Below, in pieces: positions 1 through 64,000 of a DNA stretch of 64,000 nt. The stretch covers positions 1 to 64,000 of the forward strand of contig CACHSA010000006.1 of the NCBI GenBank assembly GCA_902582405.1, read 5' to 3'. Positions within the stretch are counted from its first letter, which is position 1. Every line of letters begins with the position of its first letter. Below the pieces are notes generated by a model. It saw nothing but the letters and a program-made list of their open reading frames with translations, did no database searches and was not told the DNA's origin. Made by a program: the position numbers and the translations under genes. The stretch is from an uncultured Bacteroidota bacterium (GTDB taxonomy: Bacteria > Bacteroidota > Bacteroidia > Flavobacteriales > Flavobacteriaceae).

Positions 1-2
1 GA

Positions 3-92
3 AACCCTAGAACTGGAGCTACTATTAAAATTGCTGCCAAAAATGTTGTTAAATTTAAAGCTGGCGCTGAATTATCAAGTTCAGTTAATTAA
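3..92 (+). CDS. HU family DNA-binding protein, C-terminal fragment (truncated by window start)
   Basis: Frame 3 reads NPRTGATIKIAAKNVVKFKAGAELSSSVN*, the typical HU C-terminus. Confidence 0.85.
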   Translation, partial: NPRTGATIKIAAKNVVKFKAGAELSSSVN

Positions 93-110
93 TAATATAT
101 ATAAGCATTT

Positions 111-140
111 AAAAATCTCCTTCGGGAGATTTTTTTTTTT
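111..140 (+). terminator. Rho-independent terminator after HU gene
   Basis: ATCTCC-ttcg-GGAGAT hairpin followed by a T-run. Confidence 0.85.
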
Positions 141-154
141 AAAAATTTTATGTT

Positions 155-703
155 TTGATTTTAAACGGTGATCTCCTTATTTCAAACATTTCTCTAGCTC
201 AAGACTACATATTTAGAAGGTCAGTAGTCTTGATTTGTGATAGTGATAATAATAGAAATCCAATGGGTTTCATAATTAACAAGCCCTTGAAGATTAATCT
301 GTCTGACGTTATTTCTAAAGTAAATAAAAAAATTAGACTACATTTTGGTGGGCCTGTATCAAGTGAAACACTTTTTTGTGTACACAAATCAGAATTGAAA
401 TTAAAATCTAGTAAAAGGGTAACAAAATATTTAAATCATGGGTGTGACCTGAATGAAATTATTTATAAATGTAATAATGGTGAATTAAATAAGGATAACA
501 CTATCTTTTTTTTGGGTTATTCAGGCTGGTCATATAATCAGCTATTAGAAGAAATAGATGATAACTTTTGGAAAATAAATAAAAAATATTCAAAAAATAT
601 TTTCAAAAATTCTGATGAGAACTTATGGATAAAACTTACAAAGAAAATTGAAGGTAACTCCTACCTATGGTCTCACAGTCCCGAAAATATAGCTGATAAT
701 TGA
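155..703 (+). CDS. YqgE/AlgH family protein (UPF0301), TTG start
   Basis: GDLLISN...GFIINKPL...FGGPV...FLGYSGWS motifs. Confidence 0.85.
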   Translation: MILNGDLLISNISLAQDYIFRRSVVLICDSDNNRNPMGFIINKPLKINLSDVISKVNKKIRLHFGGPVSSETLFCVHKSELKLKSSKRVTKYLNHGCDLNEIIYKCNNGELNKDNTIFFLGYSGWSYNQLLEEIDDNFWKINKKYSKNIFKNSDENLWIKLTKKIEGNSYLWSHSPENIADN

Positions 704-721
704 ACGTAGAATTGAATCAAA

Positions 722-1135
722 TTATACAGCTCCCAGAACCTGTTTTAAATCACCAACTAAATTGGTCCACAACATTTTTGATTCTTCCAACTCATCTTCA
801 TCAGAAAAATCTGTTACCGTAAGTGAAACATCTTTTGTGATTTCATCAACAGTAATTAAAAATTCAAAAAAATATTTTTCAAAATCTTCTTCATCATTTA
901 TCCACCTATACTTCACAGATTCGTTATTTTTTTTGGTTAAAAGTTTAGCGTACTCTTCACTGTCTTCCCATATAAAAGTAAAATCTTCACCTCTAGAATT
1001 GACATCATCAGCAAACCACTCTGATAAACCTGAAGGGGTAGATAAATACTGAAATAATAATTGTGGTGAACAATGAAAATTGAACTCTAAACTAAAGATT
1101 TTTTTTTTGGACATTAAATTTACTTTCAGTAGCAA
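722..1135 (-). CDS. START-like domain protein; start may be the internal Met at about 1114
   Basis: SPQLLFQYLSTPSGLSEWFADDV pattern typical of Bacteroidota START-like proteins. Confidence 0.75.
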   Translation of the reverse strand: MLLKVNLMSKKKIFSLEFNFHCSPQLLFQYLSTPSGLSEWFADDVNSRGEDFTFIWEDSEEYAKLLTKKNNESVKYRWINDEEDFEKYFFEFLITVDEITKDVSLTVTDFSDEDELEESKMLWTNLVGDLKQVLGAV

Positions 1136-1225
1136 TATATCGAAAAAATGTTTACGCGATCAATTTTAAATTGATTTTTTTAATGCTTTTTTTTCAAGCA
1201 TTTTATATCTTACAGCCTAATTTCA

Positions 1226-1299
1226 GGCGAGGTAGCTCAGGCGGTCAGAGCGTCGGATTCATAACCCGGAGGTCGGGAGTTCAAGTCTCCCCCTCGCTA
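1226..1299 (+). tRNA. tRNA-Met (CAT anticodon)
   Basis: Cloverleaf GGCGAGG...TTCATAA...GTTCAAGTC...CCTCGCT-A; lysidine tRNA-Ile2 not formally excluded. Confidence 0.9.
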
Positions 1300-1319
1300 C
1301 AATAATCACTTTTGTATTT

Positions 1320-1829
1320 ATGTTTTTAAACTTTCATAAAAAATTTTTAATTTTTTTTAAAATTAGATTAATTCTACTAACATCACTAATCTTCATTGGT
1401 TGCAGTAAAGGAAGCGATGAAACAGAAATTGAAGAAAATAAAGAATCTGTACTTGGAATAGTAATGCGAACGAGCCGTATTCGTCAATACATACTTCAAT
1501 TATCAAATGAAAACTATACAATCAAAGTAACTTCAACAGATTCTGATGATTATATTTTAAATGGTAAAGATAAAGAAGGGGTTGTTGAGGGAAGAGATCA
1601 AAAAGTAACGGTAAAGCTCGGTGACACACTCACTTTTGATGTTGATGCATATGGTCATCCATTTTATTTAAAAACGATACAAGGATTGGGAAAAGGAGGT
1701 TTAGTCAATGGTGTGGAAAACAATGGCGCTGAAAGTGGAACGGTCATGTGGACTTCTAGAAAAAAAGGAATCTTTTACTACCAATGTTCATTACATAAAG
1801 GTATGTATGGAGAAATCATTGTAGAATAA
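1320..1829 (+). CDS. Cupredoxin-like lipoprotein
   Basis: Lipobox-like LIFIGC; C-terminal YGHPFYLKT...GIFYYQCSLHKGMYGEIIVE has the His/Cys/His/Met copper-ligand pattern. Confidence 0.65.
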   Translation: MFLNFHKKFLIFFKIRLILLTSLIFIGCSKGSDETEIEENKESVLGIVMRTSRIRQYILQLSNENYTIKVTSTDSDDYILNGKDKEGVVEGRDQKVTVKLGDTLTFDVDAYGHPFYLKTIQGLGKGGLVNGVENNGAESGTVMWTSRKKGIFYYQCSLHKGMYGEIIVE

Positions 1830-1832
1830 ATA

Positions 1833-1862
1833 AAAATCCCAAATTAATGGGATTTTATTTTT
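1833..1862. terminator. Bidirectional hairpin terminator
   Basis: AAAATCCCA-aattaa-TGGGATTTT followed by ATTTTT. Confidence 0.75.
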
Positions 1863-1865
1863 GTG

Positions 1866-1949
1866 CGGAGAGACCGAGACTCGAACTCGGGGAACACTTA
1901 CGCGTTCACAGATTAGCAATCTGCTGCATTACCACTCTGCCACCTCTCC
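1866..1949 (-). tRNA. tRNA-Ser (GCT anticodon)
   Basis: Reverse strand GGAGAGGTGGCAGAGTGGT...GATTGCTAATC... long variable arm...GTTCGAGTCTCGGTCTCTCCG. Confidence 0.93.
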
Positions 1950-2009
1950 TGTTTAGTGATCGCAAGTTAAAGAATTACAAATATGAAATCAAAATATGAG
2001 AATGATATT

Positions 2010-4031
2010 TTAACTAGGATATTCAATTCTTAATTGATAAATATTAACTAATTTTTTAATTAGAATTTTTTTAACTGCTTCAATTTCTGCAAAGGTGATG
2101 TTTGAATTTAAAAATTGTCCCTCATCCATTTGTTGATTTATAATCTTGTGTACAAATTCTTTCAGTATTTCCAAGGAAGGTTCTTTTAAACTTTTTGAAG
2201 CAGCCTCAATTGAATCCGCCATCATTACAATAGATGTTTCTTTGGAAAATGGTTTTGGTCCAGGGTAAAGAAATTTTTCAAGGTCAGCAGAAGGGTTTAA
2301 TTCAATCTGCTTTTTGTAGAAATAGTATACTTTAGATGTACCATGGTGTGTTCTAATAAAGTCAATTACTCTATCTGGAAGTTTGTTTTTTTTTCCCAAA
2401 CTCACGCCATCAATTACATGATTGATTATAATTTTAGCACTATCCATTGGAGTTAATTCATCATGAGGTGAAAAACTTCCTTTCTGGTTTTCTGAAAAAA
2501 AATTGGGTTTCTTGATTTTACCAATATCGTGATAAAGAGCCCCTACCCTAGTCAATAGTACATTTGCATTAATTTCATTAGCGCAGGCCTCAGATAAATT
2601 AGCTACTTGCAAAGAGTGATGAAAAGTTCCAGGTGCTTTATCGGATAATTCTTTTAAAAGAGGAGAATTAGTGTCAGATAGTTCTAAAAGTGATACATCT
2701 GAAACTAAAAAGAATATTTTCTCATAAAAATAAATGAGTGGAAGGACGAATAGAGTAAGCATTCCGTTAGCAAGAAAAAAGCCAAATTGTGAAAGATCAA
2801 TCTTTTCAATATTTCCTGAAGTTATAATATAAAAAATTAAATAACCTAGAAAGTATACAGATGTAATTTGTGCTACTGATATAAAAAGATTTGCTCTTTT
2901 ATAAATTTTAGAAGTACTCAAAATTGATACAATACCAGCCAAAATTTGAATAAAAATATACTCAAATCCGTTAAAAACAGCGAAACTAATTATCAATACA
3001 GGAATGATATGGATAAAAAATGCTATCCTAGAGTCAAAAAATGTTTTTGTTAATAGAGGGAAAATACAAATCGGAGATACATAAATTAATCTTGGATTTA
3101 TATCTGCTAAAATCAGTGACATAACTACTGAAAGAGAAATATTTAAAAAAATAAAAGTAATTTTATTATCATCTTCAAAAACTGCATATCTAAACTTAAA
3201 TAAGTAGATCAAAGAGATTAAAAGTAAAGTGAAAACCAATAAAAAATAACCTATTTGAGTTGATCGATTTATTTTTTTATTGTCATTTTTTGAGGAAAAC
3301 TGATAATTTAAGGATTTTAGTTTGTTGAGCTTTTCACCCTCTACGATTTGATTTGTTTCAATTATAACCTCTCCTTTTAAAACTAAGTCTCTAGTTGGGG
3401 ATATTGACAAATTTAGTTCATTCAAATATTCTTCTGTGAGGTCCTTATTGTAAGTTATGTTTGGTTGTAAAATTTCAAAGAAAAAATTGTAATAGTCTCT
3501 CTTTTTAGATTTTGACTCGCCTGCTAATATTTTATCAATTTCAGATGAAAGATTGTCAAGTCTAAATAAAGAATCCTTTTCGTAAACCCTTTCAGTATTG
3601 TTTGAAACTAAAGCGATTCGTCTCATTTCTGAATTATCGAAATTCAAGGGAAGTATACCTCTTTTAAGAAAAGAATTCAAAAGAATAAGACCGTTTTTAT
3701 AATTTAATGAATCATCTTCACTCTGGAAGAATTTATTGAAGTTTAAAGAATAATCATTTAATATTTTTTCAGATACATCTATATTTAAATCAAAATATAA
3801 AATCGACTGAGATTTAATATTTTTTTTTTCAGATTGTAACTCCTCTTTCGATTTAATTATTGGGAAATCAAAAGGTGCAAACAGAGTATTACCGGTCCAT
3901 CTTTTACCTTCAGAGAATTGTATAGAAAATTGACTGTTTGAAGGTATGAAATAAACAATAGTTATAACAGAAGCTAGTAAAATAAAAGCTTTATACAGGA
4001 AAGGACTTATCTGCAAAAACTTTTTAAGCAT
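2010..4031 (-). CDS. 7TM-HD family membrane phosphohydrolase (PgpH-like)
   Basis: Multiple TM segments followed by HHSLQVANLSE...ALYHDIGKI HD motif. Confidence 0.85.
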   Translation of the reverse strand: MLKKFLQISPFLYKAFILLASVITIVYFIPSNSQFSIQFSEGKRWTGNTLFAPFDFPIIKSKEELQSEKKNIKSQSILYFDLNIDVSEKILNDYSLNFNKFFQSEDDSLNYKNGLILLNSFLKRGILPLNFDNSEMRRIALVSNNTERVYEKDSLFRLDNLSSEIDKILAGESKSKKRDYYNFFFEILQPNITYNKDLTEEYLNELNLSISPTRDLVLKGEVIIETNQIVEGEKLNKLKSLNYQFSSKNDNKKINRSTQIGYFLLVFTLLLISLIYLFKFRYAVFEDDNKITFIFLNISLSVVMSLILADINPRLIYVSPICIFPLLTKTFFDSRIAFFIHIIPVLIISFAVFNGFEYIFIQILAGIVSILSTSKIYKRANLFISVAQITSVYFLGYLIFYIITSGNIEKIDLSQFGFFLANGMLTLFVLPLIYFYEKIFFLVSDVSLLELSDTNSPLLKELSDKAPGTFHHSLQVANLSEACANEINANVLLTRVGALYHDIGKIKKPNFFSENQKGSFSPHDELTPMDSAKIIINHVIDGVSLGKKNKLPDRVIDFIRTHHGTSKVYYFYKKQIELNPSADLEKFLYPGPKPFSKETSIVMMADSIEAASKSLKEPSLEILKEFVHKIINQQMDEGQFLNSNITFAEIEAVKKILIKKLVNIYQLRIEYPS

Positions 4032-4080
4032 TGAAAATAATTTTAATTATATATAAAAATCTAAAGAAATAATGCTCCTA

Positions 4081-5319
4081 TTACTTATTAACCTCTTCCA
4101 GAAGTAATTTCATTTTTGAAAAACCTTCTGTATCACCAACAGTTGCATAGATATTTTTTAAAGTTTCAATAGCCTCTATGTTACTTTTTGAATCAATCTC
4201 AATGAGTTTTTGTAGAATAGGGACACATTCCATGTATATTGATTCGCGCTTTAATTTAAGTTCGTCGTATTTTTTATTTTCAGCTCTTGATGTTCCTAAA
4301 GAGTTCATTTGCTCAACTATTGTATTTTCCTGTTCTAAGATTAGTGATACAAGGTTTAAATATGCATTTTGCATTTTTGGATCAAGCTCAATTGCCTTAT
4401 TGTAATAATTTTCAGCATCTTCTTTTTTTCCCAATTCTGAGCTAACAACCCCCAAATTATAATACAAAGTAGCATTTGATGGATCTTGTTCAAGCGCTTC
4501 AGCAACTAGTTCAGAATACCTCTCATTTTTACCTAAACGAAAATTTATATTTGCTTCTGTTAGTATCAGGTCAATATCACTAGGGTTTTCAGCCCTAGCT
4601 TCCTCAACGGCCTGAATTGCTTTATCTTGCATTCCTAGATTATCATAAAGTAGAGCTATTGATTTTATAATATTTGGGTATACAGATTTTGTGTCTTCTT
4701 CCCTTACGTTTTCATAATCTTTTGATTTTTTAAATAAAGAGTATTCAACCTCCGAAATTTGTTTTTCAATACCAGTTTCTATTGGGGTTGCATAATATTT
4801 AGTTACAATTCCTGTATATTTTAATTCCTTTAATCTTTCATAATATTTCAAGGCATTATTATAATCGTTTCCATTAATTGAGCTTACAGCAGCGTAGTAT
4901 AAGAGGTCTGTTTTTTCAGGTGACATTTTAAAAGCCAAATTATAATTTGTAGCAGCCTCCTTGTAATTACCAGAATTATAAACTTCATTCGCATAAGTTT
5001 GGATATCGTACAAAAGGAATTCAAGTTCAGATTTTAAAACATCTTTAATTGATTTATTGCCTTCAGCTAATTTGAAATTATCAAATGCCTTTGAAAATTC
5101 CTTTTCATTTTTGGCAATTTGTCCAACCAATAAATGGTATTGCGTAATTAATTTTAAATCGTTTGAGTTAAGAATTATATCACTGTGAGTATTAAGGGTT
5201 TCTTTAGATTCAAAAACTTTTTCCTGTTTAAATAGTTTTTGAGCTAGTTTAAGTTCTTTTTTTTGTGAATACAAAAAAGAAAAACATAATAGAAATGTAA
5301 GTATAAATAATTTGTTCAT
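4081..5319 (-). CDS. Tetratricopeptide repeat protein with signal peptide
   Basis: Repeated TPR pattern such as ATLYYNLGVVSSELGKKEDAENYYNKAIELDP. Confidence 0.8.
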   Translation of the reverse strand: MNKLFILTFLLCFSFLYSQKKELKLAQKLFKQEKVFESKETLNTHSDIILNSNDLKLITQYHLLVGQIAKNEKEFSKAFDNFKLAEGNKSIKDVLKSELEFLLYDIQTYANEVYNSGNYKEAATNYNLAFKMSPEKTDLLYYAAVSSINGNDYNNALKYYERLKELKYTGIVTKYYATPIETGIEKQISEVEYSLFKKSKDYENVREEDTKSVYPNIIKSIALLYDNLGMQDKAIQAVEEARAENPSDIDLILTEANINFRLGKNERYSELVAEALEQDPSNATLYYNLGVVSSELGKKEDAENYYNKAIELDPKMQNAYLNLVSLILEQENTIVEQMNSLGTSRAENKKYDELKLKRESIYMECVPILQKLIEIDSKSNIEAIETLKNIYATVGDTEGFSKMKLLLEEVNK

Positions 5320-5351
5320 TTTTTTAAATTAGAAGATCTAATTTAAGTAAT

Positions 5352-8006
5352 TTATATTCTCAAATCCTCATTTTCTGGTGAGTTTTCTTGTGAATTGTCG
5401 TCAGTTTCATCTTCCTTTATAACTTTTGCTACAGCAGCTATGGTATCTTCACCTTTTAAATTAATTAATTTAACCCCTTGGGTAGCCCTTCCCATTACTC
5501 TTAATTTCTCAACACTCATTCTTATAGCAATTCCAGATTTGTTAATAATCATTAAGTCATTTTCATCACTTACATTTTTTATAGCTACTAAAGAACCAGT
5601 CTTTTCAGTGATTGATATAGTTTTTACTCCTTTACCTCCTCTGTTTGTAATTCTATAGTCTTCCAAACTTGATCTTTTACCATATCCGTTTTTTGAAACC
5701 ACTAATATATCTGTTGAAACATCGTTCACTGAAACCATTCCAATTACTTCATCTTTATCATCTTTTAGTCTAATACCTCTAACACCGGAAGCACTCCTGC
5801 CCATTGGTCGTGTTTTACTTTCTTCAAACCTAATAGCCTTACCTGATTTAACTGCCATTAAGATTTCACTATTACCATTGGTTAATTTAGCCTCTAATAG
5901 TTCGTCGTTTTCTTTAATAGTTATAGCATTAATTCCATTAATTCTTGGTCGAGAATACTTTTCTAAGGATGTCTTCTTTATTTGCCCTTTTTTTGTTGCC
6001 ATCACAACGTAATGACTATTTACATACTCTGTATCTTTTAAGTCTTGTGTATTAATAAATGCTTTTACTTTGTCGTCTTGTTCAATATTAATTAAGTTTT
6101 GAATTGCTCTTCCTTTGGAGGTTTTTGATCCTTCAGGTATTTCAAAAATTCTCATCCAAAAGCACCTTCCTTTTTGTGTAAAAAATAGCATGTATTGGTG
6201 ATTCGTTCCAACAAACATGTGTTCTAAAAAATCTTCATTTCTAGTTGTAGATGCCTTTTGACCTACACCACCTCTATTTTGTGTTTTATATTCTATTAGT
6301 GGGGTTCTTTTAATATATCCTGCATGAGATATTGTTACAACAACTTTGTCATCTGGTATCATATCTTCTTCACTGAAATTACCTCCAGCATATTGAATTT
6401 CAGATCGTCTATTGTCTCCGTATTTCTCTTTTACCTCTAATAGCTCTTTTTTAATAATTTCCATTCTACGGTCCTTATTATTTAAAATATCTTTTAAATC
6501 TAGAATTGTCTTTTTAAGTTCGTTAAACTCCTCTCTTAACTTACTTTGCTCAAGACCAGTAAGTTGTCTGAGCCTCATCTCTACAATAGCTTTTGATTGT
6601 ATTTCAGTTAATTTATATTTTGAAGAAAGATTTTCCCTGGCTTCGTCAGGAGTTTTAGATTTTCTAATAATATTGATAACTTCATCAATATTATCCGATG
6701 CAATTATTAAACCCTCTAATATATGAGCTCTATCTTCAGCCTTTTTAAGCTCGAACTCTGTTCTTTTAACTACAACTTCATGTCTATGCTTTACGAAGTA
6801 GTGAATTAGATCCTTTAAATTCAGTAGTCTTGGTCTACCATTAACTAATGCAATATTATTTACACTAAAAGAAGATTGTAGTGGAGTAAACTTATATAAC
6901 TTATTTAGAACTATGTTAGGTATAGCGTCTCTTTTTAAAATGTAAACAATTCTCAAACCCTTTCTGTCAGATTCATCTCTTATGTTCGAAATACCCTCTA
7001 TTTTCTTTTCGTTTATCAATTCAGCCGTTTTTTTAATCATTTCAGCTTTATTAACTTGATATGGAATCTCAGTAACCACAATACATTCTCTGGAATCAAT
7101 TTCATCAATTGAGGCTTTACCCCTAACTACAACTCTTCCTCTTCCTGAATGAAAGGCTTCTTTAACCCCCTCATAGCCATAGATTACACCTCCTGTAGGA
7201 AAATCAGGAGCTTTAACATGTTTAATCAACTCATCAATATCATTTCTTAATTGTTTTTCAACGAGTAGATCTTCTTTTCTGCTTGATATTTCATTACTTG
7301 TTGGGGTATAATCAAGATTTTCTTCTGAAAACTCATTTTTTAAGGATTCAATAACCTCTTCATCTGTTATTGAAACTTTTTCCGATAAACCAATTTTTTC
7401 GATAAATACATTGTCAATAAATTTAACAATTCCGTCTACCACTTCTACTAAATTGTGAGGAGGCATATTAGTAGCCATACCAACTGCAATTCCCGAGCCT
7501 CCGTTAATCAAAAGATTTGGTATTTTGGTTGGTAAAACCACAGGTTCATTAAGAGTATCATCAAAATTTAATTGTTTTTCAACTGTATTTTTATCAATAT
7601 CAGCTAACAAATCTTCTGAAATTTTTTGCATTCTAGCCTCTGTATATCTCATAGCAGCAGGACTGTCACCGTCAATTGATCCGTAGTTACCTTGACCATC
7701 AACAAGCATATACCTTAAACTCCATTCTTGTGCCATTCTGACCATGGTGTCATATACAGAAGAATCACCATGAGGATGATACTTACCAAGAACTTCTCCA
7801 ACTATTCGAGCTGACTTTCTATATGATGAAGATGCTCTTATACCCATTTCGTGCATGCCGTACAAAACTCTTCTATGAACAGGCTTTAAACCATCACGTA
7901 CATCTGGAAGAGCACGTGACACAATGACAGACATAGAGTAATCAATATATGAAGACTCCATTTCTTTGACGATGTTAATTGGAATAAGTTTTTCTCCTTC
8001 TGCCAT
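5352..8006 (-). CDS. gyrA: DNA gyrase subunit A
   Basis: [39 protein letters not shown] and C-terminal beta-pinwheel repeats. Confidence 0.98.
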
Positions 8007-8219
8007 TTTGAATACGATTTAATAATACAAATTTATCTTTTTCAATAGTGTTTATTGGGATTAGGAAAATTATTTCTTATCTATTTATTAACATTTTTTT
8101 TTTGAAAAATCATCCCTTAAATGAGTTATTTCTTCTTTGATTTTAATTTTTTTTTTTGTCTATTAGCCAAATATTAAACAATGGTATGATGTTTGGAAAT
8201 ATTATTTTAAATTTTTTTT

Positions 8220-10748
8220 ATGGATGATAATTTTTCTCCTAGAGTAAAAGATGTTATTTCTTTCAGCAAAGAAGAGGCTTTGAGATTAGGGCACGATCAT
8301 ATTGGTACCGAACATTTGGTACTCGGGATTTTACGTGATGGTGGTGGCAAAGCAATTACAATTTTAAACGCTATAGATATAGATCTAGACAACCTTAGAA
8401 AAAAAGTAGAAATTTTAAACCCTGCATTGTTAAATAATGAAAGAATTGAAAACACAAAAAGAAACCTTCATTTAACTAGGCAGGCCGAAAGAGCACTTAA
8501 AACTACTTTTCTAGAAGCAAAATTATTTCAAAGTAATTTAATTGATACTGCCCACCTCTTACTTTGTATTTTAAGAAACGAAAACGATCCAACCACAAAA
8601 CTTTTAAGCAAGTTTAATATTAATTATGATTTAGTAAAAGAACAGTTTAAAATATTGCTTACAAACGATTCAGAGTATCTAGAGATTTCAGATTCTTCTT
8701 TTCCTGAAGAAAAGGATGATTCTGATAGTGGAGAAAAACAAAATCCATTTGTGCCAACATCTGAACCTAGTAAGTCAAGGAAATCAAAGACACCTGTGCT
8801 CGATAATTTCGGAAAAGATATTACTGGTTTAGCCGAAATGGACAAATTAGATCCAGTTGTGGGTAGAGAAAAAGAAATTGAAAGAGTTTCTCAAATTTTG
8901 AGTAGGAGAAAGAAAAACAATCCATTGTTAATCGGAGAACCCGGAGTTGGAAAATCTGCTATAGCTGAAGGTTTAGCTTTAAGAATAATTCAAAAAAGAG
9001 TATCCAGAGTACTTTACGGTAAGAGAATTATTACGTTAGATCTTGCAAGTCTTGTAGCCGGTACTAAGTACAGAGGACAATTCGAGGAAAGGATGAAAGC
9101 GGTTGTAAACGAATTAGAAAAAAATGATGATATCATTCTTTTTATTGATGAAATTCACACGATTGTAGGTGCCGGGGGTGCAACTGGTAGTTTAGATGCC
9201 TCAAATATGTTTAAACCAGCTTTAGCAAGAGGTGAAATTCAGTGTATTGGAGCCACAACTTTAGACGAATACAGACAAAATATTGAAAAAGACGGTGCAT
9301 TAGAAAGAAGATTTCAAAAAGTGATCATCGAACAAACTTCAGAGGAGGAAACAATAGAAATTCTAAATAATGTAAAAGAAAAATATGAGAATCATCACAA
9401 TGTAACTTATACAGATTCAGCAATAGTAGCATGTGTTGAGTTGACTAGCAGGTATGTTACAGATCGATTTTTACCAGATAAGGCTATTGACGCACTTGAT
9501 GAAGCTGGTTCAAGAGTTCATATAAAAAACATGAAAGTTCCCAAAGAAGTTGTAGACCTAGAAGAACAACTTGAAATTGTAAGAAAAAACAAGAATAATG
9601 TTGTAAAAAAACAAAAATACGAAGAAGCTGCTAAACTCCGTGATGACGAAAAAAGAGTTGAAAGAAATTTAATTCATGCCCAAGAAAAGTGGGAAGAAGA
9701 ATCAAAACAAAATCGAATAGAGGTCACGGATGGACATATTTCTGAAGTAGTTTCAATGATGACTGGAATTCCAGTTAGCAAAATACTTTCCACAGAGAAA
9801 AATAAACTTTCAGGAATGTGTGATACAATAAATTCTAACTTGATTGGTCAGGAGCAAGCTGTAGAAAAGGTCGTTAAAGCAATTCAGAGAAACAGAGCTG
9901 GTTTAAAAGATCCACAAAAACCCATAGGCTCATTTATTTTTTTAGGCCAAACTGGAGTCGGTAAAACTCAATTAGCAAAAATACTAGCTAGAGAGATATT
10001 TGATTCTGAAGAGAATTTAATTAGAATTGACATGAGTGAATATATGGAAAAATTTGCTATTTCAAGACTTATTGGTGCACCTCCAGGTTATGTTGGCTAT
10101 GAGGAGGGTGGCCAGCTAAGTGAAAAAGTTAGGCTCAAACCATATTCCGTAATACTACTAGATGAAGTGGAAAAGGCTCATCCAGATGTCTTCAATATGC
10201 TTCTTCAGGTTCTAGACGATGGATATTTAACAGATAGTCTAGGCAGGAAAGTTAATTTCCAAAATACGATTATTATTATGACTTCCAATATTGGTGCAAG
10301 ACAAATTAAGGATTTTGGAATTGGTGTAGGCTTTGAAACCTCTTCCAAAAAGGCTCAAACTGATGAATACGAAAAGAGTGTTATCAAGAATGCCCTCAAA
10401 AAGACATTTTCTCCAGAATTCTTAAATAGAATTGATGATATAGTAATTTTTAATAGCCTTGACAAAAAACATATGTTGAAAATAATTGAAATTGAACTTA
10501 AAAAAGTTATTTACCGTATTAGAAAGCTAGGTTTTGAAATCAAAATTTCGAGAAAAGCAAAAGAATTTCTCGTTGACAAAGGATATGACAAAAAATACGG
10601 AGCTAGACCCCTTAATAGAGCAATTCAAAAATACTTAGAGGATCTTATTGCACAAGAGATAGTTACAGACTCAATTAAAGAAAAAGATCTCATCAGGGTT
10701 GATGTCGATAATAAAAATTCAAAATTAACCTTAAACTTAGGTAGCTAA
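8220..10748 (+). CDS. clpC: ATP-dependent Clp protease ATP-binding subunit ClpC
   Basis: Clp_N repeats, two AAA+ modules (GEPGVGKSAIAEGLA, GQTGVGKTQLAK), UVR motif, D2-small domain. Confidence 0.95.
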   Translation: MDDNFSPRVKDVISFSKEEALRLGHDHIGTEHLVLGILRDGGGKAITILNAIDIDLDNLRKKVEILNPALLNNERIENTKRNLHLTRQAERALKTTFLEAKLFQSNLIDTAHLLLCILRNENDPTTKLLSKFNINYDLVKEQFKILLTNDSEYLEISDSSFPEEKDDSDSGEKQNPFVPTSEPSKSRKSKTPVLDNFGKDITGLAEMDKLDPVVGREKEIERVSQILSRRKKNNPLLIGEPGVGKSAIAEGLALRIIQKRVSRVLYGKRIITLDLASLVAGTKYRGQFEERMKAVVNELEKNDDIILFIDEIHTIVGAGGATGSLDASNMFKPALARGEIQCIGATTLDEYRQNIEKDGALERRFQKVIIEQTSEEETIEILNNVKEKYENHHNVTYTDSAIVACVELTSRYVTDRFLPDKAIDALDEAGSRVHIKNMKVPKEVVDLEEQLEIVRKNKNNVVKKQKYEEAAKLRDDEKRVERNLIHAQEKWEEESKQNRIEVTDGHISEVVSMMTGIPVSKILSTEKNKLSGMCDTINSNLIGQEQAVEKVVKAIQRNRAGLKDPQKPIGSFIFLGQTGVGKTQLAKILAREIFDSEENLIRIDMSEYMEKFAISRLIGAPPGYVGYEEGGQLSEKVRLKPYSVILLDEVEKAHPDVFNMLLQVLDDGYLTDSLGRKVNFQNTIIIMTSNIGARQIKDFGIGVGFETSSKKAQTDEYEKSVIKNALKKTFSPEFLNRIDDIVIFNSLDKKHMLKIIEIELKKVIYRIRKLGFEIKISRKAKEFLVDKGYDKKYGARPLNRAIQKYLEDLIAQEIVTDSIKEKDLIRVDVDNKNSKLTLNLGS

Positions 10749-10779
10749 TTCTTTTTTTTTAAAAACAAAACAATTAAAG

Positions 10780-10787
10780 TACTTTTG
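10780..10787 (+). promoter_or_regulatory. Putative Bacteroidota -7 element (TACTTTTG) for thrABC
   Basis: Matches TAnnTTTG about 90 nt upstream of thrA; no good -33 element. Confidence 0.35.
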
Positions 10788-10879
10788 CAATCTAATTTCT
10801 AATCGAATCAAATTTTGATAAGTCTTTAGATATATCGTTTTTTTAGTTTCGTATATAATAAATTTAGTTTACTTATTTA

Positions 10880-13321
10880 ATGAAAGTTTTAAAATTTGGT
10901 GGCACTTCAATCTCGAATCAGGTTTGCATTAACAACATAATTGACATTGTTAAAAATGAAACTGAATGTGTGGTGGTAGTCTCTGCAATTTCTGGAGTTA
11001 CAAACTTACTTACCACTTGTATGAACAATGCAAAAGAAGGTGACTTAAAATTTAAACCAGAGATTGACGAAATTTTTAAAAAACATCTCGATATTATAAG
11101 AGTATTTATCTCAAATAAAAGTGAAGATGAATTGATTAATTTTATTAGAAATAAACTAAAAAAAGTAGAAAAACTTCTCAAAGGAATATCCCTAGTAAAG
11201 GAGATTACTCCAAATATATATTCAAAAATAATTGTTTGTGGAGAAATACTATCTAGCAAACTAATACAAGAAATTTTTATTAATAAGAAATTAAATTCAA
11301 GATTAATTAATGGTGATGATTTAATCTATACATATGGAGACACTCAAAACCAATTGATAGACTGGAATAAAACAGATAAAAAGATTAAACAACTTTTTGA
11401 TCAAAACTCCTTTGATATAAGTTTAATACCCGGTTTTATGTGCAAAAATGAATATGGAGATTTATCTACATTAGGAAGAGGTGGGTCTGATTTATCAGCC
11501 TCAATAATAGCAAGTGTTTTAAATGCAAAATCACTTGAAATATGGACAGATGTAAGTGGTGTTTATACAGCAAACCCTAAAATTGTCTCTCAAGCTAGAC
11601 CAATTAAAAAAATCTCATACAATGAGGCGATGGAATTGTCTCATTTTGGAGCAAAAGTGATATATCCTCCAACTGTCCAGCCTCTTATGGAAAAAAAAAT
11701 AGAATTAAAAATAAAAAATACCTTTTTCCCTCAAAATAAAGGGACGTTAATAAGTAATGTAATACAGAAAAATAATGGTCAAATAGTTAAGGGAATAACT
11801 TTCATAGACAAAGTTTCAATTTTGTGCATAGAGGGAAGTGGTATGATTGGTGTTCCTGGTTACTCTAAAAGATTTTTTGAAGTAATTTCAAATAACAATA
11901 TAAACATTATAATGATCACTCAAGCATCCTCTGAACATTCAATATGCGTTGCGCTAAAAAATGAAGATGCTAAAAAAGGAAAGAGACTAATTGAAAAAGA
12001 ATTTTTATCTGAAATTGAATTAAAAAAGATTGACCCAGTTAAACTCGAAGAGAACTTGGTAAATATTGCAATAGTGGGTGATAAAATGAAAGATCACCAA
12101 GGGATAAGCGGGAGGATGTTTAGTTCGCTTGGGTTTAATAATGTAAATATTCGCGCAATAGCACAAGGCTCTTCAGAAAGAAATATTTCAATCATAATTA
12201 ATCAAAATGATACTAAAAAAGCACTGAATACTCTCCATGAAGCATTTTTTGAAAAGTATACTAAAACGCTAAATCTATTTATCGTCGGGGTTGGAAATGT
12301 AGGTTCAAAACTTATTGAACAAATACGAAAGCAAAAAAAATATTTAGAAGATCATCTTAGATTAAGAATTAAAATTATTGCAATAGCAAATTCAAAAAAA
12401 ACACTTGTAGATGTAAATAGTATTGATGCAAAAAATTGGAGAAAAAAACTAAATAACGCTGACAAAACAGATCTCGATAGTTTATTTAAAAAAGTTAAAC
12501 AATTAAACCTTAGGAACAGCATTTTTATTGACAACACTGCAGACAACCTAGTTTCAAAAGAGTATAAAAGATATTTAGAAAACAATATAGGGGTTGTAAC
12601 ATGTAATAAAATTGCTTGTGCAGATAGTTATAATACTTACAAGACACTTAAAATTGTATCCCGAAAATTTAATAGCCCTTTCCTTTTTGAAACAAATGTT
12701 GGAGCTGGGTTACCTGTTATTGACACACTATCGAATTTAATTGCTTCAGGGGATCAAATAATAAAGATTGAAGCAATTTTATCAGGTAGTTTGAACTATA
12801 TTTTTAACAATTTTAAATCAGATGATTCATTCCACCAGATCGTTGAAGAAGCTATGAAAAAAGGACTAACTGAACCAGATCCAAGAATTGATTTAAGTGG
12901 AATCGATGTGGCAAGGAAAATTCTAATTCTTGCCAGAGAAAGTGGTCTCGAGATTGAACTTAATGAAGTAAAGATAAATCCATTTCTTCCAAAAAAAGTC
13001 TCTGATGCAAGCTCAACAAATTTATTTTTAGAGTCTCTAAAAAAACATAGGTCACATTTTAATTCATTCCTAAAAAATGCTAAATCTAATAAATCTTCTC
13101 TAAAATACGTAGCAACACTCAATGAAGGCAAAGCCGAAGTGGGTCTAAGAGAAATTCCTCCTGGACATGATTTTTTTAATATCCAAGGAAGCGACAATAT
13201 TATTCTTTTTTATACATCAAGATATAAAGATAACCCTCTAATTGTAAAAGGAGCTGGTGCTGGTGCTGAAGTAACTGCATCAGGTATCTTTGGAGATATA
13301 ATTAGAATTGGAAAAAGATGA
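10880..13321 (+). CDS. thrA: Bifunctional aspartokinase / homoserine dehydrogenase
   Basis: N-terminal KFGGTSI...GRGGSDLSA aspartokinase, ACT region, C-terminal homoserine dehydrogenase. Confidence 0.96.
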   Translation: MKVLKFGGTSISNQVCINNIIDIVKNETECVVVVSAISGVTNLLTTCMNNAKEGDLKFKPEIDEIFKKHLDIIRVFISNKSEDELINFIRNKLKKVEKLLKGISLVKEITPNIYSKIIVCGEILSSKLIQEIFINKKLNSRLINGDDLIYTYGDTQNQLIDWNKTDKKIKQLFDQNSFDISLIPGFMCKNEYGDLSTLGRGGSDLSASIIASVLNAKSLEIWTDVSGVYTANPKIVSQARPIKKISYNEAMELSHFGAKVIYPPTVQPLMEKKIELKIKNTFFPQNKGTLISNVIQKNNGQIVKGITFIDKVSILCIEGSGMIGVPGYSKRFFEVISNNNINIIMITQASSEHSICVALKNEDAKKGKRLIEKEFLSEIELKKIDPVKLEENLVNIAIVGDKMKDHQGISGRMFSSLGFNNVNIRAIAQGSSERNISIIINQNDTKKALNTLHEAFFEKYTKTLNLFIVGVGNVGSKLIEQIRKQKKYLEDHLRLRIKIIAIANSKKTLVDVNSIDAKNWRKKLNNADKTDLDSLFKKVKQLNLRNSIFIDNTADNLVSKEYKRYLENNIGVVTCNKIACADSYNTYKTLKIVSRKFNSPFLFETNVGAGLPVIDTLSNLIASGDQIIKIEAILSGSLNYIFNNFKSDDSFHQIVEEAMKKGLTEPDPRIDLSGIDVARKILILARESGLEIELNEVKINPFLPKKVSDASSTNLFLESLKKHRSHFNSFLKNAKSNKSSLKYVATLNEGKAEVGLREIPPGHDFFNIQGSDNIILFYTSRYKDNPLIVKGAGAGAEVTASGIFGDIIRIGKR

Positions 13322-14238
13322 AAAAAATAACTATTAATGTACCTGCTTCTGTTGCTAATGTTTCATGTGGATTTGATGTACTAGGGTTCTGTCTAGAAGA
13401 ACCCTACGATGAAATGACCATAGAAATAAAAAAAACAAAGGGAGTAGAAATTAAAATTTTAAATGAAAAATCGATTCCAACTGATCCAAAATACAATGTT
13501 TGTGGTCCCGTTGCCTTTGCAATGATGAAAAAATTAAACTTTAAATATGGATTCAAAATAACTATTGTCAAAAAAATAAAACCTGGAAGTGGAATTGGAA
13601 GCAGCGCAGCTAGTGCTGCAGGAACAGCTTTTGCAATAAATTATTTAACTGGAAATAAATTTTCTAAGTTAGAGCTTGTAAAATTTGCAATGATAGGTGA
13701 AGAAATTGCAAGTGGAGCAGAACATGCTGACAATTTATCACCAGTTATTTTTGGTGGCTTTACATTGGTACGCTCAATAAAACCCTTAGATATTATTACA
13801 CTTCCATCGTTGGAGAAATTATACGTTGTAATAAGTCACCCATTAATTGAATTAAAAACTAAAGATGCAAGACTAATTATTAACAAAAAAATAAATTTAG
13901 AAAAAGCTATTCATCAATGGGGCAACCTTGGTGGATTTATAGCATCATTGTATACTAAAAATTATGAATTAATGTCCAAAACAATTGAAGATGTTATTAT
14001 AGAACCACAAAGACTTAAACTTATTCCAAATTTTAAGAAAATAGTAGCTGCTGCCTCAACATACTCAATTGGTTCTGGGATTTCTGGAGCTGGACCCTCA
14101 ATTTTTTCAATTTGCAAAGGAAAAGGAAATGCAGAATTGGTTTTGGATGCAATAAAAAAAATTACAGATAAAGGAAATATCGAATACAATTTAATATTGT
14201 CCAAAATTAACACTGTAGGAATAAAAACAATAAATTGA
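13318..14238 (+). CDS. thrB: Homoserine kinase
   Basis: GHMP kinase motif PGSGIGSSAASAAG; 4-nt overlap with thrA. Confidence 0.95.
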   Translation: MKKITINVPASVANVSCGFDVLGFCLEEPYDEMTIEIKKTKGVEIKILNEKSIPTDPKYNVCGPVAFAMMKKLNFKYGFKITIVKKIKPGSGIGSSAASAAGTAFAINYLTGNKFSKLELVKFAMIGEEIASGAEHADNLSPVIFGGFTLVRSIKPLDIITLPSLEKLYVVISHPLIELKTKDARLIINKKINLEKAIHQWGNLGGFIASLYTKNYELMSKTIEDVIIEPQRLKLIPNFKKIVAAASTYSIGSGISGAGPSIFSICKGKGNAELVLDAIKKITDKGNIEYNLILSKINTVGIKTIN

Positions 14239-15536
14239 CAATGTACTTAAGCCTGGGAAATAAAAAAGATGCAGTAAGTTTTAAGGATGCATTATTTAAA
14301 GGATTAGCTCCCGACAAAAGTCTCTATTATCCTGTTAAAGTAAAGAAGTTGAATACCCATTTTTGGAAAAATTTTAAAAAAACTGATACTTTTTCTTTAG
14401 CTTATCATGTCCTCAAAGATTATACAAATAATGAAATACCAAAGGAAGATTTATTTGATATAATTAAGAAAACCCTAAATTTTAGTTTTCCAGCAGTTTT
14501 AGTTGATAAAAATATGTATAGTTTAGAATTATTCCATGGCCCAACTATGGCATTTAAAGATGTTGGTGCAAAATTTATGTCTGGTTGCATGGAGTATTTT
14601 ATTAAAAATGAAAATTTAAACGAAAAAATAACGATAATTGTTGCAACATCTGGAGATACAGGAGGAGCTGTTGCAAATGGATTTTTGGGAGTTGATGGTG
14701 TGGACGTGGTAATTCTTTATCCTAAAGGAAAAGTTAGTGAAATTCAGGAATTACAACTTACCACACTTGGAGACAACATTTCAGCTCTTGAAGTAGATGG
14801 GTATTTTGACAAATGCCAAGAAATGGTAAAAAAAACTTTTGTTGATAATGATTTAAATAAAAAAATGTTGACATCGGCAAATTCAATCAATGTTGCAAGA
14901 TGGATTCCACAGATGCTTTATTATTTTATAGGGTATAAAAACTTGAATATTGAGAATTCGAGTTTAGTTGTATCTGTCCCAAGTGGAAATTTTGGAAATC
15001 TGTGTGCTGGTATGCTAGCAAAAAAAATGGGACTGCCAATTAAACATTTTATTGCCTCAACAAATGAAAATGATACAGTCCCAAAATTTATGAAAACTGG
15101 AAAATACAAAAAACAAAAAACCGTTTCAACAATCACAAATGCAATGGACGTTGGAGACCCCAGTAATTTTATTAGAATTCTTAATATTTATGACAATAAT
15201 TTTGAAAATTTAAAAAAAGAATTGACAGCTTACAAGTTTTCTGATAAAGAAACACTTTCCGGAATTCAAGACTTGTACAACAACTCGAGATACTTATCTG
15301 ATCCCCACGGCGCTACAGCATATTTAGGTTTAAAAAAATATTTAGCAAATAACCCAAAAGAAATTGGTATTTTTTTAGAAACAGCTCATCCAGTCAAATT
15401 TTTGGATACCGTTGAAAATTCAATAAAAGAAAAAATAAATATTCCTAAAAATATTTTAAAACTTAAAAAAAAGAAAAAAAGAAAAATTGGAATAAAAGAC
15501 TATGAACAATTAAAAAGTTTTTTGTTGTCAAGATAA
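14235..15536 (+). CDS. thrC: Threonine synthase
   Basis: FHGPTMAFKDVGAKF, ATSGDTGGAVANGF; overlaps thrB by 4 nt. Confidence 0.96.
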   Translation: MTMYLSLGNKKDAVSFKDALFKGLAPDKSLYYPVKVKKLNTHFWKNFKKTDTFSLAYHVLKDYTNNEIPKEDLFDIIKKTLNFSFPAVLVDKNMYSLELFHGPTMAFKDVGAKFMSGCMEYFIKNENLNEKITIIVATSGDTGGAVANGFLGVDGVDVVILYPKGKVSEIQELQLTTLGDNISALEVDGYFDKCQEMVKKTFVDNDLNKKMLTSANSINVARWIPQMLYYFIGYKNLNIENSSLVVSVPSGNFGNLCAGMLAKKMGLPIKHFIASTNENDTVPKFMKTGKYKKQKTVSTITNAMDVGDPSNFIRILNIYDNNFENLKKELTAYKFSDKETLSGIQDLYNNSRYLSDPHGATAYLGLKKYLANNPKEIGIFLETAHPVKFLDTVENSIKEKINIPKNILKLKKKKKRKIGIKDYEQLKSFLLSR

Positions 15537-15586
15537 TTAAAGTTGAAAAATAATAAATCAAATTATAATTATAAAAAAGTTCTAGA

Positions 15587-16666
15587 ATGAAAAAAACAAA
15601 GCTCTATGAAATTCATAAATCACTAGGAGCTAATATGATAAATTTTGCCGGATTTAAAATGCCAATTTCCTATGGTAGTATAATAAATGAACATAAATCT
15701 GTAAGAAACAATGTAGGGATTTTTGATATCTCACACATGGGTCAGTTTTTAGTTGAGGGTAAAAATGCTGAAGATTTTTTACAATATTGTTGCAGTAATG
15801 ATGTGAAAAAAATTTTCATAGGGAGAGCTCAATATAATTACTTACCTAATTTAAATGGAGGGATTATTGATGACTTAATAGTCTATAAAATAGAAAAAGA
15901 AAAATTTTTGTTAGTTGTAAACGCATCCAATATTCAAAAAGATTGGGAACATTTAAAATTATTAAATAAAGAATTTAATGCAGACTTGAAAAATATTTCT
16001 GACAATGTTTCTCTTTTATCAATACAAGGTCCAAACTCCATTAAACTATTAAGTAAAATCTCTGATTTTAATTTTGGGACTTTAAAAAATTATATGAATT
16101 GTATAACTAATGTGGCCGGTGTTAAAGAAGTAATTGTCGCCTCTACGGGTTATACTGGGGCAGGAGGATATGAAATTTATTGTAATAATGAAAATGTCAG
16201 GCAGATTTGGGATACGTTATTGAATGAGGGAAAAGAACTTAGCGTTTTGCCGATCGGTCTTGGTGCTAGGGATTCGTTAAGGCTCGAAATGGGATATTGT
16301 TTGTATGGAAATGAAATTGACGATAATACTTCACCAATTGAGGCTGGTTTAGATTGGATAACTAAAACTGAAACAAATTTTTATGGAAGTAATCGTATAA
16401 AGGAGGATATTAAACTTGGATTTAAATATACGATTATTGGAATTAAATCTGAGGATCGAATAATTCCTAGAAGAGGAAATCTTATTCTTAATTCAAAAAA
16501 AAATAAAATTGGGAGAATCACATCGGGAACTTTTTCACCAACTCTGAAAATACCAATTGGAATAGGTTTCATATCAAAAGATGACATAAATTATGATGAA
16601 GAAATTTTTATCGACAATAAAAGAAAATTATTTAAAGCAAGAATTTCTTCTTTACCTTTTATTTAA
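15587..16666 (+). CDS. gcvT: Glycine cleavage system aminomethyltransferase (T protein)
   Basis: GVFDISHMGQ-like motif, STGYTGAGGYEIY, GLGARDSLRLEMGYCLYG. Confidence 0.95.
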   Translation: MKKTKLYEIHKSLGANMINFAGFKMPISYGSIINEHKSVRNNVGIFDISHMGQFLVEGKNAEDFLQYCCSNDVKKIFIGRAQYNYLPNLNGGIIDDLIVYKIEKEKFLLVVNASNIQKDWEHLKLLNKEFNADLKNISDNVSLLSIQGPNSIKLLSKISDFNFGTLKNYMNCITNVAGVKEVIVASTGYTGAGGYEIYCNNENVRQIWDTLLNEGKELSVLPIGLGARDSLRLEMGYCLYGNEIDDNTSPIEAGLDWITKTETNFYGSNRIKEDIKLGFKYTIIGIKSEDRIIPRRGNLILNSKKNKIGRITSGTFSPTLKIPIGIGFISKDDINYDEEIFIDNKRKLFKARISSLPFI

Positions 16667-16671
16667 TTTAA

Positions 16672-17508
16672 GTGAAAAATATTTTGATTCTTGGTGGAAG
16701 CGGATTTATAGGGTACTCCTTATATAAAGAGTTAAGACCTTTCTTTAAAACGTTTGGGACTTTTTACTCAAATATTCATTTCAAAAAAAACAAGCATTTT
16801 TTTAAATATGACATTAAAAGAAATGATATTAAAAATCTTTTAATTAAAATTAAACCAAGCATAATAATTTCATCAATAAGAGGTCCATTTGAAGATCAAA
16901 TCATTTTACATGATTTATTGATTAAGCATTCAAAAAAAATGAATTTTAAATTAATTTTTTTATCCTCCTCGAATGTGTTTGACTCTTTTCACAATTACCC
17001 ATCCTATGAATATGACAAAACATTGTCGGAAAGTAAGTACGGTATGTTTAAAATTAAAATTGAAAATTCAATTCTTAGAATGAAAACTAAAAATTACGTA
17101 ATTGTTCGACTTCCAATGATTTTTGGGGTAAACTGCCCAAGAATAAACGAAATGAAAAATAAAATGATAAATAAAAAGCCTTTTGAGGTTTTTCCAAATT
17201 CAATTGTTAATGTAAATAGTATTTTAAAATTAAGTCAACAAATACATTATATAATTAATCAAAAATTGAATGGAATTTTCCATTTAGGCAGTACAGACTT
17301 AATTAGCCATTATGAATTTTTTAAAAAATTAGCATTCCATAGAAAATTTGAGGAAATAATTTTTAAGCAAGTATATACTATGAACGACCTTCGTTACATA
17401 GCAGTTTTACCAAAAGAAAACAAATTGCCAAATCATTTAACTATCACATGTGATGAGGTTTTATCTGATTCACATACTGACAAACTTAAAGATGGGAAGA
17501 GCATTTGA
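16672..17508 (+). CDS. NAD-dependent epimerase / RmlD-like sugar nucleotide reductase (GTG start)
   Basis: N-terminal ILILGGSGFIGYSL Rossmann motif; FLSSSNVFD; overall divergent. Confidence 0.6.
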   Translation: MKNILILGGSGFIGYSLYKELRPFFKTFGTFYSNIHFKKNKHFFKYDIKRNDIKNLLIKIKPSIIISSIRGPFEDQIILHDLLIKHSKKMNFKLIFLSSSNVFDSFHNYPSYEYDKTLSESKYGMFKIKIENSILRMKTKNYVIVRLPMIFGVNCPRINEMKNKMINKKPFEVFPNSIVNVNSILKLSQQIHYIINQKLNGIFHLGSTDLISHYEFFKKLAFHRKFEEIIFKQVYTMNDLRYIAVLPKENKLPNHLTITCDEVLSDSHTDKLKDGKSI

Positions 17509-18199
17509 ATTTAGAAAAAGTAGAAAAATTAAAAGGTGGTCTTCGATGGCCAAAACTTTTACAAAGATTGTTAAAGAAATAACAATTTGCGCTAAGGAAG
17601 GTGGAATTGACCCCAAAACCAACTCAAAACTTAGAGCTTTAATTCAAAATGCAAAAAGCGCCAACATGCCGAAAGAAAATATCAATAGAGCATTAAAAAA
17701 AGCTGACGATTCAAATTTAGTTAGTTTTAAGAAAATTCTTTTTGAGGGATATGCACCTCATGGAATTGCTTTATTAATTGAGGCTGCAACTGATAATAAC
17801 AACAGAACGGTCGCGAATATAAGAAGTTACTTCAATAAGTGTGGAGGTTCTCTAGGTATTTCAGGGTCAGTTGAGTATATGTTTGATCATAAATGTAATT
17901 TTAAATTTAACCCTGAAGGATTAGATTTAGATGAACTTGAATTAGAATTAATTGATTGTGGTATTGATGAACTTTTTAAGATCGGTGATGAAATTTATAT
18001 TTATGCACCTTTTGATAAATTCGGAATAATTCAACAAAATTTAGAAAACAAACATATTAGTATAATATCATCAGACTTTGAGAGAATTCCAATAAACACC
18101 TTAGAGCTGAATGAATTAAAAAGAATTGAAGTGGATAAACTTATTGAATTAATTGAAGAAGATAATGATGTTCTAAATGTATTCACTAACCTCAAATAA
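17492..18199 (+). CDS. YebC/PmpR family protein (TACO1-like); ORF-track start at 17450 is probably too long
   Basis: MGRAFEFRKSRKIKRWSSMAKTFTKIVKEI...GGIDPKTNSKLR is the canonical YebC N-terminus. Confidence 0.92.
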   Translation: MGRAFEFRKSRKIKRWSSMAKTFTKIVKEITICAKEGGIDPKTNSKLRALIQNAKSANMPKENINRALKKADDSNLVSFKKILFEGYAPHGIALLIEAATDNNNRTVANIRSYFNKCGGSLGISGSVEYMFDHKCNFKFNPEGLDLDELELELIDCGIDELFKIGDEIYIYAPFDKFGIIQQNLENKHISIISSDFERIPINTLELNELKRIEVDKLIELIEEDNDVLNVFTNLK

Positions 18200-18202
18200 A
18201 TT

Positions 18203-18748
18203 TTACAGTTTACTATTGTTTGCAACTTTCCCTTGGACCCCTTTAAACAATGATTTTAAAAATTTTAAATCATTATCCAAATTCAAAGTTGGAGAAAAAA
18301 GTTCAAATATTTTAATTTCTCTTTTTTTCCAATCAAAGGCAACTGGTAATATTTCGCATTTGGACTTGACGGCAATATGATAAAAACCAGTTTTCCAATT
18401 ATCAACTAATTTTCTGGTTCCCTCTGGAGCTATTGCAACTCTAAAAGTCTTGTTGGTTTCAAACATTTGAGAAATTTTTTCTACTGAATTCTTTTTCCCT
18501 CTTCTGTCAATGGGTTTACCACCAAGATTATTGAAGAAATTAGTAGTGAAAAAATTATAAAATTCTTTTTTTATTACAAAATTGATTTCCTCACCAAGGA
18601 GTTTTCTTACGCCGATTGCGACAACAAAATCCCAATTGCTAGTATGTGGAAAAACCAGAACAACAATTTTTTTGTTTACCGGGAAATTACCCTTTAACTT
18701 AAACTTAAATATTTTAAAAGTAATAAGTTCGCATATAAAGCTAAACAT
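18203..18748 (-). CDS. Lysophospholipid / 1-acylglycerol-3-phosphate acyltransferase-like protein
   Basis: HTSNWD (HX4D) and APEGTRK (EGTR) acyltransferase motifs. Confidence 0.85.
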   Translation of the reverse strand: MFSFICELITFKIFKFKLKGNFPVNKKIVVLVFPHTSNWDFVVAIGVRKLLGEEINFVIKKEFYNFFTTNFFNNLGGKPIDRRGKKNSVEKISQMFETNKTFRVAIAPEGTRKLVDNWKTGFYHIAVKSKCEILPVAFDWKKREIKIFELFSPTLNLDNDLKFLKSLFKGVQGKVANNSKL

Positions 18749-19484
18749 CTCCTATAGAATCTAAGTATTTTTTTGCTTTAATTAAATCGTTTGGAGTATC
18801 AATTCCTATAGTTGGTTTTTCAATTTGTAAGATTTTGATTTTTTGACCATTTTCAATAAATCTTATACACTCAAGCATTTCAATCTTTTCAAGTTTACTT
18901 GGTTTAAAACTTGAAAATTGAATAATTGATTGACTTAAAAAGCCGTATACACCTACGTGTATGTGAAAATTAAAACCATCATCAAAATTTCTTATAAATG
19001 GAATTTTACTTCTCGAAAAATACATTGCAAAATTATTTTTATCTAAAACAACTTTTACACAATTTTCGTCATTGATTATTTTTGAATTATTGGTTCTATA
19101 TGCAAGTGAAACTACAGTTATGTCTCTGTTTGAATTATTTTTAAAAAAATTTATTATTTTTTTTAGGCTTATTTTGCTTACAAATGGTTCATCACCCTGA
19201 ACATTTATAACAATATCAGATTTATAATTTCTAGATGCCTCTGATACCCTATCACTCCCACATTGATGCCTTTTTTTGGTAATAAAAACCTTACCTCCAT
19301 TTATCTTAACAATATTTGAGATTTCTTCGCTATCGGTAGCTACAATAATTTCATCAAAAATATTCATAGATAATAAATTTTGGTATGTCATCACAATAAT
19401 TGGAATACCCTTTAATTTTTCCAATAATTTCCTAGGAAATCGACTGGAGTTTAATCTCGCTGGAATTATAGCAATTACCCTCAT
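18741..19484 (-). CDS. kdsB: 3-deoxy-manno-octulosonate cytidylyltransferase
   Basis: IIPARLNSSRFPRKLL, ATDSEEI, VNVQGDEPF. Confidence 0.96.
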   Translation of the reverse strand: MRVIAIIPARLNSSRFPRKLLEKLKGIPIIVMTYQNLLSMNIFDEIIVATDSEEISNIVKINGGKVFITKKRHQCGSDRVSEASRNYKSDIVINVQGDEPFVSKISLKKIINFFKNNSNRDITVVSLAYRTNNSKIINDENCVKVVLDKNNFAMYFSRSKIPFIRNFDDGFNFHIHVGVYGFLSQSIIQFSSFKPSKLEKIEMLECIRFIENGQKIKILQIEKPTIGIDTPNDLIKAKKYLDSIGDV

Positions 19485-19548
19485 TAAATCAAATATAACC
19501 TATTTTAAATTTGTAATTAAACAAACATCGAAGAATAAAAAAAAATTG

Positions 19549-19556
19549 TAGATTTG
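19549..19556 (+). promoter_or_regulatory. Putative -7 element TAGATTTG upstream of the 19580 ORF
   Basis: Exact TAnnTTTG match 23 nt upstream of ATG; no clear -33 element. Confidence 0.4.
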
Positions 19557-19579
19557 TCCAAAAGGTCAAAAAAAGTATA

Positions 19580-20227
19580 ATGAAAAAAGGGATTCTTGCT
19601 GTTCTATGGGTATTAATTATTTTTTTTAGTTATAAAATCTATGACTCAATTAATGGTCCAATAAAATTCAATAAAATTAAAAATGAAAGATACGCTGATG
19701 TTATTGATAGGCTAAAAATAATTAGAAAAGCACAAATTGCACATAAAGATGTGAAAGGAGTGTTCTCAAATAACTTTGACAGTCTAATTAAATTTGTAGA
19801 CGAAGGAATTTTCACTCTAATTGAAAAAAGAGACTCCTCATACTTGGAATACGACCGAATTTATAGGATTGATATGTTGAGAGAAATTATAGTTGTTGAC
19901 ACTCTAGGGTTTGTATCCGTTAAGGATTCTTTGTTTAAAGACTCTGATGAATATAAAAGTATGGCTTTCATTCCTGTGGAAGGAGTTGAAGACAGCATAT
20001 TTGATATCAAATCTTCTATTATTGACAAAAATGGATATAAAGTACCTGTGTTCGAGGTTAAAATTTCAAAAAATATAGTTTTATTTGATCAAAATAAAGA
20101 TCTTTTAAAACAAGAAAATGAAATAATTTCTGTTGACGGTGTTAACGGACCTGAAATAATTCTCGGTTCTCTTTCAAATGTTAGCACAAATGGAAACTGG
20201 CCGACAATTTTTGATGCTTCAAATTGA
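19580..20227 (+). CDS. Conserved hypothetical protein with one N-terminal TM segment
   Basis: ATG ORF; MKKGILAVLWVLIIFFSYKIY hydrophobic N-terminus; translationally coupled to next ORF. Confidence 0.75.
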   Translation: MKKGILAVLWVLIIFFSYKIYDSINGPIKFNKIKNERYADVIDRLKIIRKAQIAHKDVKGVFSNNFDSLIKFVDEGIFTLIEKRDSSYLEYDRIYRIDMLREIIVVDTLGFVSVKDSLFKDSDEYKSMAFIPVEGVEDSIFDIKSSIIDKNGYKVPVFEVKISKNIVLFDQNKDLLKQENEIISVDGVNGPEIILGSLSNVSTNGNWPTIFDASN

Positions 20228-20997
20228 TTAAAAAAATTTCTTCTGAGGATTTATCTATTCTAATTTTTAAAGATAGAATCGCCTTTTGCACTTTAGATCA
20301 AACACTTTATTTTAAATTAGAAAAAAAAAATAATGCAGATGAACTCGACTCTTGGATTAAGTACAATAACTTAATAAAAAAAAATAATAAATGTATTTTA
20401 TTTGATAGTAAGGGAGTGGTTGTACCCAATAAACTCTTTGATGTTTCAAAAAAAAACCTTTATTTATCATTGACTGATGACGAGTTGGATGACAAAATAG
20501 TTGAAACCAATATTATAGATCCAGATAATCAAGTTTTTGTTTTTTCAAAAGGCAAAAACGTGGATAAAATATTTAGTAATTCAATAAAAGATCTGGAAAC
20601 AACACATTTTGCATCCTACCTTTTGCCCTTTTTATCTAAAGTTTCAAGACGAGACTTAAAAAAAAATATTTTTATTCATTTAAGAGAAGACTATTTTGAT
20701 CTATTCATCTATCAAAGTTCACTATTGTTGCTATTCAATTCTTATCCACACGATAATGAACAAGATTTCTTATATTATTTGTTTTTTGTGCTAGAGCAGT
20801 TTTATTTAAAGCCAAATCAATTTCAAGCATATTTTTTGGGAAAATTTGAAAAATATAAAAAATATTATATAGCATTTGAAAGGTTTCATAAACAAACAAA
20901 TTTCACTCAACCAAAAAATCCAGAAATAGAATTTAATCATCCAGCACCATTTTTCAATTATTTTTTTGATCATGAGAATAATAGCGGGGAAATTTAA
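20224..20997 (+). CDS. DUF3822 family protein (TTG start)
   Basis: Position between the 19580 ORF and rsmD and sequence style fit DUF3822; 4-nt overlap with upstream ORF. Confidence 0.7.
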   Translation: MIKKISSEDLSILIFKDRIAFCTLDQTLYFKLEKKNNADELDSWIKYNNLIKKNNKCILFDSKGVVVPNKLFDVSKKNLYLSLTDDELDDKIVETNIIDPDNQVFVFSKGKNVDKIFSNSIKDLETTHFASYLLPFLSKVSRRDLKKNIFIHLREDYFDLFIYQSSLLLLFNSYPHDNEQDFLYYLFFVLEQFYLKPNQFQAYFLGKFEKYKKYYIAFERFHKQTNFTQPKNPEIEFNHPAPFFNYFFDHENNSGEI

Positions 20998-21505
20998 AGG
21001 AAGAAAAATAAAATATAATAATTTAAAAAATGTAAGACCTACAACAGATAGGACAAAAGAAGCTTTGTTTAATATTTTGAACCAACATTTTGATTTGAAT
21101 CAAATAAGTGCTCTTGATCTTTTTTCTGGAAGTGGAAATATAAGCTATGAACTTGTTTCAAGAGGAGTAACAAAAATAACTTCTGTTGAAAAAAATATTC
21201 ATTGTGTTAAATTTATTAATAGTTTTTCTAAAACACTTGATGTAGAAATAAATATTGTCAACTCTTCTGCGCTTAAATTTTTAAAAATCACAAAATCTAA
21301 ATTTAATTTAATAATAGCTGATCCCCCTTACTCACATACAGAGGAAGAAATAGATGGTTTAATAGATTTAATTTTTACAAAAAAAATTTTAACGAGAAAT
21401 GGTTTACTTGTTATCGAGCATCACAAAAATAATCCACCCAAAAAAAATAAATTTTTGTTTGATGTTAGAACATATGGTAGTAATTCGCTAAGTTTTTTTA
21501 AATAA
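20972..21505 (+). CDS. rsmD: 16S rRNA (guanine(966)-N(2))-methyltransferase
   Basis: MRIIAGKFKGRKI...RPTTDRTKEALFNIL...LDLFSGSGN...IADPPY. Confidence 0.94.
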   Translation: MRIIAGKFKGRKIKYNNLKNVRPTTDRTKEALFNILNQHFDLNQISALDLFSGSGNISYELVSRGVTKITSVEKNIHCVKFINSFSKTLDVEINIVNSSALKFLKITKSKFNLIIADPPYSHTEEEIDGLIDLIFTKKILTRNGLLVIEHHKNNPPKKNKFLFDVRTYGSNSLSFFK

Positions 21506-21506
21506 A

Positions 21507-21805
21507 AAAAGCAGGTCATAAGCCGGATTCTGTCAAGTCTTACCATTTATCTAGGTTTTTGATTACTCAAAAACTCAATCCGCCTACCCCTCCGCAAAGA
21601 ACGAGCGATTCTTAAATGCAGATATATTTGGCGTTTCACCGTATAGAGTTTACATGATTTCACTACAGCTTACCTGTACATTCTTTCTGCTGCACTTGTC
21701 CTAATTGTTAAAATAACAACCGACGGGTATTACCCGCTATACTGCTCTATGGTGTCCGGACTTTCCTCTCTGTAATATAAGAGCGATAAGAAGACCTGCT
21801 CTTAC
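21507..21805 (-). ncRNA. rnpB: RNase P RNA (bacterial class A)
   Basis: Reverse strand contains GAGGAAAGTCCGGACACCATAGAGCAG (CR-I) and ACAGAATCCGGCTTATGACCTGC (CR-V/P1); 5' GAGCAGGTC pairs with 3' GACCTGC; ends followed by T-tract. Ends approximate. Confidence 0.93.
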
Positions 21806-21887
21806 AAATTTATAATATTGTTAACAATTTTTGTTGAATTTTATATAATGTTTAAAGAAATAAATATGCTTTTTATATTTTTATGCG

Positions 21888-23582
21888 ATGGGTGACTATA
21901 GAATTTCTGCAACTAAATATAGACCAAAGTCCTTTAAAGAAGTAGTCGGGCAAGATGCGGTTACTAGGACGCTTGAAAATGCTATCACCCAAAAAAAATT
22001 AGGTCAAGCATTATTGTTTTGTGGACCTAGAGGTGTTGGTAAAACTACATGTGCAAGAATCTTAGCAAGGACAATAAATTTTAGTCAAGGAGAGAAGCTT
22101 GATTATTCATTCAATATTTTCGAATTAGATGCTGCATCTAATAGATCTGTAGATGATATTAGAAATTTAAATGAACAAGTTAGAGTACCCCCCAGAATTG
22201 GTAATTTTAAAATTTATATAATTGACGAAGCTCACATGTTGACGACTGAAGCATTTAATGCTTTTTTAAAAACATTGGAAGAGCCACCAAAACATGTTGT
22301 GTTCATCCTAGCAACAACAGAGAAATCAAAAATTTTACCGACGGTTTTGTCAAGGTGTCAAATTTATGATTTTAAAAGAATAAGTGTCACAGATATAAAG
22401 ATGAAATTAGAAAACATTTTATTGGATCAAAATATACAATATGAAGATGAAGCATTGTTTTTAATTGCAGAAAGTGGAGATGGATCATTAAGAGACGGCC
22501 TGCAAATGTTAGATAAAATGATCAATTTCTGCGAAAATAATATAAATACTGAAAGTGTATCTAAAATCTTAAACATTATTGACAACAAAATTTATTTAGA
22601 AATTTGTGATGAATTGATTGATCAAAATACGTCTGAGGCCCTGATTTGCCTTGACAAGGTAATATCAAATGGTTTTAATGAGTTGGATTTTATTATTGGA
22701 TTATCTAACCATTTCAGAAATCTTTTTCTCAGCAAAAATGAAAGTACTTTAAAATTGATCGAAACTAGTAAAACCCTTGAGAAAATTTATTTGGATCAAT
22801 CAAAAAAAATTGATTTAGATTTTATTAAAGAAGCATTAAAAATTCTAAATACTTTCGAAATAAATTTTAATAAAGTTGACAGTAAAAGGATCCACACGGA
22901 AATATGTTTAATACAGATATCATCAATTAGAAAAGAAATAAGTAATAAAAAAAAAAAAATAACTACTGAGCCTGATGATACACAAATTGTTGAAAAAGAC
23001 AGACAAATTACTAATAACAAAATCACAAAATCTTTTGGTGAAGATATCGACAAAAAAAATGAAAATTACAAAATTAAAACAGAGGATAATCAAGCTACAG
23101 AGTTAAATTTAAATATCGATGAGATTTCTTCGTTCTCATTAGCAAGTGTAGAAAAAAAAAGAAAATATAAAAACGATAAATTAATTGACACCAAATTAGA
23201 AAAAAAAGCTAAAGGATTTGAAAACGATTTCACTCAAGAAGATTTAGTTCGTCAATGGAACAACTATTATAATCTCAAAATAAAAAATAAAGAATTTAAT
23301 ATTGCATCCTTACTGAAGATTAGTATACCCAAGAAATCTGAAAATAAAATACTTTATAGTGTTGTTTCAGATATTAATAAGAAGGAGTTAAATATTGAGA
23401 TTCCAAAATTACTTGAATACATTAGAAAATCACTAAAAAACGATTTTATCGAAATACAAATAGACTCAAATATTTCCCCCAAAAAAAACATAATATACAC
23501 GCCAAGTGAAAAGTTTGAAAAATTAGTCGAATTAAATCCATCACTTCAAATACTAAAAAATAAACTTGATTTAGATTATTAA
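21888..23582 (+). CDS. dnaX: DNA polymerase III subunit gamma/tau
   Basis: YRPKSFKEVVGQDAVTRTL, FCGPRGVGKTTCARILA, IDEAHMLTTEAFNAFLKTLEEPP. Confidence 0.97.
   Translation: MGDYRISATKYRPKSFKEVVGQDAVTRTLENAITQKKLGQALLFCGPRGVGKTTCARILARTINFSQGEKLDYSFNIFELDAASNRSVDDIRNLNEQVRVPPRIGNFKIYIIDEAHMLTTEAFNAFLKTLEEPPKHVVFILATTEKSKILPTVLSRCQIYDFKRISVTDIKMKLENILLDQNIQYEDEALFLIAESGDGSLRDGLQMLDKMINFCENNINTESVSKILNIIDNKIYLEICDELIDQNTSEALICLDKVISNGFNELDFIIGLSNHFRNLFLSKNESTLKLIETSKTLEKIYLDQSKKIDLDFIKEALKILNTFEINFNKVDSKRIHTEICLIQISSIRKEISNKKKKITTEPDDTQIVEKDRQITNNKITKSFGEDIDKKNENYKIKTEDNQATELNLNIDEISSFSLASVEKKRKYKNDKLIDTKLEKKAKGFENDFTQEDLVRQWNNYYNLKIKNKEFNIASLLKISIPKKSENKILYSVVSDINKKELNIEIPKLLEYIRKSLKNDFIEIQIDSNISPKKNIIYTPSEKFEKLVELNPSLQILKNKLDLDY
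22947..22969 (+). other. Candidate slippage/frameshift site in dnaX: A13 followed by out-of-frame TAA (22960-22962) and TGA (22967-22969)
   Basis: Sequence aat-AAAAAAAAAAAAA-taactactga; zero frame N-K-K-K-K-I-T-T; both alternative frames stop within 4 codons. Confidence 0.6.
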
Positions 23583-23779
23583 ATCGTCATATTTAAAGTA
23601 TAAGCGGTTCTTAATTGATTTAGAACAGGCAAAAATTAACCGATTAAAGTCTAGTTTTAAAAAAATTTGATTCATGTTGTTAAAATAAAAAAATCTTAAA
23701 GTTAGTATGAGCAATCAATTATAGAGTTACAAACACCTTCTTGATTTTCGAATTATTAAAACATTCAGGGATGAAAAAT

Positions 23780-24679
23780 TTATCGATCTCTACTTGTTCT
23801 TTTTTTATATAAGAGCCTTATCATCCCGTCTGCTAACCCAATTTTCGGGACGTAAATTTCTGAAGATCCAGACCATTCTAGAGTTTTTAAGAATATTTCT
23901 GCTGCCGGTATAATAACATCTGATCTGTCTGGGTTTAAATCTAAATTAATTATCCTTTCCTCGTAGGTCATTCCAATCATATTATTGTAAATAGTATTTA
24001 AATTTATTAAAGTCAAGGGTTTGGTTTCCATAACCCCAGCCATTTTAAATATTTTGTTAATATTCCCCCCAGAACCTATTAGGGCAATTTTATTGTCATT
24101 TCGGACATTAGACTTAATCCAATCACGAATTTTGTCCCAAATGTCCTTACTAATCATTTTATTAATCATTCTTACAGTTCCAATTTTAAATGATTTAGAC
24201 TTTTTCCTTTTGCCATTTACTATAATTGAAAACTCAGTACTTCCACCACCTACGTCAACATATATAAAAGTTCTGTTTTTGTTTATAACCTCAAAAATAT
24301 TGTTTAGAGATATTACTTTTGCTTCTTTTCTACCATCAATAATTTCAATTTTTAATTTTGTTTTTCTTTTAACTTGCTGAATAACTTCTTTTGAGTTGTT
24401 AGCCTCTCTTAATGCAGATGTTGCAAAAGCAAGAAAACTTTTCACTTCATTAACTTTAATAATATGTTTAAATGCCTTTATTGTTTTTACTATTTTAACT
24501 ATATTTTTTGATGATATCTCACCAATTGTAAATGATTCTTGCCCAAGTCTTATAGGAACTCTGACTATTGAGCTTTTTAAAAATTTTATTGGAAATCCTT
24601 TTTTAATTATAACATTTGTTATTAAAAGTCTTATTGCATTAGATCCTATATCAATCGCTGCAAATTTTTCAATTTTCAT
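23780..24679 (-). CDS. Ppx/GppA family exopolyphosphatase
   Basis: AAIDIGSNAIRLLI, VDVGGGSTEFSI. Confidence 0.93.
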   Translation of the reverse strand: MKIEKFAAIDIGSNAIRLLITNVIIKKGFPIKFLKSSIVRVPIRLGQESFTIGEISSKNIVKIVKTIKAFKHIIKVNEVKSFLAFATSALREANNSKEVIQQVKRKTKLKIEIIDGRKEAKVISLNNIFEVINKNRTFIYVDVGGGSTEFSIIVNGKRKKSKSFKIGTVRMINKMISKDIWDKIRDWIKSNVRNDNKIALIGSGGNINKIFKMAGVMETKPLTLINLNTIYNNMIGMTYEERIINLDLNPDRSDVIIPAAEIFLKTLEWSGSSEIYVPKIGLADGMIRLLYKKRTSRDR

Positions 24680-26763
24680 TTACGAACTAAGTTTTTAAAA
24701 TATTTATATGTCTCAAATTGAGATCGTTTGCTTATAATTTTTTTCTCACTCACTTTATTTACTCTCAAATCATTGATTAATCTGCTTTTAACGTTATCTA
24801 TCCAGCTAATATTAAAGGTATCTAAAATTTGATTTTGAAGATCAGTATCATAAATGGGACAACTTACCTCTATTCTATTTTCAAAATTTCTTGTCATCCA
24901 ATCAGCAGATGATATATAAATTTTGGGTTTACCAGCGTTTTCAAATATATAAACCCTTGGATGCTCTAAGTATTTATCGACTACACTTATAACTTTTATA
25001 TTTTCGCTCATATCTTTTATTCCCGGAATTAAACAACAAACACCTCTTACAATCATTTCAATTTTGACTCCAGCGTTACTTGCCTCATAAAGTTTTGATA
25101 TTATTTTATAATTTGTAATACTGTTTAATTTCAGTCTTATTTTTGATTTTTTACCTAGAAGTTTATTTTTTATTTCATTATCAATTAATTCGACCAATCG
25201 TTGATATGTGTAATGTGGAGAGACTATTAAATGTTTATATCTTTTGAATTCATAATTAACTTCCAAAAAATTGAAAACTTTTGAAACATCCTTTAAAAGC
25301 TTTTGATTTGATGTGAATAAGGTATAATCGGTATATATTTTTGCTGTATTTTCATTAAAATTACCAGTACTTACAAAACCATATTTTTTAATATTGTCCT
25401 CCTCGTTTCTTAAAACTAAACAAATTTTTGAATGAACTTTCAGTCCCCTAACACCCATTATAATTTGAACACCTGATTTCTCCAGTTTATCAGCAATGTT
25501 TATATTATTTTCTTCATCAAATCTAGCTTGCAACTCAACATAGACAACTACCTTTTTTCCGTTTTTTACAGCATTAATGAGAGAGCTTACTACTTGGGAA
25601 TATTTAGCTAACCTATAAAGCGTTATTTTGATTGTTTTAACATTAGGATCAAGAGCAGCTTCTCTTAAAAACTTAATCAAATAAGAAAAACTGTGATAAG
25701 GGGTATAAATTAGATAATCTTTTATTGACACAGCCTGCATAATGTTTTTTTCTAATCCAAGATTTTTAACAGCTACAGGAATATTTTTTTTATACATCAA
25801 GTCATTTCTGTTTAAACTTGGGAATTTCATATAATCGGCACGCCTATGATAACGACCTCCAGGAATTAAACTTTTTTTCGATTTTACTCCAAGTTTATCC
25901 ATAACTTTTTGCAAAGTTACAGGGTCAATGTTTTTATCATGAACTAGTCTAACTGGATCCGCAAAAATTCTGTCTCTTACGCTATTCATGATTTTTTCCG
26001 CATAACTTTTTCCGAAATTTTCTTCAATGTCTAATTCTCCATCTCTTGTTATTTTGAACATATGAGAATCAATTTTTTTATAATCAAACATGCTGAAAAT
26101 CAAATGGAAATGAAGTCTTATAAGGTCATCAAGCATCATTATATACTGAATGCCATTTTCATCAACTGGTAAAACAATAAAGCGATCTAGTTTTTTTGGA
26201 AGTTCAATAAACGCGTAAATGTTATTTTGGTATAAATCAATGTTTGATTCCAAATTCAATTCCAGTTTGATTGCTAAAAAAGTTTTGTTATCAGTAAAAT
26301 CTTGATATTCTTCTTTTAAAATTACAGTTACTAATGATGGATTTACTTTTTCCAAAAAATAATCAGTCAAATATTGATTTTGATATGGTTTAATCTGTTT
26401 CTCATTAATAAAGTAAATTTTTTCCTTTTTTAATTTGTTTTCTATATTGGCTAAAATTACATTACTTTTTTGTTGAAGTTTTATAACTTTGTTTGTAATT
26501 GACTTTAACAATTCTTTAGCTTCAATACCTCCTAAAACTTTTTTACCTGACTTACCAGACTGAGCAATTCGCTTTACGGATGCAAATCTTACTTGAAAAA
26601 ATTCGTCTAAATTATTTGAAAAAATACCGAGGAATCTAAGTCTTTCAATGAGTGGAACCGTCACATCAGAAGCTTCTTCCAAAACCCTTTCATTAAAATT
26701 AAGCCAACTTAACTCTCTATTTATAAAATTAAACTTTTTATTTTTAACTTTTTTTTGATTCAT
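24676..26763 (-). CDS. ppk1: Polyphosphate kinase 1
   Basis: FINRELSWLNFNERVLEEA, GLKVHSKICLV, STGNFNENTAKIYTD. Confidence 0.96.
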   Translation of the reverse strand: MNQKKVKNKKFNFINRELSWLNFNERVLEEASDVTVPLIERLRFLGIFSNNLDEFFQVRFASVKRIAQSGKSGKKVLGGIEAKELLKSITNKVIKLQQKSNVILANIENKLKKEKIYFINEKQIKPYQNQYLTDYFLEKVNPSLVTVILKEEYQDFTDNKTFLAIKLELNLESNIDLYQNNIYAFIELPKKLDRFIVLPVDENGIQYIMMLDDLIRLHFHLIFSMFDYKKIDSHMFKITRDGELDIEENFGKSYAEKIMNSVRDRIFADPVRLVHDKNIDPVTLQKVMDKLGVKSKKSLIPGGRYHRRADYMKFPSLNRNDLMYKKNIPVAVKNLGLEKNIMQAVSIKDYLIYTPYHSFSYLIKFLREAALDPNVKTIKITLYRLAKYSQVVSSLINAVKNGKKVVVYVELQARFDEENNINIADKLEKSGVQIIMGVRGLKVHSKICLVLRNEEDNIKKYGFVSTGNFNENTAKIYTDYTLFTSNQKLLKDVSKVFNFLEVNYEFKRYKHLIVSPHYTYQRLVELIDNEIKNKLLGKKSKIRLKLNSITNYKIISKLYEASNAGVKIEMIVRGVCCLIPGIKDMSENIKVISVVDKYLEHPRVYIFENAGKPKIYISSADWMTRNFENRIEVSCPIYDTDLQNQILDTFNISWIDNVKSRLINDLRVNKVSEKKIISKRSQFETYKYFKNLVRK

Positions 26764-27220
26764 AAGTATAACTTCCTAGATTTATTTTTGACCAATCATT
26801 TTGCTGAAATTCTAACATTATCCAATCAGATGTTTTTAATTCGGGTGGTTTTTTTTCTGATAAGTGTTCTGCTGCATACGAAAATGCAGGATTATGTCCA
26901 ACTAAAACAACATTCGAAAAATTGTTATCTAATTCGAAAATATAATCCATTATAATCTTATAATTAAATGAATATAACTCATCAATCACTTTTAAATTAC
27001 GATGATTATTAAAAACATTTCGAGTTAGAATAGTTGAAGTATGTAAAGCTCTATTTGCAGGACTTGTTAAAAAAATCTCAAATTTTCTAAAAAAATTACT
27101 ATTTTTTTTTGAAACCTTATTAATATCATTTATGCCTTTCACAGACAAGGGTCTGTCATAATCTTCAACATTGTATTCCCATGACGATTTAGCGTGTCTT
27201 AAAAAAACTAATTTTTTCAT
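26744..27220 (-). CDS. SixA-like histidine phosphatase family protein
   Basis: MKKLVFLRHAKSSW (RHG motif) and GHNPAF; start at 27220 preferred over the longer ORF start. Confidence 0.88.
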   Translation of the reverse strand: MKKLVFLRHAKSSWEYNVEDYDRPLSVKGINDINKVSKKNSNFFRKFEIFLTSPANRALHTSTILTRNVFNNHRNLKVIDELYSFNYKIIMDYIFELDNNFSNVVLVGHNPAFSYAAEHLSEKKPPELKTSDWIMLEFQQNDWSKINLGSYTYESKKS

Positions 27221-27222
27221 GA

Positions 27223-27873
27223 TTATGGTGACAATCTTTTTGAATTCCATATTTTCCCATTGTAAGCAAATACTAAACGATCATGCAATCTGTTTTTTCT
27301 CCCCTGCCAAAATTCAAACAAGTCAGGTTTCACTATGTAACCACCCCAATTATCTGGCTTTTTAGGTTTTATTTTAGAGTAATACTTAATTATTTCGTTA
27401 AATTTTTTTTCTAAAACTTCTCTATTCTCAATAATTTGACTTTGCTTGGATACAATAGCTCCAATTTGGCTACCAATAGGTCTTGAATTAAAATAATCAA
27501 TAGATTCCTTTTCAGAAATTCTTTCAGCTATCCCTTTTATTATTATTTGCTTTTCTAATGATGGCCAGTAAAAATTTAAACAAACATTATTGTTTTTTGA
27601 GATAGATTTTCCTTTCTCACTATCATAGTTAGTAAAAAAAGTAAATCCATTCAAATCAAATTTTTTTAGCAAAACAATTCGAGATTTTGGATATTGTAGG
27701 ATATTTATTGTGGAGAGGGTCATAGCATTAGGTTCTATAATATTCTTATCCGCTTTCGCCTCATCAAACCATTTTTCGAAAATAAAAAAAGGATCAAAAT
27801 TTTTGAAGTCATCAGATATCAACCCTTTTTCATATGACTTTCTAAAATCTCTAAGATCTCCTTTTTGACTCAT
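27223..27873 (-). CDS. pdxH: Pyridoxamine 5'-phosphate oxidase
   Basis: DEAKADKNIIEPNAMTLST...SRIVLLKKFD...TNYDSEKGK; C-terminal FWQGRKNRLHDRLVF...WNSKRLSP. Confidence 0.96.
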   Translation of the reverse strand: MSQKGDLRDFRKSYEKGLISDDFKNFDPFFIFEKWFDEAKADKNIIEPNAMTLSTINILQYPKSRIVLLKKFDLNGFTFFTNYDSEKGKSISKNNNVCLNFYWPSLEKQIIIKGIAERISEKESIDYFNSRPIGSQIGAIVSKQSQIIENREVLEKKFNEIIKYYSKIKPKKPDNWGGYIVKPDLFEFWQGRKNRLHDRLVFAYNGKIWNSKRLSP

Positions 27874-27918
27874 AATTATATTCAAAATTAATAATAAACA
27901 TACAATTCTTTATGAACA

Positions 27919-28824
27919 TTAAATATCAAATTCAGTACCTTCAATTGCTAATTCAACATTTTCAAAATGGGTTTTAGCTTCAATTAAGAATTCTTCCAAA
28001 TTTCGATATCTGTTAGAAAAATGTCCTAAAATCAATCTTCCAACATGAGCGGCATTAGCAATTTTTGAAGCGTCAGAGGCAGTACTATGTTTGGTTTTTT
28101 TTGCAAGATCCTTGTGTGAGTTCAGGAAGGTAGACTCATGATAAAGACAATCAACTAATGAAATTGACTGAACTATTTTTGGTTCATAGGCAGTGTCGCT
28201 ACAGAATGCATATTTTTTTGATCTCCTTGGCTGTTTAGTAAAAATTGAATTGCTTATTTTTCTTCCATCCCGGTCCACAAAATCATTACCTTCTTTTATT
28301 CCTTTTATATCATCAATATTTAGTTTATACTCTTCAATTTTAGATTTAATTATATTTTTTTCTTTATATATTTCTTCAAACAAAAATCCGTTGGTGTATA
28401 TTCTATGTCTAAGAGGTATTGTCTTTACGGAAAAATCGAGATTTTTAACAATAGTTTCCTGACTTTTGCTCTCTAGGTTATTAAAAAGTATTTTATAATT
28501 CAACCATGATGAAGATAGTTTTAACTGCATATTTATAATTTCTTGTAAACCTTTTGGAGCATAAATATTCAAATCATTAGTTCTTCCCAAAAGACGAAAT
28601 GTTGATATGAGACCAATTAAGCCAAAATAATGATCACCATGTAAGTGTGAAATAAAAATATGATTAATTTTCAAAAAATTAATTTTCAATTTTCTTAATT
28701 GCATTTGTATTCCCTCTCCACAATCTATTAATATATGGTGATTTTTGATTTTAAGAAGTTGGGATGTTGTGTATTTATTAATCTTTGGTGTAGATGCACT
28801 TGACCCCAAAATAGTTAATTTCAT
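27919..28824 (-). CDS. rnz: Ribonuclease Z
   Basis: FISHLHGDHYFGLIGL, YAFCSDTAYEP, STASDASKIANAAHVGRLILGHFSNRY. Confidence 0.95.
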   Translation of the reverse strand: MKLTILGSSASTPKINKYTTSQLLKIKNHHILIDCGEGIQMQLRKLKINFLKINHIFISHLHGDHYFGLIGLISTFRLLGRTNDLNIYAPKGLQEIINMQLKLSSSWLNYKILFNNLESKSQETIVKNLDFSVKTIPLRHRIYTNGFLFEEIYKEKNIIKSKIEEYKLNIDDIKGIKEGNDFVDRDGRKISNSIFTKQPRRSKKYAFCSDTAYEPKIVQSISLVDCLYHESTFLNSHKDLAKKTKHSTASDASKIANAAHVGRLILGHFSNRYRNLEEFLIEAKTHFENVELAIEGTEFDI

Positions 28825-28874
28825 TATAATTTTCTAAAAATAAATTTAATTATAAGTTAAAGATTCGTAAATCA

Positions 28875-29819
28875 CTAATCGGATTCAATTATTTTCTCCC
28901 TTTTTGAAGCTAAAAGATAAAGAACTGCCATTCTTATAGCAACTCCATTTTCCACCTGGTCAAGAATAATTGTATTTTTGTTATCTAATACCTCAGAAGC
29001 AATTTCAACCCCTCTGTTTATTGGACCAGGATGCAGAATTAGGATTTCTTTTCTTAATCGATTTATTGATGAAAGTTTTATGCCAAATAAATTATGATAC
29101 TCCCTCAAAGAAGGGAAGTAAGCTTGATTCATTCTTTCATTCTGAACTCTCAAAATATTTACTGCATCGCACCATGCTAGGCCCTCATCTAAATTAGGCT
29201 CGTATACAACATCAAAATTATTTATAAATTTAGGAATCAAACTTTTTGGACCACAAACTTTTACTTTAGCGCCTAAAAGATTTAGAGAAAATATATTTGA
29301 TAAAGCCACTCTTGAGTGTAAAATATCCCCTAGAATTAAAACTCTTTTGTTAACTAATGAACCCAACCTGCTATTTATAGAATATGCATCAAGTAAACCT
29401 TGAGTAGGATGTTCATGCGTACCATCCCCTGCATTTATTATACATGATTCCGTATTTTTTGACAAAAATTTGGCTGCTCCAGGGCTTGGATGTCTAATAA
29501 TAATCATATCAACTTTCATCGCCAAGATGTTGTTTACAGTATCAATAAGAGACTCACCTTTAGAGATTGAAGAACCTGTTTTTGAAAAGTTTAATATATC
29601 AGCACTTAACCTTTTTTCTGCTAACTCAAAAGATAATTTAGTTCTAGTTGAATTTTCAAAAAATAAGTTTGCAATTGTGATGCCTCTGAGAGTAGGAACC
29701 TTTTTTATCTTCCTGTTTAAAATTTCTTTAAAGCTATCTGCAGTTTCAAAAATTAAATTAATATCATCTTTTGTCAGATATTTTACACCCAAAAGATTAT
29801 TAACTGAAATTTGTTTCAT
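28875..29819 (-). CDS. pyrB: Aspartate carbamoyltransferase catalytic subunit
   Basis: FFENSTRTKLSFELA, HPTQGLLD, HPGPINRGVEI. Confidence 0.96.
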   Translation of the reverse strand: MKQISVNNLLGVKYLTKDDINLIFETADSFKEILNRKIKKVPTLRGITIANLFFENSTRTKLSFELAEKRLSADILNFSKTGSSISKGESLIDTVNNILAMKVDMIIIRHPSPGAAKFLSKNTESCIINAGDGTHEHPTQGLLDAYSINSRLGSLVNKRVLILGDILHSRVALSNIFSLNLLGAKVKVCGPKSLIPKFINNFDVVYEPNLDEGLAWCDAVNILRVQNERMNQAYFPSLREYHNLFGIKLSSINRLRKEILILHPGPINRGVEIASEVLDNKNTIILDQVENGVAIRMAVLYLLASKREKIIESD

Positions 29820-30360
29820 TATCATCTTTTAAAATGTAAACAGAACTCTCATTATTGGGGTCATTTAAATTAACATAAACTCTATCATTTTGGAGAGTGT
29901 CTACATTAAGACCAATGTAATCAGGTTGAATAGGAAGATGTCTTCTAAACCTTCTGTTAATTAAAGTTAATAATTCAATTTTTATGGGCCTACCGTATGA
30001 TTCTATTGCTATTAATGCAGCCCTAATACTCCTTCCTGTATACAAAACATCATCTACTAGAATAATACGTTTGTTTTCAATATCAAAGTTGATATTTGAG
30101 AAGGTGGGTTTTAATGGTGATTTTTTACTTCTGAAATCATCACGAAAAAACGTAGTATCTAATTTCCCATACTTTAGATTTTTTATATCATACTCCTGTA
30201 TAAGTTTTTTAACAATCTTATTTAAAAGAAAAACACCTCTTGGTTGTAAACCAACTAAAATTGAATTTTGAAAATCTAAATGGTTTTCAATTAGCTCGCA
30301 ACTTAGTCTGTTTATTAAGACATTTAACGTAGGTTCATCAAGAAGTTTTTTTTGTTTCAC
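29800..30360 (-). CDS. pyrR: PyrR-type uracil phosphoribosyltransferase / pyr regulator
   Basis: PRPP loop VDDVLYTGRSIRAAL; LLTLINRRFRRHLPIQPDYIG; adjacent to pyrB. Confidence 0.92.
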   Translation of the reverse strand: MKQKKLLDEPTLNVLINRLSCELIENHLDFQNSILVGLQPRGVFLLNKIVKKLIQEYDIKNLKYGKLDTTFFRDDFRSKKSPLKPTFSNINFDIENKRIILVDDVLYTGRSIRAALIAIESYGRPIKIELLTLINRRFRRHLPIQPDYIGLNVDTLQNDRVYVNLNDPNNESSVYILKDDNETNFS

Positions 30361-30425
30361 GTATATTCTTAAATAAATTTTATAATTGAATTAATTTTAT
30401 TTAAAATATTATGATGAATTATAAA

Positions 30426-32549
30426 TTACTTTTTATCCATTTTTTCTTTTAAATCAGCCAGAACATCTATATCCCCTAAAGTTGTTTTTTCACTTGATTC
30501 AGAGATGTTTTTACTCTTTTTTATATTTTTATTTCTTCTGTCGTCATTTTTAAAAGTCGAAGTATGTGAGGCAACTACTCTTTTAAAATCCTTATTAAAT
30601 TCAATAATTTTAAACTTAACTTTTTCGTTAAGATTTAGTTTAGTTCCATCTTCCTTCTCCATGTGTCTTGAAGGAACAAAGGCAGTTATATTTTCATTAA
30701 ATTTAATTGTTGCTCCTTTATCTACAATTTCTGTTAACTCGATTTCGTGAGTTGAGCCCTCAGAAAATTCTTTTGCATATTTGTCCCAAGGATTATCTTG
30801 AGTTTGCTTATGTCCAAGACTCAATTTTCTACCATCTACATCTAATTCCATTACGATTACATCTATTTTATCTCCCACAGTCAAAATTTCAGACGGGTGT
30901 TTCACTTTTTTGGTCCATGATAAGTCCGATATATAAACTAAACCATCAATACCTTCTTCAAGTTCAATGAAAACACCAAAGTTTGTGAAGTTCCTGACAA
31001 TACCTTTGTGTGTTGATCCAACAGGATACTTATTTGTAATATCTGTCCAAGGATCTTGTGTTAGTTGTTTGATTCCAAGAGACATTTTTCTTGATTCTTT
31101 ATCCATTGTGAGAACTTGTGCTTCAACCTCATCTCCTACATTAACAAAATCTTGAGCTGATCTAAGATGGGTTGACCAAGACATTTCGGAAACATGAACC
31201 AATCCCTCTACTCCGTCCTCAATTTCAACAAAGGCACCATAGTCGGCTATGACAACAACTTTCCCTTTGACTTTAGAGCCTTCTTTAACATCTTCTCCTA
31301 ATTTATCCCATGGATGATCACTTAGTTGCTTTAAACCAAGTTGAATTCTAGATTTATTATCGTCAAAGTCTAGAATAACAACATTGAGCTTTTGATCAAG
31401 TTCTAAAATTTCACTTGGATGAATAATCCTACTCCACGAAAGATCTGTAATGTGAATTAATCCATCAACTCCACCAAGGTCAATAAAAACACCATATGAG
31501 GTTATATTTTTAACAGTGCCTTCAAGAACCTGGCCTTTTTCTAATTGACCGATGATTTCCTTTTTTTGCTCTTCTATGTCAGCTTCTATAAGTGCTTTGT
31601 GAGAGACGACTACATTTTTAAATTCGTGGTTTATTTTTACAACTTTGAATTCCATAGTTTTGTCAACATACTGGTCATAATCTCTAATCGGTTTAACATC
31701 AATTTGGGAGCCGGGGAGGAATGCTTCAATTCCAAATACGTCAACTATCATACCTCCTTTAGTTCTGCATTTGACATAACCATTTACTATCTCTCCGCTG
31801 TCATGAGCATTATTTACTCTTTCCCAGGCTTTTATGGTTCTCGCTTTTCTGTGTGACAAAACTAGTTGACCTGTTTTGTCTTCTCTGATATCAATAATTA
31901 CCTCAACTTTGTCACCTATTTTTAAATTTGGATTGTATCTGAATTCATTCAAAGAAATTACTCCTTCTGATTTTGCGTTAATATCAATTATAGCCTCTCT
32001 ATCTGTGATATGCACAACGGTTCCTTCAATCAAATCTTCATCGGTTGTATCAACAAAATTTTCAGAAACTAATTTATCAAACTCTGCAATTTTCTTGTCA
32101 TCAATTTCATTTAGGCCTTCTTCATAAAGATGCCAATCGAAAGATGCTAGATCTTGGTCAATTTTTTCTTTTATTTTTTTTGGTTTTTCAGAAGATGACT
32201 TAACTATTTTTATTTCCTTCTGTTTATCGTTTTTAATTTTTGTAAACTTTTTTTCAATTTTTTGCTTAGATTCTGTCTTTTTTGGGGACTTTGGTTTGGT
32301 AGACTTGGAATCTTCTACTTTTTTTGATTTTGGCTTTTGAGACTTAGATTTAGCAGTTTCTTTTTTTTCTGAAACTGATTTAACTTTCTTAGGTTTTGTT
32401 TCTTTTTTTTGTGGTTTACTAACCTCTTTAGTTGAAGGGGTTTTTTGTGAAGTTTTTTTGGTAGTTAATTTTTTTGTGGTTGATGCAACTTTATTTTTAG
32501 TTTCATCTTTTTTGGGTTTTTCTTTCTTTTCTTTTTGTTCCTTAGCCAT
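30426..32549 (-). CDS. rpsA: 30S ribosomal protein S1 with long Lys-rich N-terminal extension
   Basis: Multiple S1 repeats (GVFIDLGGVDGLIHITDLSW etc.) preceded by about 132 Lys-rich residues. Confidence 0.96.
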   Translation of the reverse strand: MAKEQKEKKEKPKKDETKNKVASTTKKLTTKKTSQKTPSTKEVSKPQKKETKPKKVKSVSEKKETAKSKSQKPKSKKVEDSKSTKPKSPKKTESKQKIEKKFTKIKNDKQKEIKIVKSSSEKPKKIKEKIDQDLASFDWHLYEEGLNEIDDKKIAEFDKLVSENFVDTTDEDLIEGTVVHITDREAIIDINAKSEGVISLNEFRYNPNLKIGDKVEVIIDIREDKTGQLVLSHRKARTIKAWERVNNAHDSGEIVNGYVKCRTKGGMIVDVFGIEAFLPGSQIDVKPIRDYDQYVDKTMEFKVVKINHEFKNVVVSHKALIEADIEEQKKEIIGQLEKGQVLEGTVKNITSYGVFIDLGGVDGLIHITDLSWSRIIHPSEILELDQKLNVVILDFDDNKSRIQLGLKQLSDHPWDKLGEDVKEGSKVKGKVVVIADYGAFVEIEDGVEGLVHVSEMSWSTHLRSAQDFVNVGDEVEAQVLTMDKESRKMSLGIKQLTQDPWTDITNKYPVGSTHKGIVRNFTNFGVFIELEEGIDGLVYISDLSWTKKVKHPSEILTVGDKIDVIVMELDVDGRKLSLGHKQTQDNPWDKYAKEFSEGSTHEIELTEIVDKGATIKFNENITAFVPSRHMEKEDGTKLNLNEKVKFKIIEFNKDFKRVVASHTSTFKNDDRRNKNIKKSKNISESSEKTTLGDIDVLADLKEKMDKK

Positions 32550-32567
32550 TATTCTAAAATTTGTATC

Positions 32568-32605
32568 CTGTTAATAATCTGTGAAGCTTTAATTGAAATT
32601 AACAG
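32568..32605 (-). promoter_or_regulatory. Inverted repeat in putative rpsA 5' UTR
   Basis: CTGTTAAT (32568-32575) and ATTAACAG (32598-32605), perfect 8-bp stem arms. Confidence 0.5.
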
Positions 32606-32646
32606 AAGGGTTATTATTACTCCGCTCCACTTAATCAAAGAGTGTG

Positions 32647-32676
32647 CAAATATATACTTAAATCCATTATTAACAA
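32647..32676 (-). promoter_or_regulatory. Putative Bacteroidota housekeeping promoter for rpsA
   Basis: On minus strand TTG-N19-TATATTTG, matching TTTG/TAnnTTTG architecture. Confidence 0.55.
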
Positions 32677-32794
32677 CGATAATTTTAAAATAATTCGATT
32701 GAATATTCTTAAAAATTTGAATATTGAAATTAAAAAAAGTGAACTTCTCTTACACTCTAAATTGTTTTTTGTACATTAAAAAAATTTTAAAAAA

Positions 32795-33046
32795 TTGAAA
32801 AAAACTAATTCCAACAACAACGAATATTGGAAATCTAACTTAAAATTCGTCTCAATTCTTCTTGCAGTCTGGTTTACTGTTTCTTTTGGGTTTGGCATTC
32901 TCCTCGTAGAATATTTAAATGAATTCCAAATTGGAGGTTTCCCCCTTGGATTTTGGTTTTCACAACAAGGCTCTATTTATATTTTTGTGATTTTAATTTT
33001 TATATACATCTATCTAATGAATAAACTGGACAAAAAATTCAAATAA
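32795..33046 (+). CDS. DUF4212 domain protein, small subunit of a sodium/solute symporter (TTG start)
   Basis: AVWFTVSFGFGILLVEYLN...GFPLGFWFSQQGSIYIFVILIFIY is characteristic of DUF4212. Confidence 0.88.
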   Translation: MKKTNSNNNEYWKSNLKFVSILLAVWFTVSFGFGILLVEYLNEFQIGGFPLGFWFSQQGSIYIFVILIFIYIYLMNKLDKKFK

Positions 33047-34708
33047 ATGGAACTTCAAATATGGATTTGGCTTTTAGTGGGATTATCATTTGCTATGTAC
33101 ATAGGAATTGCAATATGGTCTCGGGCTGGAAACACTAAAGAATTTTATATTGCCGGAAGAGGTGTTCCTCCAGTAGCAAATGGTATGGCTACTGCTGCTG
33201 ATTGGATGTCAGCTGCTTCTTTTATTTCTATGGCAGGAATTATATCATTTATAGGCTATGATGGGTCAGTTTATCTTATGGGGTGGACGGGCGGATATGT
33301 TTTGTTAGCATTGCTTTTAGCTCCATATTTAAGAAAATTTGGAAAGTTTACTGTACCTGACTTTATCGGAGAAAGATACTATTCATCAACTGCAAGATTG
33401 GTTGCTGTTTTTTGTGCTTTAATAGTATCTTTTACCTACGTAGCTGGTCAAATGAGAGGTGTGGGTGTAGTTTTTTCAAGATATCTTGAAGTCGATATTA
33501 ACACCGGTGTATTTATTGGTATGGCTATAGTTTTATTTTACGCAGTATTAGGTGGAATGAAAGGAATTACATATACCCAAGTAGCTCAATATTGTGTTCT
33601 GATTTTCGCTTTTCTGATTCCAGCAATTTTCATATCATTTTTAAGTACAGGTTGGGTTATCCCACAAATTGGATTTGGGTCTTCAGGTCAAAATGGCATT
33701 TATCTTATCGATAAATTAAATTCGTTACACAAAGAGTTAGGTTTTAGTAATTATACAAGTGGAACTAAGTCAATGTTGGATATGCTTCTAATTACACTTG
33801 CCCTAATGGTGGGGACAGCTGGTTTACCTCACGTTATTGTTCGTTTCTTTACAGTAAAAAAGGTAAGTGATGCTAGAAAATCTGCCGGTTGGGCTCTTTT
33901 ATTTATAGCTATATTATACACTACTGCACCAGCCATTGCAGTGTTTGCAAGAATAAATCTTATTGAAACAACCAACAATAAGATATATTCAAATATGCCT
34001 ACTTGGTTTAAAAAATGGGAGGAAACGGGTCTTATCAAGTTTACAGATAAAAACAATGACCAAATAATTCAATACAATGCTGATAACACCATAAATGAAT
34101 TAATTATTGACAGAGATATTATGGTACTAGCAAACCCAGAAATAGCTCAATTACCAAACTGGGTAATTGCCCTACTGGCTGCGGGTGCACTTGCGGCTGC
34201 TTTGTCAACTGCTGCTGGTCTTTTGCTTGTTATTTCATCGTCAATTTCTCATGACTTAATAAAAGGAATTATATACCCTAAAGTAAGTGAAAAACAAGAA
34301 TTAGTAGCAGCTCGAATTTCTTCTTTTGTGGCTGTAATGTTAGCGGGATATTTTGGTATTAATCCACCGGGTTTTGTTGCCGCTACTGTTGCACTTGCAT
34401 TTGGACTTGCCGCTGCATCTTTTTTCCCAGCCATTGTAATGGGAATATTTAGTTTAAAAATGAACAAAGAAGGTGCCGTTTGTGGAATGATAGCAGGAAT
34501 GTCTTTGATGCTTATATATATGCTAAAATTCAAATTCGGATGGTTTGGAGGAGGAAATTCTTCTCAATGGTGGTTTGGAATCTCACCCGAAGGATTTGGT
34601 AGTATAGCTATGCTATTTAACTTTTTAATTTCTATTACTGTTTCAAAATTCACGAAAAAAATTCCAGAAGAAGTTAAGAGATTAGTACTAGAAATAAGAA
34701 AACCTTAA
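33047..34708 (+). CDS. Sodium:solute symporter family protein (ActP-like, DUF4212 partner)
   Basis: SSS fold; FYIAGRGVPPVANGMATAADWMSAASFI; start abuts DUF4212 stop. Confidence 0.92.
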   Translation: MELQIWIWLLVGLSFAMYIGIAIWSRAGNTKEFYIAGRGVPPVANGMATAADWMSAASFISMAGIISFIGYDGSVYLMGWTGGYVLLALLLAPYLRKFGKFTVPDFIGERYYSSTARLVAVFCALIVSFTYVAGQMRGVGVVFSRYLEVDINTGVFIGMAIVLFYAVLGGMKGITYTQVAQYCVLIFAFLIPAIFISFLSTGWVIPQIGFGSSGQNGIYLIDKLNSLHKELGFSNYTSGTKSMLDMLLITLALMVGTAGLPHVIVRFFTVKKVSDARKSAGWALLFIAILYTTAPAIAVFARINLIETTNNKIYSNMPTWFKKWEETGLIKFTDKNNDQIIQYNADNTINELIIDRDIMVLANPEIAQLPNWVIALLAAGALAAALSTAAGLLLVISSSISHDLIKGIIYPKVSEKQELVAARISSFVAVMLAGYFGINPPGFVAATVALAFGLAAASFFPAIVMGIFSLKMNKEGAVCGMIAGMSLMLIYMLKFKFGWFGGGNSSQWWFGISPEGFGSIAMLFNFLISITVSKFTKKIPEEVKRLVLEIRKP

Positions 34709-34774
34709 TAAACGATAAGCATTTAATATTTGAGATGAGTTTTTAATTAAAAATTATTTCTATTTTTGCTGCTT

Positions 34775-36595
34775 ATGTTTAAAAACGTATTAAAATTTGA
34801 CTTTTCAAATTTCAGAGGTGATTTTTTTGGAGGTATAACTGCTGGTATAGTTGCTCTCCCACTTGCACTTGCATTTGGGTTAAGTTCTGGATTAGGTCCT
34901 AGTGCCGGTTTATATGGTGCTATTTTTATCAGTTTTTTCGCAGCTTTTTTCGGAGGGACTCCGACCCAGATATCAGGTCCTACTGCTCCTATGACGGCTG
35001 TAAGCATGGTCTTTATTGCAGATATTTTATCCAATTTTGATGGATCTATAAGCAAAGCATTACCCATTATTCTTGCAGTATTTTTGCTATCTGGTCTTTT
35101 ACAAATTGTGTTGGGCTTAATTGGAGTTGGAAAATATATAAGATACATACCCTACCCGGTCGTTTCAGGTTTTATGACAGCTATTGGCGTTATTATTCTA
35201 GTCACCCAAATCGCCCCAACAGTGGGTTATTATGTAAAAGAAGACTTCGAATTTGTTGAAAATTTTAAAGAAAAGGCTGAAAGTAATCTTCTTCAAAAAT
35301 CTCTTAATGATGAAATAAGTAATGAGATTTTAGTTTTAGACGATTTTGAGTCTGCAATAAGAAATTCTAACAAAATAACTGAGTCTGATATAATGACAGA
35401 AGCTAAAACTTTAGCTAGCAAGGAAGCTTCTGGAGTCTTAGGAACTTTCAATGTTATACCAAGAATTATAAAAAATATTGATATAATCGAACTCTTATTA
35501 GCTCTTTTTACAATAGCTATAATTTATGGATTTAAAAGAATAACAACCGCTGTGCCTAGTACTCTTGTGGCTTTATTTGTAGTTTCTGGAGTCGCGTACG
35601 GATTTGGAATTAATTATAGGCCAATATCAGCCATACCCTCAGGGCTTCCAGAAATACAGTATAGTGTGTTTAAGGTCCTTGATATCGCACTAATTGCAAA
35701 ATATATTTTTACTGCAATTACTCTCGCACTTTTAGGGGCAATCGATTCACTTCTTACCTCTATTGTAGCTGATAATATGACTAAAACAATTCATGAACCC
35801 AACAAGGAGCTTATTGGTCAAGGAATTGGTAATTCAATTGGAGCTCTCTTTGGTGGTATTCCTGGTGCGGGAGCTACCATTAGGACAGTAGTAAATATAA
35901 ATTCAGGGGGTAAAACAAGGCTATCTGGAATGATCGCCGGACTTCTACTTCTTTTTATTCTCTTGGCCGTAGGCCCCATTGCTTCGAAAATTCCTGCTGC
36001 GGTGCTTGCAGGCATTTTAATAACTGTAGGAATCGGCGTTATGGATTATAAAGGTCTAAAAGCCATTCCTTATATGCCAAGGCCTGAGGTTTTTATACTA
36101 ATAATTGTTTTGGTTCTTTCCTCAGTTTGGAACTTAGTATACGCTGTTGGTATAGGTTTAGTAATCGCCTCTTTAATATTTATGAAAAAAGCCGGTGATT
36201 TAACAAGTGAAAGCTTTAATATTTTTCCTATAAAAAAAGGGGAATTTAAACTTCCGTCAAATTTAAAAGAAGAGGTTTTTATTAAAGATATTGAAGGGCC
36301 CCTTTTCTTTGGAAGTAGTTCTAATTTTAATCAAAGGAGTAAAGAGATCCCATTAACAGCATCCATCTTAATAATTAGACTCAAAAAAGTACCTTATATT
36401 GATCAATCTGGGTTGTACGCAATAGAATCTGTAATTAATGATCTGGTTACAAAAAACAAAAAAGTATTTCTAGTTGGGCTTAATGACCAACCCAAAGATT
36501 TAATGGAAAAGGCAAACATAATACCTAATTTGATTCCTAGAGAACAAATTTTTAATGATTTTGAGTCATCTTTACTTTCAATAAAAAAATCTTAA
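34775..36595 (+). CDS. SulP family anion transporter with STAS domain (ATG 34775 preferred over TTG 34766)
   Basis: DFFGGITAGIVALPLALAFG...GPTAPMTAV; C-terminal STAS IIRLKKVPYIDQSGLYAIE. Confidence 0.93.
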   Translation: MFKNVLKFDFSNFRGDFFGGITAGIVALPLALAFGLSSGLGPSAGLYGAIFISFFAAFFGGTPTQISGPTAPMTAVSMVFIADILSNFDGSISKALPIILAVFLLSGLLQIVLGLIGVGKYIRYIPYPVVSGFMTAIGVIILVTQIAPTVGYYVKEDFEFVENFKEKAESNLLQKSLNDEISNEILVLDDFESAIRNSNKITESDIMTEAKTLASKEASGVLGTFNVIPRIIKNIDIIELLLALFTIAIIYGFKRITTAVPSTLVALFVVSGVAYGFGINYRPISAIPSGLPEIQYSVFKVLDIALIAKYIFTAITLALLGAIDSLLTSIVADNMTKTIHEPNKELIGQGIGNSIGALFGGIPGAGATIRTVVNINSGGKTRLSGMIAGLLLLFILLAVGPIASKIPAAVLAGILITVGIGVMDYKGLKAIPYMPRPEVFILIIVLVLSSVWNLVYAVGIGLVIASLIFMKKAGDLTSESFNIFPIKKGEFKLPSNLKEEVFIKDIEGPLFFGSSSNFNQRSKEIPLTASILIIRLKKVPYIDQSGLYAIESVINDLVTKNKKVFLVGLNDQPKDLMEKANIIPNLIPREQIFNDFESSLLSIKKS

Positions 36596-36606
36596 AAAGA
36601 TAAATT

Positions 36607-37293
36607 CTAAGAGCCAAGATTTGTTTCTATATAATTTTTAGCAATATTAAATACTTCTAGCTCTGATTTTTTTGAAGTATCAATTTCAAATGCATCTTTG
36701 GGTTTTTTAAGAGGTGCTATTTTTCTTTCCGAATCTGTTTTATCCCTCTTAATTAGATTGTCTTCTACTTTCTTTGTATCAAATGAGATATTATTTTCCT
36801 CAATTTGTTTGTTTCTCCTTTTGGTTCTTATATCTAAATCTGCACTTAAAAAAATTTTTACCTTAGCATCAGGAAATACAACAGTCCCAATATCTCTTCC
36901 TTCAACAACAACTGATTTTTGTAGTACAAGATTTTTTTGCTGCGTAAATAAAAATTTTCTAACTGACTCAAGTTTAGCAACAGAACTAACAATATCTGAT
37001 ATCTCAAAACTATACATCTTGTCACCAAATGTTTTCCCATCAAATGATAAAGAATTATTTCCATTTTTATCAATAATCCAATCGAAATTTAAATTATTAA
37101 GTTTATTTATCAATTGAGATTCATTGACTTTATCTTTTATTATAAATCCATTTTTTAATGCAAAATAGCTAATAATTCTATACATTAACCCTGAATTTAA
37201 ATAATAGAAATTGTAGTATTCAGCAAGTTTACTTGCGAGTGTGCTTTTACCTGTTGAAGAAAATCCATCAACTGAGATTATGTTTTCAGGCAT
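36607..37293 (-). CDS. cmk: Cytidylate kinase
   Basis: ISVDGFSSTGKSTLASKLA, VVEGRDIGTVVFPDA. Confidence 0.95.
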   Translation of the reverse strand: MPENIISVDGFSSTGKSTLASKLAEYYNFYYLNSGLMYRIISYFALKNGFIIKDKVNESQLINKLNNLNFDWIIDKNGNNSLSFDGKTFGDKMYSFEISDIVSSVAKLESVRKFLFTQQKNLVLQKSVVVEGRDIGTVVFPDAKVKIFLSADLDIRTKRRNKQIEENNISFDTKKVEDNLIKRDKTDSERKIAPLKKPKDAFEIDTSKKSELEVFNIAKNYIETNLGS

Positions 37294-37351
37294 AGAGAAT
37301 AAAATCTTTTCATTTTAAATTTAAATTATAAAATTAGTATAAATTAAAAAG

Positions 37352-39802
37352 TTATATTTTTTTTGGATTCGATACCATTTCATCTGTAACAGACAACTTA
37401 ATTACATCTCTCATTTCGCTAACGTAATGAAAATTTAAATTTTGTAGATAATTCTTTGGGATTAATTCAACATCCTTTTTATTTTCTTCACTTAGTATAA
37501 TCTCTTTGATCTTTGATCTTTTAGCAGCAAGAATTTTTTCCTTTATCCCACCAACAGGAAGGACCTTTCCTCTCAACGTAATCTCACCTGTCATAGATAA
37601 GTACTTTTTTACTTTTTTTTGGCTAAAAAGAGAAACAAGTGAAGTTAACATTGTTATACCTGCGCTTGGCCCATCTTTTGGTGTAGCACCCTCAGGAATG
37701 TGTATATGGACATTGTATTTGTCAAATTTTATTTTACTTAAATCAAATAAATCAGCATTTGACTTTATATACTCAAGAGCAATGGTTGCTGATTCTTTCA
37801 TTATCTTTCCAAGATTGCCTGTGATTGAAAGTTGACCTTTACCAGTTGACAAGGCGGACTCTATAAATAGGATTTCTCCACCTGCAGATGTCCAAGCAAG
37901 GCCAACAACAACTCCTGCTCTATTATTATTTTTAAAAACTTCTCTATTAATTAATTGAGGGCCAAGGATTTCTATAATTTCTGCTTTGGTTGGATTTACT
38001 GAATATTTTTCATTCATTGCAACTGATTTCGCAGCATATCTTACTGATTTAGCAATTTGCTTTTCTAAACCTCTTACACCTGATTCTCTCGTATATTTAT
38101 CAATTATAACTTCTATAATTGGTTTAGAAAGGGTGAAATCTTTTTTATTTAAACCATGTTCTTTTAATTGCTTAGGAACCAAATATTTTTTTGCAATTAT
38201 TGCTTTTTCCTCAAGAGTGTAACCACTTATATTAATAAATTCCATTCTATCTCTAAGTGCCGGATTTATGGATAATATATTATTGGCAGTTGCGATGAAC
38301 ATAACCTTTGATAAGTCATAACCCAACTCAAGAAAATTATCATAAAAGTCACAATTTTGCTCTGGATCTAAAACTTCAAGAAGTGCAGAAGAGGGATCTC
38401 CTTGAGAACCAAAACCAACTTTATCAATTTCATCTAAAACAAAAACAGGGTTTGAAGTTCCAGTTTTTTTTATATTTTGAATAATTCTACCAGGCATAGC
38501 TCCTATGTATGTTTTACGATGACCTCTAATTTCAGATTCATCTTTCAGGCCTCCAAGTGAAACCCTTACGTATTCTCTTCCAATTGCTTCAGCGATAGAT
38601 TTACCTAACGATGTTTTACCTACTCCTGGTGGACCATGGAGACAAATAATTGGTGATTTCATGTCATTTCTTAACTTTAGAACAGCGAGATATTCTAGTA
38701 TCCTCTTTTTTACCTCATCTAAACCAAAATGGTCCCTATTTAATACTTTTTCTGATCGTTTAAGGTCAAAGTTGTCATTTGAAAAGTGATTCCATGGAAG
38801 ATCAAGAAGTAAATCAATATAATTTCTTTGTACAGAGAATTCAGCAACTTGGGGGTTCATTCTTTGAAGTTTAGAAATTTCTTTTTCAAATGTGTTTTGA
38901 ACTTTGTCACTCCATAGTTTTTTAGAAGCTCTTTTTCTTAATTCTTCAATTTCCTCTTCTTGTGTATGACCACCGAGTTCCTCTTGAATCGTTTTCATCT
39001 GTTGGTGAAGATAATATTCCCTTTGCTGCTGATCTAAATCATTCCTTACTCTAGATTGAATGTCATTTTTCAACTCCAACTTTTGATATTCTAAATTGAT
39101 ATATTTTAAACACAAAAGAGCTCTTTCACTAATATTTTTAGAACTCAGAATCTTTTGTTTGTCATTTACAGTGAGATTCATATTTGAAGAAACAAAATTT
39201 ATCAAAAATGAATCACTTTGAATATTTTTGATTGCGAATGAAGCTTCACTTGGAATATTTTGATTTTCGTTAATTATCTTGATTGCTGTTTCTTTAATAG
39301 ATTCAACAGCTAGTTTAAATTCAGACTTTTTCTTTTGTTTTTTATTTTCGATAATAGAACTAATCTTAACCTTGAGATAAGGAACTTTAGAAATCACATT
39401 ATCAATCTTAAATCTTTTTTTACCCTGAATTATAATTGTTGTGCTCCCATCTGGCATTTTTAAAACTCTAAGAATTTGTGCTACTGTTCCCATTTGATAA
39501 AGATCATTAATTGTAGGATCTTCAACTTTCTTATCCTTTTGAGCCACAACACCAATTGGGTTTTTAGATTTGTTTGCATCCCTAATTAATTGTATGGACT
39601 TGTCTCTTCCTACTGTAATTGGAATAACAACACCTGGGAATAAAACAGTATTTTTTATTGGAAGTAAAGGAACAACTTCAGGTAATTCTTCTTTTTCAAG
39701 TGCTTCTTCATCTTCAGATGTCATAAGAGGTATTAGTTCGGCTTCAGAATCAACACTATCTAAAGAAAAGTCGTTAATGGCGGAAAAAATTGATTTTGTC
39801 AT
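37352..39802 (-). CDS. lon: Lon protease (endopeptidase La)
   Basis: GPPGVGKTSLGKSIAEAIGREY, catalytic TPKDGPSAGITM; start at 39802 more likely than 39826. Confidence 0.96.
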   Translation of the reverse strand: MTKSIFSAINDFSLDSVDSEAELIPLMTSEDEEALEKEELPEVVPLLPIKNTVLFPGVVIPITVGRDKSIQLIRDANKSKNPIGVVAQKDKKVEDPTINDLYQMGTVAQILRVLKMPDGSTTIIIQGKKRFKIDNVISKVPYLKVKISSIIENKKQKKKSEFKLAVESIKETAIKIINENQNIPSEASFAIKNIQSDSFLINFVSSNMNLTVNDKQKILSSKNISERALLCLKYINLEYQKLELKNDIQSRVRNDLDQQQREYYLHQQMKTIQEELGGHTQEEEIEELRKRASKKLWSDKVQNTFEKEISKLQRMNPQVAEFSVQRNYIDLLLDLPWNHFSNDNFDLKRSEKVLNRDHFGLDEVKKRILEYLAVLKLRNDMKSPIICLHGPPGVGKTSLGKSIAEAIGREYVRVSLGGLKDESEIRGHRKTYIGAMPGRIIQNIKKTGTSNPVFVLDEIDKVGFGSQGDPSSALLEVLDPEQNCDFYDNFLELGYDLSKVMFIATANNILSINPALRDRMEFINISGYTLEEKAIIAKKYLVPKQLKEHGLNKKDFTLSKPIIEVIIDKYTRESGVRGLEKQIAKSVRYAAKSVAMNEKYSVNPTKAEIIEILGPQLINREVFKNNNRAGVVVGLAWTSAGGEILFIESALSTGKGQLSITGNLGKIMKESATIALEYIKSNADLFDLSKIKFDKYNVHIHIPEGATPKDGPSAGITMLTSLVSLFSQKKVKKYLSMTGEITLRGKVLPVGGIKEKILAAKRSKIKEIILSEENKKDVELIPKNYLQNLNFHYVSEMRDVIKLSVTDEMVSNPKKI

Positions 39803-39811
39803 AACAAGTAA

Positions 39812-39826
39812 ATGACATAATGTCAT
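39812..39826. promoter_or_regulatory. Perfect palindrome upstream of lon start
   Basis: ATGACAT-A-ATGTCAT; a further GTCAT overlaps the start codon at 39798-39802. Confidence 0.5.
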
Positions 39827-39901
39827 AAAAAAGAAAACTAAATTGTACTGTTTATGTATTTTTTGTGTACACTATAGTTTACATTTAAACATGTCCAATA
39901 T

Positions 39902-41242
39902 CTATGCCAATTCCTTTCTATTAAATTTTCCCTTTTTATTAATACTCAAAATCAAGAAACCACCAATTAAAAAAAATAGCATAAAAAATATTACCGAAAA
40001 TCTCATGCTTCCAGTTATTTGATCAACCATTCCGAAAAGTGTCATACCAAAAACAACAGCTATTTTTTCAGTTACTCCATAAAAACTAAAATAAGAGGCA
40101 GTATCTTTTGTATTTGGTAAATATTTAGAATATGTAGCTCTAGAAGTTGATTGCAATCCACCCATAACCATTCCAACTAAACCAGCAACCAAATAAAACT
40201 GAAAAGGTGTTTGTATATAATAAGCGTAAATACAGATAAGTCCCCAAAGGATATTAGCTACAAATAAAGTAGGTATATTACCAAATCTAATGGACGCTCT
40301 TGCAGCAATAATTGCACCAAAAATAGCTACTAGCTGTATGAGTAAGATACTTACAATTAACCCTATTGTTTTTTCTTGATCTGAAGACCAAATTATTTCC
40401 TCTTCTCCAAAATAAGCAGCAACAAGCATAATTGTTTGAAGCGCAAGAGAATAAACAAAAAATGCTAATAAAAAACGTTTCAAAGAAAAGTCTATTTTTA
40501 TTAAGTCATATACGCTTTTAAGCTCCCTGTATCCGTGAAAAATAATATTTTTTTTCTTTACAGCTTTCTTTTCACCTTTAGGCAAATAAAAAAACGATAT
40601 TTGGCTAAATATTAACCACCAAAAACCAACGCACACAAATGATATTTTCATTGCATAGAGTCTTGCTTGATCAGGGTTTCCTGAAATACCGTAAAAGTCA
40701 GGTTGCATAATTAGTGATAAGTTAAACAAAAGTAAAATTACACTTCCTACATAGCCTAAAGAGTAACCTTTAGCACTTGCCCTGTCTTGTTGCTCAGGAT
40801 AAGCTACATCTGGAAGGTAAGAATTATAGAAGATCAAACTGGCCCAGAATCCAATTAATGCTAAAAAATATAGAAAAAGTCCAGTATAAATGTTTTCAAG
40901 ATTAAACCAAAATAGCCCAATACAAGAAAAAGAACCTAAAAAAACAAAAAATTGCATAAAACGTTTTTTATTTCCTAAAAAATCGGCAATACCAGCTAAA
41001 ATCGGTGAAATAAGTGAAATAATAACAAACGCAAAGGCTGTCAAAAAACTTATCATTGCTGTATTTTTGATTTGATACCCCATAAAAAATATTTTGTTAT
41101 TTTCGGCAAATAAAGCTGCGTAATAAAGAGGAAAAATTGCAGTAGTAATTACCAGAGAATAGACTGAATTAGCCCAATCATAAAAAGCCCAAGCATTAAT
41201 AAGTTTATTAGTACCTTTCTTAGGTTTTTTTTTTGAATGCAT
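39902..41242 (-). CDS. MFS transporter, UMF1/Atg22-like family
   Basis: NAWAFYDWANSVYSLVITTAIFPLYY is a hallmark of the UMF1 family. Confidence 0.9.
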   Translation of the reverse strand: MHSKKKPKKGTNKLINAWAFYDWANSVYSLVITTAIFPLYYAALFAENNKIFFMGYQIKNTAMISFLTAFAFVIISLISPILAGIADFLGNKKRFMQFFVFLGSFSCIGLFWFNLENIYTGLFLYFLALIGFWASLIFYNSYLPDVAYPEQQDRASAKGYSLGYVGSVILLLFNLSLIMQPDFYGISGNPDQARLYAMKISFVCVGFWWLIFSQISFFYLPKGEKKAVKKKNIIFHGYRELKSVYDLIKIDFSLKRFLLAFFVYSLALQTIMLVAAYFGEEEIIWSSDQEKTIGLIVSILLIQLVAIFGAIIAARASIRFGNIPTLFVANILWGLICIYAYYIQTPFQFYLVAGLVGMVMGGLQSTSRATYSKYLPNTKDTASYFSFYGVTEKIAVVFGMTLFGMVDQITGSMRFSVIFFMLFFLIGGFLILSINKKGKFNRKELA

Positions 41243-41351
41243 ATTTTTAAAAGTACGAAGTTTTTTTATTATGATAGCTTTAAATTATGATATGTAGATA
41301 TGTTTTGATATGAAAAAACCTAATTTAAATCACAATAAAGTAAATTTGAAT

Positions 41352-41816
41352 ATGAAAACTTTATATCTCTTTGTGGTAATTATTCCTCTGTTCTTGACTT
41401 GCCAAGATAAGATTGAAAAGAAAAAATATAACGTTAGTATGTCAGATTCAGAGTGGAAAAATATTTTGCCAGAGTTATCTTATAATGTTTTAAGAAAGTC
41501 TTTCACTGAGCGTCCTTTTTCAAGCAGTCTTAACTTCAACAAAAAGTCAGGTTACTATGCGTGTAGGGGGTGCAAGAAGCCACTCTACAAATCAGAAAAT
41601 AAATATGACTCAGGATCTGGATGGCCTTCTTTCGACAGAGAAATTAGAGATAATATTGAATATGACGTAGATTTTAAAATTGGATATCCAAGAACCGAAC
41701 TAAAATGTTCAAATTGTGGTGGTCATTTAGGTCACATGTTTAATGACGGTCCGAGAGAAACCACTGGTAAAAGGCATTGTATTAATGGAGCAGCATTAAT
41801 TTTTATAGAAAAATAA
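41352..41816 (+). CDS. msrB: Peptide-methionine (R)-S-oxide reductase, predicted lipoprotein
   Basis: MKTLYLFVVIIPLFLTC lipobox; CXXC zinc sites (CRGC, CSNC) and catalytic RHCINGAAL. Confidence 0.93.
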   Translation: MKTLYLFVVIIPLFLTCQDKIEKKKYNVSMSDSEWKNILPELSYNVLRKSFTERPFSSSLNFNKKSGYYACRGCKKPLYKSENKYDSGSGWPSFDREIRDNIEYDVDFKIGYPRTELKCSNCGGHLGHMFNDGPRETTGKRHCINGAALIFIEK

Positions 41817-42221
41817 TTGAATTTTAGAAAAAAAAATAAAACTGAAGAATATTGGGAAAGAAAGCTTTCGAAAAAGGAATATGATATTTTGAGAATGGGT
41901 GGCACAGAACTACCTTATACAGGAAAATATAATAATCATTTTGAAGATGGAATTTACGTTTGCAAAGGTTGTGGTAATCCTTTGTATAAATCAAATTCTA
42001 AATTTGACAGTGGATGTGGATGGCCTTCATTTGATGAGTGCGTTGAAAATTCAATAGAATACAAAAAGGATTATAAAATTGGAGTATTAAGAATTGAAAT
42101 TTTATGCTCAAACTGTGAAGGACACCAAGGACACGTATTTAACGATGGTCCAACTAAAACTAAAAAAAGATATTGTGTGAATTCTGCCAGTATAGATTTT
42201 ATTCCCAAGAAAAATAAATAA
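41817..42221 (+). CDS. msrB: Peptide-methionine (R)-S-oxide reductase, predicted cytosolic (TTG start)
   Basis: CKGC, CSNC zinc sites and RYCVNSASI catalytic motif; directly follows first msrB. Confidence 0.93.
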   Translation: MNFRKKNKTEEYWERKLSKKEYDILRMGGTELPYTGKYNNHFEDGIYVCKGCGNPLYKSNSKFDSGCGWPSFDECVENSIEYKKDYKIGVLRIEILCSNCEGHQGHVFNDGPTKTKKRYCVNSASIDFIPKKNK

Positions 42222-42249
42222 ACGTTTTGTAAATTTAAAGAAAAATAGA

Positions 42250-43638
42250 ATGGAAAACTACGATGTGATTATAATTGGAAGTGGTCCGGGCGGTTATGTT
42301 TCTGCAATTAGAGCATCACAGCTTGGATTGAAAACAGCAATTATTGAAAAAGAAAGTTTAGGCGGAATATGTTTAAACTGGGGCTGTATTCCAACCAAAG
42401 CGCTTTTGAAATCAGCTCAAGTCTTTGAGTATATAAAACATGCAAAAGATTATGGAATAAATGTCAAAAACTACGAAAAAGACTTTGATGCTGTTATCAA
42501 CAGAAGTCGAGACGTTGCTCAAAATATGAATAAAGGAGTAGATTTTCTAATGAAAAAAAACAAAATAGATGTCTACATAGGAGAGGGATTAATTGGAAAA
42601 AGTAAGAGAGTAAAAATTATTAGTAGTACTGAAGAGAAAGAGATTGAGGGTAAACATATAATTATTGCTACTGGTGCCAGATCTAGAGAAATAAAATCAA
42701 TCCCTATTGATGGAGAAAAAATAATCGGTTATCGTGAAGCTATGACATTAAAAAAACAACCCAAAAAATTGTGTATTATAGGATCTGGGGCAATAGGAAT
42801 TGAATTTGCTTATTTTTACAATACAATGGGAACAGATGTTACCATTATTGAATTTCAAGATAGAATAGCCCCATTAGAAGATGAAGACATATCTTCTCAA
42901 CTGGAGAAGTCGTTCAAAAAAATGGGAATTACTATAATGACAAACTCAGAAGTAATTGGAATAGACAACTCAGGTAAAAGTCCAATATTAAAAATAAAAA
43001 ATGGAGAAAAGGAAGTCAGATTAGAATCAGAAGTTGTACTATCTGCAATTGGAGTTAAAAGTAACATAGAAAATTTGGGTTTGGAAGAAGTCGGGGTAGC
43101 GATAGATAACGACAAAATTTTAGTAAATGATTTTTATGAGACAAATATTCCTGGCTATTATGCAATTGGAGACATAACCAAAGGACAAACTCTTGCACAT
43201 GTTGCTTCCGCTGAAGGTATTCTATGCGTTGAAAAAATTTCTGGAATGCAAGTTGAAACTATTAATTACAATAACATTCCCGGTTGCACCTACTGTCATC
43301 CAGAAATTGCATCTGTTGGATTTACTGAGAAACAGGCAATTGAAAAAGGTTTTGAAATAAAGGTTGGCAAATTTCCCTTTTCAGCATCAGGTAAGGCGAA
43401 AGCTAGTGGATCTTCTGATGGATTTGTAAAAGTAATATTCGATGCAAAATATGGTGAATGGCTAGGGTGCCATATGATTGGAAACGGCGTAACAGAGATG
43501 ATTGCAGAGGCTGTTATAGGTAGAAAGTTGGAGACAACAGGTCATGAAATTCTTAAATCAGTTCATCCACATCCTACAATGAGCGAAGCGGTAATGGAAG
43601 CCGTTGCTAATGCCTACGATGAAACAATTCATTTGTAG
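42250..43638 (+). CDS. lpdA: Dihydrolipoyl dehydrogenase
   Basis: GGICLNWGCIPTKALLKSA, C-terminal HPHPTMSEAVMEA. Confidence 0.96.
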   Translation: MENYDVIIIGSGPGGYVSAIRASQLGLKTAIIEKESLGGICLNWGCIPTKALLKSAQVFEYIKHAKDYGINVKNYEKDFDAVINRSRDVAQNMNKGVDFLMKKNKIDVYIGEGLIGKSKRVKIISSTEEKEIEGKHIIIATGARSREIKSIPIDGEKIIGYREAMTLKKQPKKLCIIGSGAIGIEFAYFYNTMGTDVTIIEFQDRIAPLEDEDISSQLEKSFKKMGITIMTNSEVIGIDNSGKSPILKIKNGEKEVRLESEVVLSAIGVKSNIENLGLEEVGVAIDNDKILVNDFYETNIPGYYAIGDITKGQTLAHVASAEGILCVEKISGMQVETINYNNIPGCTYCHPEIASVGFTEKQAIEKGFEIKVGKFPFSASGKAKASGSSDGFVKVIFDAKYGEWLGCHMIGNGVTEMIAEAVIGRKLETTGHEILKSVHPHPTMSEAVMEAVANAYDETIHL

Positions 43639-44057
43639 TTATTTATAACAAAACTACTTACGGCTAAATAATAAGAATCAAGGCCGAAACCACTTATAAG
43701 GCCTTTTGCGTGAGGAGTAATAAAGGAGTTGTGTCTAAAATCTTCTCTAGAGGAGGTATTTGAAATATGTACTTCAATTACATCCGTTTTTATTGCTTTA
43801 ACGGCGTCACCTATTCCAACGGATGTATGAGTATATGCTGCCGCATTTAAGATTATACCGTCTGATTCAAAACCCACATGATGCAACTTGTCAATTATTT
43901 CACCTTCAATATTTGATTGAAAGTAATCAAAATTAATCCCAGGAAATTTGTCTTTCATAGTTTCTAGGTAATCCTCAAAATTAGAAAAACCATAAATTTC
44001 TGTCTCTCTCACACCTAACAGATTTAAATTTGGACCATTTATAATACTAATATTCAT
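43629..44057 (-). CDS. aroQ: 3-dehydroquinate dehydratase type II
   Basis: IINGPNLNLLGVRE, NAAAYTHTSVGIGDA, EVHISN. Confidence 0.95.
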   Translation of the reverse strand: MNISIINGPNLNLLGVRETEIYGFSNFEDYLETMKDKFPGINFDYFQSNIEGEIIDKLHHVGFESDGIILNAAAYTHTSVGIGDAVKAIKTDVIEVHISNTSSREDFRHNSFITPHAKGLISGFGLDSYYLAVSSFVINNYK

Positions 44058-44121
44058 GATATAAAATTACCTAAAATGATTCATAAATTATATTTTTAAT
44101 AACTAAATACTTTTCAATTAA

Positions 44122-45042
44122 ATGTTTACTAAAAAAATCATCTTAATATTTTTAATTTTTTTAAGCTACGAAAGTCAAGCTCAAAAAAGCTTGACAAGCA
44201 TTGTAATTTTAGGTATCGCTCAAGATGGAGGTTCACCACAAATAGGATGTGATAAATCATGTTGTAAAACTCTTTGGGAGAATAATCTCTATGAAAGTGT
44301 CACCTCTATTGGGTTAATTGATAATCATGAAAACAATTTTTTTTTGATTGATGCATCCCCAGACATTTCCAAACAACATCAAATGCTCAAGTCTTTTGCC
44401 CCAAATGGAAGCTTGGGAGGAATTGCTCTAACTCATGCTCATATTGGACATTATTCTGGTCTCTTATTTTTAGGAAAAGAATCTTTAGATGTTAAAAATA
44501 TTAATGTTTACAGTATGCCAAAAATGTCATTTTTTTTAGAAAATAATGGACCTTGGTCACAATTAATTCAAGAAAAAAATATTGTAATAAATAAATTAAA
44601 AAATGACTCAATACAGACCCTAAGCAAATATATTTCCATAAAGCCAATACTTGTTCCACACAGAGATGAGTTTTCAGAAACTGTAGGGTATATAATAAAA
44701 GGTAAGGACAAGTCGGCTTTATTCCTCCCAGATATTGATAAATGGGAGAATTGGAATAAAAAAATAGAAAATCTTATAAGAAAAGTTGATTATGCATTTA
44801 TTGATGGGACTTTTTATGATGAAAACGAAATACCATACCGAAATATGGACGAAATTCCACATCCTTTTGTAATTGAAACTCTTAAAAGATTTGAAAACAT
44901 AAAGGAAAATGATAAAAAAAAAATTTACTTTATCCATTTAAATCATACGAATCCCTTACTTAAACCAAAAAATAAATTAACGAAGGAAGTTATCAGAAAA
45001 GGGTTTAACATTGCAAGAACCGGAATGAAATTAGATTTATGA
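44122..45042 (+). CDS. Secreted MBL-fold protein, PqqB-like
   Basis: Signal peptide; ILGIAQDGGSPQIGC...THAHIGHYSGLLF; no other pqq gene in window. Confidence 0.75.
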   Translation: MFTKKIILIFLIFLSYESQAQKSLTSIVILGIAQDGGSPQIGCDKSCCKTLWENNLYESVTSIGLIDNHENNFFLIDASPDISKQHQMLKSFAPNGSLGGIALTHAHIGHYSGLLFLGKESLDVKNINVYSMPKMSFFLENNGPWSQLIQEKNIVINKLKNDSIQTLSKYISIKPILVPHRDEFSETVGYIIKGKDKSALFLPDIDKWENWNKKIENLIRKVDYAFIDGTFYDENEIPYRNMDEIPHPFVIETLKRFENIKENDKKKIYFIHLNHTNPLLKPKNKLTKEVIRKGFNIARTGMKLDL

Positions 45043-45938
45043 ATACTTGGGAAAATTTATTTAAAGGTTATTTAATTTATTTAAAAATTGAAAGAGGCCT
45101 TTCCGAAAATTCAATTAAAAGTTATTCATATGACATTCGAAGCCTCTTGAAATATATAAATAAATATAACAACAAACTTAGGTTAAAAGACTGTGACAAA
45201 CAATTTATTCAGGAATTCATATATAAATTTTCAAAAAATATAAATTCAAGATCACAAGCAAGACTTTTGTCATCTTTAAAAAGTTTTTTCAATTATTTGA
45301 TTTTTGAAGGGCTGAATAAATCATCACCAATGGAATTGATTGAATCACCAAAAATTGTATCTAAACTTCCTGAAGTATTATCAAGTAAAGAAGTTGAAAC
45401 TTTAATTAATAATTCGGAATTAAATAAAAATAACGGTATAAGGAATTCAGCTATTTTAGAAACTCTTTATGGAAGTGGTTTAAGAGTCAGTGAGTTAATT
45501 AATTTAAAAATATCTAATATTCATTTTGATGACAAACTACTTTTAATTCAGGGTAAAGGAAATAAACAAAGACTTGTTCCTCTAGGTTCGATATGTGAGG
45601 CTAAAATTATAAACTATGTTAATAATATTAGAATTTTAAAAAAAATTAAAGAGAAATCAAGGGATATAGTTTTTTTGAATATAAATGGACATAAACTTAC
45701 AAGGGCAACGATTTTTAATATTGTTAAAGAAGCTCAAAAAAATTCAAACATAAATAAAATAGTTAGTCCACATACTTTTAGGCATTCCTTTGCAACACAT
45801 TTGCTGGAAAATGGGGCTGATTTGAGATCAATACAAATAATGATGGGACATGAAAATATCACTACAACAGAAATTTATACACACTTAGACACTAAATATC
45901 TATCTAAAACTTTAAATAAATTTCATCCCAGAAAATAA
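45039..45938 (+). CDS. Tyrosine recombinase XerC/XerD
   Basis: Catalytic RHSFATHLLENGADLRSIQIMMGHENITTTEIYTH. Confidence 0.93.
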   Translation: MNTWENLFKGYLIYLKIERGLSENSIKSYSYDIRSLLKYINKYNNKLRLKDCDKQFIQEFIYKFSKNINSRSQARLLSSLKSFFNYLIFEGLNKSSPMELIESPKIVSKLPEVLSSKEVETLINNSELNKNNGIRNSAILETLYGSGLRVSELINLKISNIHFDDKLLLIQGKGNKQRLVPLGSICEAKIINYVNNIRILKKIKEKSRDIVFLNINGHKLTRATIFNIVKEAQKNSNINKIVSPHTFRHSFATHLLENGADLRSIQIMMGHENITTTEIYTHLDTKYLSKTLNKFHPRK

Positions 45939-45940
45939 AC

Positions 45941-46645
45941 CTATTGATTTACAACCATGCGAAATCCTTTACCATGAATATTAAGAATTTCAACCCTGTT
46001 ATCTTTTTTTAAATATTTTCTTAGCTTAGCGATATAAACATCCATTGAACGTGATGTGAAGTAATTATCATCTCTCCAAATTTTACTCAAAGCCTGGTCT
46101 CTTGGTAGCAGATCATTTATATGAATAGCTAAAAGTCTTAAAAGTTGATTTTCCTTTGGTGATAATTTAATTGGCTTATGATCTAGGTAATTTAATAACC
46201 TGAGTTTAGTGTTCAGACTGAAATCTCCTATTTTGAATTGCGTTTCTATTGAATCAGTAACTTCTTTAATCATTCTTCTACCTAGAATTGACTTAATTTT
46301 AGCAAGCAAGACTTCTGAATCAAAAGGTTTAGTTAAATAATCGTCTGCACCCAATTTAAATCCTTTCAAAACATCTTCTTTTAATGTTTTAGCAGTCAAA
46401 AATATTAATGGAACTAAGTCATCAACTTCTCTAATTTCCTTAGCAAGTGTAAACCCATCTTTGTAAGGCATCATAACATCAAGTAGACATAAAGAGAACT
46501 TTTCCTTTTTGAATTTTTCAAAACCCTCAATTCCGTTCTTAGCCAATGTAACCTGATATCCATTAATTTTCAAGTACTCTTTTAAAATACTTCCAAAATT
46601 AGGATCATCCTCAACTAATAAAATTGTTTTCTTATTTGTAGTCAT
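45941..46645 (-). CDS. OmpR-family response regulator; start at 46645 preferred
   Basis: KTILLVEDDPNFGSILKEYL, CLLDVMMPYKDGF, winged-helix C-terminus. Confidence 0.93.
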   Translation of the reverse strand: MTTNKKTILLVEDDPNFGSILKEYLKINGYQVTLAKNGIEGFEKFKKEKFSLCLLDVMMPYKDGFTLAKEIREVDDLVPLIFLTAKTLKEDVLKGFKLGADDYLTKPFDSEVLLAKIKSILGRRMIKEVTDSIETQFKIGDFSLNTKLRLLNYLDHKPIKLSPKENQLLRLLAIHINDLLPRDQALSKIWRDDNYFTSRSMDVYIAKLRKYLKKDNRVEILNIHGKGFRMVVNQ

Positions 46646-46655
46646 TTTGATTTTT

Positions 46656-48236
46656 TTAAATAAATAATGGAATTTGAATTTTGAACTTAGTCCCTTCCCC
46701 TTCAGTGCTTTCAACAGAAATTTTGCCACTATGCAAAGAAATAATTTTTTTTACATAAGCAAGGCCAAGGCCGTGTCCTTTAATGTTATGAATGTCCCCA
46801 TTCTGTTCTCTGAAAAACTTTTCAAAGATCATTTTTAAAGTATTATCATTCATTCCAATACCTTCATCTTCAATTTGAATGTATGTGTTTTTGTCATCAT
46901 TTAAAGTGACTATTTTAATTTTAGGTTTTTCTTTCGAATATTTTATCGCATTATCTAAAATATTTATAAAGACGTTTATTAGATGATTTTTATTACCTAA
47001 TATTTTTGTTTTTTTTGATTTAAATGAAGTTTTTATATCTACACTTTTATTTTGAACTAATAAAGTGATGTGTTCAAGGGCATTTTTGAGTATTTTGTGA
47101 ATATCAATTCCTGTTTTATCAATCAATGTATTGCTTTTATCTAGCTGAGAAATTGTAAGTATTGTTTCTACTTGATCATGCATTCTTCTGTTTTCCTCTC
47201 GCATTATTTTTAGATATTGATGCTTTTTTCGGCTGTTTTTTAATTCTAATTGGCTTTCAATAGCATCAATCGCCAGATTAATTGTTGCAATTGGTGTTTT
47301 AAATTCGTGAGACATATTGTTAATGAAGTCTGTTTTAATTTCAGAAATCTTTTTCTGTTTTAGAATTTGAAACAAAGAAATTGCACATAAGAGTATAATT
47401 AAAATTGTTAAAACGAAAGACAAGCTAGCAACACCTATAACAGATGACATTAAATATTTTTCTTTTTTTGGAAATGTTACAACCAAATCGTAAATACTAG
47501 TCCCTTGGTCATCAACAAAGATTGGAATAGAATATTTGGGACCCGAAAGAGATCCTTCATAATTTTTAGAAATGATTTTTGTAGCTATTCCATTACTAAA
47601 AACACCAAACTCGAACTCGGTTTCGATATTTCTAGAGTTAAATTCTCTTTGAAGAAGGAAAGCAATTTCATATGAATTTATTCTTTTATGTATAGGAAAA
47701 GAGTTAGCCATTTTGGAGAAAATAGAAGAATATGTAGCTTGGTCAATAGCACTTATTCTTTCCATTTTTTGGAATGTTGCACTTGAGATTTTTCTCTGAT
47801 TTTCTCTATCGAATGCTTCTTTAAAGATTCTAGTTGTTTCAAAACCTTTAATATCATTAACATTAGCAACTTCTATTTGACCGTTTTCGTTAGCGGGTAG
47901 GGGTATATTAAATTTCTCCTCTACTAATCCAAATGTGAAAAGGGAAGAAAGATTTGATTCATCATCACTTTCATAAAAAAGAAAAAAATTTCTTAATTGA
48001 GTACTATCTGGTTTACCAACTGAGTCTTTCAACTTTTCAAAAGTTTGAATATAATGTCTCAATTCATTTTCTTGGACATCACTAGCAACAGAATTTAAAG
48101 ATTGTTTTACAGCAAGAGAAAACTCTTGGTCTCGATTTTTAATAGTTGTATTAATAAAATACCATTGAATCAATATAATTCCAGTTACACAAAAAATCGT
48201 AAAACAAACCAAAAAAAAGAAATAACTTTTTTTCAT
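46656..48236 (-). CDS. Sensor histidine kinase
   Basis: NNMSHEFKTPIATINLAI H-box, HATPase N/G boxes, two TM segments. Confidence 0.94.
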   Translation of the reverse strand: MKKSYFFFLVCFTIFCVTGIILIQWYFINTTIKNRDQEFSLAVKQSLNSVASDVQENELRHYIQTFEKLKDSVGKPDSTQLRNFFLFYESDDESNLSSLFTFGLVEEKFNIPLPANENGQIEVANVNDIKGFETTRIFKEAFDRENQRKISSATFQKMERISAIDQATYSSIFSKMANSFPIHKRINSYEIAFLLQREFNSRNIETEFEFGVFSNGIATKIISKNYEGSLSGPKYSIPIFVDDQGTSIYDLVVTFPKKEKYLMSSVIGVASLSFVLTILIILLCAISLFQILKQKKISEIKTDFINNMSHEFKTPIATINLAIDAIESQLELKNSRKKHQYLKIMREENRRMHDQVETILTISQLDKSNTLIDKTGIDIHKILKNALEHITLLVQNKSVDIKTSFKSKKTKILGNKNHLINVFINILDNAIKYSKEKPKIKIVTLNDDKNTYIQIEDEGIGMNDNTLKMIFEKFFREQNGDIHNIKGHGLGLAYVKKIISLHSGKISVESTEGEGTKFKIQIPLFI

Positions 48237-48333
48237 CCCAAGTAAAATGCAAATTTGGTAATTAAATTAGATTTAATTTGCCAAAACAATGTTAATGAAA
48301 AAATTTGCTTTTAACTGTAAATGTGATAAAACT

Positions 48334-48921
48334 TTAAATTATAGCGAAAACTTTTATAAGCTTTTTGATTTCACTAATTGTTCTTTTTTTGTCAATATTT
48401 TCAATAAAATAATCGCAAAGCCCAAGTTTTTTTTTGTCGTTCCATTGATTTTCAATGATTTTATCAATTATTTTTTTTGAAATATTATCTCTTTTATATA
48501 TCCGCTCTAACCTCAGTTTCATTGGCGCTGTAACTAATATTGATAGATCAACCTTATTTTGAAGTTTATGTTCAAACAAAATTGCTGTTTCCATTAATAC
48601 ATATCTTGATGTTTGATTAATCAACCAATTTTTAAAACTTACATTTACTTCGTTGTGAATAAGCTCGTTTATTTTTTTTAATTTTTTTTTGGATGAAAAA
48701 ATTTGATATCTTAAAAATTCTGTATTTAATTTATTATCGATGTAGCTATCAGGGCCTATAATTGAAATAATTTTTTTCTTTATAGAACTACTATTGTTCA
48801 TAATTTTTTTTGCCTCTAAATCAGAATTAAAACAGGGTATCCCAGAATGCTTATTAAAAATTGACGAAACATATGTTTTTCCTGCTCCTATACCACCAGT
48901 TATTGCAATTACTTTTGACAT
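48334..48921 (-). CDS. coaE: Dephospho-CoA kinase
   Basis: IAITGGIGAGKTYVSSIF. Confidence 0.93.
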   Translation of the reverse strand: MSKVIAITGGIGAGKTYVSSIFNKHSGIPCFNSDLEAKKIMNNSSSIKKKIISIIGPDSYIDNKLNTEFLRYQIFSSKKKLKKINELIHNEVNVSFKNWLINQTSRYVLMETAILFEHKLQNKVDLSILVTAPMKLRLERIYKRDNISKKIIDKIIENQWNDKKKLGLCDYFIENIDKKRTISEIKKLIKVFAII

Positions 48922-48922
48922 T

Positions 48923-49876
48923 CTATTCTCTGATTAAAAAAAAGACATTTTTTGGATTAAATCTTACGTTCCTAGCATCCAGAGGTGACTTTATTAATTT
49001 TAATTTTGCAGTTTTTTTTTCTTTTTCAATACTATCATAATCGAATCCTATCATAAAATCTGCTTCTCGTATTTTTTTAAAATTAGATATAGAAGACAAA
49101 AAAAATAATTCTGCTTGAGATGGAAATAATTTCAGGACTTTATTTTTAGGAAAATTTGAAACAGAAATTGGAATATTAATTTTTTTTTCTGAAAAAAGTT
49201 CAACACTTAATTCGACACTAACATCAGTAGAATTATAATTTATATTTTTTTTAATTTGAATCGGAATTTTTTTACGATAGGTTGATTTTATTGGTAATCC
49301 TTTTTTAAAATTTAAATCAACTTGATTGATTTTAGACAATTTTTTTTTCGTCCCAGTAATAATTATGCTATCTGGATCTAGGGTAATTCCAGTTATAAAG
49401 TACCCAACACCTAAATTAAAATCAGGAAGATTAACAGGAACTTTTTTTGAAAATTTCGGTTGATATATAACTTTAATTTTATTTGGGAAAAAACTTAAAA
49501 TTTCTGGTTCTCCGAGCAACTGATCTTGTAGCTTATTAAATATAGAACCAACCTCCAAAACCGCAGTATTATCTAGTAAAACCGCTTTTTTGAAACTAAT
49601 TTTAATATTATTGTCAAAAAAATAATAGTAAAGAAAATGAAAACCTGTAGCTTTCAAGTTCAAGCTTAAGATAGTATCTGAAATTGAAAATATTTTAAAC
49701 GATTTTGGAAGATCTACTATCTCAATTTTCATTTTAATTTCTTCTTGGTATTCTTTTGAAAATTTTTTGAAAAACCAGATTACAGACGAAATAGCAAGAA
49801 ATACTATAAATAATTTAATTCTCCCTTTAAAACTCAGAAATTTTTGCAATGATTTAAGGAATGGTTCTTTGTCCAC
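48923..49876 (-). CDS. YbbR-like domain protein
   Basis: Single N-terminal TM and YbbR-like repeats (KKVPVNLPDFNLGVGYFITGITLDPDSIIITGTK). Confidence 0.75.
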   Translation of the reverse strand: MDKEPFLKSLQKFLSFKGRIKLFIVFLAISSVIWFFKKFSKEYQEEIKMKIEIVDLPKSFKIFSISDTILSLNLKATGFHFLYYYFFDNNIKISFKKAVLLDNTAVLEVGSIFNKLQDQLLGEPEILSFFPNKIKVIYQPKFSKKVPVNLPDFNLGVGYFITGITLDPDSIIITGTKKKLSKINQVDLNFKKGLPIKSTYRKKIPIQIKKNINYNSTDVSVELSVELFSEKKINIPISVSNFPKNKVLKLFPSQAELFFLSSISNFKKIREADFMIGFDYDSIEKEKKTAKLKLIKSPLDARNVRFNPKNVFFLIRE

Positions 49877-49885
49877 CTTTTTTTT

Positions 49886-50692
49886 TTATAAATCATCTAT
49901 TATCTCTTGACCAACTCCAGTAGTAGAAAAACCTCCATCATGATATAAATTTTGCATTGTTACTTTTCTTGTAAAATCTGAAAAAAGAGAGACTACATAC
50001 TGAGCACATTCAAAAGCAGAAGCATTTCCTAAAGGGGAAGTTTTTTCTGAAAATTTTAAAAAGTTCTCCAGACCTTCTACACCAAGCCCTGCTGTGGTTC
50101 TTGTAGGAGATTGAGATATTGTATTTATCCTTACCTTTTTATTTTTTCCAAAAAAATATCCAAAACTTCTCGCTATTGATTCAAGATAGGCTTTATTATC
50201 TGCCATATCATTATAATTTGGGAATGTTCTCTGAGCAGCTATATATGTTAATGCGACAACGCTACCCCATTCATTTAAAGCATCCCTTTCATACAAGACT
50301 TGCAATAGTTTATGAAAAGAAAGGGCAGAAATATCCCAACCTTTTTTAGTCCATTCATGATTTTGGTTTGTATAATTTCTTTTTTTTCTAACATTTAGAG
50401 ACATACCAATTGAATGTAAAACAAAGTCAAATTTTCCATTAAAATGCTTCAGTGCTTTTTCAACCAATGTCTCTAGATCGGTAATGTTTGTTGCATCAGC
50501 TGGAATAACAGGCGAATTTAGCTCATTACCTAGTTTATTGATTTCTCCCATCCTCAAAGCAACAGGTGCATTTGTAAGTATAATTTCACCACCTTCGGAT
50601 TTTACAAGTTCAGCCACTTTCCATGCAATTGACTTATTATCTAAAGCACCAAAGATTAACCCCTTTTTGTTTTTTAAAAGATTATGTGACAT
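49886..50692 (-). CDS. fabI: Enoyl-[acyl-carrier-protein] reductase
   Basis: GLIFGALDNKSIAWKVAE, LTYIAAQRTFPNYNDMADNKAYLES. Confidence 0.94.
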   Translation of the reverse strand: MSHNLLKNKKGLIFGALDNKSIAWKVAELVKSEGGEIILTNAPVALRMGEINKLGNELNSPVIPADATNITDLETLVEKALKHFNGKFDFVLHSIGMSLNVRKKRNYTNQNHEWTKKGWDISALSFHKLLQVLYERDALNEWGSVVALTYIAAQRTFPNYNDMADNKAYLESIARSFGYFFGKNKKVRINTISQSPTRTTAGLGVEGLENFLKFSEKTSPLGNASAFECAQYVVSLFSDFTRKVTMQNLYHDGGFSTTGVGQEIIDDL

Positions 50693-50714
50693 AATTATTT
50701 TTTACAAATATATG

Positions 50715-52364
50715 TTAATTAAGCAATTCCTTTGCCAAATCATTTGCGCTCGATATAGACTCTTCTCCAGATAGCATTTCAGCAATTTCTGATACCCTTT
50801 CATCAAAATTTAAATTTTTAAGTTCTGTAAAGGTTTTATCACTTCTTATTGTTTTAAAAACTTTGAAATGATCATTTGCTTTAGCAGCAACCTGAGGTAA
50901 GTGTGTAATTGAAATAACTTGCATATTGATTGCCATGTTTTTCATTATCTTTCCAATACTGTTAGCTATTTCTCCTGAAACTCCAGTGTCAATTTCATCA
51001 AAAATAATTGTCGGTAGGTTTTTATAGTTTGACAAAATAGATTTTAGGGCAAGCATAATTCTTGAGAGTTCTCCTCCGGACGCTGTTTTATTTAAAGGAG
51101 CAACTGGAGCACCTTTGTTTGCTGAAAAATTAAACTCAAGTTTATCTTTACCCTTTTTTAAAAAAACATCAGAATCTTTGAGTTCCATTTTGATGATTGT
51201 ATTTAACATCCCCATGTCCTTGAGCAGATTTTCCATTTGGTTTTTTAGAATAGGAATGACTTTTTCTCTTTTTTGTCTAATTTCTTTTGATAATTTATTT
51301 AATGCTAATTTTGTTTCAGTTAACTTTTCTTTTCCCTCATTTATAATCGAATCAAGATTTTCGGTTTTGGATATCTTTTTTCTTATTTTTTCCTTTATTG
51401 AAATTAAATCATCTAATTTATTTACCTCGTGCTTTCTGAATAAAGAATAAATTTTTTCTAGTTTTTTACTTAAAATTTCTTTCACTTCAGGATTTAATTC
51501 AATAATATCACTTTCAGCCCTCAAATCACATATAATGTCATCTAATTCAATTATAACGCTTTCAACTCTTTCAAAAATTCTTTTGTATTCAATAGAAAAA
51601 TTAGATACTTTTTTAATTAGCATTCTTACCTCATTTAATTTAATATTAATACCATTTTCTTCATTTTGTAAAATATTTGAAATCTGGTTAAGGGTAGTGT
51701 TAATTTCTTCTGCATTACTAAATTTATTTAGATCTTGCTCCATTGAATCTAAAGAGTTACTAACATCTATAGTTTCAATTTCATTCAATAAATGGGTATT
51801 GTAGTCTTTCTCCTGATCCATAATAAATTTTGATGCCTCAAGTTTATCTATTTTATTTTTAAGTTCCTTGTAGTAAGAAAAATTTAAAGTATATTTTTTA
51901 ATTAAATTTTGATTTTTTGCTAATAAATCTAATATATCAATTTGATACTCTTCTTTGATAATAAAGTGGTTTTGAAATTGTGAATGAATATCAATGAGTT
52001 CATATGAAATTTTTTGCAATGTTTCTAAGTTAACTGGGGTGTCATTTATAAATGCCCTTGATTTTCCGGAAGGAATAATTTCTCTTCTTACTGTTGTTAA
52101 CGAATCGTAATCAATATCTAATGATTTAAAAAGATTTTTTAAATCAAGACTTTTTATTGAAAAGAGTAAATCAACAAAACATTTTTTGTTTTTATCTTTA
52201 ACCAAATTTGAATCTGCCCTTTTCCCTAGGGCTAAAGATAACCCTCCTAAAAGTATTGATTTACCAGCTCCTGTTTCACCAGTAATCGCTGTAAAGCCGC
52301 GATTTAAATCAACCCGCAAATAATCAATTAATGCATAGTTTGAAATAGTTAGCTCTTTTAACAA
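50715..52364 (-). CDS. recN: DNA repair protein RecN
   Basis: ITGETGAGKSILLGGLSLALGKRAD, ASGGELSRIMLALK, IFDEIDTGVSGEIA. Confidence 0.95.
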   Translation of the reverse strand: MLKELTISNYALIDYLRVDLNRGFTAITGETGAGKSILLGGLSLALGKRADSNLVKDKNKKCFVDLLFSIKSLDLKNLFKSLDIDYDSLTTVRREIIPSGKSRAFINDTPVNLETLQKISYELIDIHSQFQNHFIIKEEYQIDILDLLAKNQNLIKKYTLNFSYYKELKNKIDKLEASKFIMDQEKDYNTHLLNEIETIDVSNSLDSMEQDLNKFSNAEEINTTLNQISNILQNEENGINIKLNEVRMLIKKVSNFSIEYKRIFERVESVIIELDDIICDLRAESDIIELNPEVKEILSKKLEKIYSLFRKHEVNKLDDLISIKEKIRKKISKTENLDSIINEGKEKLTETKLALNKLSKEIRQKREKVIPILKNQMENLLKDMGMLNTIIKMELKDSDVFLKKGKDKLEFNFSANKGAPVAPLNKTASGGELSRIMLALKSILSNYKNLPTIIFDEIDTGVSGEIANSIGKIMKNMAINMQVISITHLPQVAAKANDHFKVFKTIRSDKTFTELKNLNFDERVSEIAEMLSGEESISSANDLAKELLN

Positions 52365-52428
52365 ATTATTTATGTTTATTTAAATATCGTTAAAATTAAA
52401 TCAATGTTGATAATTACTTTTTATTTTT

Positions 52429-53310
52429 TTATCTGATCTTTTTCCATTTCGGACCAAAGTATGGGGCTATCTTATTTAATGTTCTTATAGCCTGCTTAAA
52501 TTCTATTTTAGGTCCTTGAGAAAAAATATCAACTATTTCGTCTGATTTTGCGTCAAAAAACGTTTGAATTAAGAAAGCATTTGGTCTACGTTTATAAAGG
52601 GGTAGAAATTTTTCTAAGGCAAATGAAACTCTTTTTTTTGCCTCTTTTAAGTCAGTTGTCATAAAATCCATACCTTCCCTATGATACTCATACTGAACAG
52701 TTCTGTATTCTCTAAAAGTATTTGATAATAGTGTATCTACTAACCAAAATCTATTTCTTGTTCCATCACTTTGATTCCACCCCCTAATATTTTTCTGTTG
52801 TGCGAGTGAAACGATTTTTTGAGCTTCTTTAAAATAAATAGTACCACTATTAAACTTAAATGTGTCAGCTTCCATTCCCATTGCTAGGTACACATAAAAA
52901 CTAAGAATTGAAATTAAATTAGATTCAAAACTAACTGGATTATAGAATAATGGTTGATATTCGTCATATTGAAAGGAAATGTCTTTATCTAAAAAATTAA
53001 AAATTGGAGTAAAATAGGTAGATTCGAAAACAGGCCTTTCAACTTGAACTTGCAATGTACCATTGAAATTTGATCCAACATAGGAATTTAAATTCAGAAC
53101 TAAATTAAATTTTACTTTCTGATGCGTTCCTAAAGATCTATTATTCCAAAGATTACTATTTATAAATTCATTAACAGACTTCTGCAATGTCAAAAAAACC
53201 TGTTGATTTGTTTGATCTACAAATTCAGAATTGACTACAAAATTACAATTTACATTTTGACTAAATAATTTTAAATTCGATAATAAAATAATGAATAGTA
53301 ATTTTCTCAT
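52429..53310 (-). CDS. DUF4835 family secreted protein
   Basis: Signal peptide; NVDTLLSNTFREYRTVQYEYHREGMD-type sequence and neighbourhood recN-DUF4835-coaBC. Confidence 0.8.
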   Translation of the reverse strand: MRKLLFIILLSNLKLFSQNVNCNFVVNSEFVDQTNQQVFLTLQKSVNEFINSNLWNNRSLGTHQKVKFNLVLNLNSYVGSNFNGTLQVQVERPVFESTYFTPIFNFLDKDISFQYDEYQPLFYNPVSFESNLISILSFYVYLAMGMEADTFKFNSGTIYFKEAQKIVSLAQQKNIRGWNQSDGTRNRFWLVDTLLSNTFREYRTVQYEYHREGMDFMTTDLKEAKKRVSFALEKFLPLYKRRPNAFLIQTFFDAKSDEIVDIFSQGPKIEFKQAIRTLNKIAPYFGPKWKKIR

Positions 53311-54515
53311 AAATCTTCTATTATTTCATTAAAGAGCTTTAATGACAAATCCGTCTTTGTTGCTAATTCAAACGATACAGACTTTTTTCTAGTTATGTAT
53401 TTGCCTTGGTTATAGTCAGAATTAAAGATATTTTGCTTTTCGTTTAAAATATTTAGAAAAATTGCATCCAAATTTTTACTAACCAACTTTTTAAAAGCAT
53501 TTTTCTCTCCATCATTTGTTTCTAATGCGAACCCAAAAAGAAATTGATTTTTTTTAATTTTTCCTAAATTATGTAGTATATCAATATTTTTTTTAAGAGA
53601 TATTTCATTCAAATTTTCAGTTTTTTTAATCTTAGATTTATAGGACTTCGTTGGAACAAAATCAGCAACAGCTGCTGCAGAAATAAATATCTCTACATTA
53701 AAAAAATACTTTAAAATTTCATTATACATTTCATTAGCAGAAACAACATTTATCAAATTAATAGATTGATTTAAAATTTTTAAAGAGGTTGGTCCAGATA
53801 TCAAAGTTACATTTGCACCAAGATTTGCGGCAACCTCAGCTAAAGCAAAACCCATTTTGCCAGAGGAAAAATTACCAATAAATCTTACAGGATCAATTTT
53901 TTCATAGGTGGGACCAGCAGAGATAAGTATGCTTTTTCCTTTCAATAGATGTTCATTGTTTAGGTCTTTGATTAAATATTTAATTATATTTTCAGGTTCC
54001 ATCATCCTTCCTTTACCTTTTAAACCACTAGCTAAATCTCCATTTTCAGATTCTAAAATTATATTTCCAAAACTTTTTAATTTATTTAAATTTTCCTGAT
54101 TGCTTGGATGTTTGTACATGTCAAGATCCATAGAGGGAGCAACGTAAACAGGACATTTAGCTGATAAGTAGCAGGCTAATAATAAATTATCGCATCTCGC
54201 AGATGCCATTGAGGAAATGGTATTTGAAGTTGCTGGTGCTATAATTATTAAATCGGCCCATAAAGATAATTCAACATGATTATTCCATTCAGAATTATCT
54301 TGCCCATCTTTTATTTCTGTAAAAGAAGAACTAACTGGATTCTTCGATAATGTAGAAAGAGTTGTTGCGGTTACAAAATCAGTTGCACTAGGTGTTAACA
54401 CTACCTTTACCTCCGCTCCTTTTTTAATTAGTGACCTAACCAAAAGAGCAGATTTGTAAGCTGCTATGCTTCCAGAGATACCTAGGAGCACCTTTTTACC
54501 TCCAAGAGTTAGCAT
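53307..54515 (-). CDS. coaBC: Bifunctional phosphopantothenoylcysteine decarboxylase / phosphopantothenate-cysteine ligase
   Basis: LLGISGSIAAYKSALLVR, APSMDLDMY, SAGPTYEKIDPVRFIGNFSSGKMG. Confidence 0.96.
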   Translation of the reverse strand: MLTLGGKKVLLGISGSIAAYKSALLVRSLIKKGAEVKVVLTPSATDFVTATTLSTLSKNPVSSSFTEIKDGQDNSEWNNHVELSLWADLIIIAPATSNTISSMASARCDNLLLACYLSAKCPVYVAPSMDLDMYKHPSNQENLNKLKSFGNIILESENGDLASGLKGKGRMMEPENIIKYLIKDLNNEHLLKGKSILISAGPTYEKIDPVRFIGNFSSGKMGFALAEVAANLGANVTLISGPTSLKILNQSINLINVVSANEMYNEILKYFFNVEIFISAAAVADFVPTKSYKSKIKKTENLNEISLKKNIDILHNLGKIKKNQFLFGFALETNDGEKNAFKKLVSKNLDAIFLNILNEKQNIFNSDYNQGKYITRKKSVSFELATKTDLSLKLFNEIIEDL

Positions 54516-54841
54516 TAAACTTCCTCGTCAGGATTTCTGTGATAAATTTTGTTTTTAATCCATTCCTCAATAGCCATCGCATGAGGTTTTGGTAAGCTCT
54601 CGTAAAATTTTGAGACCTCTATCTGCTCTTTGTTTTCAAAAATTTCTTCCAAGCTATCATTGTGTGTAGCAAATTCCTCCAACTTTTCGTGTAATTCTTT
54701 TCTAATATCTGTATTTATTTGTGCAGATCTTTTAGATATTATTGAAATTGCTTCGTAAATATTATCTACACCTTTTTCTATTTTACTTCTATTGTAAGTT
54801 GAGGTTGTTACTGGGGCTTTTGATTCTCTATATTTAGTCAT
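54515..54841 (-). CDS. rpoZ: DNA-directed RNA polymerase omega subunit (Bacteroidota Rpb6-like)
   Basis: NIYEAISIISKRSAQINTDIRKELHEKLEEFA between bamD and coaBC. Confidence 0.85.
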   Translation of the reverse strand: MTKYRESKAPVTTSTYNRSKIEKGVDNIYEAISIISKRSAQINTDIRKELHEKLEEFATHNDSLEEIFENKEQIEVSKFYESLPKPHAMAIEEWIKNKIYHRNPDEEV

Positions 54842-54851
54842 TTTTAAAAAT

Positions 54852-55670
54852 TTAGGTATTATTTTTATTAATTATTTTTATCTGTTTTTGTATTTCTTCA
54901 AGCTTTTCAGAAATATCATCCATAAAAAGTGTCTCAGGAAAGTATCTCAAAATTGCATTGTGAGTTTCTATAGCTCCTTCAAGTCTTTGGAGTTTCTTAT
55001 TAGGAACACTGTTAGTAGCAATTTCATATTGAGATAAAAATTTGAAATAAAGGGCATTTTCTCTAAACGGTGTACCAGGAAAATTAGATATAAAATTATC
55101 TAAAGAACTAATTGCAGCTTTATAATCTCGAATAGTATAATATTGTTTTGAAATTTCAAAGTCTTTTTTTTCAAGTTTTACTTGCAATTCTTTAATATAG
55201 CTGTTAGCTTCTGATAAATAATTTGATTTGGGATAATTATCAATAAAAATTTGCAATTTTTCCATTGCTTCGTTAGTATTTTCTTGATCCAAACTATAAA
55301 TAGGGGATAACATATAGTAACATTTTGCTATCATAAAGTTAGCTTCGTCTAATTTTTCGCTTTTAGGAAAAGATTTTACAAAATTTTCAAACTGGTAAGC
55401 GGCTAAATAGTAATTTCCAAGTTGATAATGGGAATTGGCAAAAAAATAAATCAGTCTTTGGGACTGTGGTTTTCCTCTATATGCAGGGATAATTTGCTCA
55501 TAAAGTCGATTAGCTCGTCTGTATTCTCCATTATCATAATAATTTTGGGCTGCTTTTAACTTAGGAGCAGTTTCCTTACTATTAAGAATCTTCTGATAAC
55601 TATTACATGAGAACACAAACAAACTCAATAATAGATAAACTTTTCTTAGATTAAACAAAAACATCCACAA
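54852..55670 (-). CDS. bamD: Outer membrane assembly lipoprotein BamD
   Basis: Lipobox FVFSC; YYDNGEYRRANRLYEQIIPAYRGKPQSQRLIYFFANSHYQLGNYYLAAYQFENF. Confidence 0.9.
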   Translation of the reverse strand: MWMFLFNLRKVYLLLSLFVFSCNSYQKILNSKETAPKLKAAQNYYDNGEYRRANRLYEQIIPAYRGKPQSQRLIYFFANSHYQLGNYYLAAYQFENFVKSFPKSEKLDEANFMIAKCYYMLSPIYSLDQENTNEAMEKLQIFIDNYPKSNYLSEANSYIKELQVKLEKKDFEISKQYYTIRDYKAAISSLDNFISNFPGTPFRENALYFKFLSQYEIATNSVPNKKLQRLEGAIETHNAILRYFPETLFMDDISEKLEEIQKQIKIINKNNT

Positions 55671-55720
55671 ATTTAATTAATAAAGTAGGAAATTAAAAAT
55701 ACTTACTCATATCTAAATTC

Positions 55721-56611
55721 TTAAAGTAAATTTTCCTGGAAAACTTTTAATTTTTCTTTAATTTCAAAGTATAAATTCTTATTTACTGGGGTGAGAGGTA
55801 GTCTTAAAATATTTTTACAATACCCCATTATTGAAAGCAAAGCTTTTATGCCTGCAGGATTTCCCTCTTTGAATAAAAGCTCTATAATATTTTTAATTTT
55901 TTTAAATTTTTGTGCTGCCTCTTGTGTTTTATTTTCTTTAGCTAAATTTATTATGTTAGAAAATTCTAATGGAAAAGCCCCAGCTACAACGCTAATGACT
56001 CCCGAACCACCATTTAAAACCAATTCAAGTGCAGTCAAATCGTCACCAGAAATAACATGAAAGTTTTTCGGACTATTTTTTAATAATTCTAACCCTTTAC
56101 TAATATTACCAGTCGCATCTTTTATTCCAACAATATTTTCAAATTTTTCAAGCAATTTAAAAATTGTTTGATTGGAAATCGACACACCCGTTCTTGAAGG
56201 AACATCATATAAAATTAATGGAAGAGGAGTAGCATTTGCTATATGCGAAAAATGCTGATATATTCCCTCTTGTGAAGGTCTATTGTAATATGGGCAAACT
56301 GATAAAATAGCACTGAAATTTTTCATGTCAAAATTTGAAAATTCGTTAACTATTTTTTGAGTGTTATTACCTCCAAAGCCAGCAACCAGCGGTAACCTTC
56401 CTCTATTAGACTTTACTACACATTCAAAAATTTTGTCTTTTTCTTCGAAATTAACACTATTGGATTCTCCAGTAGTACCAAGAACAACCAAATAATTTAT
56501 ACCATTATTGACATAAAAATCTATCAATGATCTATATGCGCCGAAGTCAATCTCTCCACTTTTCTTAAATGGGGTAATTATTGCTACACCTATTCCTTTT
56601 AAAAAATCCAA
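55721..56611 (-). CDS. dapA: 4-hydroxy-tetrahydrodipicolinate synthase
   Basis: GTTGESNSVNFEEK, YYNRPSQEGIYQHF, ILYDVPSRTG, GIKDATGN. Confidence 0.96.
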   Translation of the reverse strand: MDFLKGIGVAIITPFKKSGEIDFGAYRSLIDFYVNNGINYLVVLGTTGESNSVNFEEKDKIFECVVKSNRGRLPLVAGFGGNNTQKIVNEFSNFDMKNFSAILSVCPYYNRPSQEGIYQHFSHIANATPLPLILYDVPSRTGVSISNQTIFKLLEKFENIVGIKDATGNISKGLELLKNSPKNFHVISGDDLTALELVLNGGSGVISVVAGAFPLEFSNIINLAKENKTQEAAQKFKKIKNIIELLFKEGNPAGIKALLSIMGYCKNILRLPLTPVNKNLYFEIKEKLKVFQENLL

Positions 56612-57121
56612 CTATATTGTTTTTAATACTTTAACATATTTTCTAAATTCGTTTTTGAATATATCTGTTTGAATTGGAAGAAAATCAAAAATAACATCAT
56701 TTATTCTAATATCAGTTTTTGTAAATCCAAAACTTAGCTTACATTCTCCTTTAACAGCTATCCATTTTAAATATAAATTGTCACAACCAAAAAAATTAAT
56801 TTGTAAATCAACTTTCCTTTTACATGCTTTAGTAAGCTTATCTGTGAAATTTCCAAAAAAACTAATATGATTTTTATCATAGTAATCCTTTTCATTTACT
56901 GGGTTTTCATTTAAATATGAGAATTTTATAAACGTGAAATTAACTTTCGATTCTGTTGTGTCGGATAAAAGATTCCTGAAATATTTTTCGTCAACAGGAA
57001 GGGTTTTATCTATAATCACCCTTACACTTTTGATTTTAAAATCAGATCTAACTATACCCTTGGAGATCTTTTTTTGGAAATCATTTTTATATTTTATTAA
57101 ATGGAATAGTTTTCTAAACAC
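56612..57121 (-). CDS. DUF6913-type conserved hypothetical protein
   Basis: Located between ligA and dapA as in other flavobacteria; sequence style fits DUF6913. Confidence 0.65.
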   Translation of the reverse strand: MFRKLFHLIKYKNDFQKKISKGIVRSDFKIKSVRVIIDKTLPVDEKYFRNLLSDTTESKVNFTFIKFSYLNENPVNEKDYYDKNHISFFGNFTDKLTKACKRKVDLQINFFGCDNLYLKWIAVKGECKLSFGFTKTDIRINDVIFDFLPIQTDIFKNEFRKYVKVLKTI

Positions 57122-57189
57122 CTATTTTAATATTTTAAAAACATTACACGTAAAGATAAAATAAATCAGATCAAAACTTATTTAGCATG

Positions 57190-59181
57190 TTATGTATTTA
57201 ACATTTTTAAAAAATCATTTTCACTAATAATTGGTATGTTTAAGAGCTTTGCTTTTTGTTTTTTTGTTGGTCCAATCGACTCCCCACCGATTATAATTTT
57301 GGTCTTAGAATTAACAGCGGATGACAACTTTCCACCATTTTCAAGAACCAACTGTTTGATTTTTTCTCGCGTTAAATTTTCAAAAGTGCCAGATATTACA
57401 ATTATGTCGCCATTTAGAATGTTTGATTTATTTTTAGTTTTATCAATCTTAAAATTGATATCTGCATCGGAGAGTCTTTCAATAATCAATAAATTTTCAG
57501 GATTTTCGAAATAATTTTTGACACTATTAACAATTTTTTCTCCTATTTCTTCAACTGAAACTAAATCGTCGTAGCTAGAATTAATTAAATTATCGATTGA
57601 CTCAAAGTGATTTGCCAACTTTGATGCGACTGTTTCCCCAACATGTCTAATTCCAATAGAAAAAAGAACTTTTTGGAAAGGTTGTTTTTTAGATTGCTTT
57701 ATCGATTCTATTAAATTCAATGCTGACTTTTCAGCCATACCCTCCAGATTTATTAATTTTTCGATTTCAACTTCATATATATCAGCAATATTATTAATTA
57801 TACCTTCATTAAATAACAAAGACACTCTTTCACTACCAAATCCTTCAATATTCATTCCTTTTCGAGATACAAAGTGTTGAATTTTTCCTATTATTTGAGT
57901 TTTACAATTATTTTCGGCTTTACAATAATGTTGGGCCTCTCCTTGAATTTTTTCTAATTTTGAACCACAATCGGGGCAGTTCTCTATGAATTTGATATCA
58001 TTAACCAGGCTAGGCCTTCTAAGTTTATCGAATCCAACTATTTTTGGGATAATTTCTCCTCCTTTTTCAACGTATACATAGTCACCTATTCTAAGACCGA
58101 GTTTTTCAATTTGATCAGAATTATGTAATGATGCTCTTTTGACAATGGTACCCGAAAGATTAATAGGCTCAAAATTGGCTACAGGAGTAATAGCTCCAGT
58201 CCTACCAACCTGATAAGTAACAGATAAAAGTTTAGTACTTTGTCTTTCTGCTTTAAATTTATAAGAAATAGCCCATCTTGGAACTTTTGATGTAAAGTCT
58301 AATTCGTTCTGAATTTTAATTGAATTAACTTTAATCACAATACCATCTATTTCGTAAGGTAATTCACTCTTTTTTTTTTCCCAAAAATCAATAAAATCAA
58401 AAATTTCGTTTATTGAGTTTGCCCTTTTCATACTTTCTGGAATGAAAAAACCCCATTGCCTTGATTTTTCTAGCAACTCTGAATGGTATATACTTGAATT
58501 TTCACCAACTACTGAATAAAAAAAACATTTTAATTTTCTTGATGCGACTTCTTTACTGTCTTGAAGTTTTAATGATCCCGAAGCCGTGTTTCTCGGGTTA
58601 CTAAATAAAGGTAGACCTTTAGCTTTTCTTTCATTGTTTAGATTAATAAAACTATCGATTGGTAAAATAACTTCTCCTCTAATCTCAAATTTTTCTGGAT
58701 ATATACCATTTAAAATCAAAGGGATATTTTTAATTGTCTTAATATTCAATGTGACATCATCACCTTTGATACCATCTCCCCTGGTTAGTGCTCTCTTTAA
58801 TTTACCTCTTTCGTAATATAAGTTAATTGAAGCCCCATCAAATTTTAGTTCACAGTTAAAGTCATTTACTTTATTTCCGTATTTTTTTTCAATTCTTTTA
58901 ATCCATTCTATTATTTCATTTTTAGAATAAGTGTTTGCAAGAGAATACATGGGGTATCTATGACTGAAACTTTTAAATTTTTTAGTAATCTCACCTCCTA
59001 CTCTAACTGTGGGAGAATTCTCATCATAAAATTGAGGATATTTTTTCTCTAATTTTTCTAGCTTTTTCAAAAGCATATCAAATTCAAGGTCTGAAATCAA
59101 ACTTTCGTCTTTGTTGTAATACAAATAATTATAATGATGAAGTTTATTTCTTAGACTTGTAATTTGTTCTTCAGGAGTCAT
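57190..59181 (-). CDS. ligA: NAD-dependent DNA ligase
   Basis: CELKFDGASINLYYERG, Zn motif CPDCGSKL...HYCKAENNC, HhH and BRCT domains. Confidence 0.97.
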   Translation of the reverse strand: MTPEEQITSLRNKLHHYNYLYYNKDESLISDLEFDMLLKKLEKLEKKYPQFYDENSPTVRVGGEITKKFKSFSHRYPMYSLANTYSKNEIIEWIKRIEKKYGNKVNDFNCELKFDGASINLYYERGKLKRALTRGDGIKGDDVTLNIKTIKNIPLILNGIYPEKFEIRGEVILPIDSFINLNNERKAKGLPLFSNPRNTASGSLKLQDSKEVASRKLKCFFYSVVGENSSIYHSELLEKSRQWGFFIPESMKRANSINEIFDFIDFWEKKKSELPYEIDGIVIKVNSIKIQNELDFTSKVPRWAISYKFKAERQSTKLLSVTYQVGRTGAITPVANFEPINLSGTIVKRASLHNSDQIEKLGLRIGDYVYVEKGGEIIPKIVGFDKLRRPSLVNDIKFIENCPDCGSKLEKIQGEAQHYCKAENNCKTQIIGKIQHFVSRKGMNIEGFGSERVSLLFNEGIINNIADIYEVEIEKLINLEGMAEKSALNLIESIKQSKKQPFQKVLFSIGIRHVGETVASKLANHFESIDNLINSSYDDLVSVEEIGEKIVNSVKNYFENPENLLIIERLSDADINFKIDKTKNKSNILNGDIIVISGTFENLTREKIKQLVLENGGKLSSAVNSKTKIIIGGESIGPTKKQKAKLLNIPIISENDFLKMLNT

Positions 59182-60017
59182 TTTTGAAATTTTATATACC
59201 TATTTCTTTTAAATATATCTTTTTTCAATTCGTAATTAGAAAAACTATATTTCCTAGAAAGCGATATTAAATCACTTTTAAATTGGGGGTTTATTTCAAA
59301 ATATAATAGACCACCTGATTTCAATTTTAGTTTTGAAATATCAAATATCCTCTTATAAAAAGTCAAAGGTTCTTCATCTTTTACAAAAATTGATTTTTCT
59401 GGTTCAAAATTTAAAACATTCGATTTCATGGCTTTTTTTTCACTTTCAGCTACATATGGTGGGTTTGACACAATAATATCAATTTCATTAAAGTTATTCC
59501 ATGTAAAAATATCAGCATGAATATAATTAATATTTACTGAATTCCTAGAAGAATTATGCTTTGCTAAATCGATTGCTTTTTTATTGATTTCAAGTGCGGA
59601 AATATCCCATTTGTTTCGTTTCATCTTCATAACAATAGCTATGCAGCCACTTCCAGAACAAATATCAATAACATTTATTTTTGAATTTTTATTTTCATTT
59701 AAAACCCAATCAACTAGACCCTCCGTCTCAATTCTCGGTATTAGTACACTTTCGTTTACGTAAAATTTATAGTTATAAAATCTAGTTTCACCAATAATAT
59801 ATTGATAAGGTTTGCCTTTTTTTAATTCATTTGCAAACTTGTTAATCTTATCTAATTCAATCTTAGATAGTGTATAATCTCGATTTAAATAAAATTTAGT
59901 TATATCGAAAGATAGAAATTCTTCCAAAACAACTTTAAATAATGAGGAAATTTCCTCTACTGTGTATAGCCCAGTTAAATCAGAACGAAACTTAGAGTTG
60001 AATTCACCTATTTTCAT
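59178..60017 (-). CDS. prmC: Release factor glutamine methyltransferase
   Basis: VLIPRIETEGLVDW, DICSGSGCIAI, IVSNPPYV. Confidence 0.95.
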   Translation of the reverse strand: MKIGEFNSKFRSDLTGLYTVEEISSLFKVVLEEFLSFDITKFYLNRDYTLSKIELDKINKFANELKKGKPYQYIIGETRFYNYKFYVNESVLIPRIETEGLVDWVLNENKNSKINVIDICSGSGCIAIVMKMKRNKWDISALEINKKAIDLAKHNSSRNSVNINYIHADIFTWNNFNEIDIIVSNPPYVAESEKKAMKSNVLNFEPEKSIFVKDEEPLTFYKRIFDISKLKLKSGGLLYFEINPQFKSDLISLSRKYSFSNYELKKDIFKRNRYIKFQK

Positions 60018-60496
60018 TTCAGTTTTTTAATTAACCAAACATTACATGATGTGTGGCCAGTATTTCCAATAGGGCCGTCAATGTAGATAAACCCTTTTTT
60101 CAGATAAAGTTTTTGTGCTGCTTTCATGTATGGTAAAGTTTCAATATAACAATATTTAAATTCTTTATCTATTGCGAAACTCAAACATCTTTCAATCATT
60201 TCGTCTCCTAAACCTTTACCTCTAATTGAAGGAAGGAAATACATTTTCTGTAATTCACAAATATCATGATCAGCTTGGTTTAAATGTGATATTCCAGCTC
60301 CTCCACAAATTATTCCATTATTCTCAACTACATAATAAATAGATCTTTTCTTATCATATGTTTCGAACATAAAGTCAAGTTCAGGGTCAGCATACGCTGT
60401 TCCTTTTTTGGGGACTCCAATTTCAATTAAAACCTCACGTATTATTTTACTAAGGCTTAGATTATCCTTTTTACGAACTTGTCTGATTTTAAACAT
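60014..60496 (-). CDS. GNAT family N-acetyltransferase
   Basis: LQKMYFLPSIRGKGLGDEMIERCLSFA acetyl-CoA binding motif. Confidence 0.9.
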   Translation of the reverse strand: MFKIRQVRKKDNLSLSKIIREVLIEIGVPKKGTAYADPELDFMFETYDKKRSIYYVVENNGIICGGAGISHLNQADHDICELQKMYFLPSIRGKGLGDEMIERCLSFAIDKEFKYCYIETLPYMKAAQKLYLKKGFIYIDGPIGNTGHTSCNVWLIKKLK

Positions 60497-60543
60497 TAAA
60501 GATTTTAATAATTTATCTTTGCTTTTAAAACTAAAGATAAGGA

Positions 60544-61551
60544 TTGGAAAATCATAAAAAACACAAAAGATTTATGCAAAGGTGCTTTGACTTAGCTGTT
60601 AAAAGTCATGGATATACGTATCCAAACCCTCTTGTTGGATGCGTTATAGTAAGCGATAAAAAAATAATATCAGAAAGTTGGCACGAGAGAGCTGGTGAGG
60701 ATCATGCAGAAGTAATTGCAATAAAAAAAATAAAAGAAAAAAGAAAGTTAAAAAAATCAATTCTTTATGTAAATCTTGAACCATGTTGTCACACAGGTAA
60801 AACACCACCTTGCACCGAACTAATCATAAAAAGTGGAATCAAAAATGTTGTTATTGGTTGTCTTGACCCAAACGCTAATGTTAATGGAAAAGGAGTAAAA
60901 GAACTAGTTAAAAATGGAATTAATGTTGTAGTTGGAGTTTGTGAGGAACAAGCTTTAGAATTAAACAAGAGGTTCTTTTGCTTGCATGAAAAAAAAAGAC
61001 CCTATATAATTTTAAAATGGGCAGAATCGAAAGATGGCTTTATTGGTCCAAAAAAAAATACTAAAACTCAGGGTAAAGTTAATTATTTAACAAAAATGAA
61101 GGATAGAGTTTTAGTCCACAAATGGAGAAAAGAAGAAGAATCTATTCTTATTGGAGTTCAAACCCTGATAGATGACAATCCTAAGCTTACAAATAGATAT
61201 TGTCATGGCAGAAGTCCTATCAAAATTATATTCGACCCGAACGACCGTTCAGATAAATGTTCTAACGTATTTAAATCAAATAACTATTTACATCTAACAA
61301 ATAAAATGTTGAAAATTAAAAAAAATAACAAAAACGTTTTTATGGAAAAAGCATTAGAATTTCTATTCAAAAAAGAAATTTCCTCAATTTTAGTAGAGGG
61401 AGGGAGATTTACAATTCAAGAGTTTATAAATCAAAATATTTTTGATGAAATTAGAATATTTAAAACTAATAAAAAATTAAATGAAGGGACCAGAGCCCCA
61501 ATAATTTTAAAAAATATTGAAGAAAAGAAAATTAAAATTTATAAATCATAG
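60544..61551 (+). CDS. ribD: Bifunctional riboflavin deaminase/reductase (TTG start; ATG 60574 is an alternative)
   Basis: HAEVIAI...EPCCHTGKTPPCTELII deaminase motif; C-terminal reductase domain. Confidence 0.93.
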   Translation: MENHKKHKRFMQRCFDLAVKSHGYTYPNPLVGCVIVSDKKIISESWHERAGEDHAEVIAIKKIKEKRKLKKSILYVNLEPCCHTGKTPPCTELIIKSGIKNVVIGCLDPNANVNGKGVKELVKNGINVVVGVCEEQALELNKRFFCLHEKKRPYIILKWAESKDGFIGPKKNTKTQGKVNYLTKMKDRVLVHKWRKEEESILIGVQTLIDDNPKLTNRYCHGRSPIKIIFDPNDRSDKCSNVFKSNNYLHLTNKMLKIKKNNKNVFMEKALEFLFKKEISSILVEGGRFTIQEFINQNIFDEIRIFKTNKKLNEGTRAPIILKNIEEKKIKIYKS

Positions 61552-61955
61552 TTTTTTTTGAAAATTGAAGCTAGTTTTTTAGGTACCCTGACTGGTTTGT
61601 TGGTTACCGAATCTAAAAATGCTAAATGTACTTTTCCAAAACAGATTTGTTTATTCTGGGAAGTTTCAATCTCATAGTTTAATTTTAGCCTTGAGAGAGG
61701 TAATTCTTCAATTCCAACCTTGACTGAAAAAAGGTCATCGAACTTTAAAGGAAATATATATTTTATTTCTGAATAAATTACTGGAAACAAAATACCATTT
61801 TCTTCAATTTTTTTGTAAGAAACACCAAGTTTAGTTAACCAATCAAGTCTTGCCAATTCAAAATATTTTAAATAATTGCTGTGATGAACAAATCCCATTT
61901 GGTCAGTTTCACAATACCTGACTTTTAAAGTAGAAGTTTTAAACTGAAATTTCAA
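61539..61955 (-). CDS. Acyl-CoA thioesterase, YbgC/4HBT family
   Basis: VRYCETDQMGFVHHSNYLKYFELAR. Confidence 0.92.
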   Translation of the reverse strand: MKFQFKTSTLKVRYCETDQMGFVHHSNYLKYFELARLDWLTKLGVSYKKIEENGILFPVIYSEIKYIFPLKFDDLFSVKVGIEELPLSRLKLNYEIETSQNKQICFGKVHLAFLDSVTNKPVRVPKKLASIFKKNYDL

Positions 61956-62111
61956 AAATTGTAAATATTGATAGGCCCATAATTTCTAAAAAAAATAATT
62001 TAAAATCAATACCAAAACTTGTTTTTTTTTATTTATTTTTTCAGCATATTTGATTAATCTAAATTGAAAAAACCAAATCATTATTTAAAAGAAAGTTATA
62101 TAGTATTATAA

Positions 62112-63539
62112 ATGCCACAAACCGCTGAATCTTCTTGGAATAATTGTCTATCTTTTATCAGGGACAACATTCAGCCACAAGCCTACAAGACATGGTTCGA
62201 ACCAATTAAACCATTAAAATTAAGCGACAGTGCTTTAAGTATTCAAGTTCCAAGTAAATTTTTCTATGAATGGTTAGAAGAACACTACATAAAGCTTTTA
62301 AAAATTGCGTTAACAAAAGAGCTAGGTGAATCCGCTCGCCTTGTCTATGTAATTAAAATGGAAAATACTTATGGGAATAGAAAACCATTCACAGAAAGCA
62401 TTCCAAGCAACCAACAAGGAAACTTTCAATCGCAACAAGTAGATGCGCCCCTAAATAGTCTTAATGGTCAACTTAAAAATCCATTTGTAATCCCAGGGAT
62501 TAGAAATTTAAATATTGAATCCCAACTAAATCCTAACTATAATTTTCAAAATTTTTTGGAAGGTGATTCAAATAGGTTAGCAAGATCCGCTGGTATTGCA
62601 GTAGCCAACAAACCAGGGGGCACTTCCTTTAATCCTCTTTTAATTTTTGGAAATGTTGGCTTAGGTAAAACCCATCTAGCACACGCAATAGGCGTAAAAA
62701 TTAAAGATAAATTTCCCGACAAAACTGTATTGTATATTTCTGCTGAAAAATTTACCCAACAATACATAGAATCCGTAAAGAAAAATACAAGGAATGATTT
62801 TATTCACTTTTATCAGATTATCGATATTCTGATAATAGATGATGTTCAGTTTTTATCAGGTAAATCTGGAACCCAAGATGTTTTTTTTCATATTTTCAAC
62901 CATCTCCACCAAAATGGAAAGCAAGTTATTATAACTTCTGACAAAGCCCCTGTAGATATGCAAGATATTGAACAGAGACTTTTGTCAAGATTTAAATGGG
63001 GACTTTCAGCCGAATTACAACAACCAAACTATGAGACAAGATTTTCAATTCTCAAAAATAAATTATATAGAGATGGAGTAGTAATTGACGACGATATTGT
63101 TGATTACATAGCTAAAAATATAAAGAGTAATATTAGAGAATTGGAGGGAGCCATAATTTCTTTAATTGCTCAATCTTCCTTTAACAAGCTAGATGTAACA
63201 ATTGAATTAGCCAAGGAGATTGTAGAAAAGTTTGTTAAAAACACAAAAAGAGAGGTTAGTATTGATTATATTCAGAAAGTAGTTTCAGAGTATTTTCAAA
63301 TGGATGTAGAAACTCTTCAATCAAAAACTAGAAAAAGACATATAGTTCAAGCGAGGCAACTAGCCATGTACTTTGCAAAAAAATTTACCAAAGCATCACT
63401 AGCAAGCATAGGTAGTCAAATTGGTAAAAGAGATCATGCTACTGTTTTACATGCATGCAAAACGGTTGATAACCTTTCTTTTACTGATAAACAATTTAGA
63501 AAGTACGTAGAAGATTTGAATAAAAAATTAACTCTATAA
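62112..63539 (+). CDS. dnaA: Chromosomal replication initiator DnaA
   Basis: NPLLIFGNVGLGKTHLAHAIG, IDDVQFLSGK, KRDHATVLHACKTV. Confidence 0.97.
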   Translation: MPQTAESSWNNCLSFIRDNIQPQAYKTWFEPIKPLKLSDSALSIQVPSKFFYEWLEEHYIKLLKIALTKELGESARLVYVIKMENTYGNRKPFTESIPSNQQGNFQSQQVDAPLNSLNGQLKNPFVIPGIRNLNIESQLNPNYNFQNFLEGDSNRLARSAGIAVANKPGGTSFNPLLIFGNVGLGKTHLAHAIGVKIKDKFPDKTVLYISAEKFTQQYIESVKKNTRNDFIHFYQIIDILIIDDVQFLSGKSGTQDVFFHIFNHLHQNGKQVIITSDKAPVDMQDIEQRLLSRFKWGLSAELQQPNYETRFSILKNKLYRDGVVIDDDIVDYIAKNIKSNIRELEGAIISLIAQSSFNKLDVTIELAKEIVEKFVKNTKREVSIDYIQKVVSEYFQMDVETLQSKTRKRHIVQARQLAMYFAKKFTKASLASIGSQIGKRDHATVLHACKTVDNLSFTDKQFRKYVEDLNKKLTL

Positions 63540-63983
63540 ATGGATAAACCAGGAAATGTTCTTATGGTTTGTCTAGGGAATATTTGCCGGTCACCTTTAG
63601 CAGAAGGGGTTTTTAAAAATATGTCAAGTGATTTAAATGTAAAGGTTGACTCCGCAGGGACTTCAAATTACCACATAAATTTCTGTCCTGACAAAAGAAG
63701 CATAAAAATAGCACAGATGAATGGTATTGATATTAGATTTCAAAAGGCAAGACAACTAAAAATAGAAGATTTTACCAATTTTGATTACATTTTCGCAATG
63801 GACAGACAAAATCTTATTGATATTCGTCAAATTATAAATGAAAATAAAACAAATTGTAAAATTCAACTTTTAAATGATCCCTTTGAAATAGAGGATCCTT
63901 ATTATGGTGATGATAAAGACTTTGAGTTGGTTTACGATCAAATCTATAAGGGATGTAAAAGAGTGATAGACAATTGGAAATAA
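63540..63983 (+). CDS. Low molecular weight protein-tyrosine-phosphatase
   Basis: VCLGNICRSPLAEG P-loop; LNDPFEIEDPYYGD acid loop. Confidence 0.95.
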   Translation: MDKPGNVLMVCLGNICRSPLAEGVFKNMSSDLNVKVDSAGTSNYHINFCPDKRSIKIAQMNGIDIRFQKARQLKIEDFTNFDYIFAMDRQNLIDIRQIINENKTNCKIQLLNDPFEIEDPYYGDDKDFELVYDQIYKGCKRVIDNWK

Positions 63984-64000
63984 AAAAATCAACACTTTAT

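Follow-up and report, generated by a model that had tools for sequence, protein, structure and literature searches.

A predicted structured leader RNA and a recurrent lysine-rich N-terminal tail at the ribosomal protein S1 gene of Flavobacteriaceae

The rpsA locus

We analyzed a 64,000-nucleotide stretch of DNA (hereafter, the window) from an apparently marine, uncultured member of the Flavobacteriaceae with a small genome (1.36 Mb). The locus under study comprises the gene for ribosomal protein bS1 and the region immediately upstream of it, both on the minus strand. The coding region contains the following features:

30426..32549, minus strand: rpsA, encoding ribosomal protein bS1 (707 aa, six S1 domains), defined by an open reading frame (ORF) with its ATG at 32549 and by PF00575
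32151..32549, minus strand: lysine-rich disordered N-terminal tail (residues 1-133, net charge +31), defined by composition, conservation in the genus and pLDDT below 50
32058..32099, minus strand: predicted helix (residues 151-164), placed by the phmmer register and AF2

The gene is a genuine rpsA. Six stretches across the 707-aa product match the Pfam family PF00575 (E=4.4e-67), and its best relative in the PDB, 9zcd, aligns to query residues 131-706 (E=7e-290), so that the multiple S1 (OB-fold) domains and the near-full-length match to bS1 chains place the product in the bS1 family. The tail stands ahead of the segment leading into S1 domain 1. AF2 predicts with moderate confidence a helix at residues 151-164 that lies in register with the N-terminal helix preceding the first S1 domain of E. 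coli bS1 (query residue 165 corresponds to E. coli residue 15 in the phmmer register), and we infer that it is the functional counterpart of that helix. The motif FDWHLYEEGL had been considered for the role of the E. coli uS2-docking helix and was dropped, since the phmmer register places the docking helix at residues 151-164.

Codons 1-133 specify 50 Lys, 16 Ser, 14 Glu, 13 Thr and 8 Pro, in agreement with a preliminary description of this DNA that had reported a lysine-rich extension of about 132 residues with about 50 Lys; the span given there (32154-32549) corresponds to codons 1-132, the ATG included. The same description supposed that the extension is disordered and reported no in-frame ATG, GTG or TTG within it, and both points stand: AlphaFold pLDDT is below 50 over residues 1-134, and the only near-start codons found after the initial ATG are six ATT/ATA codons at residues 98-130. 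It also argued that no S1 protein could have a complete first domain without carrying the tail, a view likewise upheld by the lack of an alternative start, by the presence of the tail in all seven genomes of the genus and by an unchanged distance between the upstream leader and the ATG. When 1,030 ORFs in 1.19 Mb of the genome sequence (about 87% of the total) are scanned, the richest 80-aa window of the S1 tail holds 33 Lys; the next-richest ORF reaches 25, and the mean is 12.0 (SD 3.4).

Elsewhere in the window lie an ordinary class A RNase P RNA (Rfam RF00010, 191 bits; 21504-21802, minus strand) and two equally ordinary tRNAs (1226-1299 and 1866-1949). One metagenome-assembled genome (MAG) of the genus carries a second S1 copy (G006:C92:12932-14902; query residues 51-707, 86% identity), which is probably the product of strain mixture or contamination.

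A structured leader RNA upstream of rpsA

The preliminary description had overlooked a predicted structured leader immediately upstream of the gene, which is the better-evidenced novelty of the locus. Its elements are:

32647..32676, minus strand: presumed promoter of the Bacteroidota type (TTG at 32676-32674, a 19-bp spacer and TATATTTG at 32654-32647), identified from sequence and conserved in the genus
32555..32647, minus strand: predicted structured rpsA leader RNA with hairpins P1 and P2 and two loop-loop helices, based on covariance model R1, covariation and loop-loop tests
32619..32643, minus strand: leader hairpin P1 (5 bp, arms 32643-32639 and 32623-32619), covarying across relatives
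32566..32607, minus strand: leader hairpin P2 (10 bp, arms 32607-32598 and 32575-32566), supported by covariation and followed by UACAAA
32581..32638, minus strand: loop-loop helices PKa and PKb, based on changes within the genus and permutation tests
32638-32635 with 32596-32593, minus strand: PKa, UUGA pairing with UCAA, read from sequence
32630-32624 with 32587-32581, minus strand: PKb, GUGGAGC pairing with GCUUCAC, read from sequence

The pair formed by TATATTTG and TTG is one that we take, from its consensus, to be a Bacteroidota-type promoter. Its TAnnTTTG element adjoins the 5′ end of the leader, which runs for about 93 nt and ends 5 nt short of the start codon. The arrangement recurs in relatives, where P1 directly follows the promoter and is succeeded by P2 (CUUCUG...CAGAA) and then by UACAAA, mostly about 9-15 nt before the ATG; of 162 regions upstream of rpsA, 159 contain an AUACAA motif. 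Within the genus, PKb takes the forms GUGGAGC, GUGAAGC and GUGAAAC on one side, set against GCUUCAC and GUUUCAC on the other.

Support for this architecture was evaluated on an alignment of 36 diverse leaders made from sequence only with plain MAFFT. In this alignment 92.5% of the P1 and P2 cells are paired, and the two helices accumulate 71 two-sided changes, compared with 21.8 in shuffled alignments (none of 500 reaches the observed value) and 7-25 in slid versions of the helices. When 97 leaders are fitted to the model, an alignment that is biased towards the structure, the count is 200 against 50.6. The loop-loop helices were left out of model R1. For PKa and PKb separately, the pairing of a leader's own loops exceeds that of mismatched partners in every one of 20,000 permutations. 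Related leader sequences are not fully independent in such a test, but its two cross-half internal controls show no difference, which argues against relatedness as the cause of the signal. All four helices are hence supported by covariation or permutation tests, and on these comparisons the leader is almost certainly a real structured RNA. RNAalifold applied to the genus sequences alone returned a different, weak fold, the helices becoming clear only with order-wide sequences.

Model R1 matches 97 of 100 rpsA loci, once each, and has exactly one match in 40 of 41 whole Flavobacteriaceae genomes; 30 of these 40 matches were compared by coordinates with a known rpsA, and all 30 fall just upstream of it. 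In the genome of the window the leader is the sole R1 match, with a weak score (46.8 bits, E=0.0012) and a P1 that spans just 5 bp in this genus. Under stricter filters, 12 of 247 genomes sampled from the class have one R1 match each, and the eight matches that were fetched, three of them from another order, all lie directly before an S1 ORF. Shortened, weaker forms of the leader, with P2 and AUACAA, precede rpsA in further families. A consistent 5′UTR position before one r-protein gene, combined with a covarying secondary structure, marks the element as a candidate r-leader.

A search of Rfam 15 at the leader gave no match at the gathering score, nor anything plausible when the limit was relaxed to E of 5. 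Table 1 of the r-leader survey of Eckert and Weinberg (2020; PMC7247131) contains no S1 or rpsA leader, the term 'rpsA' is absent from its main text, and searches of the main texts of open-access papers found no description of a Bacteroidota rpsA leader. Within Rfam 15 and the main text of that survey, the leader is previously uncatalogued, and it is common to S1 genes across the family.

Leader spacing and the start codon

The AUACAA motif lies 9-14 nt from the ATG in nearly all tail carriers and 11 nt from it in the window, the overall median being 14, and this spacing is alike in tailed and tail-less species. Since the distance from a conserved leader motif does not change with the presence of the tail, ATG 32549 is supported as the start; it is very likely the true one, and the tail itself can be taken with near certainty to be translated. 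The leader also occurs in species with tail-less S1 and is thus distinct from the tail.

In about 20 relatives (among them L008, L009, L046, L050, L053, L060, L070, L073, L078, L090, L097, L102 and L107) AUACAA stands 41-73 nt from the S1 ATG, compared with the usual 9-15; in L008 the extra stretch includes an AT-rich inverted repeat.

Distribution of the tail

In the seven genomes of the genus the tail measures 132-134 aa and carries a net charge of +24 to +32; amino-acid identity across the tail window is 57-70%, yet the number of Lys residues and the net charge are kept. In one of these genomes (G001; L003, G001:C14) a serine codon of the tail, about 16 residues ahead of the S1 core, is replaced by an in-frame TGA, which could reflect either a genuine variant or a fault in the assembly.

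In the wider set, a long basic tail (60 residues or more, with a net charge no lower than +4 and a Lys content of 17% or higher) is found in 26 of 165 related S1 genes, with MS024-2A and other marine MAGs among the carriers; parsimony on the S1 tree requires 16 or more changes to account for it. On that tree, basic tails are features repeatedly gained or lost in flavobacterial S1. Tail-less S1 is frequent among relatives, including members of the same small-genome clade. The tail as a unique oddity, which the preliminary description had implied, was rejected on account of this recurrence. Its statement that S1 normally starts only a few residues before the homologous block is accurate for Flavobacterium, with about 10-15 residues (PDB 9zcd, 591 aa; L242 and L245), but not for most other Flavobacteriaceae, in which an acidic or neutral segment of 30-35 residues takes the place of the tail. 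The prospect raised there that comparing rpsA N-termini across the clade would find the tail both common and already characterized is realized in part: the tail is recurrent, but searches of open-access papers found no published account of a Lys-rich S1 tail.

Tail sequence varies by lineage (S/T/K/E in the window genus, AKKTT or AKKAAPKK elsewhere), and it is therefore composition, not sequence, that is shared. Among carriers of known genome size, 15 of 17 fall below 2.3 Mb, in an S1 set in which small genomes were deliberately oversampled, and GC content is below 0.34 in 19 of 26, tails being present also at loci with 40-43% GC. A small genome or low GC content was considered as the cause of the tails and set aside: the association is a raw one that receives no support from an independent-pairs test.

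Two further kinds of S1 N-terminus were observed. In lineages other than the window genus, the basic tails of L129, L135, L142 and L153 consist of short, almost perfect tandem repeats (KKETKKKVSEKKSTVKSTTP, AAKKTT, ATKKT and ASKKTATKP), a pattern that suggests growth by repeat expansion. In three small-genome flavobacteria (L134, L136 and L167) S1 begins with an extra folded domain, which in L134 matches DUF2853 (PF11015, E=3.5e-36); the protein is a DUF2853-S1 fusion in L134 and, judged by eye, in L136 and L167.

Selection on the tail

Among five genus sequences, omega has a median of 0.37 (range 0.32-0.52) in the tail, against 0.02 in the core. Codon changes that preserve the amino acid occur in the tail at 0.55 times the core expectation (CI 0.43-0.68), even though its amino acids evolve more rapidly, and the dip stops at the tail/core boundary. 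The linker of IF2 in the same genus, a fast-evolving, Lys-containing control, has a ratio of 1.08 (CI 0.93-1.24), and its most Lys-rich window one of 0.83 with a wide interval (CI 0.45-1.29). Codon choice was rejected as the source of the low synonymous change, the AAA fraction being alike in tail and core and the IF2 linker normal. Low synonymous change in the tail next to a normal IF2 linker makes it likely that some nucleotide-level constraint acts on the tail RNA.

These data bear on two alternatives to a selected peptide. The first is that the tail is non-adaptive, a tolerant S1 N-terminus in AT-rich, reduced genomes filling with AAA-rich low complexity through slippage or drift. Such a process would suit the mostly small and AT-rich carriers, the plain tandem repeats (AKKTT or KKETKKKVSEKKSTVKSTTP, for instance) that make up several tails and the highly variable length and sequence of S1 N-termini, and the association with size and GC fails the independent-pairs test and hence provides no proof of selection. 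It is harder to reconcile with a net charge that stays between +24 and +32 throughout the genus while the tail sequences diverge, with the omega of about 0.37, with the occurrence of a comparable segment in no other protein among the 1,030 ORFs scanned and with the tails at 40-43% GC, and we regard it as rather unlikely.

In the second alternative, selection acts on the A-rich RNA that encodes the tail and not on the peptide: this RNA would offer S1 or the 30S an unstructured place to land behind the leader and would aid initiation or autoregulation. The synonymous dip ending at the core boundary, the IF2 linker control and the position of the tail region directly 3′ of the conserved leader RNA agree with it, on a test restricted to one genus. 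Nonsynonymous changes in the tail are still rarer than synonymous ones, however, the mildly low ratio of the Lys-rich IF2 window indicates that composition may explain part of the dip, and leader and spacing are identical in tail-less relatives. With these points combined, a landing site in place of a selected peptide seems fairly improbable.

Proposed functions of leader and tail

Bacteroidota ribosomes do not use Shine-Dalgarno (SD) pairing. The bS1 protein of F. johnsoniae stimulates initiation on an SD-less mRNA and is sub-stoichiometric on purified ribosomes, from which it is easily lost (PMC9976891). In E. coli, domain 1 of bS1 anchors on uS2; for Bacteroidota, bS1 has been suggested to act as an SD substitute that reads A-rich upstream sequence (PMC6847099).

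The leader probably controls the amount of S1. We take S1 as its ligand because rpsA is the adjacent gene, and we infer autoregulation by analogy with gamma-proteobacterial rpsA, for which bS1 is an autogenous repressor (PMC10931766). As an autogenous ribosomal-protein leader, the two-hairpin, loop-loop structure beside the start site would be bound or unfolded by S1, either free or on the 30S, and an excess of S1 would lower translation of its own mRNA. Regulation of rpsA through S1 in this manner appears reasonably likely. The tail might work as an electrostatic tether without sequence specificity, attaching S1 to rRNA close to its dock or to mRNA as it arrives. In SD-independent organisms this would lengthen the time that S1, itself loosely bound, stays on the 30S; the assignment as an RNA tether is a tentative one. 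The preliminary description had similarly pictured a tail that could tether S1 to rRNA or capture AT-rich leader mRNAs. An autoregulatory leader joined to an electrostatic-tether tail is, on balance, the explanation that we favor. Extended across the lineage, the same reading would have an undescribed, S1-responsive leader with two hairpins and two loop-loop helices controlling rpsA in Flavobacteriaceae and at least some other Bacteroidia orders, and marine-flavobacterial S1 repeatedly gaining polycationic tails that alter its hold on RNA on ribosomes unable to use SD pairing, a generalization that we advance with some reserve.

The tail might instead act off the ribosome, drawing S1 to the nucleoid, to RNA polymerase or to RNA-rich condensates. 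Tails rich in Lys, Ala, Thr and Pro are reminiscent of those of histone-H1-like and DNA-binding proteins, nucleic-acid-binding proteins are enriched in Lys-rich low-complexity regions (PMC6821194), and bS1 is able to associate with RNA polymerase (PMC10931766); we nevertheless judge an off-ribosome role improbable. Finally, the possibility that the tail is not made, with initiation at a non-canonical ATT or ATA near residues 98-130 and an untranslated frame upstream, can draw on the six such codons and on the TGA in the tail of one genus genome, but is very hard to sustain given that the leader motif stays at its usual 9-14 nt from ATG 32549 whether S1 is tailed or not, and that genus relatives keep the frame, with protein-like substitution.

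Searches of open-access papers found no description of how Bacteroidota dose S1. With an rpsA leader that is compact and covaries strongly, S1 dosage becomes testable in Flavobacterium johnsoniae, whose bS1 has already been purified (PMC9976891). S1 orthologues that naturally have or lack a tail provide a ready comparison for the effect of an N-terminal polycation on S1 binding and mRNA choice.

Comparison with known systems

The closest structurally characterized protein, the bS1 of a Flavobacterium johnsoniae-like species (PDB 9zcd, 591 aa), belongs to the same family and shares the core aligned from query residue 131; unlike the S1 of the window, both it and E. coli bS1 are without a Lys-rich N-terminal tail. 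Disordered, Lys-dominated segments on nucleic-acid-binding proteins, as here, include many low-complexity regions of bacterial L21 and the C-terminal Lys repeats of Streptomyces topoisomerase I (parts of PMC6821194 and references therein); S1 is not among the proteins reported in those parts, and the window tail is N-terminal, ahead of domain 1.

Autoregulation of rpsU (bS21) in Flavobacteriales is another case of an r-protein governing its own translation in an SD-less lineage, but it operates through an extended SD exposed in ribosomes that lack bS21, with no folded leader and with initiation largely independent of bS1 (PMC9976891). The flavobacterial r-leaders for S4, S15 and S16, together with that for L19, are covarying 5′UTR structures before r-protein genes of the same lineage, and the window leader differs from those in Table 1 of the survey in preceding the gene for S1 (PMC7247131). 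The initiation region of rpsA in E. coli and other gamma-proteobacteria is likewise a structured 5′ region in front of a gene without a canonical SD (PMC10931766); that element is described as conserved in gamma-proteobacterial families, whereas the predicted leader of the window consists of two hairpins with loop-loop pairing and is found in Bacteroidia.
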